Shown in pieces: positions 1 through 64,000 of a DNA stretch of 64,000 nucleotides. This DNA is from Maritalea mobilis (lineage in GTDB: Bacteria; Pseudomonadota; Alphaproteobacteria; Rhodobacterales; Rhodobacteraceae), in assembly GCF_019800885.1 (NCBI RefSeq), contig NZ_JAHVKE010000002.1:682001-746000 (forward strand). The letters run 5' to 3'. The notes under the pieces were generated by a model, which was not told the DNA's origin, did no database searches, and was given only the letters and a program-made list of their open reading frames with translations. Positions within the stretch are counted from its first letter, which is position 1. Every line of letters begins with the position of its first letter. A program made the position numbers and the translations under genes.

Positions 1-643
1 CGAAGCGGAAGGTCGCGGCCTCCAGCGCCGGGGCCTCGCCCCAGTAGTCGGCATAACGGGTCAGCTCCACTCGGTCGCCCTGCACCCATTCCGCGAACTG
101 GAACGGGCCGGTGCCCACCGGGTTGGTTGCGTTGGTCTCGGCGCTTTCGGGCGCCACGATCACCGCGTCGCCCCAGGCCATGTCGAACAGGAACGCGCCG
201 TCCGGCCCATCCAGCGTAACGGCGACGGTCGTGTCATCCACCGCCTCGACCGAGACGATATTCGCAAAGAGTGACGGCTGCGCGTTGGTGGAACCTTCGG
301 CACGCGCCCGGTCGAGCGAAAACACCACGTCTTCGGCCGTCATCGCGCTTCCATCATGGAAGGTGACGCCCTCGCGCAGGTTGAAGGTGTAGATCGTGCC
401 GTCCTCGGAAATCTCCCAGCTTTCGGCAAGGCCGGGCACGATCGAGCCGTCCGAGGCAAAGCGCGTCAGCCCTTCGAAGACGTTGGCATAGACCACTTCG
501 TCGATGGCGGCGGCCGCGCCGCCGGTCGGATCGAGGTTGGGCGGCTCAAGAACCATGCCGATGGTGATGTCGGTCTGTTGCGCAAGCGCGGCGCCTGCGG
601 TCAGCGCGAGGATCGCGGCGCCGGTGCGAAGCGAACGGATCAT
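1..643 (-). CDS. Peptide-type ABC transporter solute-binding protein (family 5), 3' part outside the window
   Basis: Periplasmic solute-binding protein of the DppA/OppA type, which captures peptides or similar solutes for an ABC importer. About 214 N-terminal codons are visible; the gene runs off the left edge. The start ATG at 643 begins a signal peptide (MIRSLRTG, then an Ala/Leu-rich stretch ending ALAQQ). Next come family-typical stretches: EPPNLDPTGG, VFEGLTRF, PGLAESWE and TFHDGSAMTAEDV, the usual order at the N terminus of SBP family 5. The permease and ATPase genes are not in view, so the substrate cannot be stated. Family assignment is firm; specificity is unknown. Confidence 0.88.
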   Translation of the reverse strand, partial: MIRSLRTGAAILALTAGAALAQQTDITIGMVLEPPNLDPTGGAAAAIDEVVYANVFEGLTRFASDGSIVPGLAESWEISEDGTIYTFNLREGVTFHDGSAMTAEDVVFSLDRARAEGSTNAQPSLFANIVSVEAVDDTTVAVTLDGPDGAFLFDMAWGDAVIVAPESAETNATNPVGTGPFQFAEWVQGDRVELTRYADYWGEAPALEAATFRF

Positions 644-831
644 TTTGTGCGTCTCTCCCTGTGATGGCACGTCGCCGCATATTGCCGCGCCGCGATGCAA
701 AAATCTTGGGGAAAATGCACCTTTTTGCGGCAGGCGACAGCACGAGGATTGTCGCAATTCTGTCATACCGTGACTCGGAGAGAGAATTCTGGGTTAAGCT
801 TTTCCTGCATCTGCATTGATTCGGGGGACAG

Positions 832-1029
832 ATGAGCGTGCCAAGATCCGAAGAGATCCTTGCTGTAGCCAAGGAAAACGTCGCCGCCTTCATTCGCGAT
901 CAGGCCAGCACACGGTCGCTGACGCCCATCATCCGGACCCTCAATGACGATCTGCTCAGCGGGGATGAAACGGCGCGCGACATGGCCGCACGCGCCCTCG
1001 CGCATCTCGGGTTCCTCGAACGCGCCTGA
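832..1029 (+). CDS. Small hypothetical protein, 65 aa
   Basis: Unrecognised small soluble protein starting MSVPRSEEIL. A purine-rich ribosome-binding site (GGGGGA) lies 4 bases before the ATG. The sequence is helical and amphipathic with no membrane segment or signal peptide, and its C-terminal half (RDMAARALAHLGF) could form a small helical bundle. It stands alone between the divergent solute-binding protein gene and the next membrane-protein gene. The good ribosome site and balanced composition make it a plausible real gene. Function unknown. Confidence 0.55.
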   Translation: MSVPRSEEILAVAKENVAAFIRDQASTRSLTPIIRTLNDDLLSGDETARDMAARALAHLGFLERA

Positions 1030-1211
1030 CCCGTCCGGCCCGCGTTTCCCTGACCATCCGCGCTTTTCCGCAGGTTGGCCAAGCCTCCTTTGCCGCGTTG
1101 GGTGCCTAAGCCTTCCGCCCCTGCGCCCGCATGACGCGACAGGCTGGCCCTGCCATTCCGCGAAAGAATCCCTTATATCAAGAGGGAACCCAACAAAGGG
1201 ACATCTCGCGG

Positions 1212-1472
1212 ATGCTGAACCTGGGGCGCTTGTCGATCATTCTGCTTGTCGGGCTGAGCGTGGTTTACCTGAGCCTCTATTTCTACCTGCGTGCGGGCGC
1301 GAAGATGCAGCTTGAAGAGGACTGGGTGATGGAAGGCCGCCCCGGCGACCGCGACGACTGGGTCGCCGAACGGCTTGAACCCCGCGCCGCCAGCCTGCGA
1401 AAATGGCTTGTCTTCCTCGTCTATGTCCTGCCCATCTGTGCCCTGAGTGTCACCGTGTACCTGACCAATTGA
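1212..1472 (+). CDS. Small two-helix inner-membrane protein, 86 aa
   Basis: Hypothetical membrane protein. The frame is open from an ATG at 1131, but I prefer the ATG at 1212 (MLNLGRLSII): the extra 27 residues are polar and unlike a leader, and AAAGGGA lies about 13 bases upstream of 1212. Two transmembrane helices are evident, about residues 4-23 (LGRLSIILLVGLSVVYLSLY) and 63-83 (VFLVYVLPICALSVTVYL), joined by an acidic loop (EEDWVMEGRPGDRDDW). It ends 12 bases before the DUF1523 gene, so the two are probably cotranscribed and may work together at the membrane. Function unknown. Confidence 0.7.
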   Translation: MLNLGRLSIILLVGLSVVYLSLYFYLRAGAKMQLEEDWVMEGRPGDRDDWVAERLEPRAASLRKWLVFLVYVLPICALSVTVYLTN

Positions 1473-1484
1473 AGGATCGTTCCC

Positions 1485-2090
1485 ATGCATTGGCCCCGGA
1501 TCATCTTCCTGTCCTTGCTGGCCCTCTTTCTCGGGGCGTTCCTGCATTACACGCTGCCCCAGCGCGACATCGTGCGTGTCACCGATACCGAGATCATCCG
1601 GCAGGATTTCTCGGGGTGGAATCGCCTGTTTTACGCGCAGGGCGATAGCGGCGGCGCCAACCCCGACAGCCGGGACTTGCGCCTGATCAATACGGTGCAG
1701 GCCGATGGCGACGTGATGGTTTTCCGCAACGAGGACACAGGCTTCGGCTGGCCGCCCTATTTCAAGCTCGACAGCGCCGACCTGCAGGCCGAGGCGGCAA
1801 ACCTCGTCTCCGATTCCGAGACCCCGCGCTGGGTCGCCGTCACCCATTACGGCTGGCGGTCGCGGCTGCTCACCACCTATCCCAACGCGATCAGCATGCG
1901 CGAGGTCGACGGCCCCGACGTGACCCTGGTCCCCTGGCTCAACATCGTGATCCTGCTCGTCTTCGCCGGGGTCCTCTTTATGGCCTGGCGGATCTGGGAA
2001 CGGTTCGAGGACCGGGTCATCGTTCCCATCGCCGACCGCACCGCCGTGCGTTGGGCCAAGCTGAAGGATTGGGCGGCGGGTCGCGGCTGA
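1485..2090 (+). CDS. DUF1523 family membrane protein
   Basis: A 201-residue protein of the DUF1523 family, known mainly from Rhodobacteraceae. An N-terminal hydrophobic segment (about residues 5-22) may be an uncleaved signal anchor. It is followed by a periplasmic region of about 130 residues containing the conserved-looking stretch RDIVRVTDTEIIRQD, and a second transmembrane helix near residues 148-168 (WLNIVILLVFAGVLFMAW). The basic C-terminal tail would then be cytoplasmic. It follows the two-helix protein by 12 bases. No biochemical role is established for the family. Confidence 0.8.
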   Translation: MHWPRIIFLSLLALFLGAFLHYTLPQRDIVRVTDTEIIRQDFSGWNRLFYAQGDSGGANPDSRDLRLINTVQADGDVMVFRNEDTGFGWPPYFKLDSADLQAEAANLVSDSETPRWVAVTHYGWRSRLLTTYPNAISMREVDGPDVTLVPWLNIVILLVFAGVLFMAWRIWERFEDRVIVPIADRTAVRWAKLKDWAAGRG

Positions 2091-2104
2091 TCCCGCCCCA
2101 TCGC

Positions 2105-2157
2105 ATCTTTATCCTTCAAATATGCAGACCAGCGCCGAAAGGGGCTCAATGCCCCTT
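2105..2157 (+). terminator. 3'-end element: AT-rich box followed by a terminator-like hairpin
   Basis: Fourteen bases after the DUF1523 stop lies a 22-bp box (2105-2126, ATCTTTATCC then TTCAAATATGCA). It is followed by a hairpin with stem AAGGGGC (2139-2145), loop TCAAT and GCCCCTT (2151-2157), then a short T-run downstream (GCGCTTTTTC). A second GC-rich hairpin (CGCGGC/GCCGCG) follows near 2177-2191. Probable transcription end for the membrane-protein pair. A near-identical box occurs at 37103-37125 in the same position relative to another gene. Confidence 0.6.
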
Positions 2158-2209
2158 GAGGCGCTTTTTCGGGCGACGCGGCGAAGCCGCGGCGCAATCC
2201 CTCTCACCG

Positions 2210-4558
2210 TCACTCGCCGTAAGGCACCCAGATCGTCTTCACTTCGGTCGCGGCCTCGAGGAAGGCACGCCCCTCCCCATCGCCGCCCAGCCAATCGGGG
2301 TTGCCCTCGGGCGCCCAGACCCGCTTGAGGTTCCCGGCCGAGGCGGCGTCGATCATCGCCTGATCCGAGGCCGAGAAGTTCCACAGCGCGTCCACCTCAA
2401 GATGCCCGGCCAGCGCCGGGGCAAGATCGGCCGGGTCGCCCGTCACGATATTCACCACACCGCCCGGCACGTCCGACGTATCGAGCACCTGGTACAGGTC
2501 CGTCGCGGCCAGCGGGTAGGGGGATGAGGGCACCAGCACCACGCGGTTGCCCATCGCGATGGCGGGCGCGATCAGCGACACGGCCCCGAGCAGCGGCGCC
2601 TCTTCCGGGGCCAGCGCCCCGATGATGCCCACGGGCTCGCGCATGGCCATCGCCACGCCCCGGATCGGCACCGATTTCACACCGCCGTCAAACTTGTCCG
2701 CCCAGGCCGCGTAGGTGAAAAGCCGCGCGATCGAGGCATCGACCTCGGCGTCGGCTCTGGCCGCGCTGGTCGCGGTCAGGGCGCGCAGGCGCGCGGCGAA
2801 CTCGTCCGCGCGGGCCGACAGGTTCTCGGCGATGTAGTACAGGATCTGCGCGCGCAGATGCCCGGTGGTCCTGGACCAGCCGGCAGCCCCGCGCGCGGCC
2901 TCGACCGCGTTGCGAATGTCCTTGCGGTTGCCCAGCCCCACATGGCCCAGCAATTGCCCGCGCTTTGACCAGACGGGCCGCGAATAGCCGCTGTCGGGCC
3001 GCGCCTGCTTGCCGCCGACATACATCTTGGCGGTGCGGTCCAGCCCCGGTGCCTCGACCGTGTCGGGGGCGGGGACCGGCTCGATCGGCTTGCGCGGGGT
3101 CAGTTTCGCCTTGGGTTTCAGGTAGGCCGACAGCCCCTCCCACCCGCCTTCGCGGCCAAAGCCCGACTCCCGCACCCCGCCAAAGGGGGCGGCGGCGTCG
3201 AACAGGTTGGTGGCGTTCACCCAGACCACGCCAGCGGCCAGTTTCGGCGCGATGTCGAGGGCGAGGTTCAGGTTCTCGCTCCAGACCGTCGCGGCCAGCC
3301 CGTAGCGCGTGTTATTGGCCAACTCCACCGCCTCAGACGGCGTGCGGAAGGTGGTGGAGACGAGCACGGGCCCGAAGATTTCGTCCTGCATCAGCGGCGC
3401 GGCGGGGCTGAGCCCGGTGATCAGCGTCGGCGGATAGAAACAGCCCTGCTCGGGCATCGCCACCTGCGCGCGATACACCTCGCCTTCGGTATTGGCCCCC
3501 ACCATCCGCGTGATCGCCTGGTGCTGGACCGGGTCCACCAGCGCACCCACGTCGATGCATTTGTCCAGCGGATCGCCCACGCGCAGCTTGTCCATCCGCG
3601 CCTTCAGCCGCGCGTGGAAATCCTCGGCGATGCCTTCCTGCACCAACAGGCGCGAGCCCGCGCAGCAGACCTGCCCCTGGTTGAACCAGATGGCGTCGAC
3701 CAGCCCCTCGATGGCTGAATCGATATCGGCGTCGTCGAAGACGATGTAGGGGGATTTCCCGCCCAACTCCAAGGTCAGGGATTTGCCCGATCCCGCGGTC
3801 GCCTCGCGGATGCGGCGGCCCACGGCGGTCGATCCGGTAAAGGCGATCTTGGCCACGTCCGGGTGGGTGACCAGCGACTCGCCTGTCGCGCCGTCGCCGG
3901 TGACGATGTTCACGACGCCCTTGGGCAACCCCGCCTCGCGGCAGATATCGGCGAACAGGAGCGCCGTCAGCGAGGTATATTCGGCCGGTTTCAGAACCAC
4001 CGTGTTCCCTGCGGCCAAGGCAGGTGCGATCTTCCACGCCAGCATCAGCAGCGGAAAGTTCCACGGGATGATCTGACCGCAGACACCCAGCGGCGCATGG
4101 CCGGGCATCTCGCTGTCCATCAACTGCGCCAGGCCTGCGTGGTAGTAGAAATGCCGCTGCGCCAGCGGCACGTCGATATCGCGGCTTTCGCGGATCGGCT
4201 TGCCGTTATCGAGCGTCTCCAGAACCGCGAAAAGCCGGGCGTGTTTCTGCAACAGCCGCGCCAGCGCGTAGAGGTATTTCGCCCGCGCGTGGCCCGGCAG
4301 TTTCGACCATTTCGGAAAGGCCTTGGCCGCGGCGGCGACCGCGACCTCGACGTCATGGGCGCTGCCCTGTGTGAGCCGCGCAATCTCCTCGCCGGTCGCC
4401 GGGTTCTTCGCGGCGAATCCCTGCCCGGCATCGGTGAACGCACCATTGATGAAATGCCCGAAATCGGGGCCGCGCGTGGCGATCCAGTCGCGCGCCTCCG
4501 CGTCGCTTTCGGGCGCGGGGCCATACTCCATCGAGTCGAAGATTTCGCGGGTCGTCAT
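2210..4558 (-). CDS. Tandem-domain NAD(P)-dependent aldehyde dehydrogenase, 782 aa
   Basis: Oxidises an aldehyde to the acid with NAD(P)+. Residues about 35-485 form a full ALDH domain: NAD-binding PWNFPLLM (about 165-172), general-base Glu264 in LELGGKSP, catalytic Cys298 in FNQGQVCCAGSR, and the C-terminal ESGFGREGG motif. Residues about 510-760 repeat the ALDH N-terminal/NAD-binding fold (EPVGIIGALAPEEAPLL, VPGGVVNIVTGD) but stop before any catalytic-cysteine lobe, so the second half looks non-catalytic. Its ATG is one base after the stop of the small membrane protein downstream of deoC, so the three form an operon. The likely physiological substrate is acetaldehyde from DeoC, by inference from context only. 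Confidence 0.88.
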   Translation of the reverse strand: MTTREIFDSMEYGPAPESDAEARDWIATRGPDFGHFINGAFTDAGQGFAAKNPATGEEIARLTQGSAHDVEVAVAAAAKAFPKWSKLPGHARAKYLYALARLLQKHARLFAVLETLDNGKPIRESRDIDVPLAQRHFYYHAGLAQLMDSEMPGHAPLGVCGQIIPWNFPLLMLAWKIAPALAAGNTVVLKPAEYTSLTALLFADICREAGLPKGVVNIVTGDGATGESLVTHPDVAKIAFTGSTAVGRRIREATAGSGKSLTLELGGKSPYIVFDDADIDSAIEGLVDAIWFNQGQVCCAGSRLLVQEGIAEDFHARLKARMDKLRVGDPLDKCIDVGALVDPVQHQAITRMVGANTEGEVYRAQVAMPEQGCFYPPTLITGLSPAAPLMQDEIFGPVLVSTTFRTPSEAVELANNTRYGLAATVWSENLNLALDIAPKLAAGVVWVNATNLFDAAAPFGGVRESGFGREGGWEGLSAYLKPKAKLTPRKPIEPVPAPDTVEAPGLDRTAKMYVGGKQARPDSGYSRPVWSKRGQLLGHVGLGNRKDIRNAVEAARGAAGWSRTTGHLRAQILYYIAENLSARADEFAARLRALTATSAARADAEVDASIARLFTYAAWADKFDGGVKSVPIRGVAMAMREPVGIIGALAPEEAPLLGAVSLIAPAIAMGNRVVLVPSSPYPLAATDLYQVLDTSDVPGGVVNIVTGDPADLAPALAGHLEVDALWNFSASDQAMIDAASAGNLKRVWAPEGNPDWLGGDGEGRAFLEAATEVKTIWVPYGE

Positions 4559-4559
4559 G

Positions 4560-4841
4560 TCATGGTCCCCTGAAGAGGATGATGAAGATCACGGCGGCGA
4601 GGATCACCACCGCAGCCCCTTTGCGGATCCGGGCGCGCTGCGCGATGGCGGCATGGGCGCGCAGATCCTCGGGGTAGTCGGCATTGGCGCGCGACAGCGC
4701 GTAGAGATCGGAAAACCGCTGGCGTTGGGACTCCGTCAGCCCGGCTTCCGAGGTGCGCTCCTTCCGGTGCTCGGACAGGCCCATCCAGATCACGTAGATC
4801 GTCATGATCAGCAGAACGATGGTATTGAAACTGATCGTCAT
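4560..4841 (-). CDS. Small membrane protein between deoC and the aldehyde dehydrogenase gene, 93 aa
   Basis: Unrecognised protein with two predicted membrane helices, at the N terminus (about residues 4-22, FNTIVLLIMTIYVIWMG) and at the extreme C terminus (about 73-90, KGAAVVILAAVIFIILF). The roughly 50-residue linker is charged and helical (GLTESQRQRFSDLYALSRAN). It starts 27 bases after deoC and ends one base before the aldehyde dehydrogenase start, so it is embedded in that operon. No function can be assigned; membrane topology suggests both ends in the bilayer with a cytoplasmic or periplasmic helical loop. Confidence 0.75.
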   Translation of the reverse strand: MTISFNTIVLLIMTIYVIWMGLSEHRKERTSEAGLTESQRQRFSDLYALSRANADYPEDLRAHAAIAQRARIRKGAAVVILAAVIFIILFRGP

Positions 4842-4868
4842 GGTCTGGCCCGGTCCACTCTGCCCCGC

Positions 4869-5882
4869 TCATCCCATCGGATGCCGGTAGCTGGCCGAAT
4901 ACTGGCCCGTCACGTGATGTTCCAACTGCCGCTCGATATCGCCAAGAAGCGACGACGCGCCGAAGCGGAACAGGTCGGGCCGCAGCCAACGGTCGCCCAG
5001 TTCTTCCTTGATCATGCTCAGGTAGACCAGCGCGTCCTTGGCCTTGGAGATACCGCCCGCGGGCTTGTAGCCCACCTTGAACCCGGTCGCGGCCTCGTAG
5101 GCGCGGATGGCTCGGATCATGGTCAGCGTCACGGGCAGGGTCGCGTTCACGCTTTCTTTGCCGGTCGAGGTCTTGATGAAATCGGCCCCGGCCATCATGC
5201 AGACCAGCGACGCGCGGGCGACATTCCGCAACGTCCCCAACTCGCCCGTGGCAAGGATGGCTTTGACATGCGCCTCGCCGCAGGCGGCCCGAAACTCGGC
5301 CATTTCATCGTAGAGCGCCTGCCAGTTCCCGGTCAGGACATGGCGGCGGGAAATCACGATGTCGATCTCTTTCGCGCCGGCCTTCACGCTTTCTTCGATC
5401 TCTTTTACCCGCAGGTGATAGGGCGACAAACCGGCGGGAAACCCGGTGGAGACGGCAGCGACGGGAATGCCGGTGCCCTCCAGCGCCTCGACCGCTGTCG
5501 GCACCATCTCGTGATAGACGCAAACCGCGCCGGTGGTGAGGGCAGGCAGGCCAAGCGCGTCGAGGATATCGGCGCGCACCGGTTGGCGGGCCTTGGCGCA
5601 GAGGCGCCGCACCCGGCCCGGCGTATCGTCGCCCGCCAGCGTCGTCAGGTCGATCAGCGTGACCGCGCGGGCCAGCCACGCGGCCTGATAGGCCTTTTTC
5701 ACGCTGCGGCGGCCGGGCAGGGTGGCCGCACGGCGTTCGATGGCCGAGGTATTGGCCTGCACCCGCGCCACCCAGTCGAGGTCCAGCCCCGTGCCCGCGT
5801 TTCGCGGCAGGTGAAGTTGCGGCAACTGGTCGGACGGGGCGGTCCGCACGCTGGCCTCCGTGGCGGTCTGGGCTTCGGTCAT
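4869..5882 (-). CDS. deoC: Deoxyribose-phosphate aldolase, long form
   Basis: Cleaves 2-deoxy-D-ribose 5-phosphate to glyceraldehyde 3-phosphate and acetaldehyde in deoxynucleoside catabolism. The class I aldolase barrel is clear: the Schiff-base lysine lies in FIKTSTGK, the second lysine in GYKPAGGISK, and the conserved Asp in AKEIDIVISR. At 337 residues it is the long form with an N-terminal extension of about 80 residues, longer than the E. coli enzyme (about 259). First gene of the operon with the small membrane protein and the aldehyde dehydrogenase. A 16-bp palindrome 65 bases upstream of the start is a candidate operator. deoD lies elsewhere in this window. Confidence 0.95.
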   Translation of the reverse strand: MTEAQTATEASVRTAPSDQLPQLHLPRNAGTGLDLDWVARVQANTSAIERRAATLPGRRSVKKAYQAAWLARAVTLIDLTTLAGDDTPGRVRRLCAKARQPVRADILDALGLPALTTGAVCVYHEMVPTAVEALEGTGIPVAAVSTGFPAGLSPYHLRVKEIEESVKAGAKEIDIVISRRHVLTGNWQALYDEMAEFRAACGEAHVKAILATGELGTLRNVARASLVCMMAGADFIKTSTGKESVNATLPVTLTMIRAIRAYEAATGFKVGYKPAGGISKAKDALVYLSMIKEELGDRWLRPDLFRFGASSLLGDIERQLEHHVTGQYSASYRHPMG

Positions 5883-5946
5883 CTGGTGTCGCGCAGGCTG
5901 GGAAGTGTCGGCGAAAGCGTGTCACGGGTGGCCTGCGAAGGCAAGC

Positions 5947-5962
5947 TTGACCAAACGGTCAA
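5947..5962. promoter_or_regulatory. Candidate operator upstream of deoC
   Basis: Perfect inverted repeat TTGACC-AAAC-GGTCAA, centred about 72 bases upstream of the deoC start. Size and symmetry resemble operators of TetR-type dimeric regulators. On the minus strand the first half-site could double as a -35 element (TTGACC), although no convincing -10 follows at 16-18 bases. Direct observation of the palindrome is certain; the regulator is unknown. Confidence 0.5.
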
Positions 5963-6233
5963 ATTTCGGCGCGGGGCGCCCCGTCCGGCAGGGACGGCGC
6001 CCAAGATCAGGTCTCGATCAGGCGGGCAATCGGCACCTCGAACCGGGTCGTGACCGCGTTCAGCGCGCAATCGATTGGTGCCCGAACCCGCGGCCTGCAG
6101 ACGCAGCGACCGCCGGTCTGCCCTGCTCACGTCCCGCGAGCCGAAGGTCTCGGGTTTCTGCCCCGCACCTCCTCTCGCCACGGCTTGCGCAAAGCAGCAG
6201 TCGCAACGCCTCTGCAGATGGACCGAACGAAAA
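5963..6233. other. Intergenic stretch without a supported gene
   Basis: The full gap between deoC and ccrA is about 435 bases (5883-6317). Apart from the palindrome at 5947-5962 and the ccrA terminators at 6234-6298, I find no ORF with a start, ribosome site and protein-like composition. An Arg/Gly-rich minus-strand frame from 6181 and a short open frame ending with a TGA at 6007-6009 look like chance. Confidence 0.5.
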
Positions 6234-6298
6234 CGCCCCGCGCCGTGGTGAGGATATCGGCGCGGGGCGGGAATAACGCCGCCGGTGAGGGGCGGCGT
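6234..6298 (-). terminator. Tandem terminator hairpins after ccrA
   Basis: Two consecutive hairpins just beyond the ccrA stop, read on the minus strand. The nearer one is an 8-bp stem ACGCCGCC/GGCGGCGT (6276-6283 with 6291-6298). The farther one is a 12-bp stem CGCCCCGCGCCG/CGGCGCGGGGCG (6234-6245 with 6258-6269), followed on the minus strand by TTTTCG. The second has the shape of an intrinsic terminator. Confidence 0.75.
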
Positions 6299-6317
6299 AT
6301 TCGGTGTTCAGACGGTG

Positions 6318-7613
6318 TCAGAGTTTGGTAGGCCCAGCCTCCAGCACGTCTTCCAGCGTGCGCAGCCCGGTGCGCGGCGCTTGCACGAGGACGGACATGT
6401 TCCCCGGCTTGTGCTCGTTGCGATACATCTTGGTATGCGCGTCGGGCAGTTCCGACCAGGGGAAGACCTCGGACATGCACGGGTCGAGGCGGCGCTCCAC
6501 CATCAGCTTGTTGGCGGCGGCGGCCTGTTTCAGATGCGCGAAGTGGCTGCCCTGCAAACGCTTCTGGTGCATCCACATGTAGCGCACGTCGAAGGTGCAG
6601 TTGAACCCGGTGGTGCCGGCGCAGATCACGACCATGCCGCCCTTCTTGCAGACCAGCGTCGAGACCGGGAAGGTCGTCTCGCCCGGGTGTTCGAAGACGA
6701 TGTCGACATTGTTGCCCTTGCCGGTGATGTCCCAGATCGCCTTGCCGAACTTGCGCGCCTCGGTGAACCATTCCTTGTATTCGGGCGTGTTCACGGTGGG
6801 CAGCTGGCCCCAGCAGTTGAAATCCTTGCGGTTGATCACGCCCTTGGCGCCAAGGCCCATGACGAAATCGCGCTTGTCCTCGTCCGAGATCACGCCGATG
6901 GCGTTGGCCCCGGCCGTGTTGATCAGCTGGATCGCGTAGGAGCCAAGGCCGCCCGACGCGCCCCAGACCAGCACGTTCATGCCGGGCTTCAGCTCATGCG
7001 GATGGTGGCCGAACAGCATCCGGTAGGCGGTGGCCAGCGTCAGGGTGTAGCAGGCGCTTTCCTCCCAGGTCAGGTGCTTGGGGCGCGTCATCAATTGCTG
7101 CGCCTGCACACGGGTGAACTGCGAGAACGAGCCGTCCGGCGTCTCGTAGCCCCAGATCCGCTGGCTGGGCGAATACATCGGGTCGCCGCCGTTGCATTCC
7201 TCGTCGTCGCCATCGTCCTGGTTGCAGTGGATCACGACCTCGTCGCCCACCTTCCAGTTCTTCACCTTGTCGCCCACGGCCCAGACGATCCCCGAGGCAT
7301 CGGAGCCCGCGATGTGATAGTCGGCGCCGTGCCCGTCGAAGGGGCTGATCGGCTTGCCCAAACCGGCCCAGACGCCGTTGTAGTTCACGCCCGCGGCCAT
7401 CACGAGAACCAGCACCTCGTGGCTGTCGATCTTGGGGGTCTCCACCACCTCGACCTGGAAGGCCTCGTGCGGTTCTCCATGGCGTTCGCGACGGATCGCC
7501 CAGGCGTACATCTGTGCCGGGACATGGCCCATCGGGGGCATTTCGCCCATCTCGTAAAGGTCTTTCTTGGGTGCGTCGTACTCGGCAGTCGCCGGGTTGC
7601 TGTCGAGTGCCAT
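6318..7613 (-). CDS. ccrA: Crotonyl-CoA carboxylase/reductase
   Basis: Key enzyme of the ethylmalonyl-CoA pathway: reductive carboxylation of crotonyl-CoA with NADPH and CO2 to ethylmalonyl-CoA. It belongs to the zinc-free medium-chain dehydrogenase/reductase superfamily: N-terminal GroES-like domain, then the Rossmann signature WGASGGLGSYAIQL and the CCR-typical WAIRRERHGEPHEAFQVE start region. The frame is open to 7757, but the ATG at 7613 has a strong site (GGAGGAG, 9 bases upstream) and gives 431 residues, the family length. It is a single-gene unit ending in tandem terminators. A 15-bp box at 7689-7703, repeated upstream of mcl2, is likely regulatory. Confidence 0.96.
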   Translation of the reverse strand: MALDSNPATAEYDAPKKDLYEMGEMPPMGHVPAQMYAWAIRRERHGEPHEAFQVEVVETPKIDSHEVLVLVMAAGVNYNGVWAGLGKPISPFDGHGADYHIAGSDASGIVWAVGDKVKNWKVGDEVVIHCNQDDGDDEECNGGDPMYSPSQRIWGYETPDGSFSQFTRVQAQQLMTRPKHLTWEESACYTLTLATAYRMLFGHHPHELKPGMNVLVWGASGGLGSYAIQLINTAGANAIGVISDEDKRDFVMGLGAKGVINRKDFNCWGQLPTVNTPEYKEWFTEARKFGKAIWDITGKGNNVDIVFEHPGETTFPVSTLVCKKGGMVVICAGTTGFNCTFDVRYMWMHQKRLQGSHFAHLKQAAAANKLMVERRLDPCMSEVFPWSELPDAHTKMYRNEHKPGNMSVLVQAPRTGLRTLEDVLEAGPTKL

Positions 7614-7688
7614 GGGCGGGCCTCCTCCGTTTCCACGGCGATGCCGCAACGCGGAATCGCCTTCTTGCTGTTGCAGAAAGACATAGAG

Positions 7689-7703
7689 ATGGCCGCGCAA
7701 CAA
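7689..7703 (-). promoter_or_regulatory. 15-bp box upstream of ccrA, shared with the mcl2 promoter
   Basis: Minus-strand TTGTTGCGCGGCCAT, 76-90 bases upstream of the ccrA start. The identical 15-mer lies on the plus strand at 22408-22422, upstream of mcl2. Flanking DNA has further TTGC repeats (minus strand TTTGCTTTGTTGC, plus strand TTGCTGTTGC near 7664-7673). Both genes belong to the ethylmalonyl-CoA pathway, so a common activator or repressor site is the simplest reading. Confidence 0.55.
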
Positions 7704-7734
7704 AGCAAACAGGAAAATGCGGTTTCGTGAAATA

Positions 7735-9150
7735 TTATGTCGTCGCGGTTTCCGCACCCATGCGGTCAGGACGTGTCGGGCCAGGCAATTCGTCCAAAAG
7801 ATGCGCCACGGATTGGGCGTAGAACGCGACGATGGGCTGGCCGGGGTCGGTCACCTCGATCCGGTCGCCCTCCACCTCGACCATGCGGCGCTCCATCAAC
7901 CCGCGCAGGCCCACCTCGACCGTATAGTCCGTGTCATCGCGCGGCACGTGAACGGTCACCCCCGTGCGGTGCGCCTCGGCGATCTGCGCCTCGATCCGAG
8001 CCGTCAGCGCGGCGCGGCTGGTCACGCCGTCGGCCAGCGCATGGGCGACCAGCGGCACCGGCGTCACCGGCATCACCTTGGCGATTCGCCGCATCAGTTC
8101 GTCACCAAGTGCGGCGGCATCGTCGCGATGGGACGTGGACAGGAACTCGGTCAGGCTCAGCGGGTCGCCGAAACTGACGGCGGCGTATCCGTAGCGATGG
8201 AACCGCCCCGTCAGGCGCAGCCAGATCTGCCGCCGCAAGTAGCGATAGATCGGGCGAACCGAGAAGCGGAACCGCCGCGTGCCGTTCAGATGCGCGTCGA
8301 TCAGGTTCCGGTCCTCCATCACCCGGTCATAGTTCAGCGCCACGGGCACGAAGACCACGTCGCGCGACTGACCCGGGTCGAACCCCTCCAGGATGTAGGA
8401 GATCAGCCCCAGCTTCGGTTTGCCCAGGCCCCCCGTTCGGCTAAGCCCGCCTTCGGGAAAGACGGCCTGCGTCACGCCCGCCTCGGTCGCCATCTGGACG
8501 TAGCGTGCCAGCACCTTGCGATAGAGCGCATTGTTATAACGGCGGCGAATGAAATAGCCGCCCATCGCCCGCACCAATTGCCTCAGCGGCCAGACCCGCG
8601 CCCATTCCCCCACCGCGTAAGCCAGGGCCGAGCGTTCGGCCACCAGCCACGTGACCAGCACGTAATCCATGTTCGACCGGTGGTTCATGACGAAGACCAC
8701 GGTCGAGCTGTGGGGGATCGCCTCGAGCGCCGGGTCGTTCGCATGGGCCAGCCGCACCCGGTAGAGCGACTGGCTCAGGAACCGCGCGACGCGGATGGCG
8801 AAGCTGAAATAGGTGAAGGCCGAAAATCCCGGCACGATTTCCCGCGCGTAGCGTTCGGCCTTCTGAAAGGCCACGTCCTCGCGGATCCCGTTCTCATGAG
8901 CATGGTCGGAAATGGCCTGCGCGACCTCGGGGTCGTAGATCAGGCGGCGCACCGTATCCATGCGCCGCGCCAGCTTGAAGGGCTGAATCGGGCGTGCCAG
9001 CCGCGAGTTCAGCTGCTCGACCGCCGATTCCAGCCGGCGACGCAGGAACCAGCGCACCGACGGAAACAGGAAATGCGAGGCAAAGGTGACCGCGGCAAAC
9101 AGCAGGATCAGGATGAACAGCCAAAGCGGCAGGGTGACCGGCGTCGTCAT
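7735..9150 (-). CDS. PlsB-like glycerol-3-phosphate/lysophospholipid acyltransferase
   Basis: Membrane-bound acyltransferase of the PlsB/PlsC superfamily, transferring an acyl chain to glycerol 3-phosphate or a lysophospholipid in membrane lipid synthesis. An N-terminal hydrophobic anchor spans about residues 8-28. The HX4D catalytic motif appears as NHRSNMDYVL (about residue 155), the substrate-binding motif as VFPEGGLSRTG (about 240), and a later PVALNYDR matches the family's block IV. At 471 residues it is far shorter than E. coli PlsB (807) but typical of the alphaproteobacterial version. It stands between ecm (divergent) and ccrA. Class is clear; acyl acceptor is inferred. Confidence 0.85.
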   Translation of the reverse strand: MTTPVTLPLWLFILILLFAAVTFASHFLFPSVRWFLRRRLESAVEQLNSRLARPIQPFKLARRMDTVRRLIYDPEVAQAISDHAHENGIREDVAFQKAERYAREIVPGFSAFTYFSFAIRVARFLSQSLYRVRLAHANDPALEAIPHSSTVVFVMNHRSNMDYVLVTWLVAERSALAYAVGEWARVWPLRQLVRAMGGYFIRRRYNNALYRKVLARYVQMATEAGVTQAVFPEGGLSRTGGLGKPKLGLISYILEGFDPGQSRDVVFVPVALNYDRVMEDRNLIDAHLNGTRRFRFSVRPIYRYLRRQIWLRLTGRFHRYGYAAVSFGDPLSLTEFLSTSHRDDAAALGDELMRRIAKVMPVTPVPLVAHALADGVTSRAALTARIEAQIAEAHRTGVTVHVPRDDTDYTVEVGLRGLMERRMVEVEGDRIEVTDPGQPIVAFYAQSVAHLLDELPGPTRPDRMGAETATT

Positions 9151-9293
9151 GTCGGGCAGGCTGTCAGCATTGGGCGTTCAAGACAATCACTTGTGTGAGT
9201 CCGGAATATGGGCGTCCTGCACGGTTTGTTAAGCTTTACGTGGTAGGAACTGTCTTCGCCGCGGGAAACCTGTGCTTGCCGCGATGCAGCGAA

Positions 9294-9323
9294 TTGACAG
9301 AGACAGATTATTTTCAATATATC
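9294..9323 (+). promoter_or_regulatory. Sigma-70-type promoter for ecm
   Basis: TTGACA (9294-9299), an 18-base spacer and TATATC (9318-9323) lie 49 bases before the GTG start of ecm, in an unusually AT-rich patch for this genome. It is the best promoter match noticed in the window. The 221-bp gap it sits in separates ecm from the divergent acyltransferase gene. Confidence 0.6.
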
Positions 9324-9371
9324 GCCTTGGACGCAATGAAATTGCTATTTGCTGATTCAGGAGGCCCGCCC

Positions 9372-11339
9372 GTGACCGCCCAAGAACGTGACAAGCCCTG
9401 GCTCATCCGTACCTATGCGGGCCATTCCACCGCCAAGGCGTCGAACGCGCTCTATCGCGGCAACCTCGCCAAGGGGCAGACGGGCCTGTCCGTGGCCTTC
9501 GACCTGCCCACCCAGACGGGCTATGACAGCGACCACGTTCTTGCGCGTGGCGAAGTGGGCAAGGTCGGCGTGCCGGTCTGCCACCTGGGCGACATGCGCA
9601 CCCTGTTCGACCAGATCCCACTGGAACAGATGAACACCTCGATGACGATCAACGCCACGGCGCCGTGGTTGTTGTCGCTTTATATCGCGGTGGCCGAGGA
9701 GCAGGGCGCCGACATTTCCAAGCTTCAGGGCACGGTGCAGAACGACCTGATCAAGGAATATCTCAGCCGCGGCACCTATATCTGCCCGCCGAAACCCTCG
9801 CTGCGGATGATCGCGGACGTGGCGGAGTACTGCTACACCAACGTGCCCAAGTGGAACCCGATGAACGTGTGTTCCTACCACCTGCAAGAGGCCGGCGCGA
9901 CGCCCGAGCAGGAACTGGCCTATGCGCTGGGCACCGCGATTGCCGTGCTGGATGAATTGCGCCCCCGCGTCCCGGCCGAAGATTTCCCGCGCCTTGTCGG
10001 GCGCATCTCCTTCTTCGTGAACGCGGGCATCCGCTTCGTCACCGAGATGTGCAAGATGCGCGCCTTCGTCGATCTGTGGGACGAAATCTGCGCCGAGCGG
10101 TACGGCGTCGAGGATGCGAAATACCGCCGCTTCCGCTATGGTGTTCAGGTGAACTCCCTCGGCCTGACCGAGCAGCAGCCGGAAAACAACGTCTACCGCA
10201 TCCTGATCGAGATGCTGGCCGTGACGCTCTCGAAGAAGGCCCGCGCCCGCGCCGTGCAACTGCCTGCATGGAACGAGGCGCTGGGCCTGCCGCGCCCCTG
10301 GGATCAGCAGTGGTCCATGCGGATGCAGCAGATCATGGCCTTTGAGACCGACCTTCTGGAATATGGCGACCTGTTCGACGGCAACCCGGTCGTCGATGCC
10401 AAGGTCGAGGAGTTGAAGGAAGGCGCGCGCGCCGAACTGGCCAACCTCGAGTCCATGGGCGGCGCCATCGCCGCCATCGACTACATGAAGTCGCGCCTGG
10501 TCGAATCGAACGCCGACCGTGTCGGCGGGATCGAGCGTGGCGACACCACCGTCGTCGGCGTGAACAAGTTCACCCAGACCGAACCCTCGCCGCTCATGGG
10601 CGAGGATGGCGGCATCATGGTCGTCGACCCGGGCGTGGAGGCCGACCAGATCGAACGCCTGAATGCCTGGCGCGCAGAGCGGGACGAAGACGCCGTGCAG
10701 GCCGCCCTTGCCGATCTGCGCAGCGCGGCCGCCGAGGGGCGCAATGTCATGCCCGCCTCGATCGCCGCGGCCAAGGCCGGGGCGACGACCGGCGAATGGT
10801 CGGGTGTCATGCGTGCAGTCCACGGCCAGTATCGCGGCCCCACGGGCGTGTCGAAATCGGTGTCGAACAAGACCGAGGGTCTGGATGACATCCGCGCCGC
10901 CGTCGATGCCGTCAGCGACAGCCTCGGCCGCCGGTTGAAGTTCCTTGTCGGCAAGCCGGGCCTTGACGGTCATTCCAACGGCGCCGAACAGATCGCGTTC
11001 CGCGCCCGCGATTGCGGCATGGATATCTCTTACGAGGGTATCCGCCTGACACCTGCCGAAATCGTCGAGGCCGCGAAAACAGAAGAGGCCCATGTGATCG
11101 GCCTTTCGATCCTGTCCGGCAGCCACATTCCGCTGATCCGCGAAGTCATGGATCGCCTGCGCGCAGAAGGGCTCGATCATATCCCCGTTCTGGTCGGCGG
11201 CATCATTCCCGACGACGATGCGCAAACGCTTTTGAGCTATGGCGTGACCCGGGTTTATACGCCGAAAGACTTCGAGTTGAACCGAATCATGATGGATATC
11301 GTGACCGTGGCCGACCCGAAATCCATCGCAGCCGAATAA
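9372..11339 (+). CDS. ecm: Ethylmalonyl-CoA mutase (coenzyme B12-dependent)
   Basis: Converts (2R)-ethylmalonyl-CoA to (2S)-methylsuccinyl-CoA in the ethylmalonyl-CoA pathway. It is a 655-residue single-chain acyl-CoA mutase: a catalytic TIM-barrel domain (SVAFDLPTQTGYDSDH, NTSMTINATAPWLLSLY) and a C-terminal cobalamin domain with the DxHxxG motif in GLDGHSNGAEQI (about residue 530), then GLSILSGSH and a GG loop. The frame is open from 9195, but the first 59 residues are not family-like. The GTG at 9372 follows an AGGAGG site by 7 bases and starts TAQERDKPWL as in homologues. Methylmalonyl-CoA mutase is the alternative; the subfamily assignment rests on recognised sequence style and the ccrA neighbourhood. 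Confidence 0.9.
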   Translation: MTAQERDKPWLIRTYAGHSTAKASNALYRGNLAKGQTGLSVAFDLPTQTGYDSDHVLARGEVGKVGVPVCHLGDMRTLFDQIPLEQMNTSMTINATAPWLLSLYIAVAEEQGADISKLQGTVQNDLIKEYLSRGTYICPPKPSLRMIADVAEYCYTNVPKWNPMNVCSYHLQEAGATPEQELAYALGTAIAVLDELRPRVPAEDFPRLVGRISFFVNAGIRFVTEMCKMRAFVDLWDEICAERYGVEDAKYRRFRYGVQVNSLGLTEQQPENNVYRILIEMLAVTLSKKARARAVQLPAWNEALGLPRPWDQQWSMRMQQIMAFETDLLEYGDLFDGNPVVDAKVEELKEGARAELANLESMGGAIAAIDYMKSRLVESNADRVGGIERGDTTVVGVNKFTQTEPSPLMGEDGGIMVVDPGVEADQIERLNAWRAERDEDAVQAALADLRSAAAEGRNVMPASIAAAKAGATTGEWSGVMRAVHGQYRGPTGVSKSVSNKTEGLDDIRAAVDAVSDSLGRRLKFLVGKPGLDGHSNGAEQIAFRARDCGMDISYEGIRLTPAEIVEAAKTEEAHVIGLSILSGSHIPLIREVMDRLRAEGLDHIPVLVGGIIPDDDAQTLLSYGVTRVYTPKDFELNRIMMDIVTVADPKSIAAE

Positions 11340-11384
11340 GCCGGCCATTATCGGCCTGCTCCTTGCGTTAACCTTTAGTCTTGC

Positions 11385-11408
11385 CCTTGCGCCTGAAAAG
11401 GCGCAAGG
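11385..11408 (+). other. GAAA-capped hairpin between ecm and hns
   Basis: Perfect 10-bp stem CCTTGCGCCT (11385-11394) / AGGCGCAAGG (11399-11408) with a GAAA tetraloop. No T-run follows (GCTGTGG), so it may be the 3' end of the ecm transcript after processing or a structured part of the hns leader. GATAAT at 11414-11419 just downstream could be a -10 element for hns. Confidence 0.4.
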
Positions 11409-11447
11409 CTGTGGATAATTAAAGGAACTGCGCAAAGGACCAATAAA

Positions 11448-11762
11448 ATGGCCAAGGCCCTCGAAAAGATGTCGCTTGAAGAGTTGAAGGCCCACCGCAA
11501 AGAGGTGGATGCCGCGATTGTCAATTTCGAGAAACGCAAGAAACAGGAAGCGCTGATCGCCGCGCAGAAAGCGGCACAGGAACATGGCTTCTCGCTTGAT
11601 GAAATCCTCGGCGCAAAAGGGACAAAGACCAAGGTCAAAGGCGCGCCGAAATACGCCAATCCCGTGGATGCCAGCCAGACTTGGACCGGTCGGGGCCGTC
11701 AGCCGCAGTGGATCAAGGACGCTTTGGCCGCGGGCAAGTCGCTGGATGATCTGGCGATCTGA
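11448..11762 (+). CDS. H-NS family nucleoid-associated protein (HvrA type)
   Basis: DNA-binding nucleoid protein that silences or modulates AT-rich promoters. It has 104 residues: an N-terminal coiled-coil oligomerisation region (about 5-45, SLEELKAHRKEVDAAIVNFE) and the C-terminal H-NS core TWTGRGRQPQWI at residues 78-89, the AT-hook-like loop that enters the minor groove. This is the short form typical of Rhodobacteraceae (HvrA in Rhodobacter). A GGA-type ribosome site lies upstream in AAAGGACCAATAAA. Only three bases separate its stop from the deoD start, so the two are translated from one message. Confidence 0.9.
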   Translation: MAKALEKMSLEELKAHRKEVDAAIVNFEKRKKQEALIAAQKAAQEHGFSLDEILGAKGTKTKVKGAPKYANPVDASQTWTGRGRQPQWIKDALAAGKSLDDLAI

Positions 11763-11765
11763 TCC

Positions 11766-12476
11766 ATGACCATCCATATCGGCGCAAAGCCGGGCGAGAT
11801 CGCGGAAACCGTTCTCATGCCCGGCGATCCGCTGCGCGCGAAATGGGCAGCGGAAACCTTTCTTGACGATCCGGTCTGCGTGAATGAAGTGCGCGGGATG
11901 CTGGGCTATACCGGCACCTGGCGAGGTAATCGCGTCACGATCCATGGATCGGGCATGGGAATGCCCAGCCTGTCGATCTACGCCAATGAACTTATCCGCG
12001 ATTATGGTGCGAAAACGTTGATCCGGATCGGATCGGCCGGCGCCATGCAGGAAAAGATCAAGCTGCGCGATGTCGTGATTGCAATGACATCGTCAACTAT
12101 TTCAACTCCGTCGAAAGGGTTCTTCCGCGAATTGAATTTCGCCCCCTGCGCGGATTACGACCTGCTTGAATCGGCGAATGCAGCGGCGAAGTCCAAGGGG
12201 ATCACCACGCATGTCGGGGGGATCTATTCCGCGGATGTCTTTTACGACGAGCGCCCCGATCTGAATGAACAGATGACGCGGCATGGCATTCTTGCCGTCG
12301 AGATGGAGGCGGCCGAGCTTTACACCGTCGCTGCCCGCTATGGTTGCCGCGCGCTCGCCGTGCTGACCATCTCGGACCATCTGCTGACGCATGAGGCGCT
12401 GCCCTCCGAGGATCGGCAGTCGTCTTTCTCGGACATGGTCGAGATCGCGCTTGAGGCAGCGTTCCCGTCGGCCTGA
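11766..12476 (+). CDS. deoD: Purine nucleoside phosphorylase, DeoD type
   Basis: Reversible phosphorolysis of purine (deoxy)ribonucleosides to free base and (deoxy)ribose 1-phosphate. Length (236 aa) matches hexameric bacterial PNP. Visible markers are the phosphate-binding [10 protein letters not shown] near residues 18-27, [17 protein letters not shown], the substrate-binding [10 protein letters not shown], and the general-acid Asp in TISDHL. It follows hns by three bases and ends at a strong hairpin terminator. With deoC elsewhere in the window it supplies the deoxynucleoside route. Confidence 0.95.
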
Positions 12477-12494
12477 GCCAGAACGGACAAAGAA

Positions 12495-12522
12495 ACGGGG
12501 CGCATCTTGCGATGCGCCCCGT
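12495..12522. terminator. Bidirectional terminator between deoD and ornithine decarboxylase
   Basis: Stem ACGGGGCGCATC (12495-12506), loop TTGC, GATGCGCCCCGT (12511-12522), followed on the plus strand by CCTTGTTC and preceded by AAAGAA, giving a weak T-tract in either direction. It separates the convergent 3' ends of deoD and the decarboxylase gene. Confidence 0.8.
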
Positions 12523-12528
12523 CCTTGT

Positions 12529-13695
12529 TCAGATCACCACCACGTCCAACGGCGGGAAGCCGTTAAACCCGATCGAGGCATAGCTCGACGTGTAGGCCCC
12601 GCAGGCGCGGATCAGGATACGGTCGCCGGCCTTCAGACCCATCGGCAGGGCAACGGGGCGTTTCTCATAAAGCACATCGGCGCTGTCGCAGGACGGTCCG
12701 GCCAGGATGCAGGGGCCCATCGCCTCGTGATCGCGGTCGGTGACGAACTGGTAGCGGATCGCCTCGTCCATGGTTTCGGCCAGGCCCGAGAACTTGCCGA
12801 TATCCAGCATCACCCAACGGTGCAGGTCGTCATGCGACTTGCGCGAGACCAGCAGGACCTCGGCGGCGATCAGGCCGGCCTCGGCCACGAGGCCACGGCC
12901 CGGCTCCGCCATGATGCGCGGCACGTCGCCGAAGCGCTCGGCCACCAACTCGGCCACGCGGGCGGCATAGGCGGTCGGATGCGGGATGTCATCGCCGTAG
13001 AAAGCCGGGAAGCCGCCGCCGATATTCAGCAGGTCGAGGGCGAACCCGGCATCCTGGGCGTCGTGCCAGGTCGCGGCGATCTGGTCGAGGATCGGCGCCC
13101 ACATCATCGGGTCGCGCGTCTGGCTGCCGACATGGAAGGACAGGCCGACCGGGCACAGCCCGAGCGCACGGGCCTCGGCCATCAGCTCCAGCGCGACGTT
13201 ATGCGAGGTGCCGAACTTGCGGGTCAGCGGCCAGTCTGCGCCGGAGGCTTCGACCAGCAGGCGGATATAGACCTGCGCGCCCGGGGCGTGGGCGGCGATC
13301 TTCTCCAACTCTTCGCTGGCGTCCGCGGCAAAGATCTCGACCCCCACGGCATGGGCAAAGGCGATATCGGCGGGTTTCTTGACCGTGTTGCCGAACGAGA
13401 TGTGCTCGGCATGGGCGCCGGCGGCAAGGCACAGCTCGATCTCGCGGCGCGAGGCGGCGTCGAAATGCGAGCCGATGGCGGCCAGACGTTCGAGGATCTC
13501 GGGCGCGGGGTTGGCTTTGACGGCATAGTGGATCGCGGCGCGGCCAAGACCGGCGGACAGCGCGTGGTACTGCGCTTCGACGCGGTCGATATCGAGGATC
13601 AGCGTCGGGCGTTCGAACGTGTGCAAGCGCGCGAAGGCTTCGAGGCGAGAAGATACGGGTGCAGCGGCCGAAAGGCCGGTAAACGTAGCAGTCAT
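12529..13695 (-). CDS. Ornithine (or lysine/ornithine) decarboxylase, PLP fold type III
   Basis: Makes putrescine from ornithine, the entry to polyamine synthesis. It is of the eukaryotic/alanine-racemase fold: PLP lysine in HYAVKANPAP (about residue 60), glycine loop LNIGGGFPAF, phosphate-binding EPGRGLVAEAG, and the intersubunit catalytic Cys in GPSCDSADVL. The frame opens at ATG 13701, but GGAG would be directly fused to that ATG. The ATG at 13695 has GGAG at a normal 6-base distance, giving 388 residues (MTATFTGL). The leader resembles the alphaproteobacterial speF motif. Some family members also accept lysine. Confidence 0.93.
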   Translation of the reverse strand: MTATFTGLSAAAPVSSRLEAFARLHTFERPTLILDIDRVEAQYHALSAGLGRAAIHYAVKANPAPEILERLAAIGSHFDAASRREIELCLAAGAHAEHISFGNTVKKPADIAFAHAVGVEIFAADASEELEKIAAHAPGAQVYIRLLVEASGADWPLTRKFGTSHNVALELMAEARALGLCPVGLSFHVGSQTRDPMMWAPILDQIAATWHDAQDAGFALDLLNIGGGFPAFYGDDIPHPTAYAARVAELVAERFGDVPRIMAEPGRGLVAEAGLIAAEVLLVSRKSHDDLHRWVMLDIGKFSGLAETMDEAIRYQFVTDRDHEAMGPCILAGPSCDSADVLYEKRPVALPMGLKAGDRILIRACGAYTSSYASIGFNGFPPLDVVVI

Positions 13696-13785
13696 GGTCA
13701 TCTCCGATAAGACCGGTGGCCCGAATGGGCCGGCTCAGTTCCAAAAGGAGACGTTACCGTCGCTACGTAACTGCGGTGGTTGGGC
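13696..13785 (-). ncRNA. speF-like leader RNA upstream of the ornithine decarboxylase gene
   Basis: Structured 5' leader read on the minus strand. From 5' to 3' it holds a small hairpin GTTAC/GTAAC (13771-13767 with 13757-13753), then TCTCC (13751-13747), TTTTGGAACTGAGCC, a hairpin GGCCC-ATTC-GGGCC (13731-13718), CTTATC, and GGAGA (13705-13701), which is the ribosome-binding site. TCTCC can pair with GGAGA, so the ribosome site can be sequestered under the inner hairpin. Position and phrases fit the alphaproteobacterial speF motif as I remember it; a covariance-model search would settle it. Confidence 0.6.
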
Positions 13786-13906
13786 CCGTGGGGCTTGCCA
13801 CCCGTGACAGAGGCGCGTGCGTTGGCGTCCGTAAACGCGCACATGGGACCAAACGTGAGTCGACGCAAGAGATTTCATGCGCTTCGATGACGATTTTTTA
13901 GGGGCG

Positions 13907-13972
13907 CGTTTTCCTGCAGGAAAACGGCAAGGAATTCTTCAGAATTCCTGCACGAAAAACTCGAGTTTTTCG
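13907..13972. repeat. Triple palindrome element after the DUF1989 gene
   Basis: Three 20-bp inverted repeats within 66 bases: CGTTTTCCTGCAGGAAAACG (13907-13926), AGGAATTCTTCAGAATTCCT (13930-13949) and CGAAAAACTCGAGTTTTTCG (13953-13972). The last ends 6 bases from the DUF1989 stop codon. As RNA each gives an 8-bp hairpin with a 4-base loop or slightly longer, A-rich on one arm and U-rich on the other, so they could terminate transcription. Related palindromes follow mch (19485-19526) and selU (46122-46162). Confidence 0.75.
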
Positions 13973-13977
13973 GTGCC

Positions 13978-14829
13978 TCACCGACCGTGGCTTCGGTCGT
14001 AGCCGTTCACGGGCGGCGGGGTGTGGCCCGGTGTGGCGGCACAGTCGAATACCTCGACCAGCAAAGGATGGCATGGCGCGGTGTCGCTGGAATGCTCGGC
14101 CCCGCAATCGCCGCCCGGGCAGGCGGACAGCGCACCCAGCAGGTCGATCTCGGCCAGGAAATCGATGTGGTCGCCGGGGCGCACGGGGCTGGCCTTCATG
14201 AAATACTGCCCGGTGTCACGGGTAAATCCGGTGCACATGAAGACGTTCAGCACGTCATGGACATGCCCCTCGGCCTTGGCTAGCGGCAGGCCGGTTTCAT
14301 CAGTCAGCGCGCGGGTCAGGTTGGAATGGCAGCAGTGGTGATACTGCCCGCCAGACAGAAGGTTGTGCGTGTAGGGATCGCATCGCGTGCCGATCACGTC
14401 ATGGACCGAGCCGCCGAATTCGTCGATGCCGTACCACTCCAGCGTATCGGCGACGATGGTGGCCATGGGGCGCAGGGCCGGAAAGCTCGACCACAGCCGA
14501 TCGCCGGTCGTCACGTGGGTCCCGTGCAGCGCGCGGGTTTTCCCCGAATAGAACCGTTCCGACAGATCGGCAGCGTTCCACAGGTTCAGGTCGCCTACTT
14601 GCGGCCCCTCGACCGAGGTGATGCGAAACACCTGCCCGGCCGCAACGCGGAAACAACGCGCCTCGCGAGGGGGCACCAGAACCTCGGCCCGTTTCACCAG
14701 CCCTTCGCGGGCGGCGGCCATGACCGTTGGGTCGGGCGCGGGCAGCGTGTCGACCGGGTAGCAGATCACCGGCGCGATCGCGCGGCGGGCATCGGCATCA
14801 GCCGGGGGGCTGGGCGGGGTCTGGGGCAT
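13978..14829 (-). CDS. DUF1989 (urea carboxylase-associated family) protein
   Basis: A 283-residue protein with the DUF1989 domain found in urea carboxylase/urea amidolyase-associated proteins, some of which are thought to bind metal or small amines. Recognisable conserved blocks are VEGPQVGDLNLWNA, RTRALHGTHVTTGDRLWS (here SGKTRALHGTHVTTG), GTRCDPYTHNLL, HHCCHSNLTRAL and VLNVFMCTGFTRDTGQYF; His and Cys in the last blocks suggest a metal site. The frame is open from 14916; the ATG at 14829 (MPQTPPSP) has GGAG 9 bases upstream. It lies next to the ornithine decarboxylase gene, hinting at nitrogen or amine metabolism. No enzyme activity is claimed. Confidence 0.8.
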   Translation of the reverse strand: MPQTPPSPPADADARRAIAPVICYPVDTLPAPDPTVMAAAREGLVKRAEVLVPPREARCFRVAAGQVFRITSVEGPQVGDLNLWNAADLSERFYSGKTRALHGTHVTTGDRLWSSFPALRPMATIVADTLEWYGIDEFGGSVHDVIGTRCDPYTHNLLSGGQYHHCCHSNLTRALTDETGLPLAKAEGHVHDVLNVFMCTGFTRDTGQYFMKASPVRPGDHIDFLAEIDLLGALSACPGGDCGAEHSSDTAPCHPLLVEVFDCAATPGHTPPPVNGYDRSHGR

Positions 14830-14953
14830 CCTGTGCGGGCTCCTGCGTCTTGCCGAACGAGGGTTTGCGCGGCGCAGCCGTGGCAGGGCCGGAGCAATCC
14901 TCGTTTCTCGTCGCATACATGGTCAGGGCCAGCGCGAGGAAGGCAAGGGTCAA
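14798..14953 (-). CDS. Possible 51-aa single-pass membrane protein (TTG start)
   Basis: Short open frame that begins directly after the TGA of the 49-residue ORF, in the same reading frame, with TTG as the only available start. It encodes one hydrophobic segment at the N terminus (LTLAFLALALTMYA) followed by a polar Pro/Ala-rich tail. It has no separate ribosome site and would depend on coupling or readthrough. It overlaps the start of the DUF1989 gene by 32 bases in a different frame. Shown because the membrane segment plus hydrophilic tail is protein-like; it may not be translated. Confidence 0.3.
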   Translation of the reverse strand: MTLAFLALALTMYATRNEDCSGPATAAPRKPSFGKTQEPAQDAPDPAQPPG

Positions 14954-15103
14954 TCAGGCCGCGGCAGGCAGGGGCAGGTCGATATACTCGTTGTCTTCCA
15001 GCTCGGGCTGCTTTTCGGGGGTGTAATAGGCCCAAGCCTCGTCGAGGGCCGCAAGGGCTTCGGCGGCGGCGATTTGTGCGGGCGTGTCCTGGTGCTCGGT
15101 CAT
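14954..15103 (-). CDS. Small acidic protein, 49 aa
   Basis: Short gene starting MTEHQDTPAQIAAAEALAAL, with ribosome site GGAGAGG placed 4 bases before the ATG. Composition is helical and acidic (DEAWAYYTPEKQPELEDNEY, ending IDLPLPAAA), with no membrane segment. It lies between the sdhB terminator and the DUF1989 gene, transcribed in their direction. The good ribosome site and natural-looking composition support a real small protein of unknown function. The same frame reopens after its TGA. Confidence 0.6.
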   Translation of the reverse strand: MTEHQDTPAQIAAAEALAALDEAWAYYTPEKQPELEDNEYIDLPLPAAA

Positions 15104-15251
15104 GGTGCCTCTCCGGCGTGATCAATGACCCTCCCTCACCGCGCAAAGTATGCCTCGGTGGACCGTTGCACATCCGACAGTTCGGCAATACCGCCATGCG
15201 CGGAGCGGGAGCCTGACGCTAGGTAAGGCTCTGGTGCCCCGCTTAAAAAAA

Positions 15252-15274
15252 CGCCCCACCGGTTGGGCGGGGCG
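15252..15274 (-). terminator. Terminator of the sdh operon
   Basis: On the minus strand, CGCCCC (15274-15269), an 11-base loop GCCCAACCGGT and GGGGCG (15257-15252) are followed by a run of seven T residues. It lies 28 bases after the sdhB stop. Classic intrinsic terminator. Confidence 0.85.
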
Positions 15275-15301
15275 ATTCGGGATGTCATGCGGATGACGCG
15301 A

Positions 15302-16081
15302 TCAGAGCTGCCGCTCGACCATCATCTTCTTGATCTCTGCGATGGCCTTGGCCGGGTTCAGACCCTTGGGGCAGGTCTTGGCGCAGTTCATGATCGTGTG
15401 GCAACGGTAGAGCTTGAACGGATCTTCCAGGTCGTCCAGACGCTCGCCCGTCGCCTCGTCGCGGCTGTCGATGATCCAGCGATAGGCATGCAGCAGCGCG
15501 GCGGGCCCGAGGTAGCGGTCGCCGTTCCACCAGTAGCTGGGGCAGGAGGTCGAGCAGGACGCGCACATCACGCATTCATAAAGACCATCGAGTTTCTTGC
15601 GATCCTCGATCGACTGGCGCCACTCGTGTTCGGGGCGCTGCGTCTTGGTCTCCAGCCACGGCATGATGCTGGCATGCTGGGCGTAGAAATGTGTCAGGTC
15701 CGGTATCAGGTCCTTGACCACGGGCATGTGGGGCAGGGGGTAGATCTTCACGTCGCCCTTGATCTCGTCCATGCCGTAGATGCAGGCCAGCGTGTTGATC
15801 CCGTCGATATTCATCGCGCAGGACCCGCAGATGCCCTCGCGGCAGGAGCGGCGGAAGGTGAGCGTCGGGTCGATCTCGTTCTTGATCTTGATCAGCGCGT
15901 CCAGAACCATCGGCCCGCACGTGTCCATGTCGACCCAGTAGGTATCAACGCGCGGATTTTCCCCGTCATCGGGGTTCCAGCGATACACTTGGAACTTGCG
16001 CAGGTTCGTGGCGCCCTCGGGCTTGGGCCATGTCTTGCCGGTCTTGATCCGGGAATTCTTGGGCAGGGCCAGTTCAACCAT
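15302..16081 (-). CDS. sdhB: Succinate dehydrogenase iron-sulfur subunit
   Basis: Electron-transfer subunit of complex II, carrying electrons from the flavoprotein to ubiquinone. All three cluster motifs are intact: [2Fe-2S] in [12 protein letters not shown] (about residues 80-91), [4Fe-4S] in [16 protein letters not shown], and [3Fe-4S] in [17 protein letters not shown]. At 259 residues it is full length. Last gene of sdhCDAB, 33 bases after sdhA, followed by a terminator. Confidence 0.98.
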
Positions 16082-16114
16082 AATGCTTTCTCCGGTCTCG
16101 GTCCGTCGGGCGCG

Positions 16115-17938
16115 TCAGTAGACGCGCGCCTTGGGCTTGATCTTGTCGAGGTCGATGCCGCCCTCGTTGTGGCCGATCAGCGGGTTCAGGTGCACCGGGC
16201 GGTAATCCAGCTCGACCTTCTCGCCATCGACGACGGCCAGCGTGTGCTTGCGCCAATTGTCGTCGTCGCGGTCCGGGTAATCCTCGTGCGCGTGGGCGCC
16301 GCGGCTTTCCTTGCGCGCCTCGGCCGAGACGATGGTCGCCATCGCGTTCGGCATGAGGTTGGTCAGCTCCAGCGTTTCCATCAGGTCCGAGTTCCAGATC
16401 AGCGACTTGTCGGTCACGTGCAGGTCGTCGAGCTTGGCCGCGACGCCCTTCATCTTCTCGACCCCTTCGGCCAGCGTCTTGTCGGTGCGGAAGACGGCGG
16501 CGTCGGCCTGCATTGTCTTCTGCATCTCAAGGCGCAACTCGGCGGTCGGCGTGTTGCCGTTCGCGTGGCGGATGTCGTCGAAGCGCGACAGCGCGTAGTC
16601 GAGCGAGGCGCGCGGCACGTCCGGCGTCGCCTCGGACGGGTCCACCACCTCGGCCGCGCGAATGCCGGCGGCCCGCCCGAACACCACGAGGTCGATCAGG
16701 CTGTTGGAGCCGAGGCGGTTCGCCCCGTGCACCGAGGCACAGCCAGCTTCGCCCACGGCCATCAGGCCCGGCACGATTGCATCGGGGTTGTCCTTGGTCG
16801 GGTTCAGCACCTCACCCCAGTAGTTCGTGGGGATGCCGCCCATGTTGTAATGCACCGTCGGCAGAACCGGGATCGGTTCTTTCGTGACATCGACGCCGGC
16901 AAAGATGCGCGCCGATTCCGAGATGCCCGGCAGGCGCAGGGCCAGCGTTTCGGGCGGCAGGTGGTTCAGGTGCAGGTGGATGTGGTCCTTGCCTTCGCCC
17001 ACACCGCGGCCTTCGCGGATCTCCATCGTCATGCAGCGGCTGACCACATCGCGCGACGCGAGGTCCTTGTAGGTCGGAGCGTAGCGTTCCATGAACCGCT
17101 CGCCCTCGGAATTGGTCAGGTAGCCGCCTTCGCCGCGCGCACCCTCGGTGATCAGGCAGCCCGCGCCGTAAATGCCGGTCGGGTGGAACTGCACGAACTC
17201 CATGTCCTGAAGCGGCAGGCCCTGGCGCGCGACCATGCCGCCGCCGTCGCCGGTGCAGGTATGCGCCGAGGTGGCCGAGAAATAGGCGCGGCCATAGCCA
17301 CCCGTGGCCAGCACGACCATTTTGGAGCGGAACACATGCAGCGTGCCGTCATCCAGTTTCCACGCGACGACGCCGACGCAGCGGCCATCCTCGGTCATCA
17401 GCAGGTCGGTGGCGAAATACTCGATGTAGAATTCCGCGTTGTTCTTCAGCGACTGGCCATAGAGCGTGTGCAAGATGGCGTGGCCGGTGCGGTCGGCGGC
17501 GGCGCAGGTGCGCTGCACCGGGGGGCCTTCGCCGAACTCGGTCGTGTGACCGCCAAAGGGGCGCTGGTAGATCTTGCCCTCTTCGGTGCGGCTGAAGGGA
17601 ACGCCGTAATGTTCCAGCTCGTAGACAGCCTTGGGCGCTTCGCGGGCGAGGTATTCCATCGCGTCCGTGTCGCCCAGCCAGTCCGACCCTTTCACGGTGT
17701 CGTACATGTGCCAGTGCCAGTGATCCGGCCCCATGTTGCCCAAGCTTGCGGCGATGCCGCCCTGCGCGGCCACCGTGTGGCTGCGGGTCGGGAACACCTT
17801 GGTCACACAGGCGGTCTTGAGGCCCTGTTCGGCCATGCCGAGCGTGGCGCGCAGGCCAGAGCCGCCCGCGCCGACGACCACGACGTCATAGTCGTGCTCG
17901 GTGATGTCGTAGCTTGCTGTGGAAGCCATATCTTTCAT
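16115..17938 (-). CDS. sdhA: Succinate dehydrogenase flavoprotein subunit
   Basis: Oxidises succinate to fumarate at a covalently bound FAD on the cytoplasmic side of complex II. Rossmann motif [13 protein letters not shown] near the N terminus, the flavinylated His in [13 protein letters not shown], active-site HTC in [13 protein letters not shown], substrate-binding [13 protein letters not shown] and catalytic Arg region [14 protein letters not shown] are all present. The ATG at 17938 (MKDMASTA) is preferred over 17929 because GGAG lies 10 bases before it. 607 residues, normal length; third gene of the operon, 18 bases after sdhD. Confidence 0.98.
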
Positions 17939-17956
17939 CGCGAAAGGTCTCCTGTG

Positions 17957-18328
17957 TCAGAGCGCGATTTGCGCCAGCGCGACGATGCCCGCGGCCGCAA
18001 GGCCGTAGCTGACGATCGTCATGGCGATGATCCAGATCTTGCGGGACAGCCCGCCGACGTAATCCTCGATCAGCGTCGTCACGCCGAGGCGGAAATGATG
18101 CATGCCGACCACGAGGAAGGCGGCCACGATCAGCGCGGGCAAGGGACGCCCGAGGCTGGCCACCACCTCGTCGTGCGAGGCGCCCAGAAGCGGGCCCACG
18201 ATGGCGAGGAAGAAGGGCAACAGAACCAGCAGCGCCACCGAGGTGACGGTCATGGTCCAGAAGTGATGCGTCCCGGTATGAGCGGAGCCAAGGCCTTCGA
18301 CGCGCTTGCGGTCGGTCATGTATTGCAT
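17957..18328 (-). CDS. sdhD: Succinate dehydrogenase membrane anchor subunit D
   Basis: Hydrophobic anchor subunit helping to hold haem b and the quinone site. The 123-residue protein has three membrane helices (about residues 26-46, 60-82 and 93-120). The HHFRLGVTTLIEDYV stretch contains the probable haem-ligand or quinone-site residues. A GGGGG ribosome site precedes the ATG at 18328. It lies 13 bases after sdhC and 18 before sdhA. Confidence 0.93.
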   Translation of the reverse strand: MQYMTDRKRVEGLGSAHTGTHHFWTMTVTSVALLVLLPFFLAIVGPLLGASHDEVVASLGRPLPALIVAAFLVVGMHHFRLGVTTLIEDYVGGLSRKIWIIAMTIVSYGLAAAGIVALAQIAL

Positions 18329-18341
18329 GGCGTGGTCCCCC

Positions 18342-18725
18342 TCAGACGGCGATCAGCGTGATGATGGTCAGCAGGACCGAACCGATCAGCATGGCCCAAC
18401 CCATCTTGTCGGCGGTCTCGACCTCCAAGCCGCGGCCCGTGTCCCAGATCAGGTGCCGGATGCCGCCAAGCGCGTGATACCAGAGGCCCAGCACCGACAG
18501 CGACATGACGACGTCACCAAGGAAAGAAGTGATGAGCCCGTCCACCGTGTCAAAATAGGCGGCGCCACTTGCGGCCGCGATCAGCCACCAGACGATCAGG
18601 AAGGCCGAGACCAGCATCGCGTTGCCGGTGATGCGGTTCAGGATCGAGGTGATGGAGTTGAGCTGCGGGCGATACACCTGCAGATGCGGCGACAGCGGGC
18701 GGTTGCCGCGATTCACGTCGGCCAT
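18342..18725 (-). CDS. sdhC: Succinate dehydrogenase cytochrome b556 subunit
   Basis: Haem-binding anchor subunit of complex II. It shows the family start RPLSPHLQVYRPQLNSITSILNRITG, three membrane helices, and the haem-ligand region LWYHALGGIRHLIWD in the second half. The frame opens at 18734 (MSAMADV), but the ATG at 18725 (MADVNRGN) has GGGG 9 bases upstream, giving 127 residues. First gene of sdhCDAB. The upstream 135 bases contain an AATTTGA palindrome and the paired TGTGATCAC sites. Confidence 0.95.
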   Translation of the reverse strand: MADVNRGNRPLSPHLQVYRPQLNSITSILNRITGNAMLVSAFLIVWWLIAAASGAAYFDTVDGLITSFLGDVVMSLSVLGLWYHALGGIRHLIWDTGRGLEVETADKMGWAMLIGSVLLTIITLIAV

Positions 18726-18814
18726 GGCGGACACCCCTTTCGGTTTTGCTTTGGTCGGGTCGTTTGGCCTTTATCCATAGCGGGTTTTGCCGAACTGTCA
18801 CGCTGAATGGCGGG

Positions 18815-18830
18815 AATTTGAGGTCAAATT
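18815..18830. promoter_or_regulatory. Inverted repeat in the sdhC leader or promoter
   Basis: AATTTGA-GG-TCAAATT, a perfect 7-bp inverted repeat with a 2-bp centre, about 90-105 bases upstream of sdhC. It lies between the TGTGATCAC pair and the gene, AT-rich against a GC-rich background. Could be an additional operator; TTGACC within it on the minus strand could also act as a -35 element. Confidence 0.4.
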
Positions 18831-18858
18831 CTGGGTCTAAACGCCGCAATTTTCGATT

Positions 18859-18889
18859 TGTGATCACGAAATTTCAGCGTGTGATCACG
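18859..18889. promoter_or_regulatory. Paired TGTGATCAC operator sites upstream of sdhC
   Basis: Two copies of TGTGATCACGA on the plus strand with palindromic cores GTGATCAC at 18860-18867 and 18881-18888, spaced 21 bp centre to centre (two helical turns). They lie 135-163 bases upstream of sdhC. The same core, pair number and 21-bp spacing recur upstream of sucC at 26757-26787. The 8-bp GT-N4-AC palindrome is compatible with a GntR-type dimer, but the regulator is not identified. Confidence 0.65.
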
Positions 18890-18894
18890 AAAAA

Positions 18895-18924
18895 GCCCGC
18901 CACGGCGATCATGCTGCGGCGGGC
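18895..18924 (-). terminator. Terminator of the DoxX gene
   Basis: On the minus strand, GCCCGCC (18924-18918), a long loop and GGCGGGC (18901-18895) are followed by TTTTTCG. It lies 20 bases after the stop of the DoxX gene and ends at the edge of the TGTGATCAC sites of sdh. Confidence 0.7.
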
Positions 18925-18944
18925 CCGTTTGCGAAAGACTCAGC

Positions 18945-19379
18945 TCAGGCGGCGTTGCCGCGCAGGCTGAAGAACAGGCCGGTTGCTAGGAGCAGAACCT
19001 GGAACTCCATGCCGCCCGCCGGGTGCGTTTCCGAGGGCAGGGCACTCCACTGGCCCCAATGCACGAGGTAGACCGCGCCGATCATGATGACGATGACCGA
19101 CAGGCCGCCGAGACGGGTCAGCACGTCACCGAGTTTCGACGACATCAGGCCGCCGGCCAGAAGGGCGACGCCGCCCACGACTTCCAGAACCGCCACGAGG
19201 GTCCAGAGCGCCAGGGGCAGGCCCATGAACTCAGCCCCGGCTGCGAGCGACGGGAACTTGTCGATGCCGTGATAGATGAAGGTAGCCGCGACCGAGGCGC
19301 GAAGCAGCCAATGGGCGGCGGGAGTGGTGGGAAGCGACAGGGCGGTCGAGCCGCTGTTATTGGTGGTGATGCTGGACAT
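18945..19379 (-). CDS. DoxX family membrane protein
   Basis: A 144-residue integral membrane protein of the DoxX family, small four-helix proteins often linked to redox or oxidative-stress systems. Helix I carries the family-like WLLRASVAATFIYHGIDKF (about residues 23-42). Helices follow at about 55-78 (LWTLVAVLEVVGGVALLAGG), 90-108 (GGLSVIVIMIGAVYLVHWG) and 125-139 (FQVLLLATGLFFSL). The start ATG is at 19379 inside a longer open frame; the upstream part is not DoxX-like. It lies between the mch gene and sdhC on the same strand and ends in its own terminator. Substrate or partner unknown. Confidence 0.85.
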   Translation of the reverse strand: MSSITTNNSGSTALSLPTTPAAHWLLRASVAATFIYHGIDKFPSLAAGAEFMGLPLALWTLVAVLEVVGGVALLAGGLMSSKLGDVLTRLGGLSVIVIMIGAVYLVHWGQWSALPSETHPAGGMEFQVLLLATGLFFSLRGNAA

Positions 19380-19484
19380 GCGCGTTTCTCCGATTGGTTC
19401 GCGTTGACGCAACGGGAGATGACGTGCGCAGAACCCGAGCGCAACGCGCAGGTTCTGTGCATAAATTCGGAGTCGAGCGCTGGT

Positions 19485-19526
19485 CGGAAAACTCGAGTTT
19501 TCCGTGCGGTTTTCTGCAGAAAACCG
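19485..19526. repeat. Paired 20-bp palindromes after mch
   Basis: CGGAAAACTCGAGTTTTCCG (19485-19504) and CGGTTTTCTGCAGAAAACCG (19507-19526), two bases apart, starting 8 bases beyond the mch stop. Each is perfect over 20 bp. The arms of one are complementary to the arms of the other in part (GGAAAAC versus GTTTTC), so alternative pairings are possible. Same family as the elements at 13907 and 46122. Confidence 0.75.
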
Positions 19527-19534
19527 ATCCCGCC

Positions 19535-20590
19535 TCAAACGGGCATCAATGCCCAGTAATCGAGATCGAGCAGGACATGGGGCAGGTACTTGCCGTCTTC
19601 GCCCTTCAGCTGCCCGGCCATGCCGCCCTCTTTCACGGCCACCAGCCGCAGGCGGATCGCGCCCACACCCGGCGCGGGCGTCTCGGCGATGTCCAGCACC
19701 TCGGACCAGGCGCGCACGGTGTCGCCCGCGAAACAGGGGTTGGTGTGGCTGCCGCCGTTGATCGCGACGATACATTGCGCATTGGCCAGCCCGTTGAAGG
19801 ACAGCGCGCGGGCCATCGACATCACGTGCCCGCCATAGATCAGGCGCTTGCGATCCTCGCGCGGGGTGGCGTCGAAATGGGTTTTCGACGTGTTCTGCCA
19901 AAGGCGCGTGGCCATCATGTGCTCGGCTTCCTCGATGGTCACGCCATCGACATGGTCGATGACCTCGCCCACCCGGTAGTCGGACAAGCGGTGCGCTTCA
20001 CCGGCCTGCACGAAATCATAGGCCGAGAAATCGATCCCGCCGGGCAGGACCAGTTTTTCCGGTGCGACGGCCGGGGCCAGATCGGGCACCACGGTCTCGG
20101 GCGCGGGCGCGTCGAGGTCGCGCTTCTTCACCATCACCCAGCGGGCAAACTCCATCACCGCCAGACCATGCTGGTTGCGCCCCGTGGTGCGCACATAGAC
20201 CACCCCGGTCTTGCCCGAACTGTTCTGCTTCAGCCCGATCACCTCCGAGGAGGACCGGATCGTGTCGCCGACATAGACAGGGCGCAGCCAGCGCGCCTCG
20301 GCATAGCCGAGGTTCGCCACGGCGTTCAGCGACACGTCGGGCACCGATTTGCCGAACACGATGTGAAAGGCCGCCAGATCATCCAGCGGGCTTTCCGGCA
20401 AACCGCAGGCGCGCGCGAACTCGTCCGAGGAATAGAGCGCGTGCCGCGCCGGGTAGAGCGCGTGATACAGGGCCCGCTCGCCGCCGGAGACCGTGCGCGG
20501 CACCGCATGCTCGATCACGTCGCCAACCGTGTAATCCTCGAAGAAACGGCCGGGGTTGGTCTTGGCCTGCGGGCCTGCATCCTTGGGCAT
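19535..20590 (-). CDS. mch: Mesaconyl-CoA hydratase (double MaoC-like domain)
   Basis: Hydrates mesaconyl-C1-CoA to beta-methylmalyl-CoA in the ethylmalonyl-CoA pathway. The 351-residue protein has two MaoC-like hot-dog domains: the N-terminal one begins GRFFEDYTVGDVIEHAV and holds DLAAFHIVFGKSVPD. The second (about residues 200-350) begins YRVGEVIDHVDGVTIEEAEHM and includes LIYGGHVMSMARALSFNG, with the hydratase-type Gly-His pair. Length and layout match the mesaconyl-CoA hydratases of Rhodobacter and Methylorubrum. It lies 4 bases after the DUF1737 gene, at the end of the mcl2-nnrU-DUF1737-mch run. Confidence 0.9.
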   Translation of the reverse strand: MPKDAGPQAKTNPGRFFEDYTVGDVIEHAVPRTVSGGERALYHALYPARHALYSSDEFARACGLPESPLDDLAAFHIVFGKSVPDVSLNAVANLGYAEARWLRPVYVGDTIRSSSEVIGLKQNSSGKTGVVYVRTTGRNQHGLAVMEFARWVMVKKRDLDAPAPETVVPDLAPAVAPEKLVLPGGIDFSAYDFVQAGEAHRLSDYRVGEVIDHVDGVTIEEAEHMMATRLWQNTSKTHFDATPREDRKRLIYGGHVMSMARALSFNGLANAQCIVAINGGSHTNPCFAGDTVRAWSEVLDIAETPAPGVGAIRLRLVAVKEGGMAGQLKGEDGKYLPHVLLDLDYWALMPV

Positions 20591-20594
20591 GAGT

Positions 20595-20798
20595 TCACTG
20601 CGCTCCCAGTTTCATGTCGGGGGAATAGGGGGTGTCCACCTCCTTGGTGACGGCCTGCCCGCAGCGCATCACGCCACGGGCCGCGTCAAAGGCGTATTGC
20701 GGGTCGCCATGAAGCTCCCACCCCTTCGAGATTGCCTCCGACACCTTGTGGCAGAAGGCCGACGTGTCATCCTCGGTCAGGAAGCGATAGAGTTTCAT
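20595..20798 (-). CDS. DUF1737 domain protein, 67 aa
   Basis: Small soluble protein starting MKLYRFLTEDDTSAFCHKVS, the DUF1737 signature, followed by KGWELHGDPQYAFD. The domain is short and usually found alone. The ATG at 20798 overlaps the nnrU stop (ATGA), so translation is coupled, and mch starts 4 bases after its stop. Its retention inside an ethylmalonyl-CoA operon suggests cotranscription rather than a known enzymatic role. Confidence 0.8.
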   Translation of the reverse strand: MKLYRFLTEDDTSAFCHKVSEAISKGWELHGDPQYAFDAARGVMRCGQAVTKEVDTPYSPDMKLGAQ

Positions 20799-21361
20799 GC
20801 GCCACTCATCGGCAGGGGATAGTAGCCAAGCCAGGTGTGGACCACGGCGATCACGCCGAACAGGACCACGGCCACGACCAGCGCGATCAGGTCGTTCCTG
20901 GCGCTGGCATTGGCGGGCCGCTCCCAGGTCGGTTCGGCCTTGTTGATCAGGATCACCGACAGCACGGCCCAGGCCAGCATCGCGCCGAAAAGGATAATCG
21001 AGGCGAGATCCCCGTTCACCAAAAGGTGCGCGATGGCCCAGCTTTTGACGCCGGTCAGTTGCTTGTGACGCACGCGCGCCGACATCTTCCCCGGAATGGC
21101 AGACAGTGCGAAGAACCACAGCCCGATCAGCACCAGCAGGTTGTTGATGTGGATCATGAAGCTGGGCGGCGACCAGACCGTGACAAGCGCCGCCGAGCGA
21201 TAGCCGATCACCATCAGTACGATCGAGGCCAACAGAACCAGGGCCATGACCCCTTTGCCCGCGTTCTCGCCCATTGCCGCCCGCTTGGCCGGGGCAAGGC
21301 GTTTGAACAGGTGCCCGCCGATCCAGAGCGCGATGCCGAGAATGAGTAGTAGGTAGCCCAT
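20795..21361 (-). CDS. NnrU family integral membrane protein
   Basis: A 188-residue protein with about five membrane helices, of the NnrU family first noted near denitrification genes of Rhodobacter; the molecular role is unclear. The NnrU-like start GYLLLILGIALWIGGHLFKR is clear, with GMSARVRHKQLTG-like basic loops (GKMSARVRHKQLTGVKSWAI) and a C-terminal helix VVAVVLFGVIAVVHTWLGY. The ATG at 21361 has GGAGAGG 6 bases upstream. It overlaps DUF1737 by ATGA and lies 71 bases after mcl2. No denitrification gene is nearby. Confidence 0.85.
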   Translation of the reverse strand: MGYLLLILGIALWIGGHLFKRLAPAKRAAMGENAGKGVMALVLLASIVLMVIGYRSAALVTVWSPPSFMIHINNLLVLIGLWFFALSAIPGKMSARVRHKQLTGVKSWAIAHLLVNGDLASIILFGAMLAWAVLSVILINKAEPTWERPANASARNDLIALVVAVVLFGVIAVVHTWLGYYPLPMSGA

Positions 21362-21432
21362 GTGAACCTCTCCGATGCTGCCGAACGACATGTCCCGCGG
21401 ACCTGACATGGCAGGCCGCCGCAAGCAAGATG

Positions 21433-22308
21433 TCAGGCGGCCTCGGCAGCCTCCAATTCGGCAATCGCACGGGCCTTGGCGAGCGTGGCGCGGGCCGTGT
21501 CGACATGCAGGTTCTCGACGATCTTGCCATCGACCACGGCCACGGCCTGACCCTCGGCCACGGCGTCTTCGTAAGCGGCGATCTGGCGGCGGGCGAGGTC
21601 GATCTCGTCGTCGGAGGGGGCAAAGACCTCGTTCGCGATGCCGACCTGCGCGGGGTGGATCACCGTCTTGCCGTCAAACCCGAAATCGCGACCCTCTTCA
21701 CATTCGGCGCGCAGGCCCTCTTCGTCGCGGAACGCGTTATAGACGCCATCGACGCAGACGATGCCATGGGCGCGCGCCGCCAGCAGGCAGGTCTGAAGCG
21801 AGGTCAGCATCGCGCTGCGCGTCCGGCTGCCCAATTCCTTGGCAAGATCGTTCGTGCCCAGGATGAACCCCGCCATGCGCGGGGCCTCGGCGATATGCAT
21901 CGCGTTCAGGATGCCCATCGGGGTTTCCATCATCGCCCAGATCGTCGTGTTCGCGGTCTCGGGGTAGGCATCCAGCCGGTCGGCCAGTTTCTCGATATCG
22001 GTGGCCTTGTTCACCTTGGGCACGAGAATCGCCTGCGGCCCGATCGCGGCAATCGCGTCGAGGTCGTCATTTCCCCATTCCGTATCGAACCCGTTGATGC
22101 GGACAAGCTGGGCGCGGGGACCATAGCCGCCAGCCGCCAGCGTCTCGGCCAAGAGCTTGCGGGCATTCGGCTTTTCCTCGGCCGCAACAGCATCTTCGAG
22201 GTCGAAGATGATCGCGTCCACGGCCATGGTCTTGGCCTTTTCCAGCGCCCGGGGCTTGGACCCGGGAATATAGAGAACCGACCGGTACGGGTGTGCGCGA
22301 TGTCCCAT
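21433..22308 (-). CDS. mcl2: (3S)-malyl-CoA thioesterase / CitE-like malyl-CoA enzyme
   Basis: In the ethylmalonyl-CoA pathway Mcl2 hydrolyses (3S)-malyl-CoA to malate and CoA. The 291-residue CitE/HpcH-type TIM barrel shows RSVLYIPGSKPRALEKA (family N terminus), IFDLEDAVAAEEK (metal and substrate Asp/Glu), VRINGFDT, WAMMETPMGILNA (metal-binding Glu) and GKTVIHPAQVGIANEVF. It resembles the roughly 288-residue thioesterase rather than the 318-residue Mcl1 lyase, whose N terminus is quite different. The ATG at 22308 has GGAGGG upstream. Probable first gene of mcl2-nnrU-DUF1737-mch. A CitE-like lyase is the alternative. Confidence 0.82.
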   Translation of the reverse strand: MGHRAHPYRSVLYIPGSKPRALEKAKTMAVDAIIFDLEDAVAAEEKPNARKLLAETLAAGGYGPRAQLVRINGFDTEWGNDDLDAIAAIGPQAILVPKVNKATDIEKLADRLDAYPETANTTIWAMMETPMGILNAMHIAEAPRMAGFILGTNDLAKELGSRTRSAMLTSLQTCLLAARAHGIVCVDGVYNAFRDEEGLRAECEEGRDFGFDGKTVIHPAQVGIANEVFAPSDDEIDLARRQIAAYEDAVAEGQAVAVVDGKIVENLHVDTARATLAKARAIAELEAAEAA

Positions 22309-22407
22309 GAGACCCTCCGCATATCATTGTATGCCAACCTTTGGCGCGTCAGGAACCATGCTGCCGCCGCGAAATCAAGTTAAAAATGCCGCGCTGCAGA
22401 AGAAATA

Positions 22408-22422
22408 TTGTTGCGCGGCCAT
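22408..22422 (+). promoter_or_regulatory. 15-bp box upstream of mcl2, shared with ccrA
   Basis: Plus-strand TTGTTGCGCGGCCAT in the 124-bp gap between the TauE gene and mcl2, 100-114 bases upstream of the mcl2 start. Identical to the box at 7689-7703 upstream of ccrA, but inverted relative to its gene. An AT-rich stretch (TTAAAAATG) follows toward mcl2 and may hold the promoter. Confidence 0.55.
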
Positions 22423-22432
22423 TTCGCAGCCC

Positions 22433-23185
22433 TCAGGTCAGCCCGTCCAACAACAGCTTGGCCCCGGTGGCCGTCAACCCGACATAGGTGACAAGGAAAA
22501 AGGCCCGTTCGGGAATCAGGCGGTGCGCCTTGACCCCGATCCATGTGCCGACCAGCGCGAAGGGCACCATCGCGGCGCTGACCCCGAGGGTCGAGAGGGT
22601 GAACAGCCCGATCGCCGTGTAGATGCCCGCCTTGATGGCATTGACGACCCAGAACACGATCACCGTCGTGGCCTGGTATTGCGTCTTCCCGATGCCTTCC
22701 TGCGACAACATGAAAACGGCCAGGGGTGGCCCGCCTGCATGACTGATGAACGAGGTGAACCCGACGGCCAGACCGGACACCAACCCGGCCTTCGCGTTGA
22801 AAGGTTGGGGTTTCGGCGAAACCCAGCCCCGTGCCCGGGCCAGTTGGAACAGCGGGAAGGCCACGGCCACCAGCCCGATCAGCACCCGGATCACATCCGC
22901 CGACACCACCGAAAACAGCGCCGCGCCGATCGCCATTCCCGGCAGCGAGCCGAGGATGACGACCTTGGCCGAGGGCGTGTGCCACTTGCGCCAATAAGGT
23001 CCGAGCGTGGCCAGATCGATCACCATCAGCACCGGCAGCATCAGCGCCAGCGCCGTGGCCGGGTCGATCACGATGGCGAGAATCGCGGAACTGGCAAAGC
23101 CGAGCCCCGCGCCGAAGCCGCCCTTGGACACCCCGGCCAAGAGCGCCCCGAGCGCCGCGATGACAAACACCCAAATTTCGGGCAT
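22433..23185 (-). CDS. TauE/SafE-type sulfite or organosulfonate exporter
   Basis: A 250-residue permease of the TauE/SafE (DUF81) family, proposed to export sulfite or sulfur-containing organic anions. Two internal repeats each begin with the family's glycine-rich signature: GALLAGVSKGGFGAGLGF near residue 12, and VGFTSFISHAGGPPLAVFML near 137. About seven to eight membrane helices. The ATG at 23185 (MPEIWVFVI) starts the first helix; the longer upstream frame is not family-like. It lies between divergent mdh and mcl2. The substrate is inferred only from the family. Confidence 0.85.
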   Translation of the reverse strand: MPEIWVFVIAALGALLAGVSKGGFGAGLGFASSAILAIVIDPATALALMLPVLMVIDLATLGPYWRKWHTPSAKVVILGSLPGMAIGAALFSVVSADVIRVLIGLVAVAFPLFQLARARGWVSPKPQPFNAKAGLVSGLAVGFTSFISHAGGPPLAVFMLSQEGIGKTQYQATTVIVFWVVNAIKAGIYTAIGLFTLSTLGVSAAMVPFALVGTWIGVKAHRLIPERAFFLVTYVGLTATGAKLLLDGLT

Positions 23186-23252
23186 CGGTTTCCTTTCCTG
23201 CGGAATTTCAGGCGCTTGATGCCGGATTTTCCTGTCCCCCGGGACGGCTTGA

Positions 23253-24305
<1,053 letters not shown>

Positions 24306-24330
24306 CCCGGCGAGCTGCGGAGTTTTCGAA

Positions 24331-24351
24331 GGGCGGCCGTTTTGGCCGCCC
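24331..24351 (+). terminator. Terminator of mdh
   Basis: GGGCGGCC (24331-24338), loop GTTTT, GGCCGCCC (24344-24351), then TTTTTG. It lies 25 bases after the mdh stop, with the convergent hypothetical gene ending just beyond it. Confidence 0.88.
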
Positions 24352-24362
24352 TTTTTGTTGGC

Positions 24363-25310
24363 TCAGGTCGCAGGCACGTTGCGCTGATGCACGTAGCGCC
24401 CGCCGATATGTCGCCAGACGCCATAGGGCTGGTTGATCCCGCGATAGTTCTGAACCCAAAGGTCCGGAAACCCCTCGGACAATTGCGCGGTGTCGAGCCA
24501 CGCCGCCACGACGGTCGTCTGGTAGGCGGGCCGAAACGCGCCGCCCGGCTCGGCGGTGAAGATAAATGTGCCCACCCCCGTGATGCCGTAGCTGTATGTG
24601 CTGACCCCGTGCTCGACCACCAGGATGCGTCGCCCATCCGGCAAGGCCGCCACGCTGGCCGACACATCCGTTTCGGGCTCCTGCGCCAAAACCGTCGCCA
24701 TTAATTGCGCGGCAAGCGCCGTCGCCTGCGGGTCGCGCAACTGCGGGTCCACGCGCACGAAGCGCGCAGCATCTGTGCCGGGGGTCGCCGTCGGGGCATT
24801 CAACGGGGCCGCGCCGCAAGTCGCCATGGCGCGATCCACCGCCGCGGGGCGGTTGCCCAGCACATAGGGCAGGGGGTTCGAGTCGGGCTGATACAGCGCG
24901 ACCGTCGCACTCTGCGCGCTGCGCAAGGCCCGTAACAACGCGCCATGGCGGGCCGGGTCATAGGGGATCGCCGCATGCTGATATCCGACGAGGTTCAACG
25001 GCGTCATATCGAGGCGGTAGGTCTGCCCGCCATCGACGCGGATGAACACCGGCAGCAGCGGTTCAAATCCGAATCCGCCGCCATAGGCCATCAACCCGAT
25101 CTCGAACGGGCCGCCATCGCGGCAGGTCAGCATGAGGCAGGCCGCATTCTCGCCACCGCTCCAGCAGGCGCCTTGCCCGGCTCCGAACCGATCGGGGTCG
25201 AAGATCGGTCCCCATCCATCAGTTTGCGCCGAGCTCGGCGCAGGCATCAGCATCGTCAGAGTGAAAAAACCGACGGCCCAAAAAGCCGATACCAAAGCAC
25301 GAATACGCAT
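24363..25310 (-). CDS. Secreted protein of unknown function, 315 aa
   Basis: An N-terminal signal peptide (MRIRALVSAFWAVGFFTLTM, cleavage likely after PSSAQ) predicts export to the periplasm. The mature part has several Cys (ACWSGGENAACLMLTC, ATCGAAP) that could form disulfides. A first half with FEIGLMAYGGGFGFEPLLPV is reminiscent of invasion-associated or DUF1176-type periplasmic proteins, but I do not recognise a specific family. A second half ends RGINQPYGVWRHIGGRYV. It is a single gene convergent with mdh and divergent from pepT. Confidence 0.75.
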   Translation of the reverse strand: MRIRALVSAFWAVGFFTLTMLMPAPSSAQTDGWGPIFDPDRFGAGQGACWSGGENAACLMLTCRDGGPFEIGLMAYGGGFGFEPLLPVFIRVDGGQTYRLDMTPLNLVGYQHAAIPYDPARHGALLRALRSAQSATVALYQPDSNPLPYVLGNRPAAVDRAMATCGAAPLNAPTATPGTDAARFVRVDPQLRDPQATALAAQLMATVLAQEPETDVSASVAALPDGRRILVVEHGVSTYSYGITGVGTFIFTAEPGGAFRPAYQTTVVAAWLDTAQLSEGFPDLWVQNYRGINQPYGVWRHIGGRYVHQRNVPAT

Positions 25311-25457
25311 CCTGAAAATCCTTGTCCGCGGACGTCATCAATGGTCGGAAATCTGCCGCCCAACCCGCGCCTTGGGCAAGGGTTTTGTCGCGTGGTGCGG
25401 TTGACTTCCCCCACGCGCGCGCCCTTCATCGAGGCGATCCCACGACAAAGGTGACCC

Positions 25458-26714
25458 ATGCCCCGCGATTTCGACGCCGAACTGGAAGAGCGCCTGCTGC
25501 GCTACACCGCCATCGACAGCCAGAGCGACGAAAACTCGCCCAGCCAGCCCTCGACCGCGATCCAGCTCGACATGCAGAACTTGCTGGTCAGGGAGCTACA
25601 GGAGATCGGCGCGCAGGACGTGACGCTGACCGACTACGGCGCGGTTCTGGCGACGATCCCGGGCACCGTTCCCGGCCCGACCGTCGGCTTTCTCGCCCAT
25701 GTCGACACCGCGCCGCAATTCAACGCCACGGGCGTGAAGCCGCGCGTCATTCGCGGCTACAACGGCGGCGCGATCACCTACCCGGACGCGCCCGAGTTGC
25801 AGCTGACGCCCGAGGACAACCCCTATCTCGCCGAGAAACAGGGCCATGACATCGTCACCGCTTCGGGCACGACCCTTCTGGGCGCGGATGACAAGGCGGG
25901 GGTCGCGATCATCATGACCGCCGCGCGGCAGATGCTGGCCGACCCGGACATGAAACGCGGTCCCGTCCGCATCGCCTTCACCCCCGACGAGGAGATCGGG
26001 CGCGGCGTGGACGAGCGCTTGCCCAAGGATCTCGGCGCCGATTTCGCCTATACCTTCGACGGGCAGCGCGTGGGCGAGATCGAATATGAGACCTTCTCGG
26101 CCGATGGCGGCTATGTCGAGATCGAGGGCGTCTCGATCCACCCCGGTCTTGCTACTGGCAAGCTGGTGAATGCCCTGCATCTGGCCGCCAAGATCATCGA
26201 CATGCTGCCGCAAGCCACCATGACGCCCGAGACCACCGGCGACCGCGAAGGCTTCTGGATGGTCACCGATCTGAACGGCAGCGCGGCGCATGCCAGCCTG
26301 CGCTTCATCCTGCGCGACTTCGAACGCGAGGGGCTGGCCGCCAAGGGCGAGATGCTGAAACAGGTCTGCGCCGCCGTGCAGGCGACCGAGCCGCGCGCCA
26401 GGATCACCTGCGAGATCCGAAAGCAGTATCGCAACATGCGCTACTGGCTGGAGGAGGACATGACCCCCGTCGATCTGGCCCGCGACGCGGTGAAAGACCT
26501 CGGGCTGGAGCCGGTCAGCGTTCCGATCCGGGGTGGCACGGACGGCTCGCGCCTGACCGAAATGGGTGTGCCGTGCCCCAACCTCTTCACCGGCATGCAG
26601 AATATCCACGGACCGCTGGAATGGATCTCGGTGCAGGACATGGCGCTGGCGACCCGGCTCTGCCTGACGTTGACGCAGCGCGCCGCGCAAACCGAGTCGT
26701 CCAAGAACGCCTGA
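25458..26714 (+). CDS. pepT: Peptidase T (tripeptide aminopeptidase)
   Basis: Zinc metallopeptidase removing the N-terminal residue from tripeptides in the cytoplasm. M20B family: first metal ligand His81 and catalytic Asp83 in AHVDTAP, bridging Asp in LLGADDKAG, catalytic Glu pair in TPDEEIGRGVDE, later ligand Asp in YTFDGQ, and the dimerisation/lid domain followed by RGGTDGSRLTEMGVPCPNLFTG with the last His in NIHGPLEW. 418 residues, family length. It precedes the suc operon by 182 bases but has no obvious link to it; the paired operator between them would not govern it. Confidence 0.95.
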   Translation: MPRDFDAELEERLLRYTAIDSQSDENSPSQPSTAIQLDMQNLLVRELQEIGAQDVTLTDYGAVLATIPGTVPGPTVGFLAHVDTAPQFNATGVKPRVIRGYNGGAITYPDAPELQLTPEDNPYLAEKQGHDIVTASGTTLLGADDKAGVAIIMTAARQMLADPDMKRGPVRIAFTPDEEIGRGVDERLPKDLGADFAYTFDGQRVGEIEYETFSADGGYVEIEGVSIHPGLATGKLVNALHLAAKIIDMLPQATMTPETTGDREGFWMVTDLNGSAAHASLRFILRDFEREGLAAKGEMLKQVCAAVQATEPRARITCEIRKQYRNMRYWLEEDMTPVDLARDAVKDLGLEPVSVPIRGGTDGSRLTEMGVPCPNLFTGMQNIHGPLEWISVQDMALATRLCLTLTQRAAQTESSKNA

Positions 26715-26756
26715 GTCGCCTCAGTATGCCGCCGCATACCGATGGCGCCGCTAACG

Positions 26757-26787
26757 TGTGATCACACTTTTTCAAGCTGTGATCACA
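26757..26787. promoter_or_regulatory. Paired TGTGATCACA operator sites upstream of sucC
   Basis: Two perfect 10-bp palindromes TGTGATCACA at 26757-26766 and 26778-26787, 21 bp apart centre to centre, 110-140 bases upstream of sucC. The arrangement is the same as at 18859-18889 upstream of sdhC. Direct observation; binding protein unknown. Confidence 0.65.
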
Positions 26788-26896
26788 AATGTCGCTTTTT
26801 CGCGGTTGAAACGGCTTTGCGCCTGTTTTCTCCTGTATTGCGCGTTCCGGTTGTGCTTAAGCCTTGGGCGACTAGCACCAGTGACGGGACAGTTTC

Positions 26897-28090
26897 ATGA
26901 ACATTCATGAATACCAAGCGAAGGCCCTGCTTCGCGACTACGGCGCCCCGGTTTCCGAAGGTCACATCGTGACCCGGGCCGAAGAGGCTAAGACCATCGC
27001 AGGCGAACTCGACGGCCCCATTTGGGTGGTCAAGGCGCAGATCCACGCAGGCGGCCGCGGCAAGGGCCACTTCGTCGAGGAAAGCGCCGGCGAAAAGGGC
27101 GGTGTCCGCCTCGCCAAGTCGGTCGAAGAGGCCGCCGAGGAAGCCAAGAAGATGCTGGGCCGCACCCTGGTCACGCACCAGACGGGCCCCGCCGGCAAGC
27201 AGGTCAACCGCGTCTATATCGAAGATGGCTCCGACATCTCGCGCGAGCTTTACCTCGCCTTCCTCGTCGACCGTCAGACCAGCCGCATCTCGATCGTCGC
27301 CTCCACCGAAGGCGGCATGGACATCGAGGAAGTCGCGGCCTCGACCCCTGAAAAGATCCTGAACTTCTCGATCGACCCGGTCACGGGCTTCATGCCCTAC
27401 CACGGCCGCCGCGTCGCCTTCGCCCTCGGGCTGGAAGGGCTCCAGGTCAAGCAATGCGTGTCGCTCCTCGGTTGCCTCTACAAGGCCTTCACCGAGAAGG
27501 ACATGGAGATGCTCGAGATCAACCCGCTGATCGTCACCACCGATGGCAACCTCAAGCTGCTCGACGCCAAGCTGGGCTTCGACGGCAACGCGCTCTACCG
27601 CCAGCCCGACGTGGCCGACCTGCGCGACGAGACCGAGGAAGACGCCAAGGAACTCGAAGCGTCCAAGTATGACCTCAACTACATCGCGCTGGATGGTGAG
27701 ATCGGCTGCATGGTGAACGGCGCGGGCCTGGCCATGGCGACGATGGACATCATCAAGCTCTACGGGTCCGAGCCGGCCAACTTCCTCGACGTGGGCGGCA
27801 GCGCCACCAAGGAAAAGGTCACCGAGGCGTTCAAGATCATCACCTCGGACCAGAACGTGAAGGGCATCCTCGTCAACATCTTCGGCGGGATCATGCGCTG
27901 CGACATCATCGCCGAGGGCGTCATCGCCGCCGTGCAGGAAGTGGGCCTTCAGGTTCCGCTGGTGGTGCGCCTGGAAGGCACCAATGTCGAGAAGGGCAAG
28001 GAGATCATCGCATCCTCCGGCCTGAACGTGATTGCGGCCGACGACCTGTCGGACGCCGCCGAGAAGATCGTGAAAGCGGTGAAGGGGTAA
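26897..28090 (+). CDS. sucC: Succinyl-CoA synthetase beta subunit
   Basis: ATP/GTP- and succinate-binding subunit of succinyl-CoA synthetase (TCA cycle substrate-level phosphorylation). ATP-grasp domain starting [19 protein letters not shown], with [15 protein letters not shown]; the C-terminal ligase domain contains [17 protein letters not shown] and [15 protein letters not shown]. 397 residues, normal. First gene of sucCD, 4 bases before sucD; the TGTGATCACA pair lies upstream. Confidence 0.98.
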
Positions 28091-28094
28091 GAAA

Positions 28095-28976
28095 ATGGCA
28101 GTCCTCGTCGACGAAAACACCAAGGTGATCTGCCAGGGCTTCACCGGCTCTCAGGGCACCTTCCACTCCGAACAGGCCATCGCCTACGGCACCAAGATGG
28201 TCGGTGGCGTGACCCCGGGCAAAGGGGGCATGACCCACCTGGACCTGCCCGTCTTCAACTCGGTGCACGAAGCCAAGCACGCGACCGAGGCCAACGCCAC
28301 GGTCATCTACGTGCCGCCGCCGTTCGCCGCCGACTCCATCCTCGAGGCGATCGACGCCGAGATGGAGCTGATCTGCTGCATCACCGAGGGCATTCCGGTC
28401 CTCGACATGATGAAGGTCAAGCGCGCGCTGGAAAGCTCGTCCTCGGTCTTGATCGGCCCGAACTGCCCCGGTGTCATCACGCCTGACGCCTGCAAGATCG
28501 GCATCATGCCTGGCCACATCCACAAGCGCGGCAAGGTCGGCGTCGTCTCCCGCTCGGGGACGCTGACCTACGAGGCGGTCAAGCAGACCACCGATGTGGG
28601 CCTTGGCCAGTCGACTTGCGTCGGTATCGGCGGCGACCCGATCAAGGGCACCGAGCATATCGACGTGCTGGAATGGTTCCTCGCCGATGACGAGACCGAG
28701 GCGATCATCATGATCGGCGAGATCGGCGGCTCGGCCGAAGAGGAAGCCGCGCAATTCCTCGCCGACGAGAAGAAAAAGGGCCGCTGGAAGCCGACCGCAG
28801 GCTTCATCGCGGGCCGCACCGCCCCTCCGGGCCGTCGCATGGGCCATGCCGGCGCCATCGTCGCCGGCGGCAAGGGCGGCGCCGAGGACAAGATCGAGGC
28901 GATGAAATCCGCCGGGATCGTGGTTGCCGAAAGCCCCGCCTCTCTGGGCGAGGCGGTGGTTCAGGCCATCGGCTGA
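28095..28976 (+). CDS. sucD: Succinyl-CoA synthetase alpha subunit
   Basis: Subunit carrying CoA and the phosphohistidine intermediate. N-terminal CoA-binding [19 protein letters not shown], the [10 protein letters not shown] segment, and the active-site histidine in [15 protein letters not shown] near residue 250 are all present. 293 residues, normal. It lies between sucC (4-base gap) and the DUF805 gene (70-base gap). Confidence 0.98.
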
Positions 28977-29046
28977 TCCGGTCCGGGCCGGTCTGCCGGG
29001 CCAGAGGAGGGCTCGGCAGATCCGAAAGACAAGAAGGAGGACGCGT

Positions 29047-29448
29047 GTGACCTTCAAGGAGTCGATCCGCACTTGCATTGCCAAGGCGACGACCTTTGAC
29101 GGCCGCGCGCGTCGCTCCGAATTCTGGTGGTTCTACCTCTTCGTGACGCTGGGTGCCCTCGTGGCCTACGTGATCGACTTCTTGCTGTTCTGGCCGCCCG
29201 TCGACCTGGTGGGCGCGCGCCTGGCCGGGGCCTTCGCCGACCCGCTGTCGATCCATGCCCAGCTTCTGCCGGTCACCAGCTTCTGGTTCTTCCTGACGAT
29301 CCTGCCGCTTGTCGCCGTGGGCGTGCGCCGCCTGCATGACCGCACCAAGCCCGGCGGGTCGTTCATGGGCCTCGACGCCCTGATGATCCTTCCGGGCACG
29401 GCCGGGTCGAGAGGGCCCAACAGCTACGGAGAGGAGCCGCAGCCATGA
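29047..29448 (+). CDS. DUF805 family membrane protein inside the suc locus
   Basis: A 133-residue inner-membrane protein with the DUF805 signature: FDGRARRSEFWWFYLF near the N terminus, then three to four helices and the conserved VGVRRLHDRTKPGGSF. The GTG at 29047 is chosen because AGGAGG ends 6 bases before it; the upstream frame has no better start. It lies between sucD and sucA and overlaps the next gene by ATGA. Family function is unknown; its place in the operon implies cotranscription with TCA enzymes. Confidence 0.85.
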   Translation: MTFKESIRTCIAKATTFDGRARRSEFWWFYLFVTLGALVAYVIDFLLFWPPVDLVGARLAGAFADPLSIHAQLLPVTSFWFFLTILPLVAVGVRRLHDRTKPGGSFMGLDALMILPGTAGSRGPNSYGEEPQP

Positions 29449-30134
29449 GCGACGACCGGAAGCGAACCCTGGCGGCGATCTGGCGCACAGCGCACGGGCT
29501 GGGCGCCCTGGCGCTGGTGGCCTTGGCCGTCGCGATCTTCATGGCCTTGCCGGTGCGCGCCCAGGGCACGACGGTCGGCAGCCTCGAACCCTGCCTCGAC
29601 ACGCATTTCGATCCGGCCCGCTACGTCGCCGACCTTCAGGCGATGGGCTGGCAGCCGGTGCCCGAGGCCACGCGGGGCCCGGCGCTCGACCGTCTGAGCG
29701 ACGCGTTCCTGGCCCTGCTGGTGGTCGAGTTCGACCCCGCCGCCGCCGAAACTGCCGGCCTGCGCCAGGCGCAACGCGTCGATTGGGCCGCGCGCACCGA
29801 CGGGCGCAACGTCTTGCAGCGCGAAGGACAAACGCTTTTCATCGGGGGCGATCTTGCGCCCGATGGCCGTCAGCGCGTCCTGTGCTGGATGGCTACCGGC
29901 CCCGACGACGCCCTGATGTCTGAGCTGTGGGCCATCTGGACCGAGACGGGCCACACCGATCAGGCGGGCGTGGTGACCCGCGCCGCCATTCCCGAAACGC
30001 CGACCCCGACGCCCGGCGCGACCTTCGCCTTCTACGCCGTCTCGACCCCGCAGGACGCGATGACCCCGCCGCTGGCCGCGTCCCAGGGCCTGCTGACCCA
30101 ACTCATCATTTCGCCCCAGGCTACAACCGATTGA
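29445..30134 (+). CDS. Exported protein of unknown function, 229 aa
   Basis: A strongly hydrophobic segment near residues 18-37 (GLGALALVALAVAIFMALPV), followed by RAQG, looks like a signal peptide with a long n-region, or a membrane anchor. The rest is soluble, with two Cys (SLEPCLDTHF, RVLCWMATG). No family recognised. Its start overlaps the DUF805 stop (ATGA), and sucA begins 67 bases later, so it belongs to the suc transcription unit. It may act with the DUF805 protein; that is inference from coupling only. Confidence 0.75.
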   Translation: MSDDRKRTLAAIWRTAHGLGALALVALAVAIFMALPVRAQGTTVGSLEPCLDTHFDPARYVADLQAMGWQPVPEATRGPALDRLSDAFLALLVVEFDPAAAETAGLRQAQRVDWAARTDGRNVLQREGQTLFIGGDLAPDGRQRVLCWMATGPDDALMSELWAIWTETGHTDQAGVVTRAAIPETPTPTPGATFAFYAVSTPQDAMTPPLAASQGLLTQLIISPQATTD

Positions 30135-30201
30135 CCCTTGAATTCCGCGCCTGTGCAGGATCAACCGCGCAGGCCGCGACCCGCTCACCGGAGGAGCAAA
30201 A

Positions 30202-33162
30202 ATGACCGATCAAAGCCCCAACGATCAGTTCCACGCCTCAAGCTTCATGCAGGGGCACAACGCCGCCTATCTCGAACAGCTTTACGCGCAATACGCCAAC
30301 GACCCCGCCGCGGTGGACGAGGGCTGGCGCGCCTTCTTCGAAGCCCTGGGCGATTCCGAGATCGACGTGAAAGCCGAGGCGCAGGGCCCGTCCTGGGCGC
30401 GCCCCGACTGGCCGCCGCAGCCCGCCGATGACTGGACCAACGCCCTGACCGGCGAATGGCCGGCGGCGCAGGCCGAGGTCAAGGAAGCGGGCCGCAAGAT
30501 CAAGGAAAAGGCGCTCGAAAAGGGCGTCGAGCTGAGCGACCAACAGGTGCAACGCGCCGTGCTGGATTCGATCCGCGCGCTCATGCTCATCCGGGCCTAC
30601 CGGATCCGGGGGCATCTGGTGGCCGATCTCGACCCGCTTGGCATGCGCGACCAGACCCCGCATCCCGAGCTTGATCCGAAATCCTACGGCTTCACCGAGG
30701 CCGACATGGATCGCCCGATTTTCCTCGACAACGTGCTGGGGCTTCAGACCGCCTCGATCCGGCAGATCGTCGAGATCGTGAAGCGCACCTATTGCGGCAC
30801 CTTCGCGCTGCAATACATGCACATCTCCGACCCCGAGCAGGCCGCCTGGCTGAAGGAGCGGATCGAAGGTTTCGGCAAGGAAATCGCCTTCACCCGCGAA
30901 GGGCGCAAGGCCATCCTGAACAAGATGGTCGAGGCCGAAGGCTTCGAGAAATTCCTGCACGTCAAGTACATGGGCACCAAGCGTTTCGGCCTCGATGGCG
31001 GCGAGTCGCTGATCCCCGCGATGGAGCAGATCATCAAGCGCGGCGGCGCCCTCGGCGTGAACGAGATCGTCATCGGCATGCCGCACCGGGGCCGCCTGTC
31101 GGTTCTGGCCAACGTGATGCAGAAACCCTATCGCGCCATCTTCAACGAGTTCCAGGGCGGCAGCTTCAAGCCCGAGGATGTGGACGGCTCGGGCGACGTG
31201 AAATACCACCTCGGTGCCTCCAGCGACCGGGAGTTTGACGGCAACACCGTTCACCTGTCGCTGACGGCCAACCCCTCGCACCTGGAGGCGGTGAACCCCG
31301 TCGTTCTGGGCAAGGTTCGCGCCAAGCAGGACCAGTTGGGCGATGCCGAGCGCAAGCAGGTTCTGGGCGTGCTTCTGCACGGCGACGCGGCCTTTGCAGG
31401 CCAGGGCATCGTGGCCGAGGGCTTTGGCCTCTCGGGCCTGCGCGGGCACCGCACCGGCGGCACGATCCATTTCGTGGTGAACAACCAGATCGGCTTCACC
31501 ACCGCGCCGCATTTCTCGCGCTCCTCGCCCTATCCGACGGACATCGCCCTGATGGTCGAGGCGCCGATCTTCCACGTGAACGGTGACGACCCCGAGGCCG
31601 TGGTTCACGCCGCCAAGGTCGCGATCGAGTTCCGCCAGATGTTCGGCAAGGACGTGGTCATCGACATGTTCTGCTACCGCCGGTTCGGTCACAACGAGGG
31701 CGATGAGCCCATGTTCACCAACCCGCTCATGTACAAGAAGATCAAGACGCAGAAGACCACGCTGCAGATCTACACCGAGCGGCTGGTGAAGGACGGCCTG
31801 ATCCCCGAGGGCGAGATCGAGGACATGAAGGCCGCCTTCCAGGCGCATCTGAACGAAGAGTTCGAGCGCGGCAAGGAATACAAGCCCAACAAGGCCGACT
31901 GGCTGGACGGGCGCTGGTCGCACCTCAACCGCGAGGGCGAGGAATACCAGCGCGGCGAAACCGCCATCGCGCCCGAAACCATGGCCGAGGTCGGGCGTGC
32001 CCTGACCACCGCGCCCGAGGATTTCACCCTGCACAAGACGGTGGGCCGCCTGCTCGAGTCGAAAAAGCAGATGTTCGAAACCGGCCAGGGGTTCGACTGG
32101 GCCACAGCCGAGGCGCTGGCCTTCGGCAGCCTGCTGACCGAAGGCTACCCCGTCCGCCTGTCGGGGCAGGATTCGACGCGGGGCACGTTCAGCCAGCGGC
32201 ACTCCGGCCTCGTCGATCAATCGACCGAGGATCGCTACTATCCGCTCAACCACATCCGCGAGGGGCAGCAGAAATACGAGGTCATCGACTCGATGCTGTC
32301 GGAATACGCGGTGCTCGGGTTCGAATACGGCTACTCGCTGGCCGAACCCAACGCGCTGGTGATGTGGGAGGCCCAGTTCGGCGATTTCGCCAACGGCGCC
32401 CAGATCATGTTTGACCAGTTCATCTCGTCGGGCGAACGCAAGTGGCTGCGCATGTCGGGCCTTGTCATGCTGCTGCCGCACGGGTTCGAAGGGCAGGGGC
32501 CGGAACACTCCTCGGCCCGCCTCGAACGCTTCCTGCAGATGTCGGCCGAGGATAACTGGATCGTCGCCAACTGCTCGACCCCGGCGAACTATTTCCACAT
32601 CCTGCGCCGCCAGATCCATCGCAGCTTCCGCAAGCCGCTGGTCCTGATGACGCCGAAATCGCTTCTGCGGCACAAACTGGCGATCTCGGATGCCGAGGAT
32701 TTCACCACCGGGTCCAGCTTCCACCGCGTGCTGTGGGATGACGCCGAAAAGGGCCATTCCGACACGAAGCTCAAGGCCGACGACAAGATCCGCCGCGTCG
32801 TGATCTCGTCGGGCAAGGTCTATTACGACCTGCTCGAAGAACGCGACGCCCGTGGGATCGACGACGTTTACCTCCTGCGTCTCGAACAGTTCTACCCCTT
32901 CCCGGCGCTCGCGCTGATGAAGGAGTTGGAGCGTTTCAAGGGCGCCGAGATCGTTTGGTGCCAGGAAGAGCCCAAGAACCAGGGCGCCTGGACCTTCGTC
33001 GAACCGAACCTCGAATGGGTGCTGGGCCGCATCGGCGCCACCCATTCGCGCCCCCGTTACGCCGGTCGCGCCGCCAGCGCCTCGCCGGCAACGGGTCTCG
33101 CCAGCCAACACAAATCCCAACAAGCCGCGCTCGTGAACGACGCGCTGACCATCGAAGGGTAA
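30202..33162 (+). CDS. sucA: 2-oxoglutarate dehydrogenase E1 component
   Basis: Thiamine diphosphate-dependent decarboxylation of 2-oxoglutarate and succinylation of the E2 lipoyl group. 986 residues. The N-terminal E2-binding tail is SFMQGHNAAYLEQLYAQYAN; the ThDP motif has GDAAFAGQG with NNQIGFT; active-site stretches include GMPHRGRLSVLANV, RFGHNEGDEP, SQRHSGLVDQ and HGFEGQGPEHSSARLERF. An AGGAG site precedes the ATG. sucB follows after 6 bases. Confidence 0.98.
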   Translation: MTDQSPNDQFHASSFMQGHNAAYLEQLYAQYANDPAAVDEGWRAFFEALGDSEIDVKAEAQGPSWARPDWPPQPADDWTNALTGEWPAAQAEVKEAGRKIKEKALEKGVELSDQQVQRAVLDSIRALMLIRAYRIRGHLVADLDPLGMRDQTPHPELDPKSYGFTEADMDRPIFLDNVLGLQTASIRQIVEIVKRTYCGTFALQYMHISDPEQAAWLKERIEGFGKEIAFTREGRKAILNKMVEAEGFEKFLHVKYMGTKRFGLDGGESLIPAMEQIIKRGGALGVNEIVIGMPHRGRLSVLANVMQKPYRAIFNEFQGGSFKPEDVDGSGDVKYHLGASSDREFDGNTVHLSLTANPSHLEAVNPVVLGKVRAKQDQLGDAERKQVLGVLLHGDAAFAGQGIVAEGFGLSGLRGHRTGGTIHFVVNNQIGFTTAPHFSRSSPYPTDIALMVEAPIFHVNGDDPEAVVHAAKVAIEFRQMFGKDVVIDMFCYRRFGHNEGDEPMFTNPLMYKKIKTQKTTLQIYTERLVKDGLIPEGEIEDMKAAFQAHLNEEFERGKEYKPNKADWLDGRWSHLNREGEEYQRGETAIAPETMAEVGRALTTAPEDFTLHKTVGRLLESKKQMFETGQGFDWATAEALAFGSLLTEGYPVRLSGQDSTRGTFSQRHSGLVDQSTEDRYYPLNHIREGQQKYEVIDSMLSEYAVLGFEYGYSLAEPNALVMWEAQFGDFANGAQIMFDQFISSGERKWLRMSGLVMLLPHGFEGQGPEHSSARLERFLQMSAEDNWIVANCSTPANYFHILRRQIHRSFRKPLVLMTPKSLLRHKLAISDAEDFTTGSSFHRVLWDDAEKGHSDTKLKADDKIRRVVISSGKVYYDLLEERDARGIDDVYLLRLEQFYPFPALALMKELERFKGAEIVWCQEEPKNQGAWTFVEPNLEWVLGRIGATHSRPRYAGRAASASPATGLASQHKSQQAALVNDALTIEG

Positions 33163-33168
33163 GAAGAC

Positions 33169-34692
33169 ATGTCGATCGAAGTTCGCGTCCCCACCTTGGG
33201 CGAAAGCGTCACCGAAGCCACCGTGGCCACCTGGTTCAAGCAGCCGGGCGATTCCGTCGCGGTGGACGAAATGCTCTGTGAGCTGGAAACCGACAAGGTG
33301 ACGGTCGAGGTGCCCAGCCCCGCCGCCGGCACGCTTGGCGAAATCGTCGCCGCCGAGGGCGAGACCGTGGGCGTCGACGCGCTCCTCGCCACGCTCAGCG
33401 AAGGGGAGGGCGCTGCCCCCGCCGCCAAGCCCGAAGCCAAGGCCGAGGCCGCGCCCGAAGCCTCGGGTGGCGGGGAAGCCGTCGACGTGATGGTCCCCGC
33501 GCTTGGTGAAAGCGTGACCGAGGCGACCGTCTCGACCTGGTTCAAGAAAGCGGGCGACACGGTCGCGCAGGACGAAATGCTGTGTGAGCTGGAAACCGAC
33601 AAGGTCTCGGTCGAGGTTCCGGCCCCCGCCGCCGGTGTCCTGTCCGAGATCCTCGCCGGTGAAGGCGACACGGTCGAAGCGGGTGGCAAGCTTGCCATTC
33701 TGACAGCAGGCGAAGGCGCGGCCGCCTCGGCCCCCGCCGCCGCCCCGGCCCCGCAGGCCGCCGCCCCCGCATCCAGCACCGGCAAGGATGTCGAAGATGC
33801 CCCGTCGGCCAAGAAGCTGATGGCCGAAAAGGGCATCGACCCGGCCAACGTGCAAGGCACCGGCAAGGATGGCCGCATCATGAAGGAAGACGTGATGAAG
33901 GCCGCCTCGGGCGCTGCCGCCGCCGTAACCGCCGCTGCCCCGGCCCCTGCGCCTGCCGCCGCCCCCCGCGCGCCCAGCCCGGCCGAGGACGCCGCGCGCG
34001 AGGAGCGGGTCAAGATGACCCGCCTGCGCCAGACCATCGCCCGCCGCCTCAAGGACGCGCAGAACACCGCCGCGATCCTGACCACCTATAACGAGGTGGA
34101 CATGACCGAGGTCATGGCGCTCCGCAACCAGTACAAGGACGCCTTCGAGAAGAAGCACGGCGTGCGCCTCGGCTTCATGTCCTTCTTCACCAAGGCCTGC
34201 TGCCACGCGCTGCGCGAAGTGCCCGAGGTGAATGCCGAGATCGACGGGCAGGAGATCGTTTACAAGAACTTCGTGCACATGGGCATCGCCGCCGGCACGC
34301 CCCAGGGCCTCGTCGTGCCCGTCATCCGCGACGCCGACCAGATGTCCTTTGCCGATCTCGAAAAGGCGATCGCCGAGAAGGGCAAGCGCGCCCGTGACGG
34401 CAAGCTCTCGATGGCCGAGATGCAGGGCGGCACCTTCACCATCTCGAACGGGGGTGTCTACGGCTCGCTCATGTCCTCGCCCATCCTGAACCCGCCGCAA
34501 TCGGGTATCCTGGGCATGCACAAGATCCAGGAACGCCCGATGGTCATCAACGGCGAGATCAAGATCCGCCCGATGATGTACCTGGCCCTCAGCTACGACC
34601 ACCGCATCGTCGACGGCAAAGGTGCTGTGACCTTCCTCGTCCGCGTGAAAGAGGCGCTGGAGGATCCCCGTCGCCTGCTGATGGATCTGTAA
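33169..34692 (+). CDS. sucB: Dihydrolipoyl succinyltransferase (E2) with two lipoyl domains
   Basis: Transfers the succinyl group to CoA in the 2-oxoglutarate dehydrogenase complex. Two lipoyl domains in tandem: lipoyl lysines in [11 protein letters not shown] (about residue 43) and [11 protein letters not shown] (about 145), each preceded by [12 protein letters not shown]. Then come an Ala/Pro linker, the E3/E1-binding domain ([20 protein letters not shown]) and the catalytic domain with [14 protein letters not shown]. coli SucB has one lipoyl domain; two are common in this bacterial family. An extragenic palindromic element follows the stop. Confidence 0.98.
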
Positions 34693-34698
34693 TCCAGT

Positions 34699-34750
34699 GG
34701 CGGGATGAATCCCGCCCTACGGTGCGCCGTAGGGCGGGACTTGTCCCGCC
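34699..34750. repeat. Nested extragenic palindrome after sucB
   Basis: Three mutually exclusive hairpins in 52 bases: GGCGGGAT/ATCCCGCC (34699-34716), a 12-bp stem CCCGCCCTACGG/CCGTAGGGCGGG with TGCG loop (34711-34738), and GGCGGGAC/GTCCCGCC (34733-34750). It starts 7 bases after the sucB stop. GC-rich GGCGGGAT-type units of this kind are familiar as repeated extragenic palindromes; here it may stabilise or attenuate the suc message before MAPEG and lpd. Confidence 0.7.
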
Positions 34751-34771
34751 TCTCCCTCCCTCTTCGGAGAC

Positions 34772-35167
34772 ATGGAATTGACCACCGAACTAACCGTCCT
34801 CACCCTCGCCGCGCTGTTGCAGGTCGTTCAGATCGGCCTGTTCTCGGTCACCGCGCAGGGGCAGGTCGGCACGGAATACGCGGCCGGCCCGCGTGATGAA
34901 AAGCGCGAATTGACCGGCGTCGCGGGCCGCCTGCAACGGGCGATGAACAACCATTTCGAGGGGCTGATTCTCTTCGGGATTGCCGCCGTCGTGATCTCGG
35001 TCTCGGACCAGTCCACCACCGTGACGCAGCTTTGCGCGCACGCCTATCTCATCTCGCGCATCCTCTACGTGCCGGCCTACGCGCAGGGGCTGACCCCTTG
35101 GCGCAGCCTGATCTGGGCCGTGGGGTTCGTCGCGACCGTCATCATGCTGATCGCCGCGCTTCTCTGA
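34772..35167 (+). CDS. MAPEG family membrane protein
   Basis: A 131-residue four-helix membrane protein of the MAPEG superfamily (membrane-associated proteins in eicosanoid and glutathione metabolism). Helix I includes ELTVLTLAALLQVVQIGLF. The cytoplasmic loop has the family-like RLQRAMNNHFEGLILFG with Arg, Asn and Glu, and helix III/IV carry AYLISRILYVPAYAQGL. Bacterial members are mostly uncharacterised. It sits between sucB and lpd on the same strand, separated by hairpin and repeat elements. Confidence 0.85.
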   Translation: MELTTELTVLTLAALLQVVQIGLFSVTAQGQVGTEYAAGPRDEKRELTGVAGRLQRAMNNHFEGLILFGIAAVVISVSDQSTTVTQLCAHAYLISRILYVPAYAQGLTPWRSLIWAVGFVATVIMLIAALL

Positions 35168-35235
35168 GGCGGCGGGTCAGCGGGTTTCACCCGCGGCGGG
35201 CAGATCCGCCGCGCATCATCATCTGGCCTCGTGTA

Positions 35236-35262
35236 TGTACGGGGTGTGTACGGGGTGTGTAC
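35236..35262. repeat. 11-bp tandem TGTAC repeats upstream of lpd
   Basis: TGTAC occurs at 35236-35240, 35247-35251 and 35258-35262, each step exactly 11 bp (unit GGGGTGTGTAC). It lies 36-62 bases upstream of lpd. One helical-turn periodicity suggests either regulator half-sites on one DNA face or simple slippage. Confidence 0.45.
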
Positions 35263-35297
35263 GCCCTGTGACTGCAAGAACTGGATAGGAGACACCC

Positions 35298-36686
35298 ATG
35301 TCCCAGTACGATGTGATCGTGATCGGCTCCGGCCCCGGCGGCTATGTCTGCGCCATCCGCTGCGCGCAACTGGGCCTGAAAACGGCCTGCGTCGAAGGGC
35401 GCGAGACGCTTGGCGGCACCTGCCTCAATATCGGCTGCATCCCGTCCAAGGCGCTGCTGCATGCCTCCCACCAGCTGCATGAAGCGGAACACAATTTCGC
35501 GAAAATGGGCCTCAAGGGCAAATCCCCGTCGGTCGACTGGAAACAGATGCAGGCCTACAAGGACGACGTGATCGGCCAGAACACCAAGGGCATCGAATTC
35601 CTGTTCAAGAAGAACAAGATCGACTGGCTGAAAGGCTGGGGCTCCATCCCCGAGGCCGGCAAGGTCAAGGTCGGCGACGAGGTGCACGAGGCGAAAAACA
35701 TCATCATCGCAACGGGGTCCGAGCCTTCGGCGCTGCCCGGAATCGAGATCGACGAGAAGGTTGTCGTAACCTCCGAGGGCGCGCTGTCGCTGCCCAAGAT
35801 CCCCAAGAAGATGGTCGTGATCGGCGCGGGCGTCATCGGGCTGGAGCTTGGCTCGGTCTATGCCCGCCTGGGCGCCGAGGTGCAGGTGATCGAATTCCTC
35901 GACCAGATCACGCCCGGCATGGACGGTGAGGTCTGCAAGACCTTCCAGCGCCTTCTGGCGAAACAGGGCCTGTCCTTCACCCTCGGCGCGGCGGTCCAGT
36001 CGGTCGAGGCGACCAAGACCAAGGCCAAGGTCACCTACAAGCTGCGCAAGGATGACAGCGAGGCGACCGTCGATGCCGATGTCGTTCTGGTGGCGACGGG
36101 CCGCAAGCCCTATACGGATGGGCTTGGCCTCGACGCCCTCGGAGTCGAGATGTCCGAGCGCGGCCAGATCAAGACCGACGGCCACTGGGCCACGAATGTG
36201 AAGGGCGTCTACGCCATCGGCGACGCCATCGCCGGCCCGATGCTGGCCCACAAGGCCGAGGATGAGGGCATGGCCGTGGCCGAGGTGGTCGCGGGCAAGC
36301 ATGCGCACGTGAATTACGACGTGATCCCGGGCGTGATCTACACCCACCCCGAAGTGGCCAGCGTCGGCCAGACCGAGGAGGCCCTGAAAGAGGCGGGACG
36401 CGCCTACAAGGTGGGCAAATTCTCGTTCATGGGCAACGGCCGCGCGAAGGCGAATTTCGCCGCCGATGGTTTCGTCAAGATCCTGGCCGACAAGGAGACC
36501 GATCGCATTCTGGGTGCGCATATCATCGGGCCGATGGCGGGCGATCTGATCCACGAGATCTGCGTCGCGATGGAATTCGGCGCCAGCGCGCAGGACCTTG
36601 CACTGACCTGCCACGCGCACCCGACCTATTCCGAGGCCGTGCGCGAAGCGGCGCTGGCCTGCGGTGACGGGCCGATCCATAGCTGA
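35298..36686 (+). CDS. lpd: Dihydrolipoamide dehydrogenase (E3)
   Basis: FAD enzyme reoxidising dihydrolipoyl groups of the 2-oxoacid dehydrogenase complexes with NAD+. FAD motif [19 protein letters not shown], redox disulfide in [19 protein letters not shown] motif [19 protein letters not shown], and the C-terminal catalytic His in [14 protein letters not shown]. 462 residues, normal. It lies about 600 bases downstream of sucB with MAPEG between. The next gene may start 23 bases inside it. Confidence 0.98.
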
Positions 36687-37011
36687 GACAGCCCGCGTCA
36701 CGGCGGCCTGGACGGCCAGCTACACCCCCGCGCTGCGTGTCGCGCGGGGGGAGCGCCTATCGGCCGGAGGCACGGACCCGGACAACCCTGGCTGGCGCTG
36801 GTGCGTGAACGCAGAGGGCTTGGGTGGGTGGTTGCCCGAGGGCCTCGTGGTGGAGGGCCGGGCCAGCATGGCGTTCGACTCCGTGGAATTGACCGTTCGT
36901 GCCGGTGATCTTGTGACCTTGCTGGAAACGCATGCCGGTTGGTGGCTCTGCCGCCATGCGGATGGGTGTGTTGGCTGGGTGCCGGACGCCAACTTGGCGC
37001 GGACGGGCTGA
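36664..37011 (+). CDS. SH3-like domain protein, 115 aa
   Basis: Small protein containing two apparent SH3-type repeats: residues about 20-60 end [19 protein letters not shown], and residues about 70-112 end [19 protein letters not shown]. The WCxN/WLxP and WWLC/WVP patterns are typical of bacterial or variant SH3 folds. No signal peptide. The only usable start is GTG at 36664, which overlaps the lpd 3' end by 23 bases; the ribosome site is weak. Function unknown. Confidence 0.65.
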
Positions 37012-37053
37012 GGCCCGAGGGATTTTGCGCCGCCCTTGGCGTCGCCCGGTGTC

Positions 37054-37125
37054 GCGGGGCAAGGGGTCTTGACCCCCTTGCCCCGCGCGCGCGTTCCGCG
37101 CGTGCATATTTTCCGGGATAAAGAT
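37054..37125 (-). terminator. 3'-end element after the GntR gene: box plus long hairpin
   Basis: Read on the minus strand, 5 bases after the GntR stop: a 23-bp box (37125-37103, ATCTTTATCC then CGGAAAATATGCA). After a GC alternation comes a long hairpin of about 15 bp (37086-37054, GCGGGGCAAGGGGGTC against GACCCCTTGCCCCGC) with one bulge. Same order of parts as at 2105-2157. It may also end the plus-strand lpd/SH3 message, as the hairpin is symmetric. Confidence 0.6.
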
Positions 37126-37129
37126 CGGA

Positions 37130-37783
37130 TCAGGTGGCGAGGAGCCGCAGGCCCTGGGTCACATCGGCCCGCACGGCGAGTCGCAGGCCGGGTTCGTCGC
37201 CTGCCTTCAGCGCGGCGAGGATCAGCTTGTGGTGCTGCGGCGGTTCGGTGCGGTTCAGCCGCCCGTAAAGCGCGCGCATCGTGGGGCCGAGTTGCAGCCA
37301 GACTGTTTCGGCCAAGGCCAGCATCGCCGGGGCCTGCGCGCGCAGGTAGAGCGTGCGGTGAAACTCGAGGTTGGAGCGGATATAGGCGACCGCGTCGCGG
37401 CGGGCGACGTTCTGGGCGATGGCGGCATTGATCGCTTCCATGCGCTCGATCAGCGCCGGATGTGCGCGGGGCAGGGCGCGGGCGGACAGCTCGGGTTCCA
37501 GAAGCGCGCGGATCGCGGCCAGTTCCTCGATGCGTTCGTTCGAGAGCTCGGGCGTCGAGACACGGCCCGAGGCGGAGAGAAACAGCGCGCCTTCGGAGAC
37601 CAGCCGCCGGACGGCCTCGCGCGCGGGGGTCATGGAGACGCCGAATTCGCGGCCCAGACCGCGCAGGGTCATGGCCTGCCCCGGGCCGACCTCGCCATGC
37701 ATGATGCGCGAGCGCAGGGCGCGGTAGACCCGGTCATGGGCAACGGCGGCGCCGGTATCGGTGGGGCGGGGGTTCATCAGCAT
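37130..37783 (-). CDS. GntR family transcriptional regulator with FCD domain
   Basis: DNA-binding regulator of the FadR subfamily, 217 residues. The N-terminal winged helix (about residues 15-75) shows VYRALRSRIMHGEVGPGQ, LGREFGVSMTPAREAVRRL and the wing GRVSTPELS. The C-terminal all-helical FCD effector domain (about 82-210) has SNLEFHRTLY and PQHHKLILAALKAGD, where His residues may bind metal. Ligand unknown. The regulator lies just beyond the lpd gene on the opposite strand, 9 bases downstream of the YgjP gene. FadR-type proteins bind short GT/AC palindromes, so it is one candidate for the TGTGATCAC sites; this is inference. Confidence 0.88.
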   Translation of the reverse strand: MLMNPRPTDTGAAVAHDRVYRALRSRIMHGEVGPGQAMTLRGLGREFGVSMTPAREAVRRLVSEGALFLSASGRVSTPELSNERIEELAAIRALLEPELSARALPRAHPALIERMEAINAAIAQNVARRDAVAYIRSNLEFHRTLYLRAQAPAMLALAETVWLQLGPTMRALYGRLNRTEPPQHHKLILAALKAGDEPGLRLAVRADVTQGLRLLAT

Positions 37784-37792
37784 GGCTGGGAC

Positions 37793-38512
37793 CTACGTGC
37801 TGGGAGGACTGTCGAAGCGCCAGGACAGGAGGTCGGCGCCATGCGCCTTGAGCCATGCGCGGTGGCGGTCGGTCTCGGGGCAAAGCTGCTGGCAGACCGC
37901 CCAGAAGGCGGCAGAATGGTTCATCTCGGCGAGATGCGCGACCTCGTGGGCGGCGACGTAGTCGAGGATTTCGGGCGGCGCCATGATCAGCCGCCAGGAA
38001 AACATCAAATCCCCCCTGGCCGAGCAACTGCCCCACCGCGACCTTGGATCCCGCAGGCTGAGGCGACCGGGCACGCGCCCAAGCGTCTCGGCATGGCGGG
38101 CAACGGCGGAGGCGAGCCTGTCGCGGGCCAGAGCCGTGAGCAGGGCCTTGATCCGGGGCCCCTCCCGCGGGCCGGGCGGGACGTGGATGACACCGCCGTC
38201 GAAGCGCGCGGCGCGCCCCGCTCCGCTTTCGACCGGGCGGAGGGTGCCGCAGATCGGCACCATCGCGCCCACGCGCGCCAGCTTGGGGGGCGGGGCGTCC
38301 TGCAGGTGCCGGCGCACCCAATCCTCGCGCGCGCGCAGAAAGGCCAGCGCCTCGGCCTCGGGGGCCCATTGCGGCAGGCTGAGCGACACACGCCCGTCCG
38401 AGCGGCTGACACGCAGGGAAAAGCGTTTGGCGCGGGCGCTCCGGCGCAACCTGACTTCGACCGGCGGATCGCCGGGAAGTACATGGGTTGAAACAGGCGG
38501 TCTGGGTGCCAA
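37793..38512 (-). CDS. YgjP/SprT-like zinc metallopeptidase
   Basis: A 239-residue protein of the YgjP (DUF45, M48-like) family. The zinc site HEVAH is in YVAAHEVAHLAEMNHSAAFW near residue 190, preceded by the family signature DPRSRWGSCSARGDLMFSWRL. The N-terminal half carries the basic RRSARAKRFSLRVSRSDG segment. The substrate of this family is not established. It is 9 bases upstream of the GntR gene, so the two may be cotranscribed. Confidence 0.87.
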   Translation of the reverse strand: MAPRPPVSTHVLPGDPPVEVRLRRSARAKRFSLRVSRSDGRVSLSLPQWAPEAEALAFLRAREDWVRRHLQDAPPPKLARVGAMVPICGTLRPVESGAGRAARFDGGVIHVPPGPREGPRIKALLTALARDRLASAVARHAETLGRVPGRLSLRDPRSRWGSCSARGDLMFSWRLIMAPPEILDYVAAHEVAHLAEMNHSAAFWAVCQQLCPETDRHRAWLKAHGADLLSWRFDSPPST

Positions 38513-38635
38513 TCTCCGCTCCGGGGTTTGTTGTGGCCGGACCCTTCGCCGGATTGCCGGGAAAGGCTTTACACGCTTCCGACAGTATGGCAGATGGCCG
38601 CAATTCTCTCGATAGCGATGATTGAAGGGGGTGTC

Positions 38636-38986
38636 ATGCCCAAAGAGGAATGGGGCGTTAAACGCGTTTGCCCCACGACCGGCAAACGGTTTTACGATCT
38701 GAACCAGAATCCGATCGTCAGCCCCTACACGGGGGAAGTCGTCGAACTGGATACCGGCAAGGGCGGACGCACGCTTGTCGCCGACAAGGCGGATCCGAAG
38801 ACGGCCAAGAAGAAGTCGGAAGAGGACACCGATGACGAGGTGGTGCTCGACGACGATCTGGATATCGATGACGATTCGGATGTCGATATCGACGACGACG
38901 ATGTGCTGGACGATGACGACGACAGCGATACGGTCGCGTTGGACGACCTGGCCGATGTCGCGTCGGACGACAGCGACGAAAGCTGA
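38636..38986 (+). CDS. FYDLN acid domain protein (TIGR02300 family)
   Basis: A 116-residue protein with the alphaproteobacterial FYDLN signature: MPKEEWGVKRVCPTTGKRFY continuing DLNQNPIVSPYTGE. The Cys in VCPTTGK is part of a short zinc-ribbon-like start. From about residue 60 the chain is extremely acidic, a run of Asp with few other residues. Inside a longer frame, the ATG at 38636 has AGGGGG 5 bases upstream. Function unknown; the tail may be disordered and bind basic partners. tRNA-Ala follows. Confidence 0.88.
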   Translation: MPKEEWGVKRVCPTTGKRFYDLNQNPIVSPYTGEVVELDTGKGGRTLVADKADPKTAKKKSEEDTDDEVVLDDDLDIDDDSDVDIDDDDVLDDDDDSDTVALDDLADVASDDSDES

Positions 38987-39096
38987 TCGCGGCAGCGGCG
39001 GATGCGCTGGTGGGGCAGGTGATTTTTTCGCTTGAACTGCCCGGTCAGTGCCACTAAACCGCCGCTACCGAACGCGCCGGGCAGCCGGTGCAGGAT

Positions 39097-39172
<76 letters not shown>

Positions 39173-39237
39173 AATCCTTCCCGGACATTGCATCGTGCCG
39201 CTTGAGATGCGTCTGCCTGCATGTCCAGAAAACGAAA

Positions 39238-39259
39238 ACGCCGCCCGATTGGGCGGCGT
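39238..39259. terminator. Bidirectional terminator between tRNA-Ala and ggpS
   Basis: ACGCCGCCC (39238-39246), loop GATT, GGGCGGCGT (39251-39259), with AAA before and TTC after. It serves the tRNA on the plus strand and the ggpS operon on the minus strand. Confidence 0.8.
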
Positions 39260-39283
39260 TTCGCGTTCTGGCCTTTGGGCGGA

Positions 39284-40798
39284 TCAGGCCGCGGCGGGCG
39301 TATTGCCGCCGCCATTTCCCTTTTTCTGCATCCCGAGGTCCGCACCGATGGCCCGTCCCCAGGCGCGAACGTCGTAGCGGCTCACGGCGCGGCGCAGGTC
39401 GGCCATGCGGGCGCGGCGCTCGTCCTCGGGCATGTCGAGGGCCGTGAAGATGGCGCTGTCCATGGAGCGGTAGGAGAACGGATTGGTGATGACCGCCGAA
39501 CCAAGCTCGACCGCGGCGCCGGCGAATTCCGACAGCACGAGAACCCCGTCGCCATCGGTGCGCGAGGCGATGAATTCCTTGGCGACAAGGTTCATGCCGT
39601 CGGCCAGCGGCGTGATCCAGGCCACGTCGGCGGCCCGGTAATAGGCGATCAGTTCCGAGAAGGGGATCGCCCGCGAGATCAGCGCGATCGGCTGCCAGTC
39701 GAGCCGCCCGAACCGGCCATTGATCCGACCGGCGGCCTGTTCGATATCGCTTTGGATTTCCTCGTAGGCGGTCATGTTGCGGTTGGCCGCGACCGAAACA
39801 TGCATGAGCCGCACCTTGCCCACCAACTCGGGGTGTTTTTCCAGCAAGCGCTCGAAGCTGGCGAGCTGTTCAAGGCCACCCTTGGTGTAATCGGTGCGGC
39901 CCACCGACAGGATCAGCTTGGCGGCGCCCATTTCCTCGCGGATCTGTGCGGTGCGCTCAGTGGTCTCGGGGCTGTCGGCGTTTTTCTCGACGAAGGGCAC
40001 GTCCACGCCCACGGGCGCCACGCTGATTTCCACCTCGCGGCCCTTGTAGGAAACGCGGGTCGGCACCGTGCGCTCGTTCAGCGCCGTGCCCTCGAAGGTC
40101 AGGTTCTCGCTGACGGCTTCACGGTCTTCGACGGTCACGTCCAGCAAGCTGCGTGCGACCGAGACGAAGTTGGTGGCGTATCGCGGGATGTGGAACCCGA
40201 CCACGTCGCAGGCCAGGAGGCTTTCCACGATCTCGCGTCGCCACGGCAAGACGTTAAAGACGTCCGCCGAGGGGAAGGGCGTGTGGTGGAAGAAGGCGAT
40301 GCGCAGGTCGGGGCGCATCTGGCGCAGGTAGCCGGGCACAAGCCACAGGTTGTAGTCATGCACCCACACCAGCGCGCCATCCGAGGCCTCGGCCGCCGCC
40401 GCCTCGGCAAAGCGCCAGTTCACCTCGCGGAAATTGGGCCAGTCCACCGGGTCGTAATCGTAGCGTTCCTTGAAGGAATGCAGGATCGGCCAGAAGGCGG
40501 ATTTCGACGTGACGTGGTAGAACTCGTGCACCTGCTCCTTGGTGAGGGGCAGGCGCGAGACGGAGTATTTGCCGTAGGCATCGTCGATCTCGACCACTTG
40601 CTCGAAGCCGGGATTGGCGCTGTCTTCGGCCAGTTTCCAGGCGATCCAGGCGCCGTGATCGACCGCGCCGAAAAAGCTTTTCAGCGTCGGGACGATGCCA
40701 TTCGGGCTCTTGTTCTCCTGGAAGGTGACCTTGCCGTCCTTGTCCTCGACTTCCTCGTAGGGTTGGCGGTGGTAAACGATGACCAGATCCGATGCCAT
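39284..40798 (-). CDS. ggpS: Glucosylglycerol-phosphate synthase (GT20 family)
   Basis: Glycosyltransferase family 20, 504 residues. Predicted to join a nucleotide-glucose to glycerol 3-phosphate, giving glucosylglycerol phosphate, precursor of the compatible solute glucosylglycerol. The sequence follows cyanobacterial GgpS closely: [91 protein letters not shown] and [13 protein letters not shown]. Trehalose-6-phosphate synthase (OtsA) is the close relative and alternative, but the KSPNG and ITSK-type stretches and the gpsA neighbour favour GgpS. Last gene of the operon, 15 bases after the phosphatase. Confidence 0.85.
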
Positions 40799-40813
40799 GG
40801 CTGTAATCCCCCC

Positions 40814-41590
40814 TTAGCTTGCGGCCAGGAACTCGAAACGCAGGATCGCCTCGGCGATGCCGGCGACCCCATGTTCCTTGGCAAGATGCACGTGGTCGTG
40901 CCCATCCAGCGCCTCGATCAGCGCGGCCTCGGAATTGCCGACCGCAACGGCGGGCACGCCCATGGCAAGCATCGAGTGGTCGTTCATCGTATCGCCCGCC
41001 ACGAGGCATTTGCGATTGTCGATGCCCAGGTGCTCCAACAGGCGCAGCAGGGACGGACCCTTGCTCACGTCCTTGGGCAGAACGTCGAAATAGCAATCGG
41101 CGGAGACGAGGGAATCGAGCCCCATCTCGGCCACGATGTCATAGGCGACCGGGTCAAAACGGTTCGGGTCCATGTCGTAGCTGACACGATAGCGGAAGGC
41201 GGCCGATTGCAGCTTGAGGCCCGAGACGCGGTGCAGCGCGCTTTCAACCTTGCGATTGGCATCGCCCCACTTCTCTGCGATCTCGGCTTCGAGCTCTTCG
41301 ATGGGGGATACGTGATTGCTGTCGTCGAACGCGGCAATCGTGGTGCCGACATCGCCGATCACGTAGTCGGGGCGCGGCACGCCCTGCTTGCGCGTCAGAT
41401 GGGTGATGAAGCCCGGGTCGCGCCCGGTGACGAAGATCAGCCCGACACGGGACCGGTTCTCTTCAATCCAATCATAGAAAGAGCGGCGCTCCTCGTCGGT
41501 GCCGCCCAGGAAGGTGCCGTCCAGATCGGTGGCAAGCACCAGGTCCTTGTCGGCGATGGTCGGAATGTCGATTTGCTCGTGTCGGGTCAT
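40814..41590 (-). CDS. HAD family sugar-phosphate phosphatase (sucrose-phosphatase-like), predicted glucosylglycerol-phosphate phosphatase
   Basis: HAD superfamily hydrolase of 258 residues. Motif I is LATDLDGTFLGG (nucleophile Asp near residue 21), motif II TGRDPGF, motif III/IV CLVAGDTMNDHSML, with a C2-type cap between, as in sucrose-6-phosphate phosphatases. Placed between gpsA (4-base overlap) and ggpS, it is the natural candidate to remove phosphate from the GgpS product. It is unrelated to the cyanobacterial GgpP/StpA type as I remember it, so it would be a non-homologous replacement. Confidence 0.82.
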   Translation of the reverse strand: MTRHEQIDIPTIADKDLVLATDLDGTFLGGTDEERRSFYDWIEENRSRVGLIFVTGRDPGFITHLTRKQGVPRPDYVIGDVGTTIAAFDDSNHVSPIEELEAEIAEKWGDANRKVESALHRVSGLKLQSAAFRYRVSYDMDPNRFDPVAYDIVAEMGLDSLVSADCYFDVLPKDVSKGPSLLRLLEHLGIDNRKCLVAGDTMNDHSMLAMGVPAVAVGNSEAALIEALDGHDHVHLAKEHGVAGIAEAILRFEFLAAS

Positions 41591-42729
41591 GATATCCTTT
41601 CTGCCAGCGTTTGTACGGCGGAATCATCCGCCGGATGGGTCAGCGACAGCGCCATCGTGCGCGGTTCGGACTCGATCGGTCGGGCCCAAAGCGCGGCGAA
41701 TGCATCGCCGAGGGCGGCTCCATCGAAGAGGATGGAGCGCACCGTTTCACAGATCGGCATCGGCACATTCAGGCGCCGCGCCAGGTCCGTGACGGATTTC
41801 GCATTGCGCTCGCCTTCCACGACGACGGGGGCGCCGTCGAAGCAGTCTGCGCGCGCAATACCTTTGCCTAACTGCTGACCCAGCGACATGTTCCGTGACG
41901 TGGGCGAAGAACATGTCAGGGTCAGGTCACCGACCCCGGACAGGCCGGTGACGGTCTCGCGCCGGCCACCCAGGGCTTCGGCCAGCGCCTTCATCTCGTC
42001 CACGCCGCGCGTGATCAGCGCGGCACGGGTGTTTTCGGCAAAGCCCGCGCCCGTCATCATGCCGCAGGCGATGGCGATGACGTTCTTGACCGCGCCGCCG
42101 ACCTCGACCCCGATCGGGTCGTCCGAGACATAGGCCCGGAAGCTTTCGGTCGTCAGCGTCACGGCAAAGCGGGCCGCCGCGCTGTCCCCGGGGTGCAGCC
42201 GGTCGCGGTAGGAGAACGGGAAGGCCGCAACCGCCGCCGTCGGATGGTTGAGCGCCGTTTCCCGCGCGAAGGTCGGGCCGGACACGACGCCGACGGGGTG
42301 CCCTTTCAATTCCTCTTCCGCCACCTGCGTCATCAGAAGGCCCGTTTCGCCCTCGATCCCCTTGGCGCAGATGCTGATCGGGATGCCCGGCGCCGCGTGC
42401 TCGGCCACTTGGCGGGCGACCAGCCGCACGGATTGGGACGGCACCACGATCATCGCGGCCTCGGCCCCGTCGAGTGCGGCCTTCATCTCGTGCACGGCCA
42501 GCAGCGTTTCGGGCAGGTCGACATCATCCATGTAGCGCGGGTTTCGGTGGTCGCGGTTGATCGCGTCCACCACCTCGCCCGAGCGGCCCCATAGCCGCAC
42601 CGTACTGCTCGCCCGCGCCGCCGTCGCGGCAAGCGCCGTTCCCCAGGACCCCGCACCGATGACGGCAAGACGGGAAAAAGGTTTCGCATGATGCGGAAGC
42701 GGGTCGCCATTGACGGGTTGGATCTTCAT
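41587..42729 (-). CDS. gpsA: NAD(P)-dependent glycerol-3-phosphate dehydrogenase
   Basis: Reduces dihydroxyacetone phosphate to sn-glycerol 3-phosphate. N-terminal VIGAGSWGTALAATAA, SGPTFARE, VGGAVKNVIAIACGMMTG (catalytic Lys) and AALITRGVDEM are diagnostic. The frame opens at 42921, but the ATG at 42729 (MKIQPVNG) with GGAGAAG upstream gives 380 residues, still with an N-terminal extension of about 20-25 residues over typical GpsA. First gene of the operon; its stop overlaps the phosphatase start (ATGA). Here it may supply G3P directly for GgpS, in addition to or instead of phospholipid synthesis. Confidence 0.93.
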   Translation of the reverse strand: MKIQPVNGDPLPHHAKPFSRLAVIGAGSWGTALAATAARASSTVRLWGRSGEVVDAINRDHRNPRYMDDVDLPETLLAVHEMKAALDGAEAAMIVVPSQSVRLVARQVAEHAAPGIPISICAKGIEGETGLLMTQVAEEELKGHPVGVVSGPTFARETALNHPTAAVAAFPFSYRDRLHPGDSAAARFAVTLTTESFRAYVSDDPIGVEVGGAVKNVIAIACGMMTGAGFAENTRAALITRGVDEMKALAEALGGRRETVTGLSGVGDLTLTCSSPTSRNMSLGQQLGKGIARADCFDGAPVVVEGERNAKSVTDLARRLNVPMPICETVRSILFDGAALGDAFAALWARPIESEPRTMALSLTHPADDSAVQTLAERIS

Positions 42730-42790
42730 GTCTTCTCCGTGTTTTGGGCGCGGGGCGGTGCGCCTGGGGCCGTGTGGGGCCATGTCGCCT

Positions 42791-42862
42791 GTTACGCTAC
42801 GGAACTCGGCACCCTGTCGGGTTTGCGTCGGCGGCGGCGGGGGTAGCGGTGATAGCGCTACC
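42791..42862. promoter_or_regulatory. LacI-like operator region upstream of the gpsA-ggpS operon
   Basis: GATAGCGCTACC at 42851-42862 is an almost perfect palindrome around AGCGCT, preceded by GGTAGCG (42842-42848), so the arm GGTAGCG can also pair with CGCTACC. A weaker relative, GTTACGCTAC, lies at 42791-42800. The AGCGCT centre is typical of LacI-family operators. It lies 60-130 bases upstream of gpsA. The rest of the 419-bp gap (42730-43148) holds no supported gene. Confidence 0.5.
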
Positions 42863-42968
42863 AATGCGGGGCATTCAACGAAGCATGTACTAAACAATGG
42901 GGCTTGTCCGTCGCGCTTCAACCTCCATGCCGCAACTGCATCCCGAAACGGCCCGCCGATCCACGACC

Positions 42969-42985
42969 TGCCTAATTATTAGGCA
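42969..42985. promoter_or_regulatory. 17-bp palindrome upstream of galU
   Basis: TGCCTAAT-T-ATTAGGCA, perfect 8-bp arms, 164-180 bases upstream of galU and 240 bases upstream of gpsA, so it could serve either divergent unit. AT-rich core in GC-rich surroundings. Likely operator of an unidentified dimeric regulator. Confidence 0.45.
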
Positions 42986-43148
42986 GCATCCTCGGCGGAT
43001 TGGTTCATTTCACCCCTTATGGAGGATTTTTTGCCGGATTGCGACACTTGATGCGTCGTTTTTTGACCTTCCGGCGTTCGGTGCCTAGATAGGACCGGAA
43101 GCGGTGTGTCTGCTGCACCGCGGCATCAAAACAGGAGGGCCCCACCCG

Positions 43149-44045
43149 ATGACCAGCACTGTTCGCACCGCAATCTTCCCCGTCGCCGGCCTCGGCACAC
43201 GGTTTCTGCCGGCCACCAAGGCGACCCCGAAGGAGCTTTTGCCGGTCATCGACACGCCCCTGATCCAGTACGCTATCGACGAGGCTCGCGCCGCCGGTGT
43301 CGAACGCATGGTGTTCGTCAGCCACCCGTCCAAGACCGCCATCCAGCGCCATGTGATGGATGACGTGCGCTTGCGACAGGAATTGTCCGAGCGCGGCAAG
43401 GGCGCGCTGGCCGACGAATTGCAAGAGGCCGCCCTGTGCCCCAAGGCCGATGACGTGGCCTTCACCATGCAGAACGAGCAATTGGGCCTTGGGCATGCAG
43501 TTCTGTGCGCCAAACCCTTCGTCCTGCCGGGGCCGGTCGCGGTGATCCTGCCCGATGACCTGATCCTCGGGGAGCCCGGCTGCCTGTCGGAAATGGTCGA
43601 GGCGTACGAGACCGCTGGCGCCGGCCACATGATCGCGACGATGACCGTCGCGCCGGAAGAGACGAAGAAATACGGCATCCTGTCGGTCACCGGCAGCGAA
43701 GGCCGCCTGATGCGCGCCGATGGCATGGTCGAGAAGCCCGATCCCGCCGACGCCCCGTCGCAAGAGGCCGTCGTGGGCCGCTACATCCTGCATCACGATA
43801 TCTTCGACGCGCTGGAAACCCAGACCCCCGGTGCGGGCGGCGAGATCCAGTTGACGGATGCCATTGCCCGCGGCGCAACGGAGTACGGGCTTGCCGGGTG
43901 GCGTTTCTCGGGCATCCGGTTCGACTGCGGCTCCAAGCCGGGCATGTTGCGCGCGACGCTCCACCTCGCCGCGCAAGACCCGGAATATGCCGAGGTTCTT
44001 GCCGAGCTAGCCCCGGCAGCCGCGACACCGCCGCGCGCGGCCTGA
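43149..44045 (+). CDS. galU: UTP-glucose-1-phosphate uridylyltransferase
   Basis: Makes UDP-glucose from UTP and glucose 1-phosphate. Nucleotidyltransferase signature GLGTRFLPATKATPKELLPV at the N terminus, DTPLIQYAIDEA, VILPDDLIL (metal Asp), VEKPDPADAPS and GGEIQLTDAIA. 298 residues, family length. The ATG at 43149 is preceded by AGGAGG at 10 bases. It is divergent from the ggpS operon; UDP-glucose could feed GgpS if that enzyme uses UDP-glucose, but cyanobacterial GgpS uses ADP-glucose, so the link is open. Confidence 0.95.
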   Translation: MTSTVRTAIFPVAGLGTRFLPATKATPKELLPVIDTPLIQYAIDEARAAGVERMVFVSHPSKTAIQRHVMDDVRLRQELSERGKGALADELQEAALCPKADDVAFTMQNEQLGLGHAVLCAKPFVLPGPVAVILPDDLILGEPGCLSEMVEAYETAGAGHMIATMTVAPEETKKYGILSVTGSEGRLMRADGMVEKPDPADAPSQEAVVGRYILHHDIFDALETQTPGAGGEIQLTDAIARGATEYGLAGWRFSGIRFDCGSKPGMLRATLHLAAQDPEYAEVLAELAPAAATPPRAA

Positions 44046-44174
44046 TCCATTCCCATTGCGCCCGGGGCGCCTTGCGGGCAAAACCCGGGTCGATCGCTGG
44101 ACAGCCCCCCGCCGCCTGCTACCGTTGCGCGGCGCGGGCAGGGCGCCCGGCCAAGAAATGGGAGAGAGGGACAG

Positions 44175-45059
44175 ATGGCGAAACTGGCATTCCTGGGTCT
44201 GGGCGTGATGGGCTACCCCATGGCGGGGCACCTGAAAGCGGCGGGTCACGACGTGACCGTGTACAACCGCACGACCGCCAAGGCAGAGAAATGGGCCGCC
44301 GAGCATGGCGGCAGCTTTGCCGCCACCCCGCGTGAAGCGGTCGCCGGCTGCGATTTCGTCATGGCCTGCGTCGGCAACGATGACGATCTGCGCTCGGTCG
44401 TGACCGGCGCGGATGGTGCGCTTGCCGGGATGAAAGAGGGCGCGATCTTCGTCGATCACACGACCGTTTCCGCCATCGTGACCGAGGAACTGGCCGCCGC
44501 GGCCGCCGAAAAGGGCATCGGCTGGGTCGATGCGCCCGTTTCCGGCGGGCAGGCCGGGGCCGAGAATGGCCAGCTTGCCATCATGTGCGGGGGGGAAGAG
44601 GCCCACTTTGCCGCCGCCGAGCCGGTGATGGACTGCTATTCCAAGATGACCGAGCATTTCGGCCCCGTCGGCTCGGGCCAGAAGACCAAGATGGTCAACC
44701 AGATCTGTATCGTGGGCGCGATCCAGTCGATTTCCGAAGGCCTCTATTTCGCGATGAAGGCGGGGCTCGACCCCAAGAAGGTCGCCAACCTTGTCAGCCA
44801 GGGCGCGGGCGGATCGTGGCAATTGGCCAACCGCGCGGGCACGATGGTGGATAACGAGTTCAACCACGGGTTCGCCGTCGACTGGATGCGCAAGGATCTC
44901 GACATTGCGCTAACCCAGGCCGACGAGATGGGCCTGTCGCTGCCCGTCACCGCGCTGGTCGACCAGTTTTACGCCGAGGTGCAACAACTGGGCGGCGGCC
45001 GGTGGGACACCTCCAGCCTGATCCAGCGCTTCCGCCGGATGAACGGCGAAGAGGTCTGA
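44175..45059 (+). CDS. Beta-hydroxyacid dehydrogenase (3-hydroxyisobutyrate dehydrogenase/GarR family)
   Basis: NAD(P)-dependent oxidoreductase of 294 residues. Rossmann FLGLGVMGYPMAGHLKAAGH at the N terminus, VYNRT cofactor-specificity loop, substrate-binding DAPVSGGQAGA near residue 120, and the catalytic Lys in GSGQKTKMVNQ near 172. Substrate could be tartronate semialdehyde, succinic semialdehyde or 3-hydroxyisobutyrate; sequence alone does not decide. A GGAGAGAGGGA ribosome site precedes the ATG. It is seven bases upstream of selU. Confidence 0.9.
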   Translation: MAKLAFLGLGVMGYPMAGHLKAAGHDVTVYNRTTAKAEKWAAEHGGSFAATPREAVAGCDFVMACVGNDDDLRSVVTGADGALAGMKEGAIFVDHTTVSAIVTEELAAAAAEKGIGWVDAPVSGGQAGAENGQLAIMCGGEEAHFAAAEPVMDCYSKMTEHFGPVGSGQKTKMVNQICIVGAIQSISEGLYFAMKAGLDPKKVANLVSQGAGGSWQLANRAGTMVDNEFNHGFAVDWMRKDLDIALTQADEMGLSLPVTALVDQFYAEVQQLGGGRWDTSSLIQRFRRMNGEEV

Positions 45060-45066
45060 CGCGTCG

Positions 45067-46116
45067 GTGGCGTTCACCCTGACCGACACCGGCGCGCTCT
45101 CCGGGGCGGGGTTCGACACGATCATCGACGTCCGCAGCCCCGCGGAATTCGCCGAGGATCATATCCCCGGCGCGATCAACTTGCCTGTCTTGTCGAACGA
45201 GGAACGCGCGCAGGTCGGAACGATCTACGTGCAGGAGAGCCCGTTTCGCGCCCGCAAGATCGGCGCTGCGCTGGTCGCGCGGAATGCCGCCCGTCACATC
45301 GAAGACAGCCTGATGGGCTTCGATGGTGGCTGGCGGCCGCTCGTCTATTGCTGGCGCGGCGGGCAGCGGTCGGGGTCCTTCACCTCGATCCTGCAACAGA
45401 TCGGCTGGCGGGCCGAGGTGTTGGAGGGCGGCTACCGCACGTGGCGGCGGATGGTGGTGAAGACGCTCTACGACGATCCGCTGCCCTTTCGCATCCTGCG
45501 GCTCGACGGGTTCACCGGAACCGCCAAAACCGCGCTACTGGCCGAGGTGGCGGCGCAGGGCGGGCAGGTGATCGACCTGGAAGGGTTGGCCAATCATCGC
45601 GGGTCGATCCTTGGCGATATCGAAGGCGATCAGCCGGCGCAGAAAGGGTTCGAGTCGGCCCTGGTGAGTGCGTTGGACCGGTTGGATCCGGGCCGACCCG
45701 TGCTGGTGGAGGCGGAATCGGCCCGGATCGGCAGCTTGCGCATCCCGCCGCAGATGTGGGTCGCCATGCGCGACAGCCCGCGCCTCGTGATCGAGGCACC
45801 CGTTGCCGCCCGCGCGGAATTCCTCGCCCAAGCTTACGCCGGTCTTGCCGCTGACAAACCCGCCCTGACCGAACGGCTGAACAAGCTGCGGACGCTTGCG
45901 GGGCATGACACGGTCGATGGATGGCTGGTGCTGCTGGAGGAGGGCCGGTTGGTCGAACTGTCCGCCTCACTGGTCGAACGCCATTACGACCCGGCCTATG
46001 CCCGTCTGCGAAAGGGCGATGAAAGCCCGGTTCTGGCCCGGCTCCAGTCCGACAGGCTCGATCCCGCTGCTCTCAAGGCGCTTGCCGGCCGGATCCGCGA
46101 CACGCTCGACGCCTGA
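45067..46116 (+). CDS. selU: tRNA 2-selenouridine synthase
   Basis: Converts 2-thiouridine at the tRNA wobble position to 2-selenouridine via a geranylated intermediate, using selenophosphate. N-terminal rhodanese domain with FDTIIDVRSPAEFAEDHIPG and the catalytic Cys in VYCWRGGQRSGS (about residue 97). C-terminal P-loop domain with LDGFTGTAKTALL (Walker A) near residue 145. 349 residues, normal. GTG start at 45067, 7 bases after the dehydrogenase stop. It implies selenophosphate supply elsewhere in the genome. Confidence 0.93.
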   Translation: MAFTLTDTGALSGAGFDTIIDVRSPAEFAEDHIPGAINLPVLSNEERAQVGTIYVQESPFRARKIGAALVARNAARHIEDSLMGFDGGWRPLVYCWRGGQRSGSFTSILQQIGWRAEVLEGGYRTWRRMVVKTLYDDPLPFRILRLDGFTGTAKTALLAEVAAQGGQVIDLEGLANHRGSILGDIEGDQPAQKGFESALVSALDRLDPGRPVLVEAESARIGSLRIPPQMWVAMRDSPRLVIEAPVAARAEFLAQAYAGLAADKPALTERLNKLRTLAGHDTVDGWLVLLEEGRLVELSASLVERHYDPAYARLRKGDESPVLARLQSDRLDPAALKALAGRIRDTLDA

Positions 46117-46121
46117 GCGGG

Positions 46122-46162
46122 CGTTTTCCTCGAGGAAAACGGCCCGGAAAACTCGAGTTTTC
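46122..46162. repeat. Paired palindromes after selU
   Basis: CGTTTTCCTCGAGGAAAACG (46122-46141, 20 bp perfect) and GAAAACTCGAGTTTTC (46147-46162, 16 bp perfect), 5 bases apart, starting 5 bases after the selU stop. Same family as at 13907 and 19485. A likely terminator between selU and valS. Confidence 0.75.
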
Positions 46163-46271
46163 TGCCCCCTCCCGGCCCGACCGTCGCGCTATGCCGCGCC
46201 GGTGCCCCCTTGGCCTTTCCGCTTGGCTTCGGTAGGGAACCCGGCGACGCGAGGAAAGAGGCGTGGAACCC

Positions 46272-49200
46272 ATGGACAAGAGCTTCAACGCGGCCGAGGC
46301 CGAGGCCCGCATCATGCAGGAATGGCAGGCGAAGGACTGCTTCAAGGCAGGCGCCAACGCCAAGCCCGATGCCGACCCGTTCTGCATCATGATCCCGCCG
46401 CCAAACGTGACGGGCGTTTTGCATGTGGGCCATGCCTTCAACAACACGCTTCAGGACGTTCTGGTCCGCTGGCACCGGATGCGCGGCTTCGACACGCTGT
46501 GGCAGCCCGGCACGGATCACGCCGGCATCGCCACGCAGATGGTCGTCGAGCGCGAACTGGCGAAAGAGGGCAAATCGCGCCGCGACATGACCCGCGAGGA
46601 TTTCCTGTCCCATGTCTGGGCGTGGAAAAAGCAGTCGGGCGGCACGATCCGCGAACAGCTCAAGCGCCTCGGCGCGTCGTGTGACTGGTCGCGCGAGGCC
46701 TTTACCATGTCCGGCGCGCCCGGCGCCCCCGAGGGCGAAGAGGGCAATTTCCACGATGCCGTCATCAAGGTCTTCGTCGACATGTACAACAAGGGCTTCA
46801 TCTACCGCGGCAAGCGGCTGGTGAACTGGGACCCGCATTTCGAGACCGCCATTTCGGATCTCGAGGTCGAGAATATCGACCAGCAGGGCCACATGTGGCA
46901 CTTCAAGTACCCGCTCGCCGGCGGCGAAACATACACCTATGTCGAGAAGGACGAGGATGGGAACGTTATCCTCGAAGAGGAACGCGACTACATTTCGATC
47001 GCGACCACCCGGCCCGAGACGATGCTGGGCGATGGCGCGGTTGCCGTGCATCCCGATGATGCCCGCTATGCGCCGATCGTCGGCAAGCTTTGCGAAATCC
47101 CGGTCGGGCCCAAGGAACACCGCCGTCTGATCCCCATCATCACCGATGAATACCCCGACCCCGATTTCGGCTCGGGCGCGGTCAAGATCACCGGCGCGCA
47201 TGATTTCAACGACTACGGCGTGGCCAAGCGTGGCGGGATTCCCTGCTACCGCCTGATGGATGAGAAAGCCCATCTGCGCGACGATGGCGTGCCCTACGCC
47301 GAGGCCGCCGCCATCGCGCAGGAGGTCGCCAACGGCACGCGCACCCTGACCGAGACCGAGGCCGATGCCCTGAACCTTGTGCCTGACCACCTGCGCGGGC
47401 TGGAGCGGTTCGAGGCGCGCAAGCGCGTCGTCGAGGAGATCACCGAGGAAGGCCTCGCCGTGATGACCCGCGCCGATGACCCGCGTCTTGGCAAGGCCGC
47501 GGTCAAGGCAGAGGACGAAGCCGCGTCGCACCCTGTGCCGCTGGTCGAGGAAAAGGTCATCACCCAGCCCTTCGGCGACCGCTCCAAGGTGGTGATCGAA
47601 CCGATGCTGACCGACCAGTGGTTCGTCGACACCGCCAAGATCGTCGGCCCCGCGCTGGATGCCGTCCGCGACGGGCGCACGACGATCATGCCGGAACAGC
47701 ACCGCAAGGTGTATTTCCACTGGCTTGAAAATATCGAGCCCTGGACGATCTCGCGCCAGCTGTGGTGGGGGCACCAGATCCCCGTCTGGTACGGGTTCGA
47801 CCTTGGCAGCCACGGCTTCGTCGATGACGAGGGCGACGGGCAACTCGATATCGTCGAGATGCTGCGCCTCCTGTCGGCGCAGACCCTGCTGAAGGGTGAT
47901 GAACGCCATCACGCCGCCCATGATTTCGAGGCCGTCTCGGGCCAGTTCGCCGATGTGCTGGCCAAGCTGCCCGCGCCGCTGAACCATGCGCAGGTGATCG
48001 AAGTCGAGGATCGGCACGCTGCCGCCCATGCGCTGGCCGAAAGCCTTGCGCAATACAACCTCAGCGAAGACCCCACGCATCTGGTTTATCCCGTCTGGCG
48101 CGATGCCGACGTTCTGGATACGTGGTTCTCGTCCGGGCTCTGGCCCATCGGGACGCTCGGCTGGCCCGAGCAAACTCCTGAATTGCAGCGCTATTTCCCG
48201 ACCTCTGTCCTGATCTCGGGCTTCGACATCATCTTTTTCTGGGTCGCCCGGATGATGATGATGCAACTGGCCGTGGTGGACGAAATCCCGTTCAAGCAGG
48301 TCTATGTCCACGCGCTCGTCCGCGACGAGAAGGGCCGCAAGATGTCGAAATCCATCGGCAACGTGCTGGACCCGCTGGAACTGATCGACGAGTTCGGCGC
48401 CGATGCCGTCCGTTTCACGCTGACCGCGATGGCGGCGATGGGGCGCGACCTGAAACTGTCGAAAGACCGCATCGCGGGCTATCGCAATTTCGGCACCAAG
48501 CTGTGGAATGCTGCGCGCTTTGCCGAGATGAACGAGTGCAAGCCGGTTCCTGGGTTCGACCCGGCCTCGGTCACGCAGACGGTGAACAAATGGATCATCG
48601 GCGAAACCGCCCGCGCGCGGCTGGCCCATGACGAGGCACTCGGCGCCTTCCGGTTCAACGATGCGGCGAACGGCCTTTACGCCTTTGTCTGGGGGCGCGT
48701 CTGCGACTGGTACCTCGAATTTGCCAAGCCGCTTTTCGCCAGCGGCGACGAGGCCGTGATCGCCGAAACCCGCGCGACGATGGCCTGGGTGATCGACCAG
48801 TGCCTGATCCTGCTGCACCCCACCATGCCCTTCGTCACCGAAGAGCTTTGGGGCGAAATCGCGGATCGCGACACGATGCTGATCCATGCCGATTGGCCGA
48901 GCTATGGCGAGGAACTGATCGACCGGGCCGCAGATGCCGAGATGACCTGGGTTCTGTCCCTGATCGAAGAGGTCCGCTCGGTCCGGCAGCAGATGCATGT
49001 GCCAGCCGGCCTCAAGGTGCCGCTCTTGCAGTTGCAACTCGATGCCGACAAGCAGGCCGCTTACGACGCCAACGCGATGATGATCGACCGCCTTGCGCGG
49101 ATCGAGGAGTTGCGCGTGGTCGAGGAGTTGCCGAAGGGTGCCGTGACCGTCGCCGTCGAGGGGGGCACCTTCGGCCTGCCCATCGCCGATTACATCGATG

Positions 49201-49406
49201 TCGAGCAGGAGAAGGAGCGCCTTGAAAAGGTGCTCGGCAAGCTTGGCAAGGAAATCGGTGGCCTCAAGGGGCGGCTCTCGAACCCGAAATTCGCGGAAAG
49301 CGCGCCGGAAGAGGTGGTGCAGGAAACCCGCGAGAACCTCGCCGCACGCGAAGAGGAAGAGGGCAAGATCCGCGCCGCGTTGGAGCGTCTCAGCGCCCTT
49401 GGGTGA
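46272..49406 (+). CDS. valS: Valyl-tRNA synthetase
   Basis: Class I aminoacyl-tRNA synthetase charging tRNA-Val. HIGH motif as HVGH in [15 protein letters not shown] (about residue 45-55), editing domain with [10 protein letters not shown], catalytic [15 protein letters not shown] in [10 protein letters not shown], anticodon-binding domain, and the C-terminal coiled coil ([20 protein letters not shown]). At 1044 residues it is longer than E. coli ValRS (951), mainly through an extra segment between [14 protein letters not shown] and DVLDTWF. A GTG at 46263 is an alternative start with a better-spaced GAGG; ATG 46272 ([10 protein letters not shown]) is chosen by family N terminus. Confidence 0.96.
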
Positions 49407-49419
49407 TTGACCTGCTGAC

Positions 49420-49451
49420 ATCCGGTTGCCCGTCGCCACGGGCGGCCGGAT
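49420..49451 (+). other. Long hairpin between valS and the DUF1992 gene
   Basis: ATCCGG, TT, GCCCGT, loop CGCC, ACGGGC, GG, CCGGAT (49420-49451): a 12-bp stem with one symmetric 2x2 mismatch, starting 13 bases after valS. No T-run follows, and the next gene starts 16 bases later, so it is more likely an RNA stabiliser or weak attenuator than an intrinsic terminator. Confidence 0.5.
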
Positions 49452-49467
49452 GCGGTAGACTGGGCGC

Positions 49468-49800
49468 ATGTCCGGTTTCTTCGACAAACTGGCCGAACGC
49501 CAGATGCAGAAGGCCTTGGCCGAGGGGAAGCTCTCGCGCCTTGAGGGCGAGGGCAAACCCTTGCCGGAGCATCCCGAAGAGGCTTTTGTCAGCGCGGGCG
49601 AGGCCGTCGGCTATCGCATGATGGCCGAACATGGCGCCTTGCCCGAAGAGGTCGAACTGCGCCGCGCGGTCGAGGCTGCGAAAGCTGCCTATGCCGAGGC
49701 CGTGACCGAGGACGCGAAACGCCGCGCCATGGCCCTGATCGCAGAACTGGAGATGAAGCTCGCCATCGCGACCGAGGCGCGCAAGGCCTTCATGCGGTGA
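49468..49800 (+). CDS. DUF1992 (DnaJ-C28-like conserved domain) protein
   Basis: A 110-residue soluble protein with the DUF1992 domain, found alone in bacteria and at the end of eukaryotic DNAJC28 proteins. It starts MSGFFDKLAERQMQKALAEG and contains the conserved GKLSRLEGEGKPLP (polar Gly-rich turn) and a long helix EVELRRAVEAAKAAYAEA. The molecular role is unknown. It follows valS by 61 bases with a hairpin between. Confidence 0.85.
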   Translation: MSGFFDKLAERQMQKALAEGKLSRLEGEGKPLPEHPEEAFVSAGEAVGYRMMAEHGALPEEVELRRAVEAAKAAYAEAVTEDAKRRAMALIAELEMKLAIATEARKAFMR

Positions 49801-49865
49801 AACCTCCATTGCCGCAGGGGTGCCGCTTGGGCGACACTGGACCTGTAGAAGCAAAGGAGTGCGCC

Positions 49866-50219
49866 ATGCCCCGCCGTCTTTTCGCCCTTCTTGCCGCCGC
49901 GACGCTGGCGGCCCCTGCCGCCCACGCCACCGCCGATGGCCCCGATGCCTGGCGCGTCACGGGTGTCGCGTCCAACGACGTGCTGAACGTGCGGGTCGGA
50001 CCGGGCACCGATTATTTCGTGATCGACCAACTGCCTCATGACGCGCGCGGCGTTCAGATGGGGGTCTGCGTGCCCACGGTCACCCGCGATCAGTTCTTCG
50101 CCCTCAGCCCCTCGGCACAGGCTGCGCTGAACAATTACACGGCGTGGTGCCTGGTCGAATGGCAGGGCACGCAGCGCGGCTGGGTCAACCGCCGCTACCT
50201 GACCGAGGATATGGAGTGA
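49866..50219 (+). CDS. Secreted bacterial SH3-domain protein, 117 aa
   Basis: A signal peptide (MPRRLFALLAAATLAAPAAHA) predicts export. The mature chain is an SH3b-type domain: WRVTGVASNDVLNVRVGPGT (the family's DxLNVRxGPG phrase), two Cys (VCVPTV and WCLVEW), and the closing GWVNRRYL. Such domains usually bind peptidoglycan or peptides in the periplasm. An AAGGAG site precedes the ATG at 49866. It is followed after 4 bases by a small membrane protein gene. Confidence 0.85.
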   Translation: MPRRLFALLAAATLAAPAAHATADGPDAWRVTGVASNDVLNVRVGPGTDYFVIDQLPHDARGVQMGVCVPTVTRDQFFALSPSAQAALNNYTAWCLVEWQGTQRGWVNRRYLTEDME

Positions 50220-50223
50220 GGCG

Positions 50224-50493
50224 ATGGCGGTGCCTCCTCATATCGTCACCTATGGCCTCGGGGCGGTGACGGGCCTTGGGCTGTCGGTGCTGGCTTGGCG
50301 GGTCTGGACATTTGGGCCCGAGGGGGCGGGCATCGCCGGACGGCGTTCGGGGGTCGTGGCTTGGGTCGTGGACGGTCTGGTGGCACTGATCGGTCCGGGC
50401 GGTGCGGCGGGGCTGATCGCCGCGCTCGCTCTGGGGGCGCTGGCCTACGCGATCAGGTTGGGCCGACGGCAGGCGCGCGATGCCATGGGCTAG
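50224..50493 (+). CDS. Small two-helix membrane protein, 89 aa
   Basis: Hypothetical protein with two glycine-rich hydrophobic helices (about residues 8-26, VTYGLGAVTGLGLSVLAW, and 52-75, LVALIGPGGAAGLIAALALG) and a basic C terminus (RLGRRQARDAMG), suggesting cytoplasmic ends. It is four bases after the SH3 gene, so probably cotranscribed. Its stop overlaps by 4 bases the stop of the convergent small gene on the other strand. Function unknown. Confidence 0.65.
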   Translation: MAVPPHIVTYGLGAVTGLGLSVLAWRVWTFGPEGAGIAGRRSGVVAWVVDGLVALIGPGGAAGLIAALALGALAYAIRLGRRQARDAMG

Positions 50494-50654
50494 CGCACCA
50501 CCTTGTCCACGGCGCGCATCGCCCCGAGCGCCTTGTCATAGACCAGCGTGAGGATGCGGCGCGACCTGACACGCGCCGCGATCGGGGGCAGCACGCGCAC
50601 CACTCCGGCCGCGGCGGTGACCGCGAGAAACCCGCGTCTGTTCAGATCGGGCAT
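50490..50654 (-). CDS. Small Tat-signal-like protein, 54 aa
   Basis: Short gene with an excellent ribosome site (AGGAGGGG, 4-6 bases before ATG 50654). The N terminus MPDLNRRGFLAVTAAAGVVR has a twin-arginine motif (NRRGFLA) and a hydrophobic segment, as in Tat substrates, followed by only about 30 basic residues (ARVRSRRILTLVYDKALGAM). Either a tiny exported or membrane-attached protein, or a remnant of a longer Tat substrate. It is convergent with the preceding gene and divergent from the aminotransferase gene. Confidence 0.6.
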   Translation of the reverse strand: MPDLNRRGFLAVTAAAGVVRVLPPIAARVRSRRILTLVYDKALGAMRAVDKVVR

Positions 50655-50744
50655 GGCGCCCCTCCTGCTTGCGTCGAACGGCCCATAGCCTAGCGGCACA
50701 AGACATCTTGCGCGGGGGGAGAATTTCGGATTTTTCTCCGCGCC

Positions 50745-51869
50745 ATGTCGAACGCATCCACCCCCCCGCGCTACACCGATCTGCTCAACAGCCTGCCGGC
50801 CACGGTGCCCTTTGTCGGCCCCGAGACGCAGGAACGCGCGCGGGGTGCGCGTTTCGACGCCCGTCTCGGCGCGAATGAAAGCGTGTTCGGCCCCAGCCCC
50901 CGCGCCGTCGCGGCCATCGCCGAAGCGGCCAGGGACGCCTGGATGTACGGCGACCCGGAAGGGTTCGAGTTGCGCAGCGCGCTGGCCGCCCATCACGCCG
51001 TCGGGATCGATAACATCGTCCTGGGCGAGGGGATCGACGGGTTGCTGGGCTATCTCGTGCGCATGCTGGTGGCCGAGGGCGATGCCGTTGTCACGTCTGA
51101 CGGGGCCTACCCGACCTTCAACTACCACGTCGCGGGCTTCGGCGGCACGCTGCACAAGGTGCCCTATGCGGGCGATGCCGAGGATCCCGAGGCGCTGATC
51201 GCCAAGGCGCGCGAGGTGAACGCCAAGCTGGTCTACCTCGCCAATCCCGACAACCCGATGGGCAGCTGGCATGACGCCGCCCGTGTTCGGGGAATGATCG
51301 ACGCCTTGCCCGAGGGCACCGTGCTGGCGCTGGACGAGGCCTATGTCGACACCGCGCCCGCAGAGGCCGTTCTGCCGCTCGACCTGAGCCATCCGCGCGT
51401 GATCCGGTTTCGCACCTTCTCCAAGGCCTATGGTCTTGCGGGGCTGCGCGTGGGCTATGCGTTGGCAGCCCCCGAGTTCATCGCCGCGTTCAACCGGATT
51501 CGGAACCATTTCGGCATGGGGCGCGTGGCACAGGCGGGGGCGCTGGCGGCGTTGCAGGATCAGGACTACTTGCAGTCGACCGTTGCGCGCATCGCCACCG
51601 CCCGCGAGCGCATCGCGCAGATCGCGCGGGACAACGGCCTGACGCCTCTGCCCTCGGCCACGAATTTCGTCACAGTCGATTGCGGCGCGGATGGCGATTT
51701 CGCCCGCGCCGTCCTTGGCCGGTTGGTCGCGCGCGGCATCTTCGTGCGCATGCCCTTCGTCGCCCCGCAGGACCGCTGCATCCGCATTTCCTGTGGCACG
51801 GAGCGCGATCTCGACCGGTTGGCCGAACAGCTTCCGCTTGCGCTGGACGAGGCGCGCAGCGCGGGCTGA
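50745..51869 (+). CDS. Class I/II PLP-dependent aminotransferase, HisC-like
   Basis: A 374-residue fold-type I aminotransferase related to histidinol-phosphate aminotransferase. Markers are LGANESVFGPSPRA (HisC-like substrate loop), YGDPEGFELRSALAAHH, LANPDNPMGSWHD, LALDEAYVDT (cofactor Asp and Tyr), and the PLP lysine in RTFSKAYGLAGLRVGYALA near residue 230, with Arg in IRISCGTERDL near the end. It stands outside any his operon, so the substrate may be another amino acid such as an aromatic one; the family alone does not settle it. Confidence 0.88.
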   Translation: MSNASTPPRYTDLLNSLPATVPFVGPETQERARGARFDARLGANESVFGPSPRAVAAIAEAARDAWMYGDPEGFELRSALAAHHAVGIDNIVLGEGIDGLLGYLVRMLVAEGDAVVTSDGAYPTFNYHVAGFGGTLHKVPYAGDAEDPEALIAKAREVNAKLVYLANPDNPMGSWHDAARVRGMIDALPEGTVLALDEAYVDTAPAEAVLPLDLSHPRVIRFRTFSKAYGLAGLRVGYALAAPEFIAAFNRIRNHFGMGRVAQAGALAALQDQDYLQSTVARIATARERIAQIARDNGLTPLPSATNFVTVDCGADGDFARAVLGRLVARGIFVRMPFVAPQDRCIRISCGTERDLDRLAEQLPLALDEARSAG

Positions 51870-51935
51870 ACCTTTCCCTGCGACATTTTGGCACTAGGTT
51901 CCTCGGCACGCTCCCCAAAGCCGAGGACCCCTGCC

Positions 51936-52154
51936 ATGATGCATTTTCGCCTGTTTTTCGGGGTGCTCGTCGCCTTCGGTGTTTTCGCGCTGTTCGTCCT
52001 TTGGGCGCTGACCGGCCCGCTGGGGGCGTTCCTTGCGGCGGCGCTGACGCATCTGCTGCTGCGCGCCTGCGAACGCCAGCAGGACGCGCAACTGGCGCTC
52101 GCGCGCAAGACGCGCGAAGATGATCTCCGCCGCGCCTTCCGGGGCGAGGAGTGA
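51936..52154 (+). CDS. Small membrane protein, 72 aa
   Basis: Hypothetical protein with two adjacent helices (about residues 4-25, RLFFGVLVAFGVFALFVLWA, and 27-42, PLGAFLAAALTHLLLR), then a charged, helical cytoplasmic tail (ARKTREDDLRRAFRGEE). Start ATG 51936 with GAGG 9 bases upstream; the longer upstream frame is not protein-like. It lies 66 bases after the HisC-like gene and convergent with the class V aminotransferase gene. Confidence 0.65.
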   Translation: MMHFRLFFGVLVAFGVFALFVLWALTGPLGAFLAAALTHLLLRACERQQDAQLALARKTREDDLRRAFRGEE

Positions 52155-52157
52155 CGA

Positions 52158-53354
52158 TCAGCCTTCGGCGATGACCTTCATCGCTGCTTCCAACCCGGTG
52201 GGCCCGTGCGGGACCTGCAGCGCGGCCATCCCGGCCTGAAGGCTCCCCAGAACGCCGAGGACCATATGCGCGTTCACGTGGCCCATATGCCCGATGCGCA
52301 GGAAGTCCGCCGGATCGCCGCCCGGCCCCTCGACGCCGCCCAGGGGAATGCCCAACGTGACCCCGGCTTCCGAGGTCATCCAGTCGCGCAGACGCTGCCC
52401 GTTGCCGGGGCCGAAATTGACCGTCGTCACCGCGCAGGAGCGTTTGTCCGTCTCGGCGATGTTGGCGCGCACCGGCCCGGCCTGACCCCAAACATCCACC
52501 GCGGCCCAGACCGCGCGGGCGAGCGTGCTGTGGCGTGCCCAGACATTCTCCAGCCCTTCTTCCTTGATCATGTCGATCGCGGTGCGCAGGCCATAAAGGT
52601 GATGCGTGGGCGCGGTGCCGTTGAAGTAGCGGTAGAACTCGGTCACGTCGACGCGTGGGCGCCAGTCCCAGTAGGGCGTGACAAGGTTCGCGTCCGACCG
52701 CGCCCGGTCCGCCTTGTCGTTGAAAAAGACAAAGCCCATGCCCGGCGGGGTCATCAGGCCCTTCTGGCTGCCCGTCACCATCAGGTCGACGCCCCAGTCG
52801 TCCATGTGGAACTCGTCACAGGCCAGGCAGGCGATGTTGTCCGAAAACAGGAGTGCCGGGTGGCCCACGGTATCGAGCACGTCGCGCAGGCCGCGAATGT
52901 TGTTCTTCACGCTGGTCGATGTGTCGACCTGCACCGCCATGACGGCCTTGATCTGGTGATCGGTATCGGCCTCCAGCGCCTCGGCCACGCGGGCCAGATC
53001 CACGTCGGATTGCTGCCCGAAATCGATCACCTGGCAATCGACGCCCATCTGCGCCGCGAATTCCCCCCAGCCGAGGCAGAACCGCCCGGTGCCGAGAACG
53101 AGGATCTTGTCGCCGCGCGACAGGGTGTTGGAGATCGCCGCTTCCCATGCGCCGTGGCCGTTGGTGATATACATGGCCACGTTGTGCTTGGTGCGCGCAA
53201 TCGCCTTCAGGTCCGGCACCAGCCCGTGCACCATCTCGACCAACTCGCCGGTATAGATGTTCGGCGCGGGGCGATGCATCGCCTGCAACACACGGTCGGG
53301 CATGACGGACGGGCCGGGGATGGCAAGGTAATGGCGACCGTTGGCGAGGCTCAT
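52158..53354 (-). CDS. Class V aminotransferase (alanine/serine-glyoxylate aminotransferase family)
   Basis: A 398-residue PLP enzyme of the SgaA/AGXT type, moving an amino group to glyoxylate or a similar keto acid. IPGPSVMPDRVLQAM at the N terminus, GHGAWEAAISNTLSRGD, VQVDTSTSVKN, LFSDNIACLAC and the PLP lysine in VTGSQKGLMTPPGMGF near residue 198 are clear, with the closing RIGHMGHVNAHMV. It does not match the BhcA sequence I recall from Paracoccus, so I do not assign the beta-hydroxyaspartate cycle. Monocistronic by position. Confidence 0.88.
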   Translation of the reverse strand: MSLANGRHYLAIPGPSVMPDRVLQAMHRPAPNIYTGELVEMVHGLVPDLKAIARTKHNVAMYITNGHGAWEAAISNTLSRGDKILVLGTGRFCLGWGEFAAQMGVDCQVIDFGQQSDVDLARVAEALEADTDHQIKAVMAVQVDTSTSVKNNIRGLRDVLDTVGHPALLFSDNIACLACDEFHMDDWGVDLMVTGSQKGLMTPPGMGFVFFNDKADRARSDANLVTPYWDWRPRVDVTEFYRYFNGTAPTHHLYGLRTAIDMIKEEGLENVWARHSTLARAVWAAVDVWGQAGPVRANIAETDKRSCAVTTVNFGPGNGQRLRDWMTSEAGVTLGIPLGGVEGPGGDPADFLRIGHMGHVNAHMVLGVLGSLQAGMAALQVPHGPTGLEAAMKVIAEG

Positions 53355-53482
53355 GTCGGGGGCTCCTTTTCTCGGACGGACGAGAGTTACGCCCGCGCTT
53401 TGACGGGGTCAATCGTGGGGCATGGCTTGCGCAAGGCGCTGACATGATTAGCTGTTGGATGGCAAATCAGCGGAGGTGATGC

Positions 53483-54250
53483 ATGATCGGTGAGCAGGCT
53501 GAAAACCGGGTGGTTCTGCGCCTTACCGGGGGTGAGCGCGAACATTTCCTGCATGGGCTTGTCACGCGCGACGTGGGCAAGCCGGGCGACGGCCTGACCT
53601 ACGCTGCCTTGTTGACGCCGCAGGGCAAATACCTGGCCGATTTCTTCCTGCTCAATCGGGGTGACGACCTGCTGCTCGATGTAGATGGCGGCATTGCGCA
53701 GGCGCTGGCGCAGCGGCTCATGATGTACAAGCTGCGCGCGGACGTGGGGATCGAGGAGAGTGGCCTGCCGGTTGCACGCGGCTTGGGCGAGCCCCCCGAG
53801 GGCGCGTGGCCCGACCCGCGCCACCCCTCGCTCGGGTGGCGGGCCTATGGCGTCGAGGCAGCGGCGCCGTCGATCGATTGGGACGCGATCCGCGTGGCCG
53901 CCTGCATCCCGGAGACGGGCATCGAGCTGATCCCCGACGACAGCTACATCTTGGAGGCCGGGTTCGACCGGCTGTCGGGCGTGGATCACCGCAAGGGGTG
54001 CTACGTGGGGCAAGAGGTGACCGCACGGATGAAGCACAAGACCGAGCTTCGCAAAGGCCTCGTGACCGTAAGCGTCGATGGCTCGGCCCCGGTGGGCACG
54101 CCCATCACCGATGCCGATGGCCGCGCGGTCGGTACGCTTTATACACAGGCGAAGGGGCAGGGCATTGCCTATCTGCGCTATGATCGCGCCGGTGGCGAGA
54201 TGTGGGCGGATACCGCGAAACTTAAGTGGAATGGGGAAAAGCCTGTTTAA
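53483..54250 (+). CDS. ygfZ: Folate-binding YgfZ/IbaG-type iron-sulfur cluster maintenance protein
   Basis: Tetrahydrofolate-dependent protein related to GcvT that supports assembly or repair of certain Fe-S enzymes. The diagnostic KGCYVGQE motif appears in DHRKGCYVGQEVTARM near residue 175, with IPETGIELIPDDSYILEAGFD before it and LRKGLVTVSVDG after. At 255 residues it is shorter than the E. coli protein (326) but typical of alphaproteobacteria. An AGGTGATGC-type weak ribosome site precedes the ATG at 53483. Single gene, convergent with the MGMT operon. Confidence 0.9.
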   Translation: MIGEQAENRVVLRLTGGEREHFLHGLVTRDVGKPGDGLTYAALLTPQGKYLADFFLLNRGDDLLLDVDGGIAQALAQRLMMYKLRADVGIEESGLPVARGLGEPPEGAWPDPRHPSLGWRAYGVEAAAPSIDWDAIRVAACIPETGIELIPDDSYILEAGFDRLSGVDHRKGCYVGQEVTARMKHKTELRKGLVTVSVDGSAPVGTPITDADGRAVGTLYTQAKGQGIAYLRYDRAGGEMWADTAKLKWNGEKPV

Positions 54251-54281
54251 AAGCCTGTGAGTTCAGCCGTTTTCTGAAAGC

Positions 54282-54731
54282 TCAGATCAGCAGGCCCGCG
54301 GCCCCCTCGTGGCGGAGGAGCCAGACCTTCGCTTCGATCCCGCCCGGCGCGCTGAACCCGCCGAGCGAGGTCGCGCCAAGCGCGCGGTGGCAGGGGATGA
54401 GGATCGGCACGGGGTTCGCGCCGCAGGCCTGGCCGATGGCTTGGGCTGGCGCGCCCAGGTCCTTGGACAGGTCGCCATAGGTCCGCGTTTCACCGAAGGG
54501 GATGGCCGACAGCGCGTCCAGCACCCGACCGGTCAGTCCGCTGACATGCGGGTGTAACGGCACGGTAAAGCGTTCCAACCGTCCGTTGAAATAGGCCGTC
54601 ACCTCGTCCAAGGCGGCGATCAGGAGCGGATCGTCGCCACCCTCTGCGACGCCCCAGCCGCTGGCCACCACCGCCCCGTCCGCGACCTCGACCCAGACCG
54701 GGCCAAGGTGGGTGTCGACCGATCCTTTCAC
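54282..54731 (-). CDS. ogt: Methylated-DNA-protein cysteine methyltransferase
   Basis: Removes O6-alkyl groups from guanine by suicide transfer to its own cysteine. The acceptor motif PCHR is in PVPILIPCHRALG (about residue 116), with the preceding helix-turn-helix FGETRTYGDLSKDLGAP and AIGQACGANP, and the following GGFSAPGGIEAKVWLL. 149 residues. Its start overlaps the DUF3253 stop by ATGA, making a three-gene operon with DUF3253 and the GST-like gene. Confidence 0.93.
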   Translation of the reverse strand: MKGSVDTHLGPVWVEVADGAVVASGWGVAEGGDDPLLIAALDEVTAYFNGRLERFTVPLHPHVSGLTGRVLDALSAIPFGETRTYGDLSKDLGAPAQAIGQACGANPVPILIPCHRALGATSLGGFSAPGGIEAKVWLLRHEGAAGLLI

Positions 54732-54976
54732 GAAAGCCCGCCGTCCAGCCGCAACCGGATCGGACCGCGTGCCGTGACCGGATCGACCGCTGCGCCCCGC
54801 TGGGTGGCGATCAGCGGCAGACCTGCCGCCACCCGGCGCACCTCTGGCATGAGCGGACGCCAGTCCGCGGACAGCGCCCGCGCGACCTCTGACGGGCAGA
54901 AGCTCTTGTCCGCCCCGCGCAACCGCGCGAGGCGCATCAGTTCGACAGCGATGGCGTCATCGCTTGCGCCGGTCAC
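54728..54976 (-). CDS. DUF3253 family protein, 82 aa
   Basis: Small helical protein of the DUF3253 family: LARLRGADKSFCPSEVARAL and WRPLMPEVRRVAAGL resemble a short winged-helix fold. Overlaps by ATGA both the upstream GST-like gene and the downstream MGMT gene, so all three are translationally coupled. A nucleic-acid role is suggested by the fold and by the DNA-repair neighbour; not demonstrated. Confidence 0.8.
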   Translation of the reverse strand: MTGASDDAIAVELMRLARLRGADKSFCPSEVARALSADWRPLMPEVRRVAAGLPLIATQRGAAVDPVTARGPIRLRLDGGLS

Positions 54977-55842
54977 TCGGCTGCCTGCACCTTGTCTTGC
55001 GTCTTGGTGTCGAAATCCGACGCGTCATGGCGCTCCCACAACTGCTCGGCCGGGTCGCCGAAGGTGCGGTTGACCATCTTGCCGCGCTGCACCGCCGGGC
55101 GGTCAAAGAACCGGTCCGCCCATGCCACGACGTTCTTGTAATCCTGCACCGACAGGAACTCGCCCGCGTCATAGGCCTCGCCCATCACCAGCCGGCCATA
55201 CCAAGGCGCGATGGCGATATCGGCGATGGTGATGTCGTCACCCACCATCCAGTCGCGCCCGGCAAGGTGGCGGTCCAGCACGTCCAACTGCCGCTTGGTC
55301 TCCATCGCGAAGCGGTTGATCGGGTATTCCATCGGCTCGGGCGCATAGGCGTAGAAATGGCCGAAGCCGCCGCCCAGATAGGGCGCGCTGCCCATTTGCC
55401 ACATCAGCCAGGACAAAAGCTCGGGCCGATCCTCGGGCTTGCCAAGGAAGGCCCCGAATTTCTCGGCCAGATGCAGCAGGATCGCACCGGATTCAAAGAC
55501 GCGAAACGGGGTGTCGCCCGACCGGTCCACCAGCGCCGGGATCTTGGAATTCGGGTTGATCTCGACAAAGCCCGATCCGAACTGGTCGCCGTCCCCGATA
55601 CGGATCAGCCACGCGTCGTATTCCGCGTCATGGCCTGCGGCCAGCAACTCCTCGAACATCACGGTGACCTTCACTCCGTTCGGCGTGCCCATTGAGTAGA
55701 GCTGGAACGGGTGCTTGCCCACCGGAAGCTCCTTTTCGTGGGTCGCTCCGGCGATGGGGCGGTTCAGGCTGCCCCATTTGCCGCCATTCTCCGCATCCCA
55801 CGTCCAGACCTTGGGGGGCGTGTACGCTTGGCTATCCGTCAT
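54973..55842 (-). CDS. YghU-type glutathione S-transferase-like oxidoreductase
   Basis: A 289-residue GST-fold protein of the YghU/Ure2p nu-class group, which binds two glutathiones and has disulfide-bond reductase activity. Distinctive are the N-terminal extension (YTPPKVWTWD, GGKWGSLNRPIAGATHE), YSMGTPNGVKVTVMFEEL (in place of a Cys/Ser start), INPNSKIPALVDR, and FESGAILLHLAEKFG (glutathione-binding Glu-Ser). The ATG at 55842 starts MTDSQAY; the upstream part of the open frame is not family-like. First gene of the operon with DUF3253 and MGMT. Confidence 0.92.
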   Translation of the reverse strand: MTDSQAYTPPKVWTWDAENGGKWGSLNRPIAGATHEKELPVGKHPFQLYSMGTPNGVKVTVMFEELLAAGHDAEYDAWLIRIGDGDQFGSGFVEINPNSKIPALVDRSGDTPFRVFESGAILLHLAEKFGAFLGKPEDRPELLSWLMWQMGSAPYLGGGFGHFYAYAPEPMEYPINRFAMETKRQLDVLDRHLAGRDWMVGDDITIADIAIAPWYGRLVMGEAYDAGEFLSVQDYKNVVAWADRFFDRPAVQRGKMVNRTFGDPAEQLWERHDASDFDTKTQDKVQAAE

Positions 55843-55970
55843 TGCACAGATCCTCTTGCTGCCATTGCCCCACACATAGCCACCCAACGGCCCGAGACCA
55901 ATGCGCAGAGGCGCAGGAACCCTGTGCGTCCGGCGCGCGTTGCCCTTTCAAGCAAGCAAAGGAGGCTGTC

Positions 55971-56369
55971 ATGCTGACCACCGACACCATTCAGGAATTC
56001 GACCCCGGCATCGCCAACGTTCACGCGTTCCGCATCACCGGTGCGGTCACCCGCGACGACATGGCCGCGATGGGCGAGCGCATGAACACGCTGTTCGATG
56101 CGCTGCCGAAGGACAGAAAAATCGACATGCTGCTGGTCTTCGACACCGATCGCAGCGCCGAGGCTGGTGCAAACTGGTCCACAGATGCGATGACGGCGCA
56201 GGCCAAGGCCGTGACGAATGTCCGCAATTACGTCGTGGCAAACGCCCCGGGCGATGCGGGCGGCATCGTCGAGACCGTGGGCAGGGTCCTGCCGGTCGAG
56301 GCAAAATCCTTCGACAGCGAAGAGGCCGCGCTGGCGTGGCTCAAGACCGATCAGGCGGAGGCGGCCTGA
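55971..56369 (+). CDS. SpoIIAA-like STAS-fold protein
   Basis: A 132-residue single-domain protein of the SpoIIAA-like group (STAS/CRAL-TRIO-like fold). It begins LTTDTIQEFDPGIANVHAFR and contains ITGAVTRDDMAAMGERMNT, KIDMLLVFD and VRNYVVAN, the usual order. The ribosome site AAAGGAGG precedes the ATG at 55971 by 6 bases, deciding the start. Divergent from the GST-like gene. Function in proteobacteria unknown. Confidence 0.85.
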   Translation: MLTTDTIQEFDPGIANVHAFRITGAVTRDDMAAMGERMNTLFDALPKDRKIDMLLVFDTDRSAEAGANWSTDAMTAQAKAVTNVRNYVVANAPGDAGGIVETVGRVLPVEAKSFDSEEAALAWLKTDQAEAA

Positions 56370-56409
56370 CCCGGCAACTTCAAGGTGCTCAAAGAGTGAC
56401 GAGTATCAA

Positions 56410-56436
56410 GGGCGCGCCGATCCCTCGGGCGCGCCC
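56410..56436 (+). terminator. Terminator between the SpoIIAA-like gene and ileS
   Basis: GGGCGCGCC (56410-56418), loop GATCCCTCG, GGCGCGCCC (56428-56436), then TTTTTCC. The stem can extend by two A-T pairs. Intrinsic terminator for the plus-strand gene; the minus-strand ileS ends 10 bases beyond. Confidence 0.85.
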
Positions 56437-56445
56437 TTTTTCCTG

Positions 56446-59364
56446 TCAGCCCAAGGCCGCGTCACAGCGTTTGCAGACGCCCGCATGGCTGTGCTGGCCC
56501 ACGTCGGGCAGGATCTTCCAGCAGCGCTGGCATTTTTGCCCGTCGGCTTTTTCAAAGACGACGCCCACGCCCTCGACCTCGGGCATGCGGAACGCCTCGG
56601 CCGGGACCGGATCGGCGGTCAGCACGATATCCGAGGTGATCGCCACATCCTCGAACGCCACCGATTTCAGCGCGGCCAGCATCCCTTCGTCGCGGACATG
56701 GACGACGGGCGCGGCCTCGAGGCTTGCGCCGATCACCTTGTCGCGGCGCTGGATTTCCAGCGCGGCGGTCACGACGCGGCGGGCGCGGCGGACCTCGGCC
56801 CATTTCGCGGCCAGCGCCTCGTCCCGCCATGCGGCGGGCGTTTCGGGGATGTCCTGCAAATGCACGCTGCTGTCATCGCCCGGGAAACGTTCCAGCCAGA
56901 CCTCTTCCATCGTGAAGACGAGGATCGGGGCCAGCCATGTCGTCAGCCGGTGGAACAGGATATCCAGCACGGTGCGCGCGGCGCGGCGGCGCGCCGTGTC
57001 GCCATCGCAATAGAGCGCGTCCTTGCGGATATCGAAGTAGAAGGCCGACAGGTCACTGGTGGCGAACTGGAACACCGCGTTGAACACGCCGGGGTAGTCA
57101 TAGGCGTCGTAGCCCTTGCGCACGGTTTCGTCCAACTCGGCCAGGCGGTGCAGCACCCAACGCTCCAGCTCGGGCATATCGACGGGGTCCATGCGGTCGG
57201 CCTCGGTGAAGTCGGCCAGCGAGCCCAGCATGAAACGCATCGTGTTGCGCAAGCGGCGGTAGCTGTCGGCCACCCCTTTCAGGATTTCGGGGCCGATGCG
57301 CAGGTCGACGGTGTAATCCGACTGCGCCACCCAAAGGCGCAGGATATCGGCGCCGTACTGGTCGATCACCTCTTGCGGGGCGACGGTGTTGCCGACGGAC
57401 TTGGACATCTTCATGCCCTTCTCGTCCAGCGTAAAGCCGTGGGTCAGAACGCCCCGGTAGGGCGCGCGCCCGATGGTGCCGCAGGCCTGCAGCATGGAGG
57501 AGTGGAACCACCCCCGGTGCTGGTCGGTGCCCTCTAGGTAGAGGTCGGCGATGCCATCCTCGGACCCGTCCTCGCGGTCGCGCAGGACGAAGGCATGGGT
57601 GGAGCCGCTGTCGAACCACACGTCGAGGATGTCGAAGACCTGTTCGTAATCTTCCGGGTCGTATTCATTGCCGAGGAAGCGGGCCTTGGCGCCGGGCTTG
57701 TACCAAGCATCTGCGCCTTCGGTCTCGAACGCCTCCAGTACGCGGGCGTTGACCGCCGGGTCGCGCAACAGGAAATCCTCGTCGGTCGGGGCGGCCCCCT
57801 TCTTGACGAAGCAGGTCAGCGGCACACCCCAGGCGCGCTGGCGTGACAGAACCCAGTCGGGCCGCGCCTCGATCATGGAATAGAGGCGGTTGCGGCCTGT
57901 TTGCGGGGTCCACTCGACCAGCTTGTCGATCGAGGTCAGCGCGCGCTCGCGGATCGTTTTGCCATAGGTGTCGTCGCCGCCGATCTCGCGGTCGATGGCG
58001 GCGAACCATTGCGGGCGGTTGAGGCGGATCACCGGCGCCTTGGAGCGCCAGGAATGCGCGTCGCTGATGGTGATGCGGCGACGCGCCAGCAGCTTGCCCA
58101 CCTCGACCAGCTTGTCGATCACGGACTTGTTGGCCCCGCCCGGCTTGCCGTTTTCCTTGATGATCCGCTCACCGCCAAAGAAGGGCAGGTCGGCCCGGAA
58201 CGAGCTGTCGTCGAGGATGTTGTAGGTCATCTCCAGCCCGTGCTGACGCCCGATCTGGTAATCGTCGTCGCCGTGGCTGGGGGCGGTGTGGACAAAGCCC
58301 GTGCCCGCGTCGTCGGTGACATGATCGCCGGGGAAGAGCGGCACGTCATAGTCCCACTCGCCCTCCGCGCCCTCGACCCCGCGCAGGGGATGGGCACAGG
58401 TCAGCGCGCCCAATTCGTCGGGCGTCACGTCGCGCAGGCGGCGATACATCTCGGGCTCCAGCCGCATGGCAGACAGCGCCTCTTCGGCCAGGGCATCGGC
58501 CAGGAGGTAGCGGTCGCCGATCCGCGCCCAGCATTCCTCGGGGCGGCCGGTGATTTCATAGAGGCCATAGCTGATCGTGGGGCCGAAACAGATCGCGCGG
58601 TTCTGCGGCAGGGTCCAGGGCGTGGTGGTCCAGATCACGACCTTGCCACCCTCCGTGTCGCTGGCAGCGCCCGCCGAGATATCGAACGGCACCCACACGG
58701 CGTCGGTCTGACGGTCGTGGTATTCCACCTCGGCCTCGGCCAGCGCGGTTTTCTCGACCGGCGACCACATCACGGGTTTTGACCCCTGGTAGAGCGCGCC
58801 GTTCATGAGGAATTTCATGAATTCCTCGGCGATCACGCGCTCGGAGTGGAAATCCATCGTCAGGTAGGGCTTGTCCCACGTCCCGGTCACGCCAAGGCGC
58901 TTGAACTCCTCGCGCTGGACGTCGATCCAGCCCTCGGCAAAGCGGCGGCATTCCTGCCGGAAATCGACGACGTCGATCTTGTCCTTGTCCTGCCCCTTGG
59001 CGCGGTAGGCTTCCTCGATCTTCCATTCGATCGGCAGGCCGTGACAGTCCCATCCGGGGATGTAGCGCGCGTCGCGGCCCATCATCTGCTGGCTACGCAC
59101 CACGAAATCCTTGAGGATCTTGTTCAGTGCGTGGCCGATATGCAGGTGCCCGTTGGCATAGGGCGGGCCGTCATGCAGGGTGAAGGGCTTGCGCGATCCG
59201 TCCTTGGCCTTGTCGCGCAGCCGCTCGTAGATGCCGATCTGGTTCCACCGCTCCAGCCAGGCCGGCTCGCGCTTGGGCAGGCCCGCGCGCATCGGGAAAT
59301 CGGTTTTCGGAAGGTTCAACGTGTCCTTGTAATCGACCGTCTGGTCGGGCGTATCGGCGCACAT
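56446..59364 (-). CDS. ileS: Isoleucyl-tRNA synthetase
   Basis: Class I synthetase charging tRNA-Ile, 972 residues. HIGH motif in PPYANGHLHIGHAL (about residue 70), GWDCHGLPIEWKIEE, editing-domain WTTTPWTLPQNRAI, LRDWGVS-equivalent SRQRAWGVPLTCF, KMSKS in GMKMSKSVGN, and the C-terminal zinc finger CQRCWK...CKRC of bacterial IleRS. Inside a slightly longer frame, the ATG at 59364 (MCADTPDQ) has GAGGAG about 11 bases upstream. Monocistronic. Confidence 0.97.
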   Translation of the reverse strand: MCADTPDQTVDYKDTLNLPKTDFPMRAGLPKREPAWLERWNQIGIYERLRDKAKDGSRKPFTLHDGPPYANGHLHIGHALNKILKDFVVRSQQMMGRDARYIPGWDCHGLPIEWKIEEAYRAKGQDKDKIDVVDFRQECRRFAEGWIDVQREEFKRLGVTGTWDKPYLTMDFHSERVIAEEFMKFLMNGALYQGSKPVMWSPVEKTALAEAEVEYHDRQTDAVWVPFDISAGAASDTEGGKVVIWTTTPWTLPQNRAICFGPTISYGLYEITGRPEECWARIGDRYLLADALAEEALSAMRLEPEMYRRLRDVTPDELGALTCAHPLRGVEGAEGEWDYDVPLFPGDHVTDDAGTGFVHTAPSHGDDDYQIGRQHGLEMTYNILDDSSFRADLPFFGGERIIKENGKPGGANKSVIDKLVEVGKLLARRRITISDAHSWRSKAPVIRLNRPQWFAAIDREIGGDDTYGKTIRERALTSIDKLVEWTPQTGRNRLYSMIEARPDWVLSRQRAWGVPLTCFVKKGAAPTDEDFLLRDPAVNARVLEAFETEGADAWYKPGAKARFLGNEYDPEDYEQVFDILDVWFDSGSTHAFVLRDREDGSEDGIADLYLEGTDQHRGWFHSSMLQACGTIGRAPYRGVLTHGFTLDEKGMKMSKSVGNTVAPQEVIDQYGADILRLWVAQSDYTVDLRIGPEILKGVADSYRRLRNTMRFMLGSLADFTEADRMDPVDMPELERWVLHRLAELDETVRKGYDAYDYPGVFNAVFQFATSDLSAFYFDIRKDALYCDGDTARRRAARTVLDILFHRLTTWLAPILVFTMEEVWLERFPGDDSSVHLQDIPETPAAWRDEALAAKWAEVRRARRVVTAALEIQRRDKVIGASLEAAPVVHVRDEGMLAALKSVAFEDVAITSDIVLTADPVPAEAFRMPEVEGVGVVFEKADGQKCQRCWKILPDVGQHSHAGVCKRCDAALG

Positions 59365-59562
59365 GGTCGGGCGCTCCTCGGGCTTTGCGGATGTCGGATG
59401 GTGAATAGCAGGGCGGTGCGATAGCTCAAGCACCTTCGTCCCGGCGGCCTGATCGGGTCAGAGCGCCGGGCTGCTAATTCGAATGAGGATCGCGGCAAAC
59501 GTCATCATGGCGCGGGTATAGGCCCGCGCGGGCGCAGGGTAAAGGGCAGGGCGGCGCCTGCG

Positions 59563-59865
59563 TCAGCACGGCCCCCAGATCACGCCAAGGCCGCGCAGCA
59601 CGTTGAAGATGCCGATCATCACCGCCGCACCCGAAACCATGAGGTTCACCAGCTTGCCCTCAACCAGGCTGAGCGCCTTCACCTCGCCAAGCGACCCCAG
59701 GAACGCCCCGGCTGCCCCGAACAGCAGCGCGCCGTAATCGATGAAGCTGCATTGGGTCACGCCGTTCACGGTGCTGGTGGTCAGCGTCTGGACCCCGAAG
59801 ACGAAGCCGAGGATGGCGACGATCAAGGCAACCTTGGGCAGGGTGGTAAGATCGGAATAGGACAT
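59563..59865 (-). CDS. Small membrane protein, 100 aa
   Basis: Hypothetical protein with three likely membrane helices: about residues 10-28 (PKVALIVAILGFVFGVQTL), 43-58 (YGALLFGAAGAFLGSL) and 75-95 (VSGAAVMIGIFNVLRGLGVI). Two Cys (TQCSFID and the C-terminal GPC). Start ATG 59865 (MSYSDLT); a GTG two codons earlier is possible and neither has a strong ribosome site. It lies between ileS and the VIT1-like gene on the same strand. Function unknown. Confidence 0.65.
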   Translation of the reverse strand: MSYSDLTTLPKVALIVAILGFVFGVQTLTTSTVNGVTQCSFIDYGALLFGAAGAFLGSLGEVKALSLVEGKLVNLMVSGAAVMIGIFNVLRGLGVIWGPC

Positions 59866-59944
59866 GGGCACACTTTCTACGAGACAGGGCAGGGACAGCT
59901 AAACGCCGAGAAGGGGGCGTTCACAAGGCGGGAAATCCGGTGCG

Positions 59945-60658
59945 TCACACCGCGAAGAACGTGCCGACGGCATAGGCTACACCCGCCGCCGCCCCGCCGA
60001 TGGCCAGTGTTTCGCCGCCCGACCGCCACCAGGGCGCGACCGACCAGATGGATTTTGCCGCGCCGATCCCGAAAAAGACGACGCCCGTCATGATCGCCGA
60101 CAGGCGGAAGGCATCGGGCAGCCCCAAAAGGAAGGGCATGAGCGGCACCGCCCCGGCCAGCAGGAAGGCCCAGAAGGTTGCCAAGGCGGCGCGCATCGGG
60201 CGGGGTTCGACCGGCGAAAGGCCGTATTCATCCGTCAGCATCAGGCGCACGGCGACCTCCCTGTTCGTGGCGATCTGGTCCGTCGCGGCGTCGAGCACCT
60301 CGCCCGACAGGCCTTTTTGCCGCAGGATTTCACGGATCTCGCGACGTTCCCCATCGGGATGGTCGGACAGGTGGCGTCGTTCCACGTCGGCCAGCCGCCG
60401 CGCGTCGTCACGCTCGGCCTTGGTGCCCGAGAAATTCCCGGCGGCCATGGAAAACCCATCGGCCAGCACGTTGGCCAGCCCCAGGGCCACGATCACGGTG
60501 GGCGACAGGCCCGCTCCCGCAACACCCGCCACGATGGCGAAGGTCGTCACCGCCCCGTCGATGCCGCCGTAGACGATGTCGCGCAGGTATCCACGCCCGG
60601 CAGGGGCGTTGATCCGGGCCTCGACCTCGGTTTGGCTGTGTCCATGTTCGCGCGCCAT
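59945..60658 (-). CDS. VIT1/CCC1 family transporter
   Basis: A 237-residue membrane protein of the vacuolar iron transporter family, which moves Fe2+ or Mn2+ by proton antiport in plants and yeast. The N-terminal helices carry the family signature YLRDIVYGGIDGAVTTFAIV and VALGLANVLADGFSMAAGNF. A cytoplasmic helical domain rich in Asp/Glu/His follows (ERDDARRLADVERRHLSDHP), then three C-terminal helices with GVVFFGIGAAKSIW. Start ATG 60658 (MAREHGHS). Bacterial members are often metal-detoxifying; the ion is not determined by the sequence. Confidence 0.88.
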   Translation of the reverse strand: MAREHGHSQTEVEARINAPAGRGYLRDIVYGGIDGAVTTFAIVAGVAGAGLSPTVIVALGLANVLADGFSMAAGNFSGTKAERDDARRLADVERRHLSDHPDGERREIREILRQKGLSGEVLDAATDQIATNREVAVRLMLTDEYGLSPVEPRPMRAALATFWAFLLAGAVPLMPFLLGLPDAFRLSAIMTGVVFFGIGAAKSIWSVAPWWRSGGETLAIGGAAAGVAYAVGTFFAV

Positions 60659-60709
60659 GATCCGCCGATCTTGCCTGCCGCTTCGCCGCTTTGCCTTGCG
60701 GCAGATCAA

Positions 60710-61624
60710 TCAGGCGGCGGGGGGTGCAGCCCGGCTGACCGCGCGTTCGCGCCAGACGATGTAGAGGCCCGCAGCGATGGTCACCACGATCCCCCAGGCC
60801 GCCAACCCGTCTGGCAGGTCACCGAAGATGACGAAGCCCACGAGCGTCGCCAGCGGGATTTCAAGATATTGCATCGGCGCCAGCGTGGCGGAGGGCGCAA
60901 AGCGCAGCGACCATGTCATAAGCAGATGCGCCACCGCCCCCGCGAACCCGAGGATCGCGAAAAGGCCCAGGTCTGCCCCCATCGGCGTGATCCACCCGGT
61001 CAGCGGGGTTTCCCCGGCCACGGGCAGAAACACGAAAGGGATCAGGATCGGCAGGGCAAGGATGGCCGCGGCCCCCTGCAGGGCGACCGGGTCGATTTCC
61101 TTGGCCACCTGCCGCGTGACGAGCATGAAGAAGGCGAAGATGAAGGCCACCGCCAGGGGCAAAAGGGCGGGCCAGCCGACCTCGGCGAAACTGGGCTGCA
61201 CGACCATCAAGGTGCCCGCAAACCCCACGGCGCAGGCGGCCAGACGTCTGGGGCCGACCTCTTCGTTCAGCACCCACCACCCGAGCAGCAGCATGATGAA
61301 GGGCATGACGAAGGCGATGGCGATGGCATCGGCCAGGGGGAGGTAGCGCAGCGCGGTGAACATCAGGCCGATCCCGCTCATCTGCAAGAGAGTGCGCAGC
61401 AGCGTCAGCCGCACCACCCGTGCATTGGGAAAAAGGCTCTGCCGTAGCCAGAGTGCCAGCGGCAACAGCAGGATCGCCTGAGCCGCGAAGCGGATCAGCA
61501 CCAGTTGTGTCAGGGGAAAGTCGCCCAACAGCTTCGCCATCGCATCGGCGATGGGCACGATGGCGCAAAAGCCCAGCATCAATACGATGCCGAGCAGCGG
61601 GCGGTCGGCGTGGGGTTGGCTCAT
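60710..61624 (-). CDS. EamA/DMT superfamily exporter
   Basis: A 304-residue drug/metabolite transporter with ten membrane helices in two EamA repeats: the first ends FVMPFIMLLLGWWVLNEEVG (the typical E-rich end), the second ends LEIPLATLVGFVIFGDLPDG. GRxxA-type basic loops lie between. The ATG at 61624 (MSQPHADR) is chosen over a GTG at 61660 because it starts the family-like part. Likely exports amino acids or small metabolites; substrate unknown. It lies between the VIT1-like gene and ycjF on the same strand. Confidence 0.87.
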   Translation of the reverse strand: MSQPHADRPLLGIVLMLGFCAIVPIADAMAKLLGDFPLTQLVLIRFAAQAILLLPLALWLRQSLFPNARVVRLTLLRTLLQMSGIGLMFTALRYLPLADAIAIAFVMPFIMLLLGWWVLNEEVGPRRLAACAVGFAGTLMVVQPSFAEVGWPALLPLAVAFIFAFFMLVTRQVAKEIDPVALQGAAAILALPILIPFVFLPVAGETPLTGWITPMGADLGLFAILGFAGAVAHLLMTWSLRFAPSATLAPMQYLEIPLATLVGFVIFGDLPDGLAAWGIVVTIAAGLYIVWRERAVSRAAPPAA

Positions 61625-61690
61625 GCCCCTGTCTGTGGCACGCGGCGCGGGGGCTGTCACGTCAGATCAGCCATGCAGATCGAAGCGGGC

Positions 61691-62701
61691 TCAGGCCTTT
61701 TGGCCGAACAGCCCCGTCAGCGCCCGGCGCACGGTCGCCGTCACGCCGGGCTTCTTGACCGTGGTAAAGGGGATCGGGCGGCAGACTTCGATGGCTGCGA
61801 CCCCCACCCGCGCGGTCAACGCGCCGTTCACGATCCCCTCGCCGAACCGACGGGAGACCTTGGAGAGCATCGAGCCACCGGCGACCGACCCGATCAGGTC
61901 GTCGCCAACCGCCACCGCGCCCGTGGCCACGAGGTGGGTCAGCACCGCGCGGGTCAGGCGCCACGCACCAAGGGTGCCGGCGCGCCCGCCATAGATCTCG
62001 GCGATGCGCCGGATCATCCGCAAGTTCGCCGTCAGCGCCGTGAACACGTCCGCAAGGGCGAGCGGTACAAGGGCTGTGACCGTCGCCACTTGCCGCGCCG
62101 CGGCCTCGACCTCGCGCGTTGCAGCAGCGTCGAGCGGGGCCAGCAACTGCGTCTCGGTCAGCGCGAAGAGGCTGGTGACGTCGAACACGTCCCCGCGCTG
62201 GCGTTCGACCGTCTCGCGCCCGAGGCGCAACTCCGCCCGCCCGCGATACAGGCCGGTCAGCCGGTCCACGACCGCTCGCCCGTCCTTCAGATCGCCCGAG
62301 GCCAATGCGCTTTCGGCCTGCCGATGAAGGGCGTCCAATCGCCCGAGGCGCGAAAAAGCCGCCAACTCGCGCAGCGCAATGATCGCAAGGGTGCCGATGA
62401 CGACCGCGATGAGACCGGTCGCCGTCCATCCGAGGATCGGGTTGGTCGCCAGAAGGCCCGTCACGAACTCCCACGCGGCCAGCGAGACGACGAACCCGAT
62501 CAGCGCGGTCAGCGCCGCCCAGAACCAGCGCGCGACGCGCGAGGGTTTGCGCGCGCCCAAGGTCGCAACCACCTGCATCGCGCGGCCTTCGGGGGCGCTG
62601 CCGGGCAGATCGGGGACCGGGTCGGCTGCTTCGGGGCCTTGTCGCGATGCCGCCTCGTCTTCGTCCAGTTCGATCAGGACCGGGCCTTTGCGTTCGCTCA
62701 T
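61691..62701 (-). CDS. ycjF: YcjF/TIGR01620 (DUF697) membrane protein
   Basis: A 336-residue inner-membrane protein of the TIGR01620/DUF697 family. An acidic N-terminal region (about residues 1-60) is followed by two helices (about 62-82, WFWAALTALIGFVVSLAAW, and 90-110, GWTATGLIAVVIGTLAIIAL), a central soluble part and the DUF697 region with VTALVPLALADVFTALTANL and RRFGEGIVNGALTARVG. It lies 10 bases after ycjX, the same pair as in E. coli (ycjX-ycjF, stress-induced there). Molecular role unknown. Confidence 0.87.
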   Translation of the reverse strand: MSERKGPVLIELDEDEAASRQGPEAADPVPDLPGSAPEGRAMQVVATLGARKPSRVARWFWAALTALIGFVVSLAAWEFVTGLLATNPILGWTATGLIAVVIGTLAIIALRELAAFSRLGRLDALHRQAESALASGDLKDGRAVVDRLTGLYRGRAELRLGRETVERQRGDVFDVTSLFALTETQLLAPLDAAATREVEAAARQVATVTALVPLALADVFTALTANLRMIRRIAEIYGGRAGTLGAWRLTRAVLTHLVATGAVAVGDDLIGSVAGGSMLSKVSRRFGEGIVNGALTARVGVAAIEVCRPIPFTTVKKPGVTATVRRALTGLFGQKA

Positions 62702-62711
62702 CTTTCCGTCC

Positions 62712-64000
62712 TCATCTCAGCCGGTCGCCCAGCAGGAACTCCGCCGCGCGGTCCAGCCGGATATGCGGCGGCCCCTCGCCCGGTCGCAGGCTGGACGGGG
62801 CGGGCGCGAACCGCATCACGCCGTAATCGCCATCGAGCCAAGCCTCGGCCCCGTCCCGCGCGGGCGTCAGCAGGGCCGCCGGATCGGCGGGCAGGTCGCC
62901 GGGATGAAGCGCCGCCTGTTTGCCGGTTTCTTCCAGCACGCCCCGAACGACCCCGAGGTCGTCGCCGTTCACCCGCCGCGTTTCCTCGACCGTTGCGCGC
63001 AGGGCGGCGATGGCCATGGCCTGCGTCTCCGCCCCGCTGAAATCGGCGCGCCGCCGCGCCTCGGAGACCAGCGCCTCCATGATCGCGGCAAGGCGGGCGT
63101 GTTGTTCGTGGTGCAGATGGTCCGCCTTGGTCGCGGCAAAGAGGATGCGGTCCACCCGCTTGCCGAGGATCGCGGTCAGAAAGCTGTTTCGCCCAGGCCG
63201 GAACGCCCCGAGGATGCCGGCCAGCGCGCGGCGCAGATCCTCCAGCGCGGGCGGCCCGGAATGGATCGCGCCAAGCGCATCGACCAGGACGATCTGCCGG
63301 TCGATCCGGGCGAAGTGGTTGCGAAAGAACGGTTTGACGACCTGCGACTTGTAGGCCTCGTAGCGCCGGGCGAATTCGCGCGCCAGCGAACCGCGCGGGG
63401 CGGCGCTTGCGGGCAGCGGCGCAAAGGTCAGGGCGGGGCTGCCCTCTAGATCGCCGGGCAGAAGGAACCGGCCCGGCGTGCAATCGGAATAGCCGGCGTC
63501 GCGCGTGGCTTGCAGGTAGTCGGTCCAGCCACGGGCCAGCGCCGTGGCGGTGGGTTCGTCCAGCTTGTCGTCCGTTGCCGTCCGCTCGACCAGGGCGACA
63601 TAGGCCGTCCCCTCGGGCCGGGTGCGGGCAGCGGCAAGGGCCGCCTCGGACCACGCCGCGAAATCCTGTTCCAGCAGCGCGAGGTCCAACAGCCACTCGC
63701 CCGGGTAGTCCACGATATCGAGATGCACGGTGCGCGGCCCGGTCACTCCACCCAGCAGCCCCGTTGGCCGCACCCGCAGCGACAGGCGCAGTTCCGAGAC
63801 CGAGCGCGTGCTGTCCGGCCAGTACGGGGTCGGCCCCGTCATGGCGGCGAGGTGATCCTCGAAGGCGAAGCGCGGGACGGTATCGTCGGGTTGCGGTTGC
63901 AGGTAGGCGGCCTCGATCCGGCCGGATTGCGCGGCCTCCAGCCCCGGCATGCGGCCCCGGTCCAGCAGGTTCGCCACGAGCGAGGTGATGAACACCGTCT
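62712..64000 (-). CDS. ycjX: YcjX-like P-loop ATPase/GTPase, 5' end outside the window
   Basis: C-terminal roughly 429 residues of a YcjX family nucleotide-binding protein; the gene runs off the right edge. The visible N-terminal part TVFITSLVANLLDRGRMPG follows directly after the P-loop lysine region. Later family blocks are LDIVDYPGEWLLDL (Walker B-like DxPG), GRFLLPGDLEGSPALTF, YKSQVVKPFFRNHFARIDRQ, and ATKADHLHHEQH (NKxD-like). The next gene in the transcript is ycjF, 10 bases downstream. Conserved in proteobacteria; function unknown. Confidence 0.88.
   Translation of the reverse strand, partial: TVFITSLVANLLDRGRMPGLEAAQSGRIEAAYLQPQPDDTVPRFAFEDHLAAMTGPTPYWPDSTRSVSELRLSLRVRPTGLLGGVTGPRTVHLDIVDYPGEWLLDLALLEQDFAAWSEAALAAARTRPEGTAYVALVERTATDDKLDEPTATALARGWTDYLQATRDAGYSDCTPGRFLLPGDLEGSPALTFAPLPASAAPRGSLAREFARRYEAYKSQVVKPFFRNHFARIDRQIVLVDALGAIHSGPPALEDLRRALAGILGAFRPGRNSFLTAILGKRVDRILFAATKADHLHHEQHARLAAIMEALVSEARRRADFSGAETQAMAIAALRATVEETRRVNGDDLGVVRGVLEETGKQAALHPGDLPADPAALLTPARDGAEAWLDGDYGVMRFAPAPSSLRPGEGPPHIRLDRAAEFLLGDRLR

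Follow-up and report, generated by a model that had tools for sequence, protein, structure and literature searches.

The closest described system to the one analysed here is that of AkgR in Rhodobacter (Cereibacter) sphaeroides, a protein that we take to be the GntR regulator RSP_0981. In the excerpts of the literature available to us, AkgR is called a transcriptional activator and GTGATCAC is among its reported sites (PMC6365646), while the predicted targets of RSP_0981 are sucCD, sdh and sucAB, the genes for 2-oxoglutarate dehydrogenase (PMC4344238). The regulator, its site and its targets are therefore known in outline, the sites coming from the former source and the predicted regulon from the latter. 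The same GTGATCAC has been proposed as the site of PS417_07240-type regulators, found with deoxyribonate clusters in Pseudomonas and Burkholderia and 32% identical to AkgR (PMC6365646). That system resembles the present one in its palindrome and differs in its layout: there a catabolic cluster has the palindrome at its positions -47 to -40, with neither a pair of sites nor a TCA operon mentioned in the available part of the paper (PMC6365646). The sdh genes of R. sphaeroides have also been linked to CceR and NtrC (PMC11323563; PMC4344238). CceR (RSP_1663) belongs to the LacI family, counts sdh and other central carbon genes among its predicted targets, and has the motif [AGT]GTT-N6-8-AAC[ACT] (PMC4344238). 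The excerpts available of PMC4419725 and PMC7471390 add nothing on the site.

Here, we followed up an earlier note on a window of Maritalea mobilis DNA, meaning the whole stretch of 64,000 nucleotides that was analysed, in which two GTGATCAC palindromes had been noticed upstream of sdhCDAB. We report that the finding is genuine and conserved, an instance of the AkgR regulon, with direct binding predicted from the sequence together with the literature. It shares with the R. sphaeroides system the GTGATCAC site (PMC6365646) and the targets sdh, sucCD and sucAB (PMC4344238). What is added here is a family-wide tandem layout at 21 bp, occasional in-register triples, fixed distances to promoter-like elements, and signs of joint decay of regulator and site; the available parts of PMC4344238 and PMC6365646 contain no description of the tandem layout.

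Tandem boxes upstream of sdhCDAB and sucC

The palindrome GTGATCAC occurs at positions 18860-18867 and 18881-18888, each time as part of TGTGATCACGA, and the two copies are 21 bp apart from start to start. The first of these boxes is proximal to sdhC and its end lies 134 bp from the sdhC start; the second is distal. A further pair, read in the sequence upstream of sucC, consists of a distal box at 26758-26765 and a proximal box at 26779-26786, each within TGTGATCACA, again 21 bp apart, with 110 bp from the proximal box end to the sucC start. Both pairs are as the earlier note described them, with the spacing that it gave; the boxes were assigned no strand. The window as a whole holds six TGTGATCAC matches, the two sucC boxes being counted on both strands, against 0.57 expected, and none of 100 dinucleotide shuffles reached at least six.

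The operon behind the first pair runs on the minus strand and comprises sdhC (18342-18725; Pfam Sdh_cyt on the frame 18342-18734, the start at 18725 having been set by comparison), sdhD (17957-18328; Sdh_cyt), sdhA (16115-17938; FAD_binding_2 and Succ_DH_flav_C) and sdhB (15302-16081; Fer2_3 and Fer4_8). On the plus strand, the second pair is followed by sucC (26897-28090; ATP-grasp_2 and Ligase_CoA), sucD (28095-28976; CoA_binding and Ligase_CoA), the 2-oxoglutarate dehydrogenase genes sucA for E1 (30202-33162; E1_dh and OxoGdeHyase_C) and sucB for E2 (33169-34692; 2-oxoacid_dh and Biotin_lipoyl), and lpd for the E3 dihydrolipoamide dehydrogenase (35298-36686; Pyr_redox_2 and Pyr_redox_dim). 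Judging by this gene order, sucAB-lpd would use the sucC promoter. A consensus scan of 18700-19000 returned neither a promoter nor a terminator; a -35-like GTGACA at 18796-18801 on the minus strand begins 58 nt past the sdh pair. Two side observations concern the surroundings of the operon. By eye, a GC-rich inverted repeat occupies 18889-18928, between the distal sdh box and the DoxX gene beyond it (18945-19379, minus strand), and is possibly the DoxX terminator. Past sdhB, at 13978-14916 and on the same strand, lies a gene for a DUF1989 protein.

On its own, GTGATCAC is a common word, found at 65 places in the source genome of 3,668,924 bases, so that its description as a rare palindrome was overstated: what is rare is the pair. 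From 65 sites in a genome of this size, about 0.001 pairs are expected at any one spacing. Scanning with spacers of 11-15 returned two exact pairs, those at sdh and suc, and no match in the backward control over the same spacers; the pair is thus not scattered at random through the genome. When two mismatches were allowed at N13, two extra places appeared, both within coding frames, namely a 5'-nucleotidase/metallophosphatase-like frame and fliP, and both were rejected as additional targets.

Three other kinds of operator were compared with the boxes. CRP-type sites have the form TGTGA-N6-TCACA; in each sucC box TGTGA and TCACA abut with zero spacer, and this reading was discarded. LytTR-type operators are 9-bp direct repeats with a spacer of about 12 bp, which the box spacing would fit, but the units here are palindromes and it is a GntR protein that tracks the motif. 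CceR was likewise set aside: sdh is among its predicted targets, but the GTGATCAC boxes do not fit GTT-N6-8-AAC (PMC4344238).

Conservation across the family and the class

We surveyed 198 genomes of the family to which the source belongs, one per genus. At least one exact pair was present in 175 of the 198 genera, and the backward control gave 0 in each genome. Among the pair-bearing genera, 38 had one match, 132 had two and five had three, a total of 317 as tallied by eye with a triple box scoring twice. We opened 77 of these 317 pairs, namely all 75 of the matches listed and the two of the source genome. Of these, 35 precede sdhC and 40 precede sucC; of the remaining two, one stands before a sucA gene, with E1_dh and 2-oxogl_dehyd_N domains, and the other before a fumC-like gene. 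All 77 are co-oriented with the TCA gene downstream. The earlier note had reasoned that absence of the pair from sdh and suc in close relatives, or a lack of enrichment upstream of TCA genes, would refute its reading; the opposite was found on both counts, with only one to three matches in any pair-bearing genus.

At the sdhC and sucC loci among the opened pairs, the distance from the pair end to the gene start ranges from 96 to 191 bp. The spacer is 13 in 68 of the 75 sdhC/sucC pairs and 12 in the other seven; spacing and placement are kept while the letters of the spacer vary. Flanking the boxes, T is preferred before and AAA after. The genome presumed to be R. sphaeroides (G051) carries the same pairs before sucC and sdhC (L156, L157), a further likeness to the AkgR regulon.

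These data bear on another alternative, namely a repeat that arose by chance or has no regulatory role, such as a methylation site or a hairpin. The abundance of the single word (65 places) and the GATC that it contains could be cited in its favour, but two pairs against about 0.001 expected, the presence of the pair in so many genera, and a spacing and place that are conserved around varying spacer letters already contradict it, and we give it next to no credence. The regulatory reading implies instead a narrow and widely kept regulon, in which, across the 175 of 198 genera, one regulator would serve usually two operons and three successive steps of the TCA cycle.

Outside the family the pair is scarce. 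When 385 genomes from across the class were sampled, the five family members carried two pairs each, and 2 of the 380 genomes of other families carried one each; the backward control of this sample was positive in one of the 385 (G271, five places). One of the two outside pairs (G399) falls within an inositol-phosphatase-like frame and was rejected. At the other (G344; L199, 972-1020), two GTGATCAC boxes separated by N13 are accompanied by a ATGATCAC box 20 bp further up, and the GntR gene downstream of them is 31% identical to the akgR candidate described below. From its sequence, this looks like an autoregulated relative that shares the operator form.

Genera that depart from the usual two pairs

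The 38 single-pair genera were searched for SdhC; 35 gave a match and 30 loci were opened. A site with at most two mismatches precedes sdhC in 16 of these 30 genomes, and in two of the 16 it is exact; none of 150 shuffles gave such a site. Counting exact pairs alone thus underestimates how widely the sites occur. In the other 14 of the 30, no pre-sdhC site was found with at most two mismatches at spacing 12-13; sdh is therefore not always a target, and some genera appear to have retained the pair at one operon only.

Of the 23 genera in which no exact pair was found, 17 yielded a sucC locus with an identity of 73% or more. The best pre-sucC match has one mismatch in G040, four in G157 and three to seven in the other 15. 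The G157 match lies at the usual distance from sucC and may be a relic; shuffling of sdhC regions gave four mismatches 3 times in 150, so it could also be chance.

A candidate GntR/FCD regulator that tracks the pair

A candidate akgR gene (P0001, 217 amino acids) lies at 37130-37783 on the minus strand, adjoining lpd, and its product matches Pfam GntR and FCD above the cut-offs. Among solved sequences, McbR comes nearest (4p9f, E 4.6e-22); 103 of the 217 positions are invariant in 32 aligned relatives, and outside the family identity falls to 38-42% among the top matches listed. No GTGATCAC with at most one mismatch was found just before the gene, so no autoregulation via this motif is apparent.

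Relatives of P0001 at E < 1e-60 occur in 171 of the 175 pair-bearing genera and in 5 of the 23 pair-less ones (Fisher p = 1.4e-17, with an E cut-off picked after the values had been seen, and with neither a correction for relatedness nor a control gene). As for these five, G040 has the one-mismatch pair before sucC mentioned above; in G122 and G155 SucC was not found, and in G147 and G166 the SucC relative is only 52-53% identical, so these four cannot be judged for want of a proper sucC match. Conversely, the best P0001 match in four pair-bearing genomes is weaker, at 48% identity in G033, 37% in G019, 35% in G114 and 31% in G096. The G033 match shares a contig with the suc pair of that genome and is perhaps a divergent P0001 copy; the G114 assembly is rated 100% complete.

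Two pair-less genomes hold damaged relatives of P0001: in G157 the gene has four internal stops (G157:C5:11649-12295; L316, L324), and in G109 it is broken over several frames (G109:C56:33054-33640; L319). Regulator and site thus seem to decay together, allowing that both drafts may hold assembly errors. On the best tree of SucC fragments (57 rows), the pair label changes seven times. The tree is poorly resolved, however, and its well supported branches give just one independent comparison; parallel loss of the pair is therefore suggested, not proven. The genera that lack the system, or seem to be losing it, offer natural comparisons.

In the presumed R. sphaeroides genome, a GntR gene follows sdhB, separated from it by one small frame; its product is about 80% identical to P0001 and 94% identical to a GntR protein of Cereibacter ovatus. 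The gene place thus differs, the candidate here adjoining lpd, and the position in G051 suits that of RSP_0981 beside the sdh genes RSP_0974-6 (PMC4344238). This agreement also weighs against the alternative that the pair is bound not by P0001 but by a different GntR/FCD paralogue or by some unrelated factor. There is room for such a factor: the source genome has 16 GntR-domain matches, GTGATCAC is also the suggested site of a Pseudomonas regulator that shares no more than 32% identity with AkgR (PMC6365646), the G344 pair precedes a GntR gene just 31% identical to P0001, and G019, G096 and G114 have the pair and no close P0001 relative. With P0001 relatives nevertheless tracking the pair across the family, and broken copies in the pair-less G157 and G109, we consider this alternative clearly improbable. 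The regulator of the pair is most probably AkgR, encoded by the candidate gene at 37130-37783. The proposal in the earlier note of a single regulator for both operons accordingly gains a named protein, since AkgR fits the co-occurrence, the broken copies and the available parts of PMC4344238 and PMC6365646; that note had mentioned neither the candidate gene within the window nor the regulon as already described.

Promoter geometry and proposed action

Elements resembling promoter parts stand at set distances from the pairs. GTGAC starts 57-60 nt past the pair in 26 of 35 sdhC loci and occurs anywhere between pair and gene start in 29 of 35, against 4.3 expected after shuffling. At sucC, a CGTTTA-like element lies 44-46 nt past the pair in 26 of 40 loci, as found by a simple two-block motif search that is small, home-made and run on the same data. 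Both elements resemble a -35, each set at its own fixed distance.

Taking the sequence and the literature together, the paired palindromes very probably are tandem operators of AkgR, which would activate the sdhCDAB and sucC promoters from upstream. One AkgR dimer would bind each GTGATCAC box. With the boxes two helical turns apart, the dimers would sit on the same face of the DNA, probably touching, and together they would assist RNA polymerase at both promoters. Activation of both promoters would then raise succinyl-CoA synthetase, 2-oxoglutarate dehydrogenase and complex II together, that is, three consecutive TCA steps. A repressor role for AkgR at these loci, which would be in keeping with the general behaviour of GntR/FCD proteins, often repressors, appears very unlikely: the R. 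sphaeroides protein is called an activator (PMC6365646), and the pair is upstream of the -35-like elements by about 45 to 60 nt, without overlapping them.

A stricter version of the activator model, to which we give an even chance, holds that AkgR works as an obligate phased array, with boxes exactly two turns apart at a fixed promoter distance, forming a dedicated 2-oxoglutarate-to-fumarate switch in most of the family that is kept or lost with its regulator. The rigid layout makes both cooperative binding and promoter geometry directly testable.

Third boxes and additional matches

An extra upstream box (one mismatch, 21-22 bp off) accompanies 3 of the 75 sdhC/sucC loci, against 1 of 375 background windows. 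Among 80 named loci, 21 have an sdhC or sucC match; 11 of these carry an exact pair, one (L230) a pair with one mismatch, and nine end too near the gene start for a pair to be visible. Three boxes in 21-bp register are present at two of the loci, L246 and L251, and L246 has a fourth further off. Triple boxes in the same register occur at G135:C8:374318-374367 and G191:C11:327609-327658.

Such arrays help to weigh the possibility that the boxes are bound independently, the 21-bp spacing merely adding occupancy with no contact between dimers. A spacer of 12 is tolerated besides 13 (7 of 75 sdhC/sucC pairs), which speaks for independent binding. On the other side, only 12 and 13 occur among the 75 sdhC/sucC pairs in scans that allowed 11-15, spacings of 11 (in a coding frame of G189) and 15 (before a transporter gene in G159) were each met once, and third boxes hold the 21 bp in four genomes. 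We regard independent binding as possible, on the unlikely side; the third boxes favour the dimer-of-dimers arrangement that the earlier note had suggested and that we infer here.

The five three-match genera are those of G135, G191, G189, G159 and G042. The spacing-11 match of G189 was rejected as a target, being inside a metallo-beta-lactamase-fold frame. That of G159 with a spacer of 15 (L298, 1501-1531; G159:C113:16762-16792) is followed, about 70 bp on, by a transporter frame (Pfam Mem_trans). In G042, the third exact pair precedes a Lyase_1-domain gene, fumC by eye (L118, 601-1227), and the AkgR regulon may extend to fumarase in this genus.
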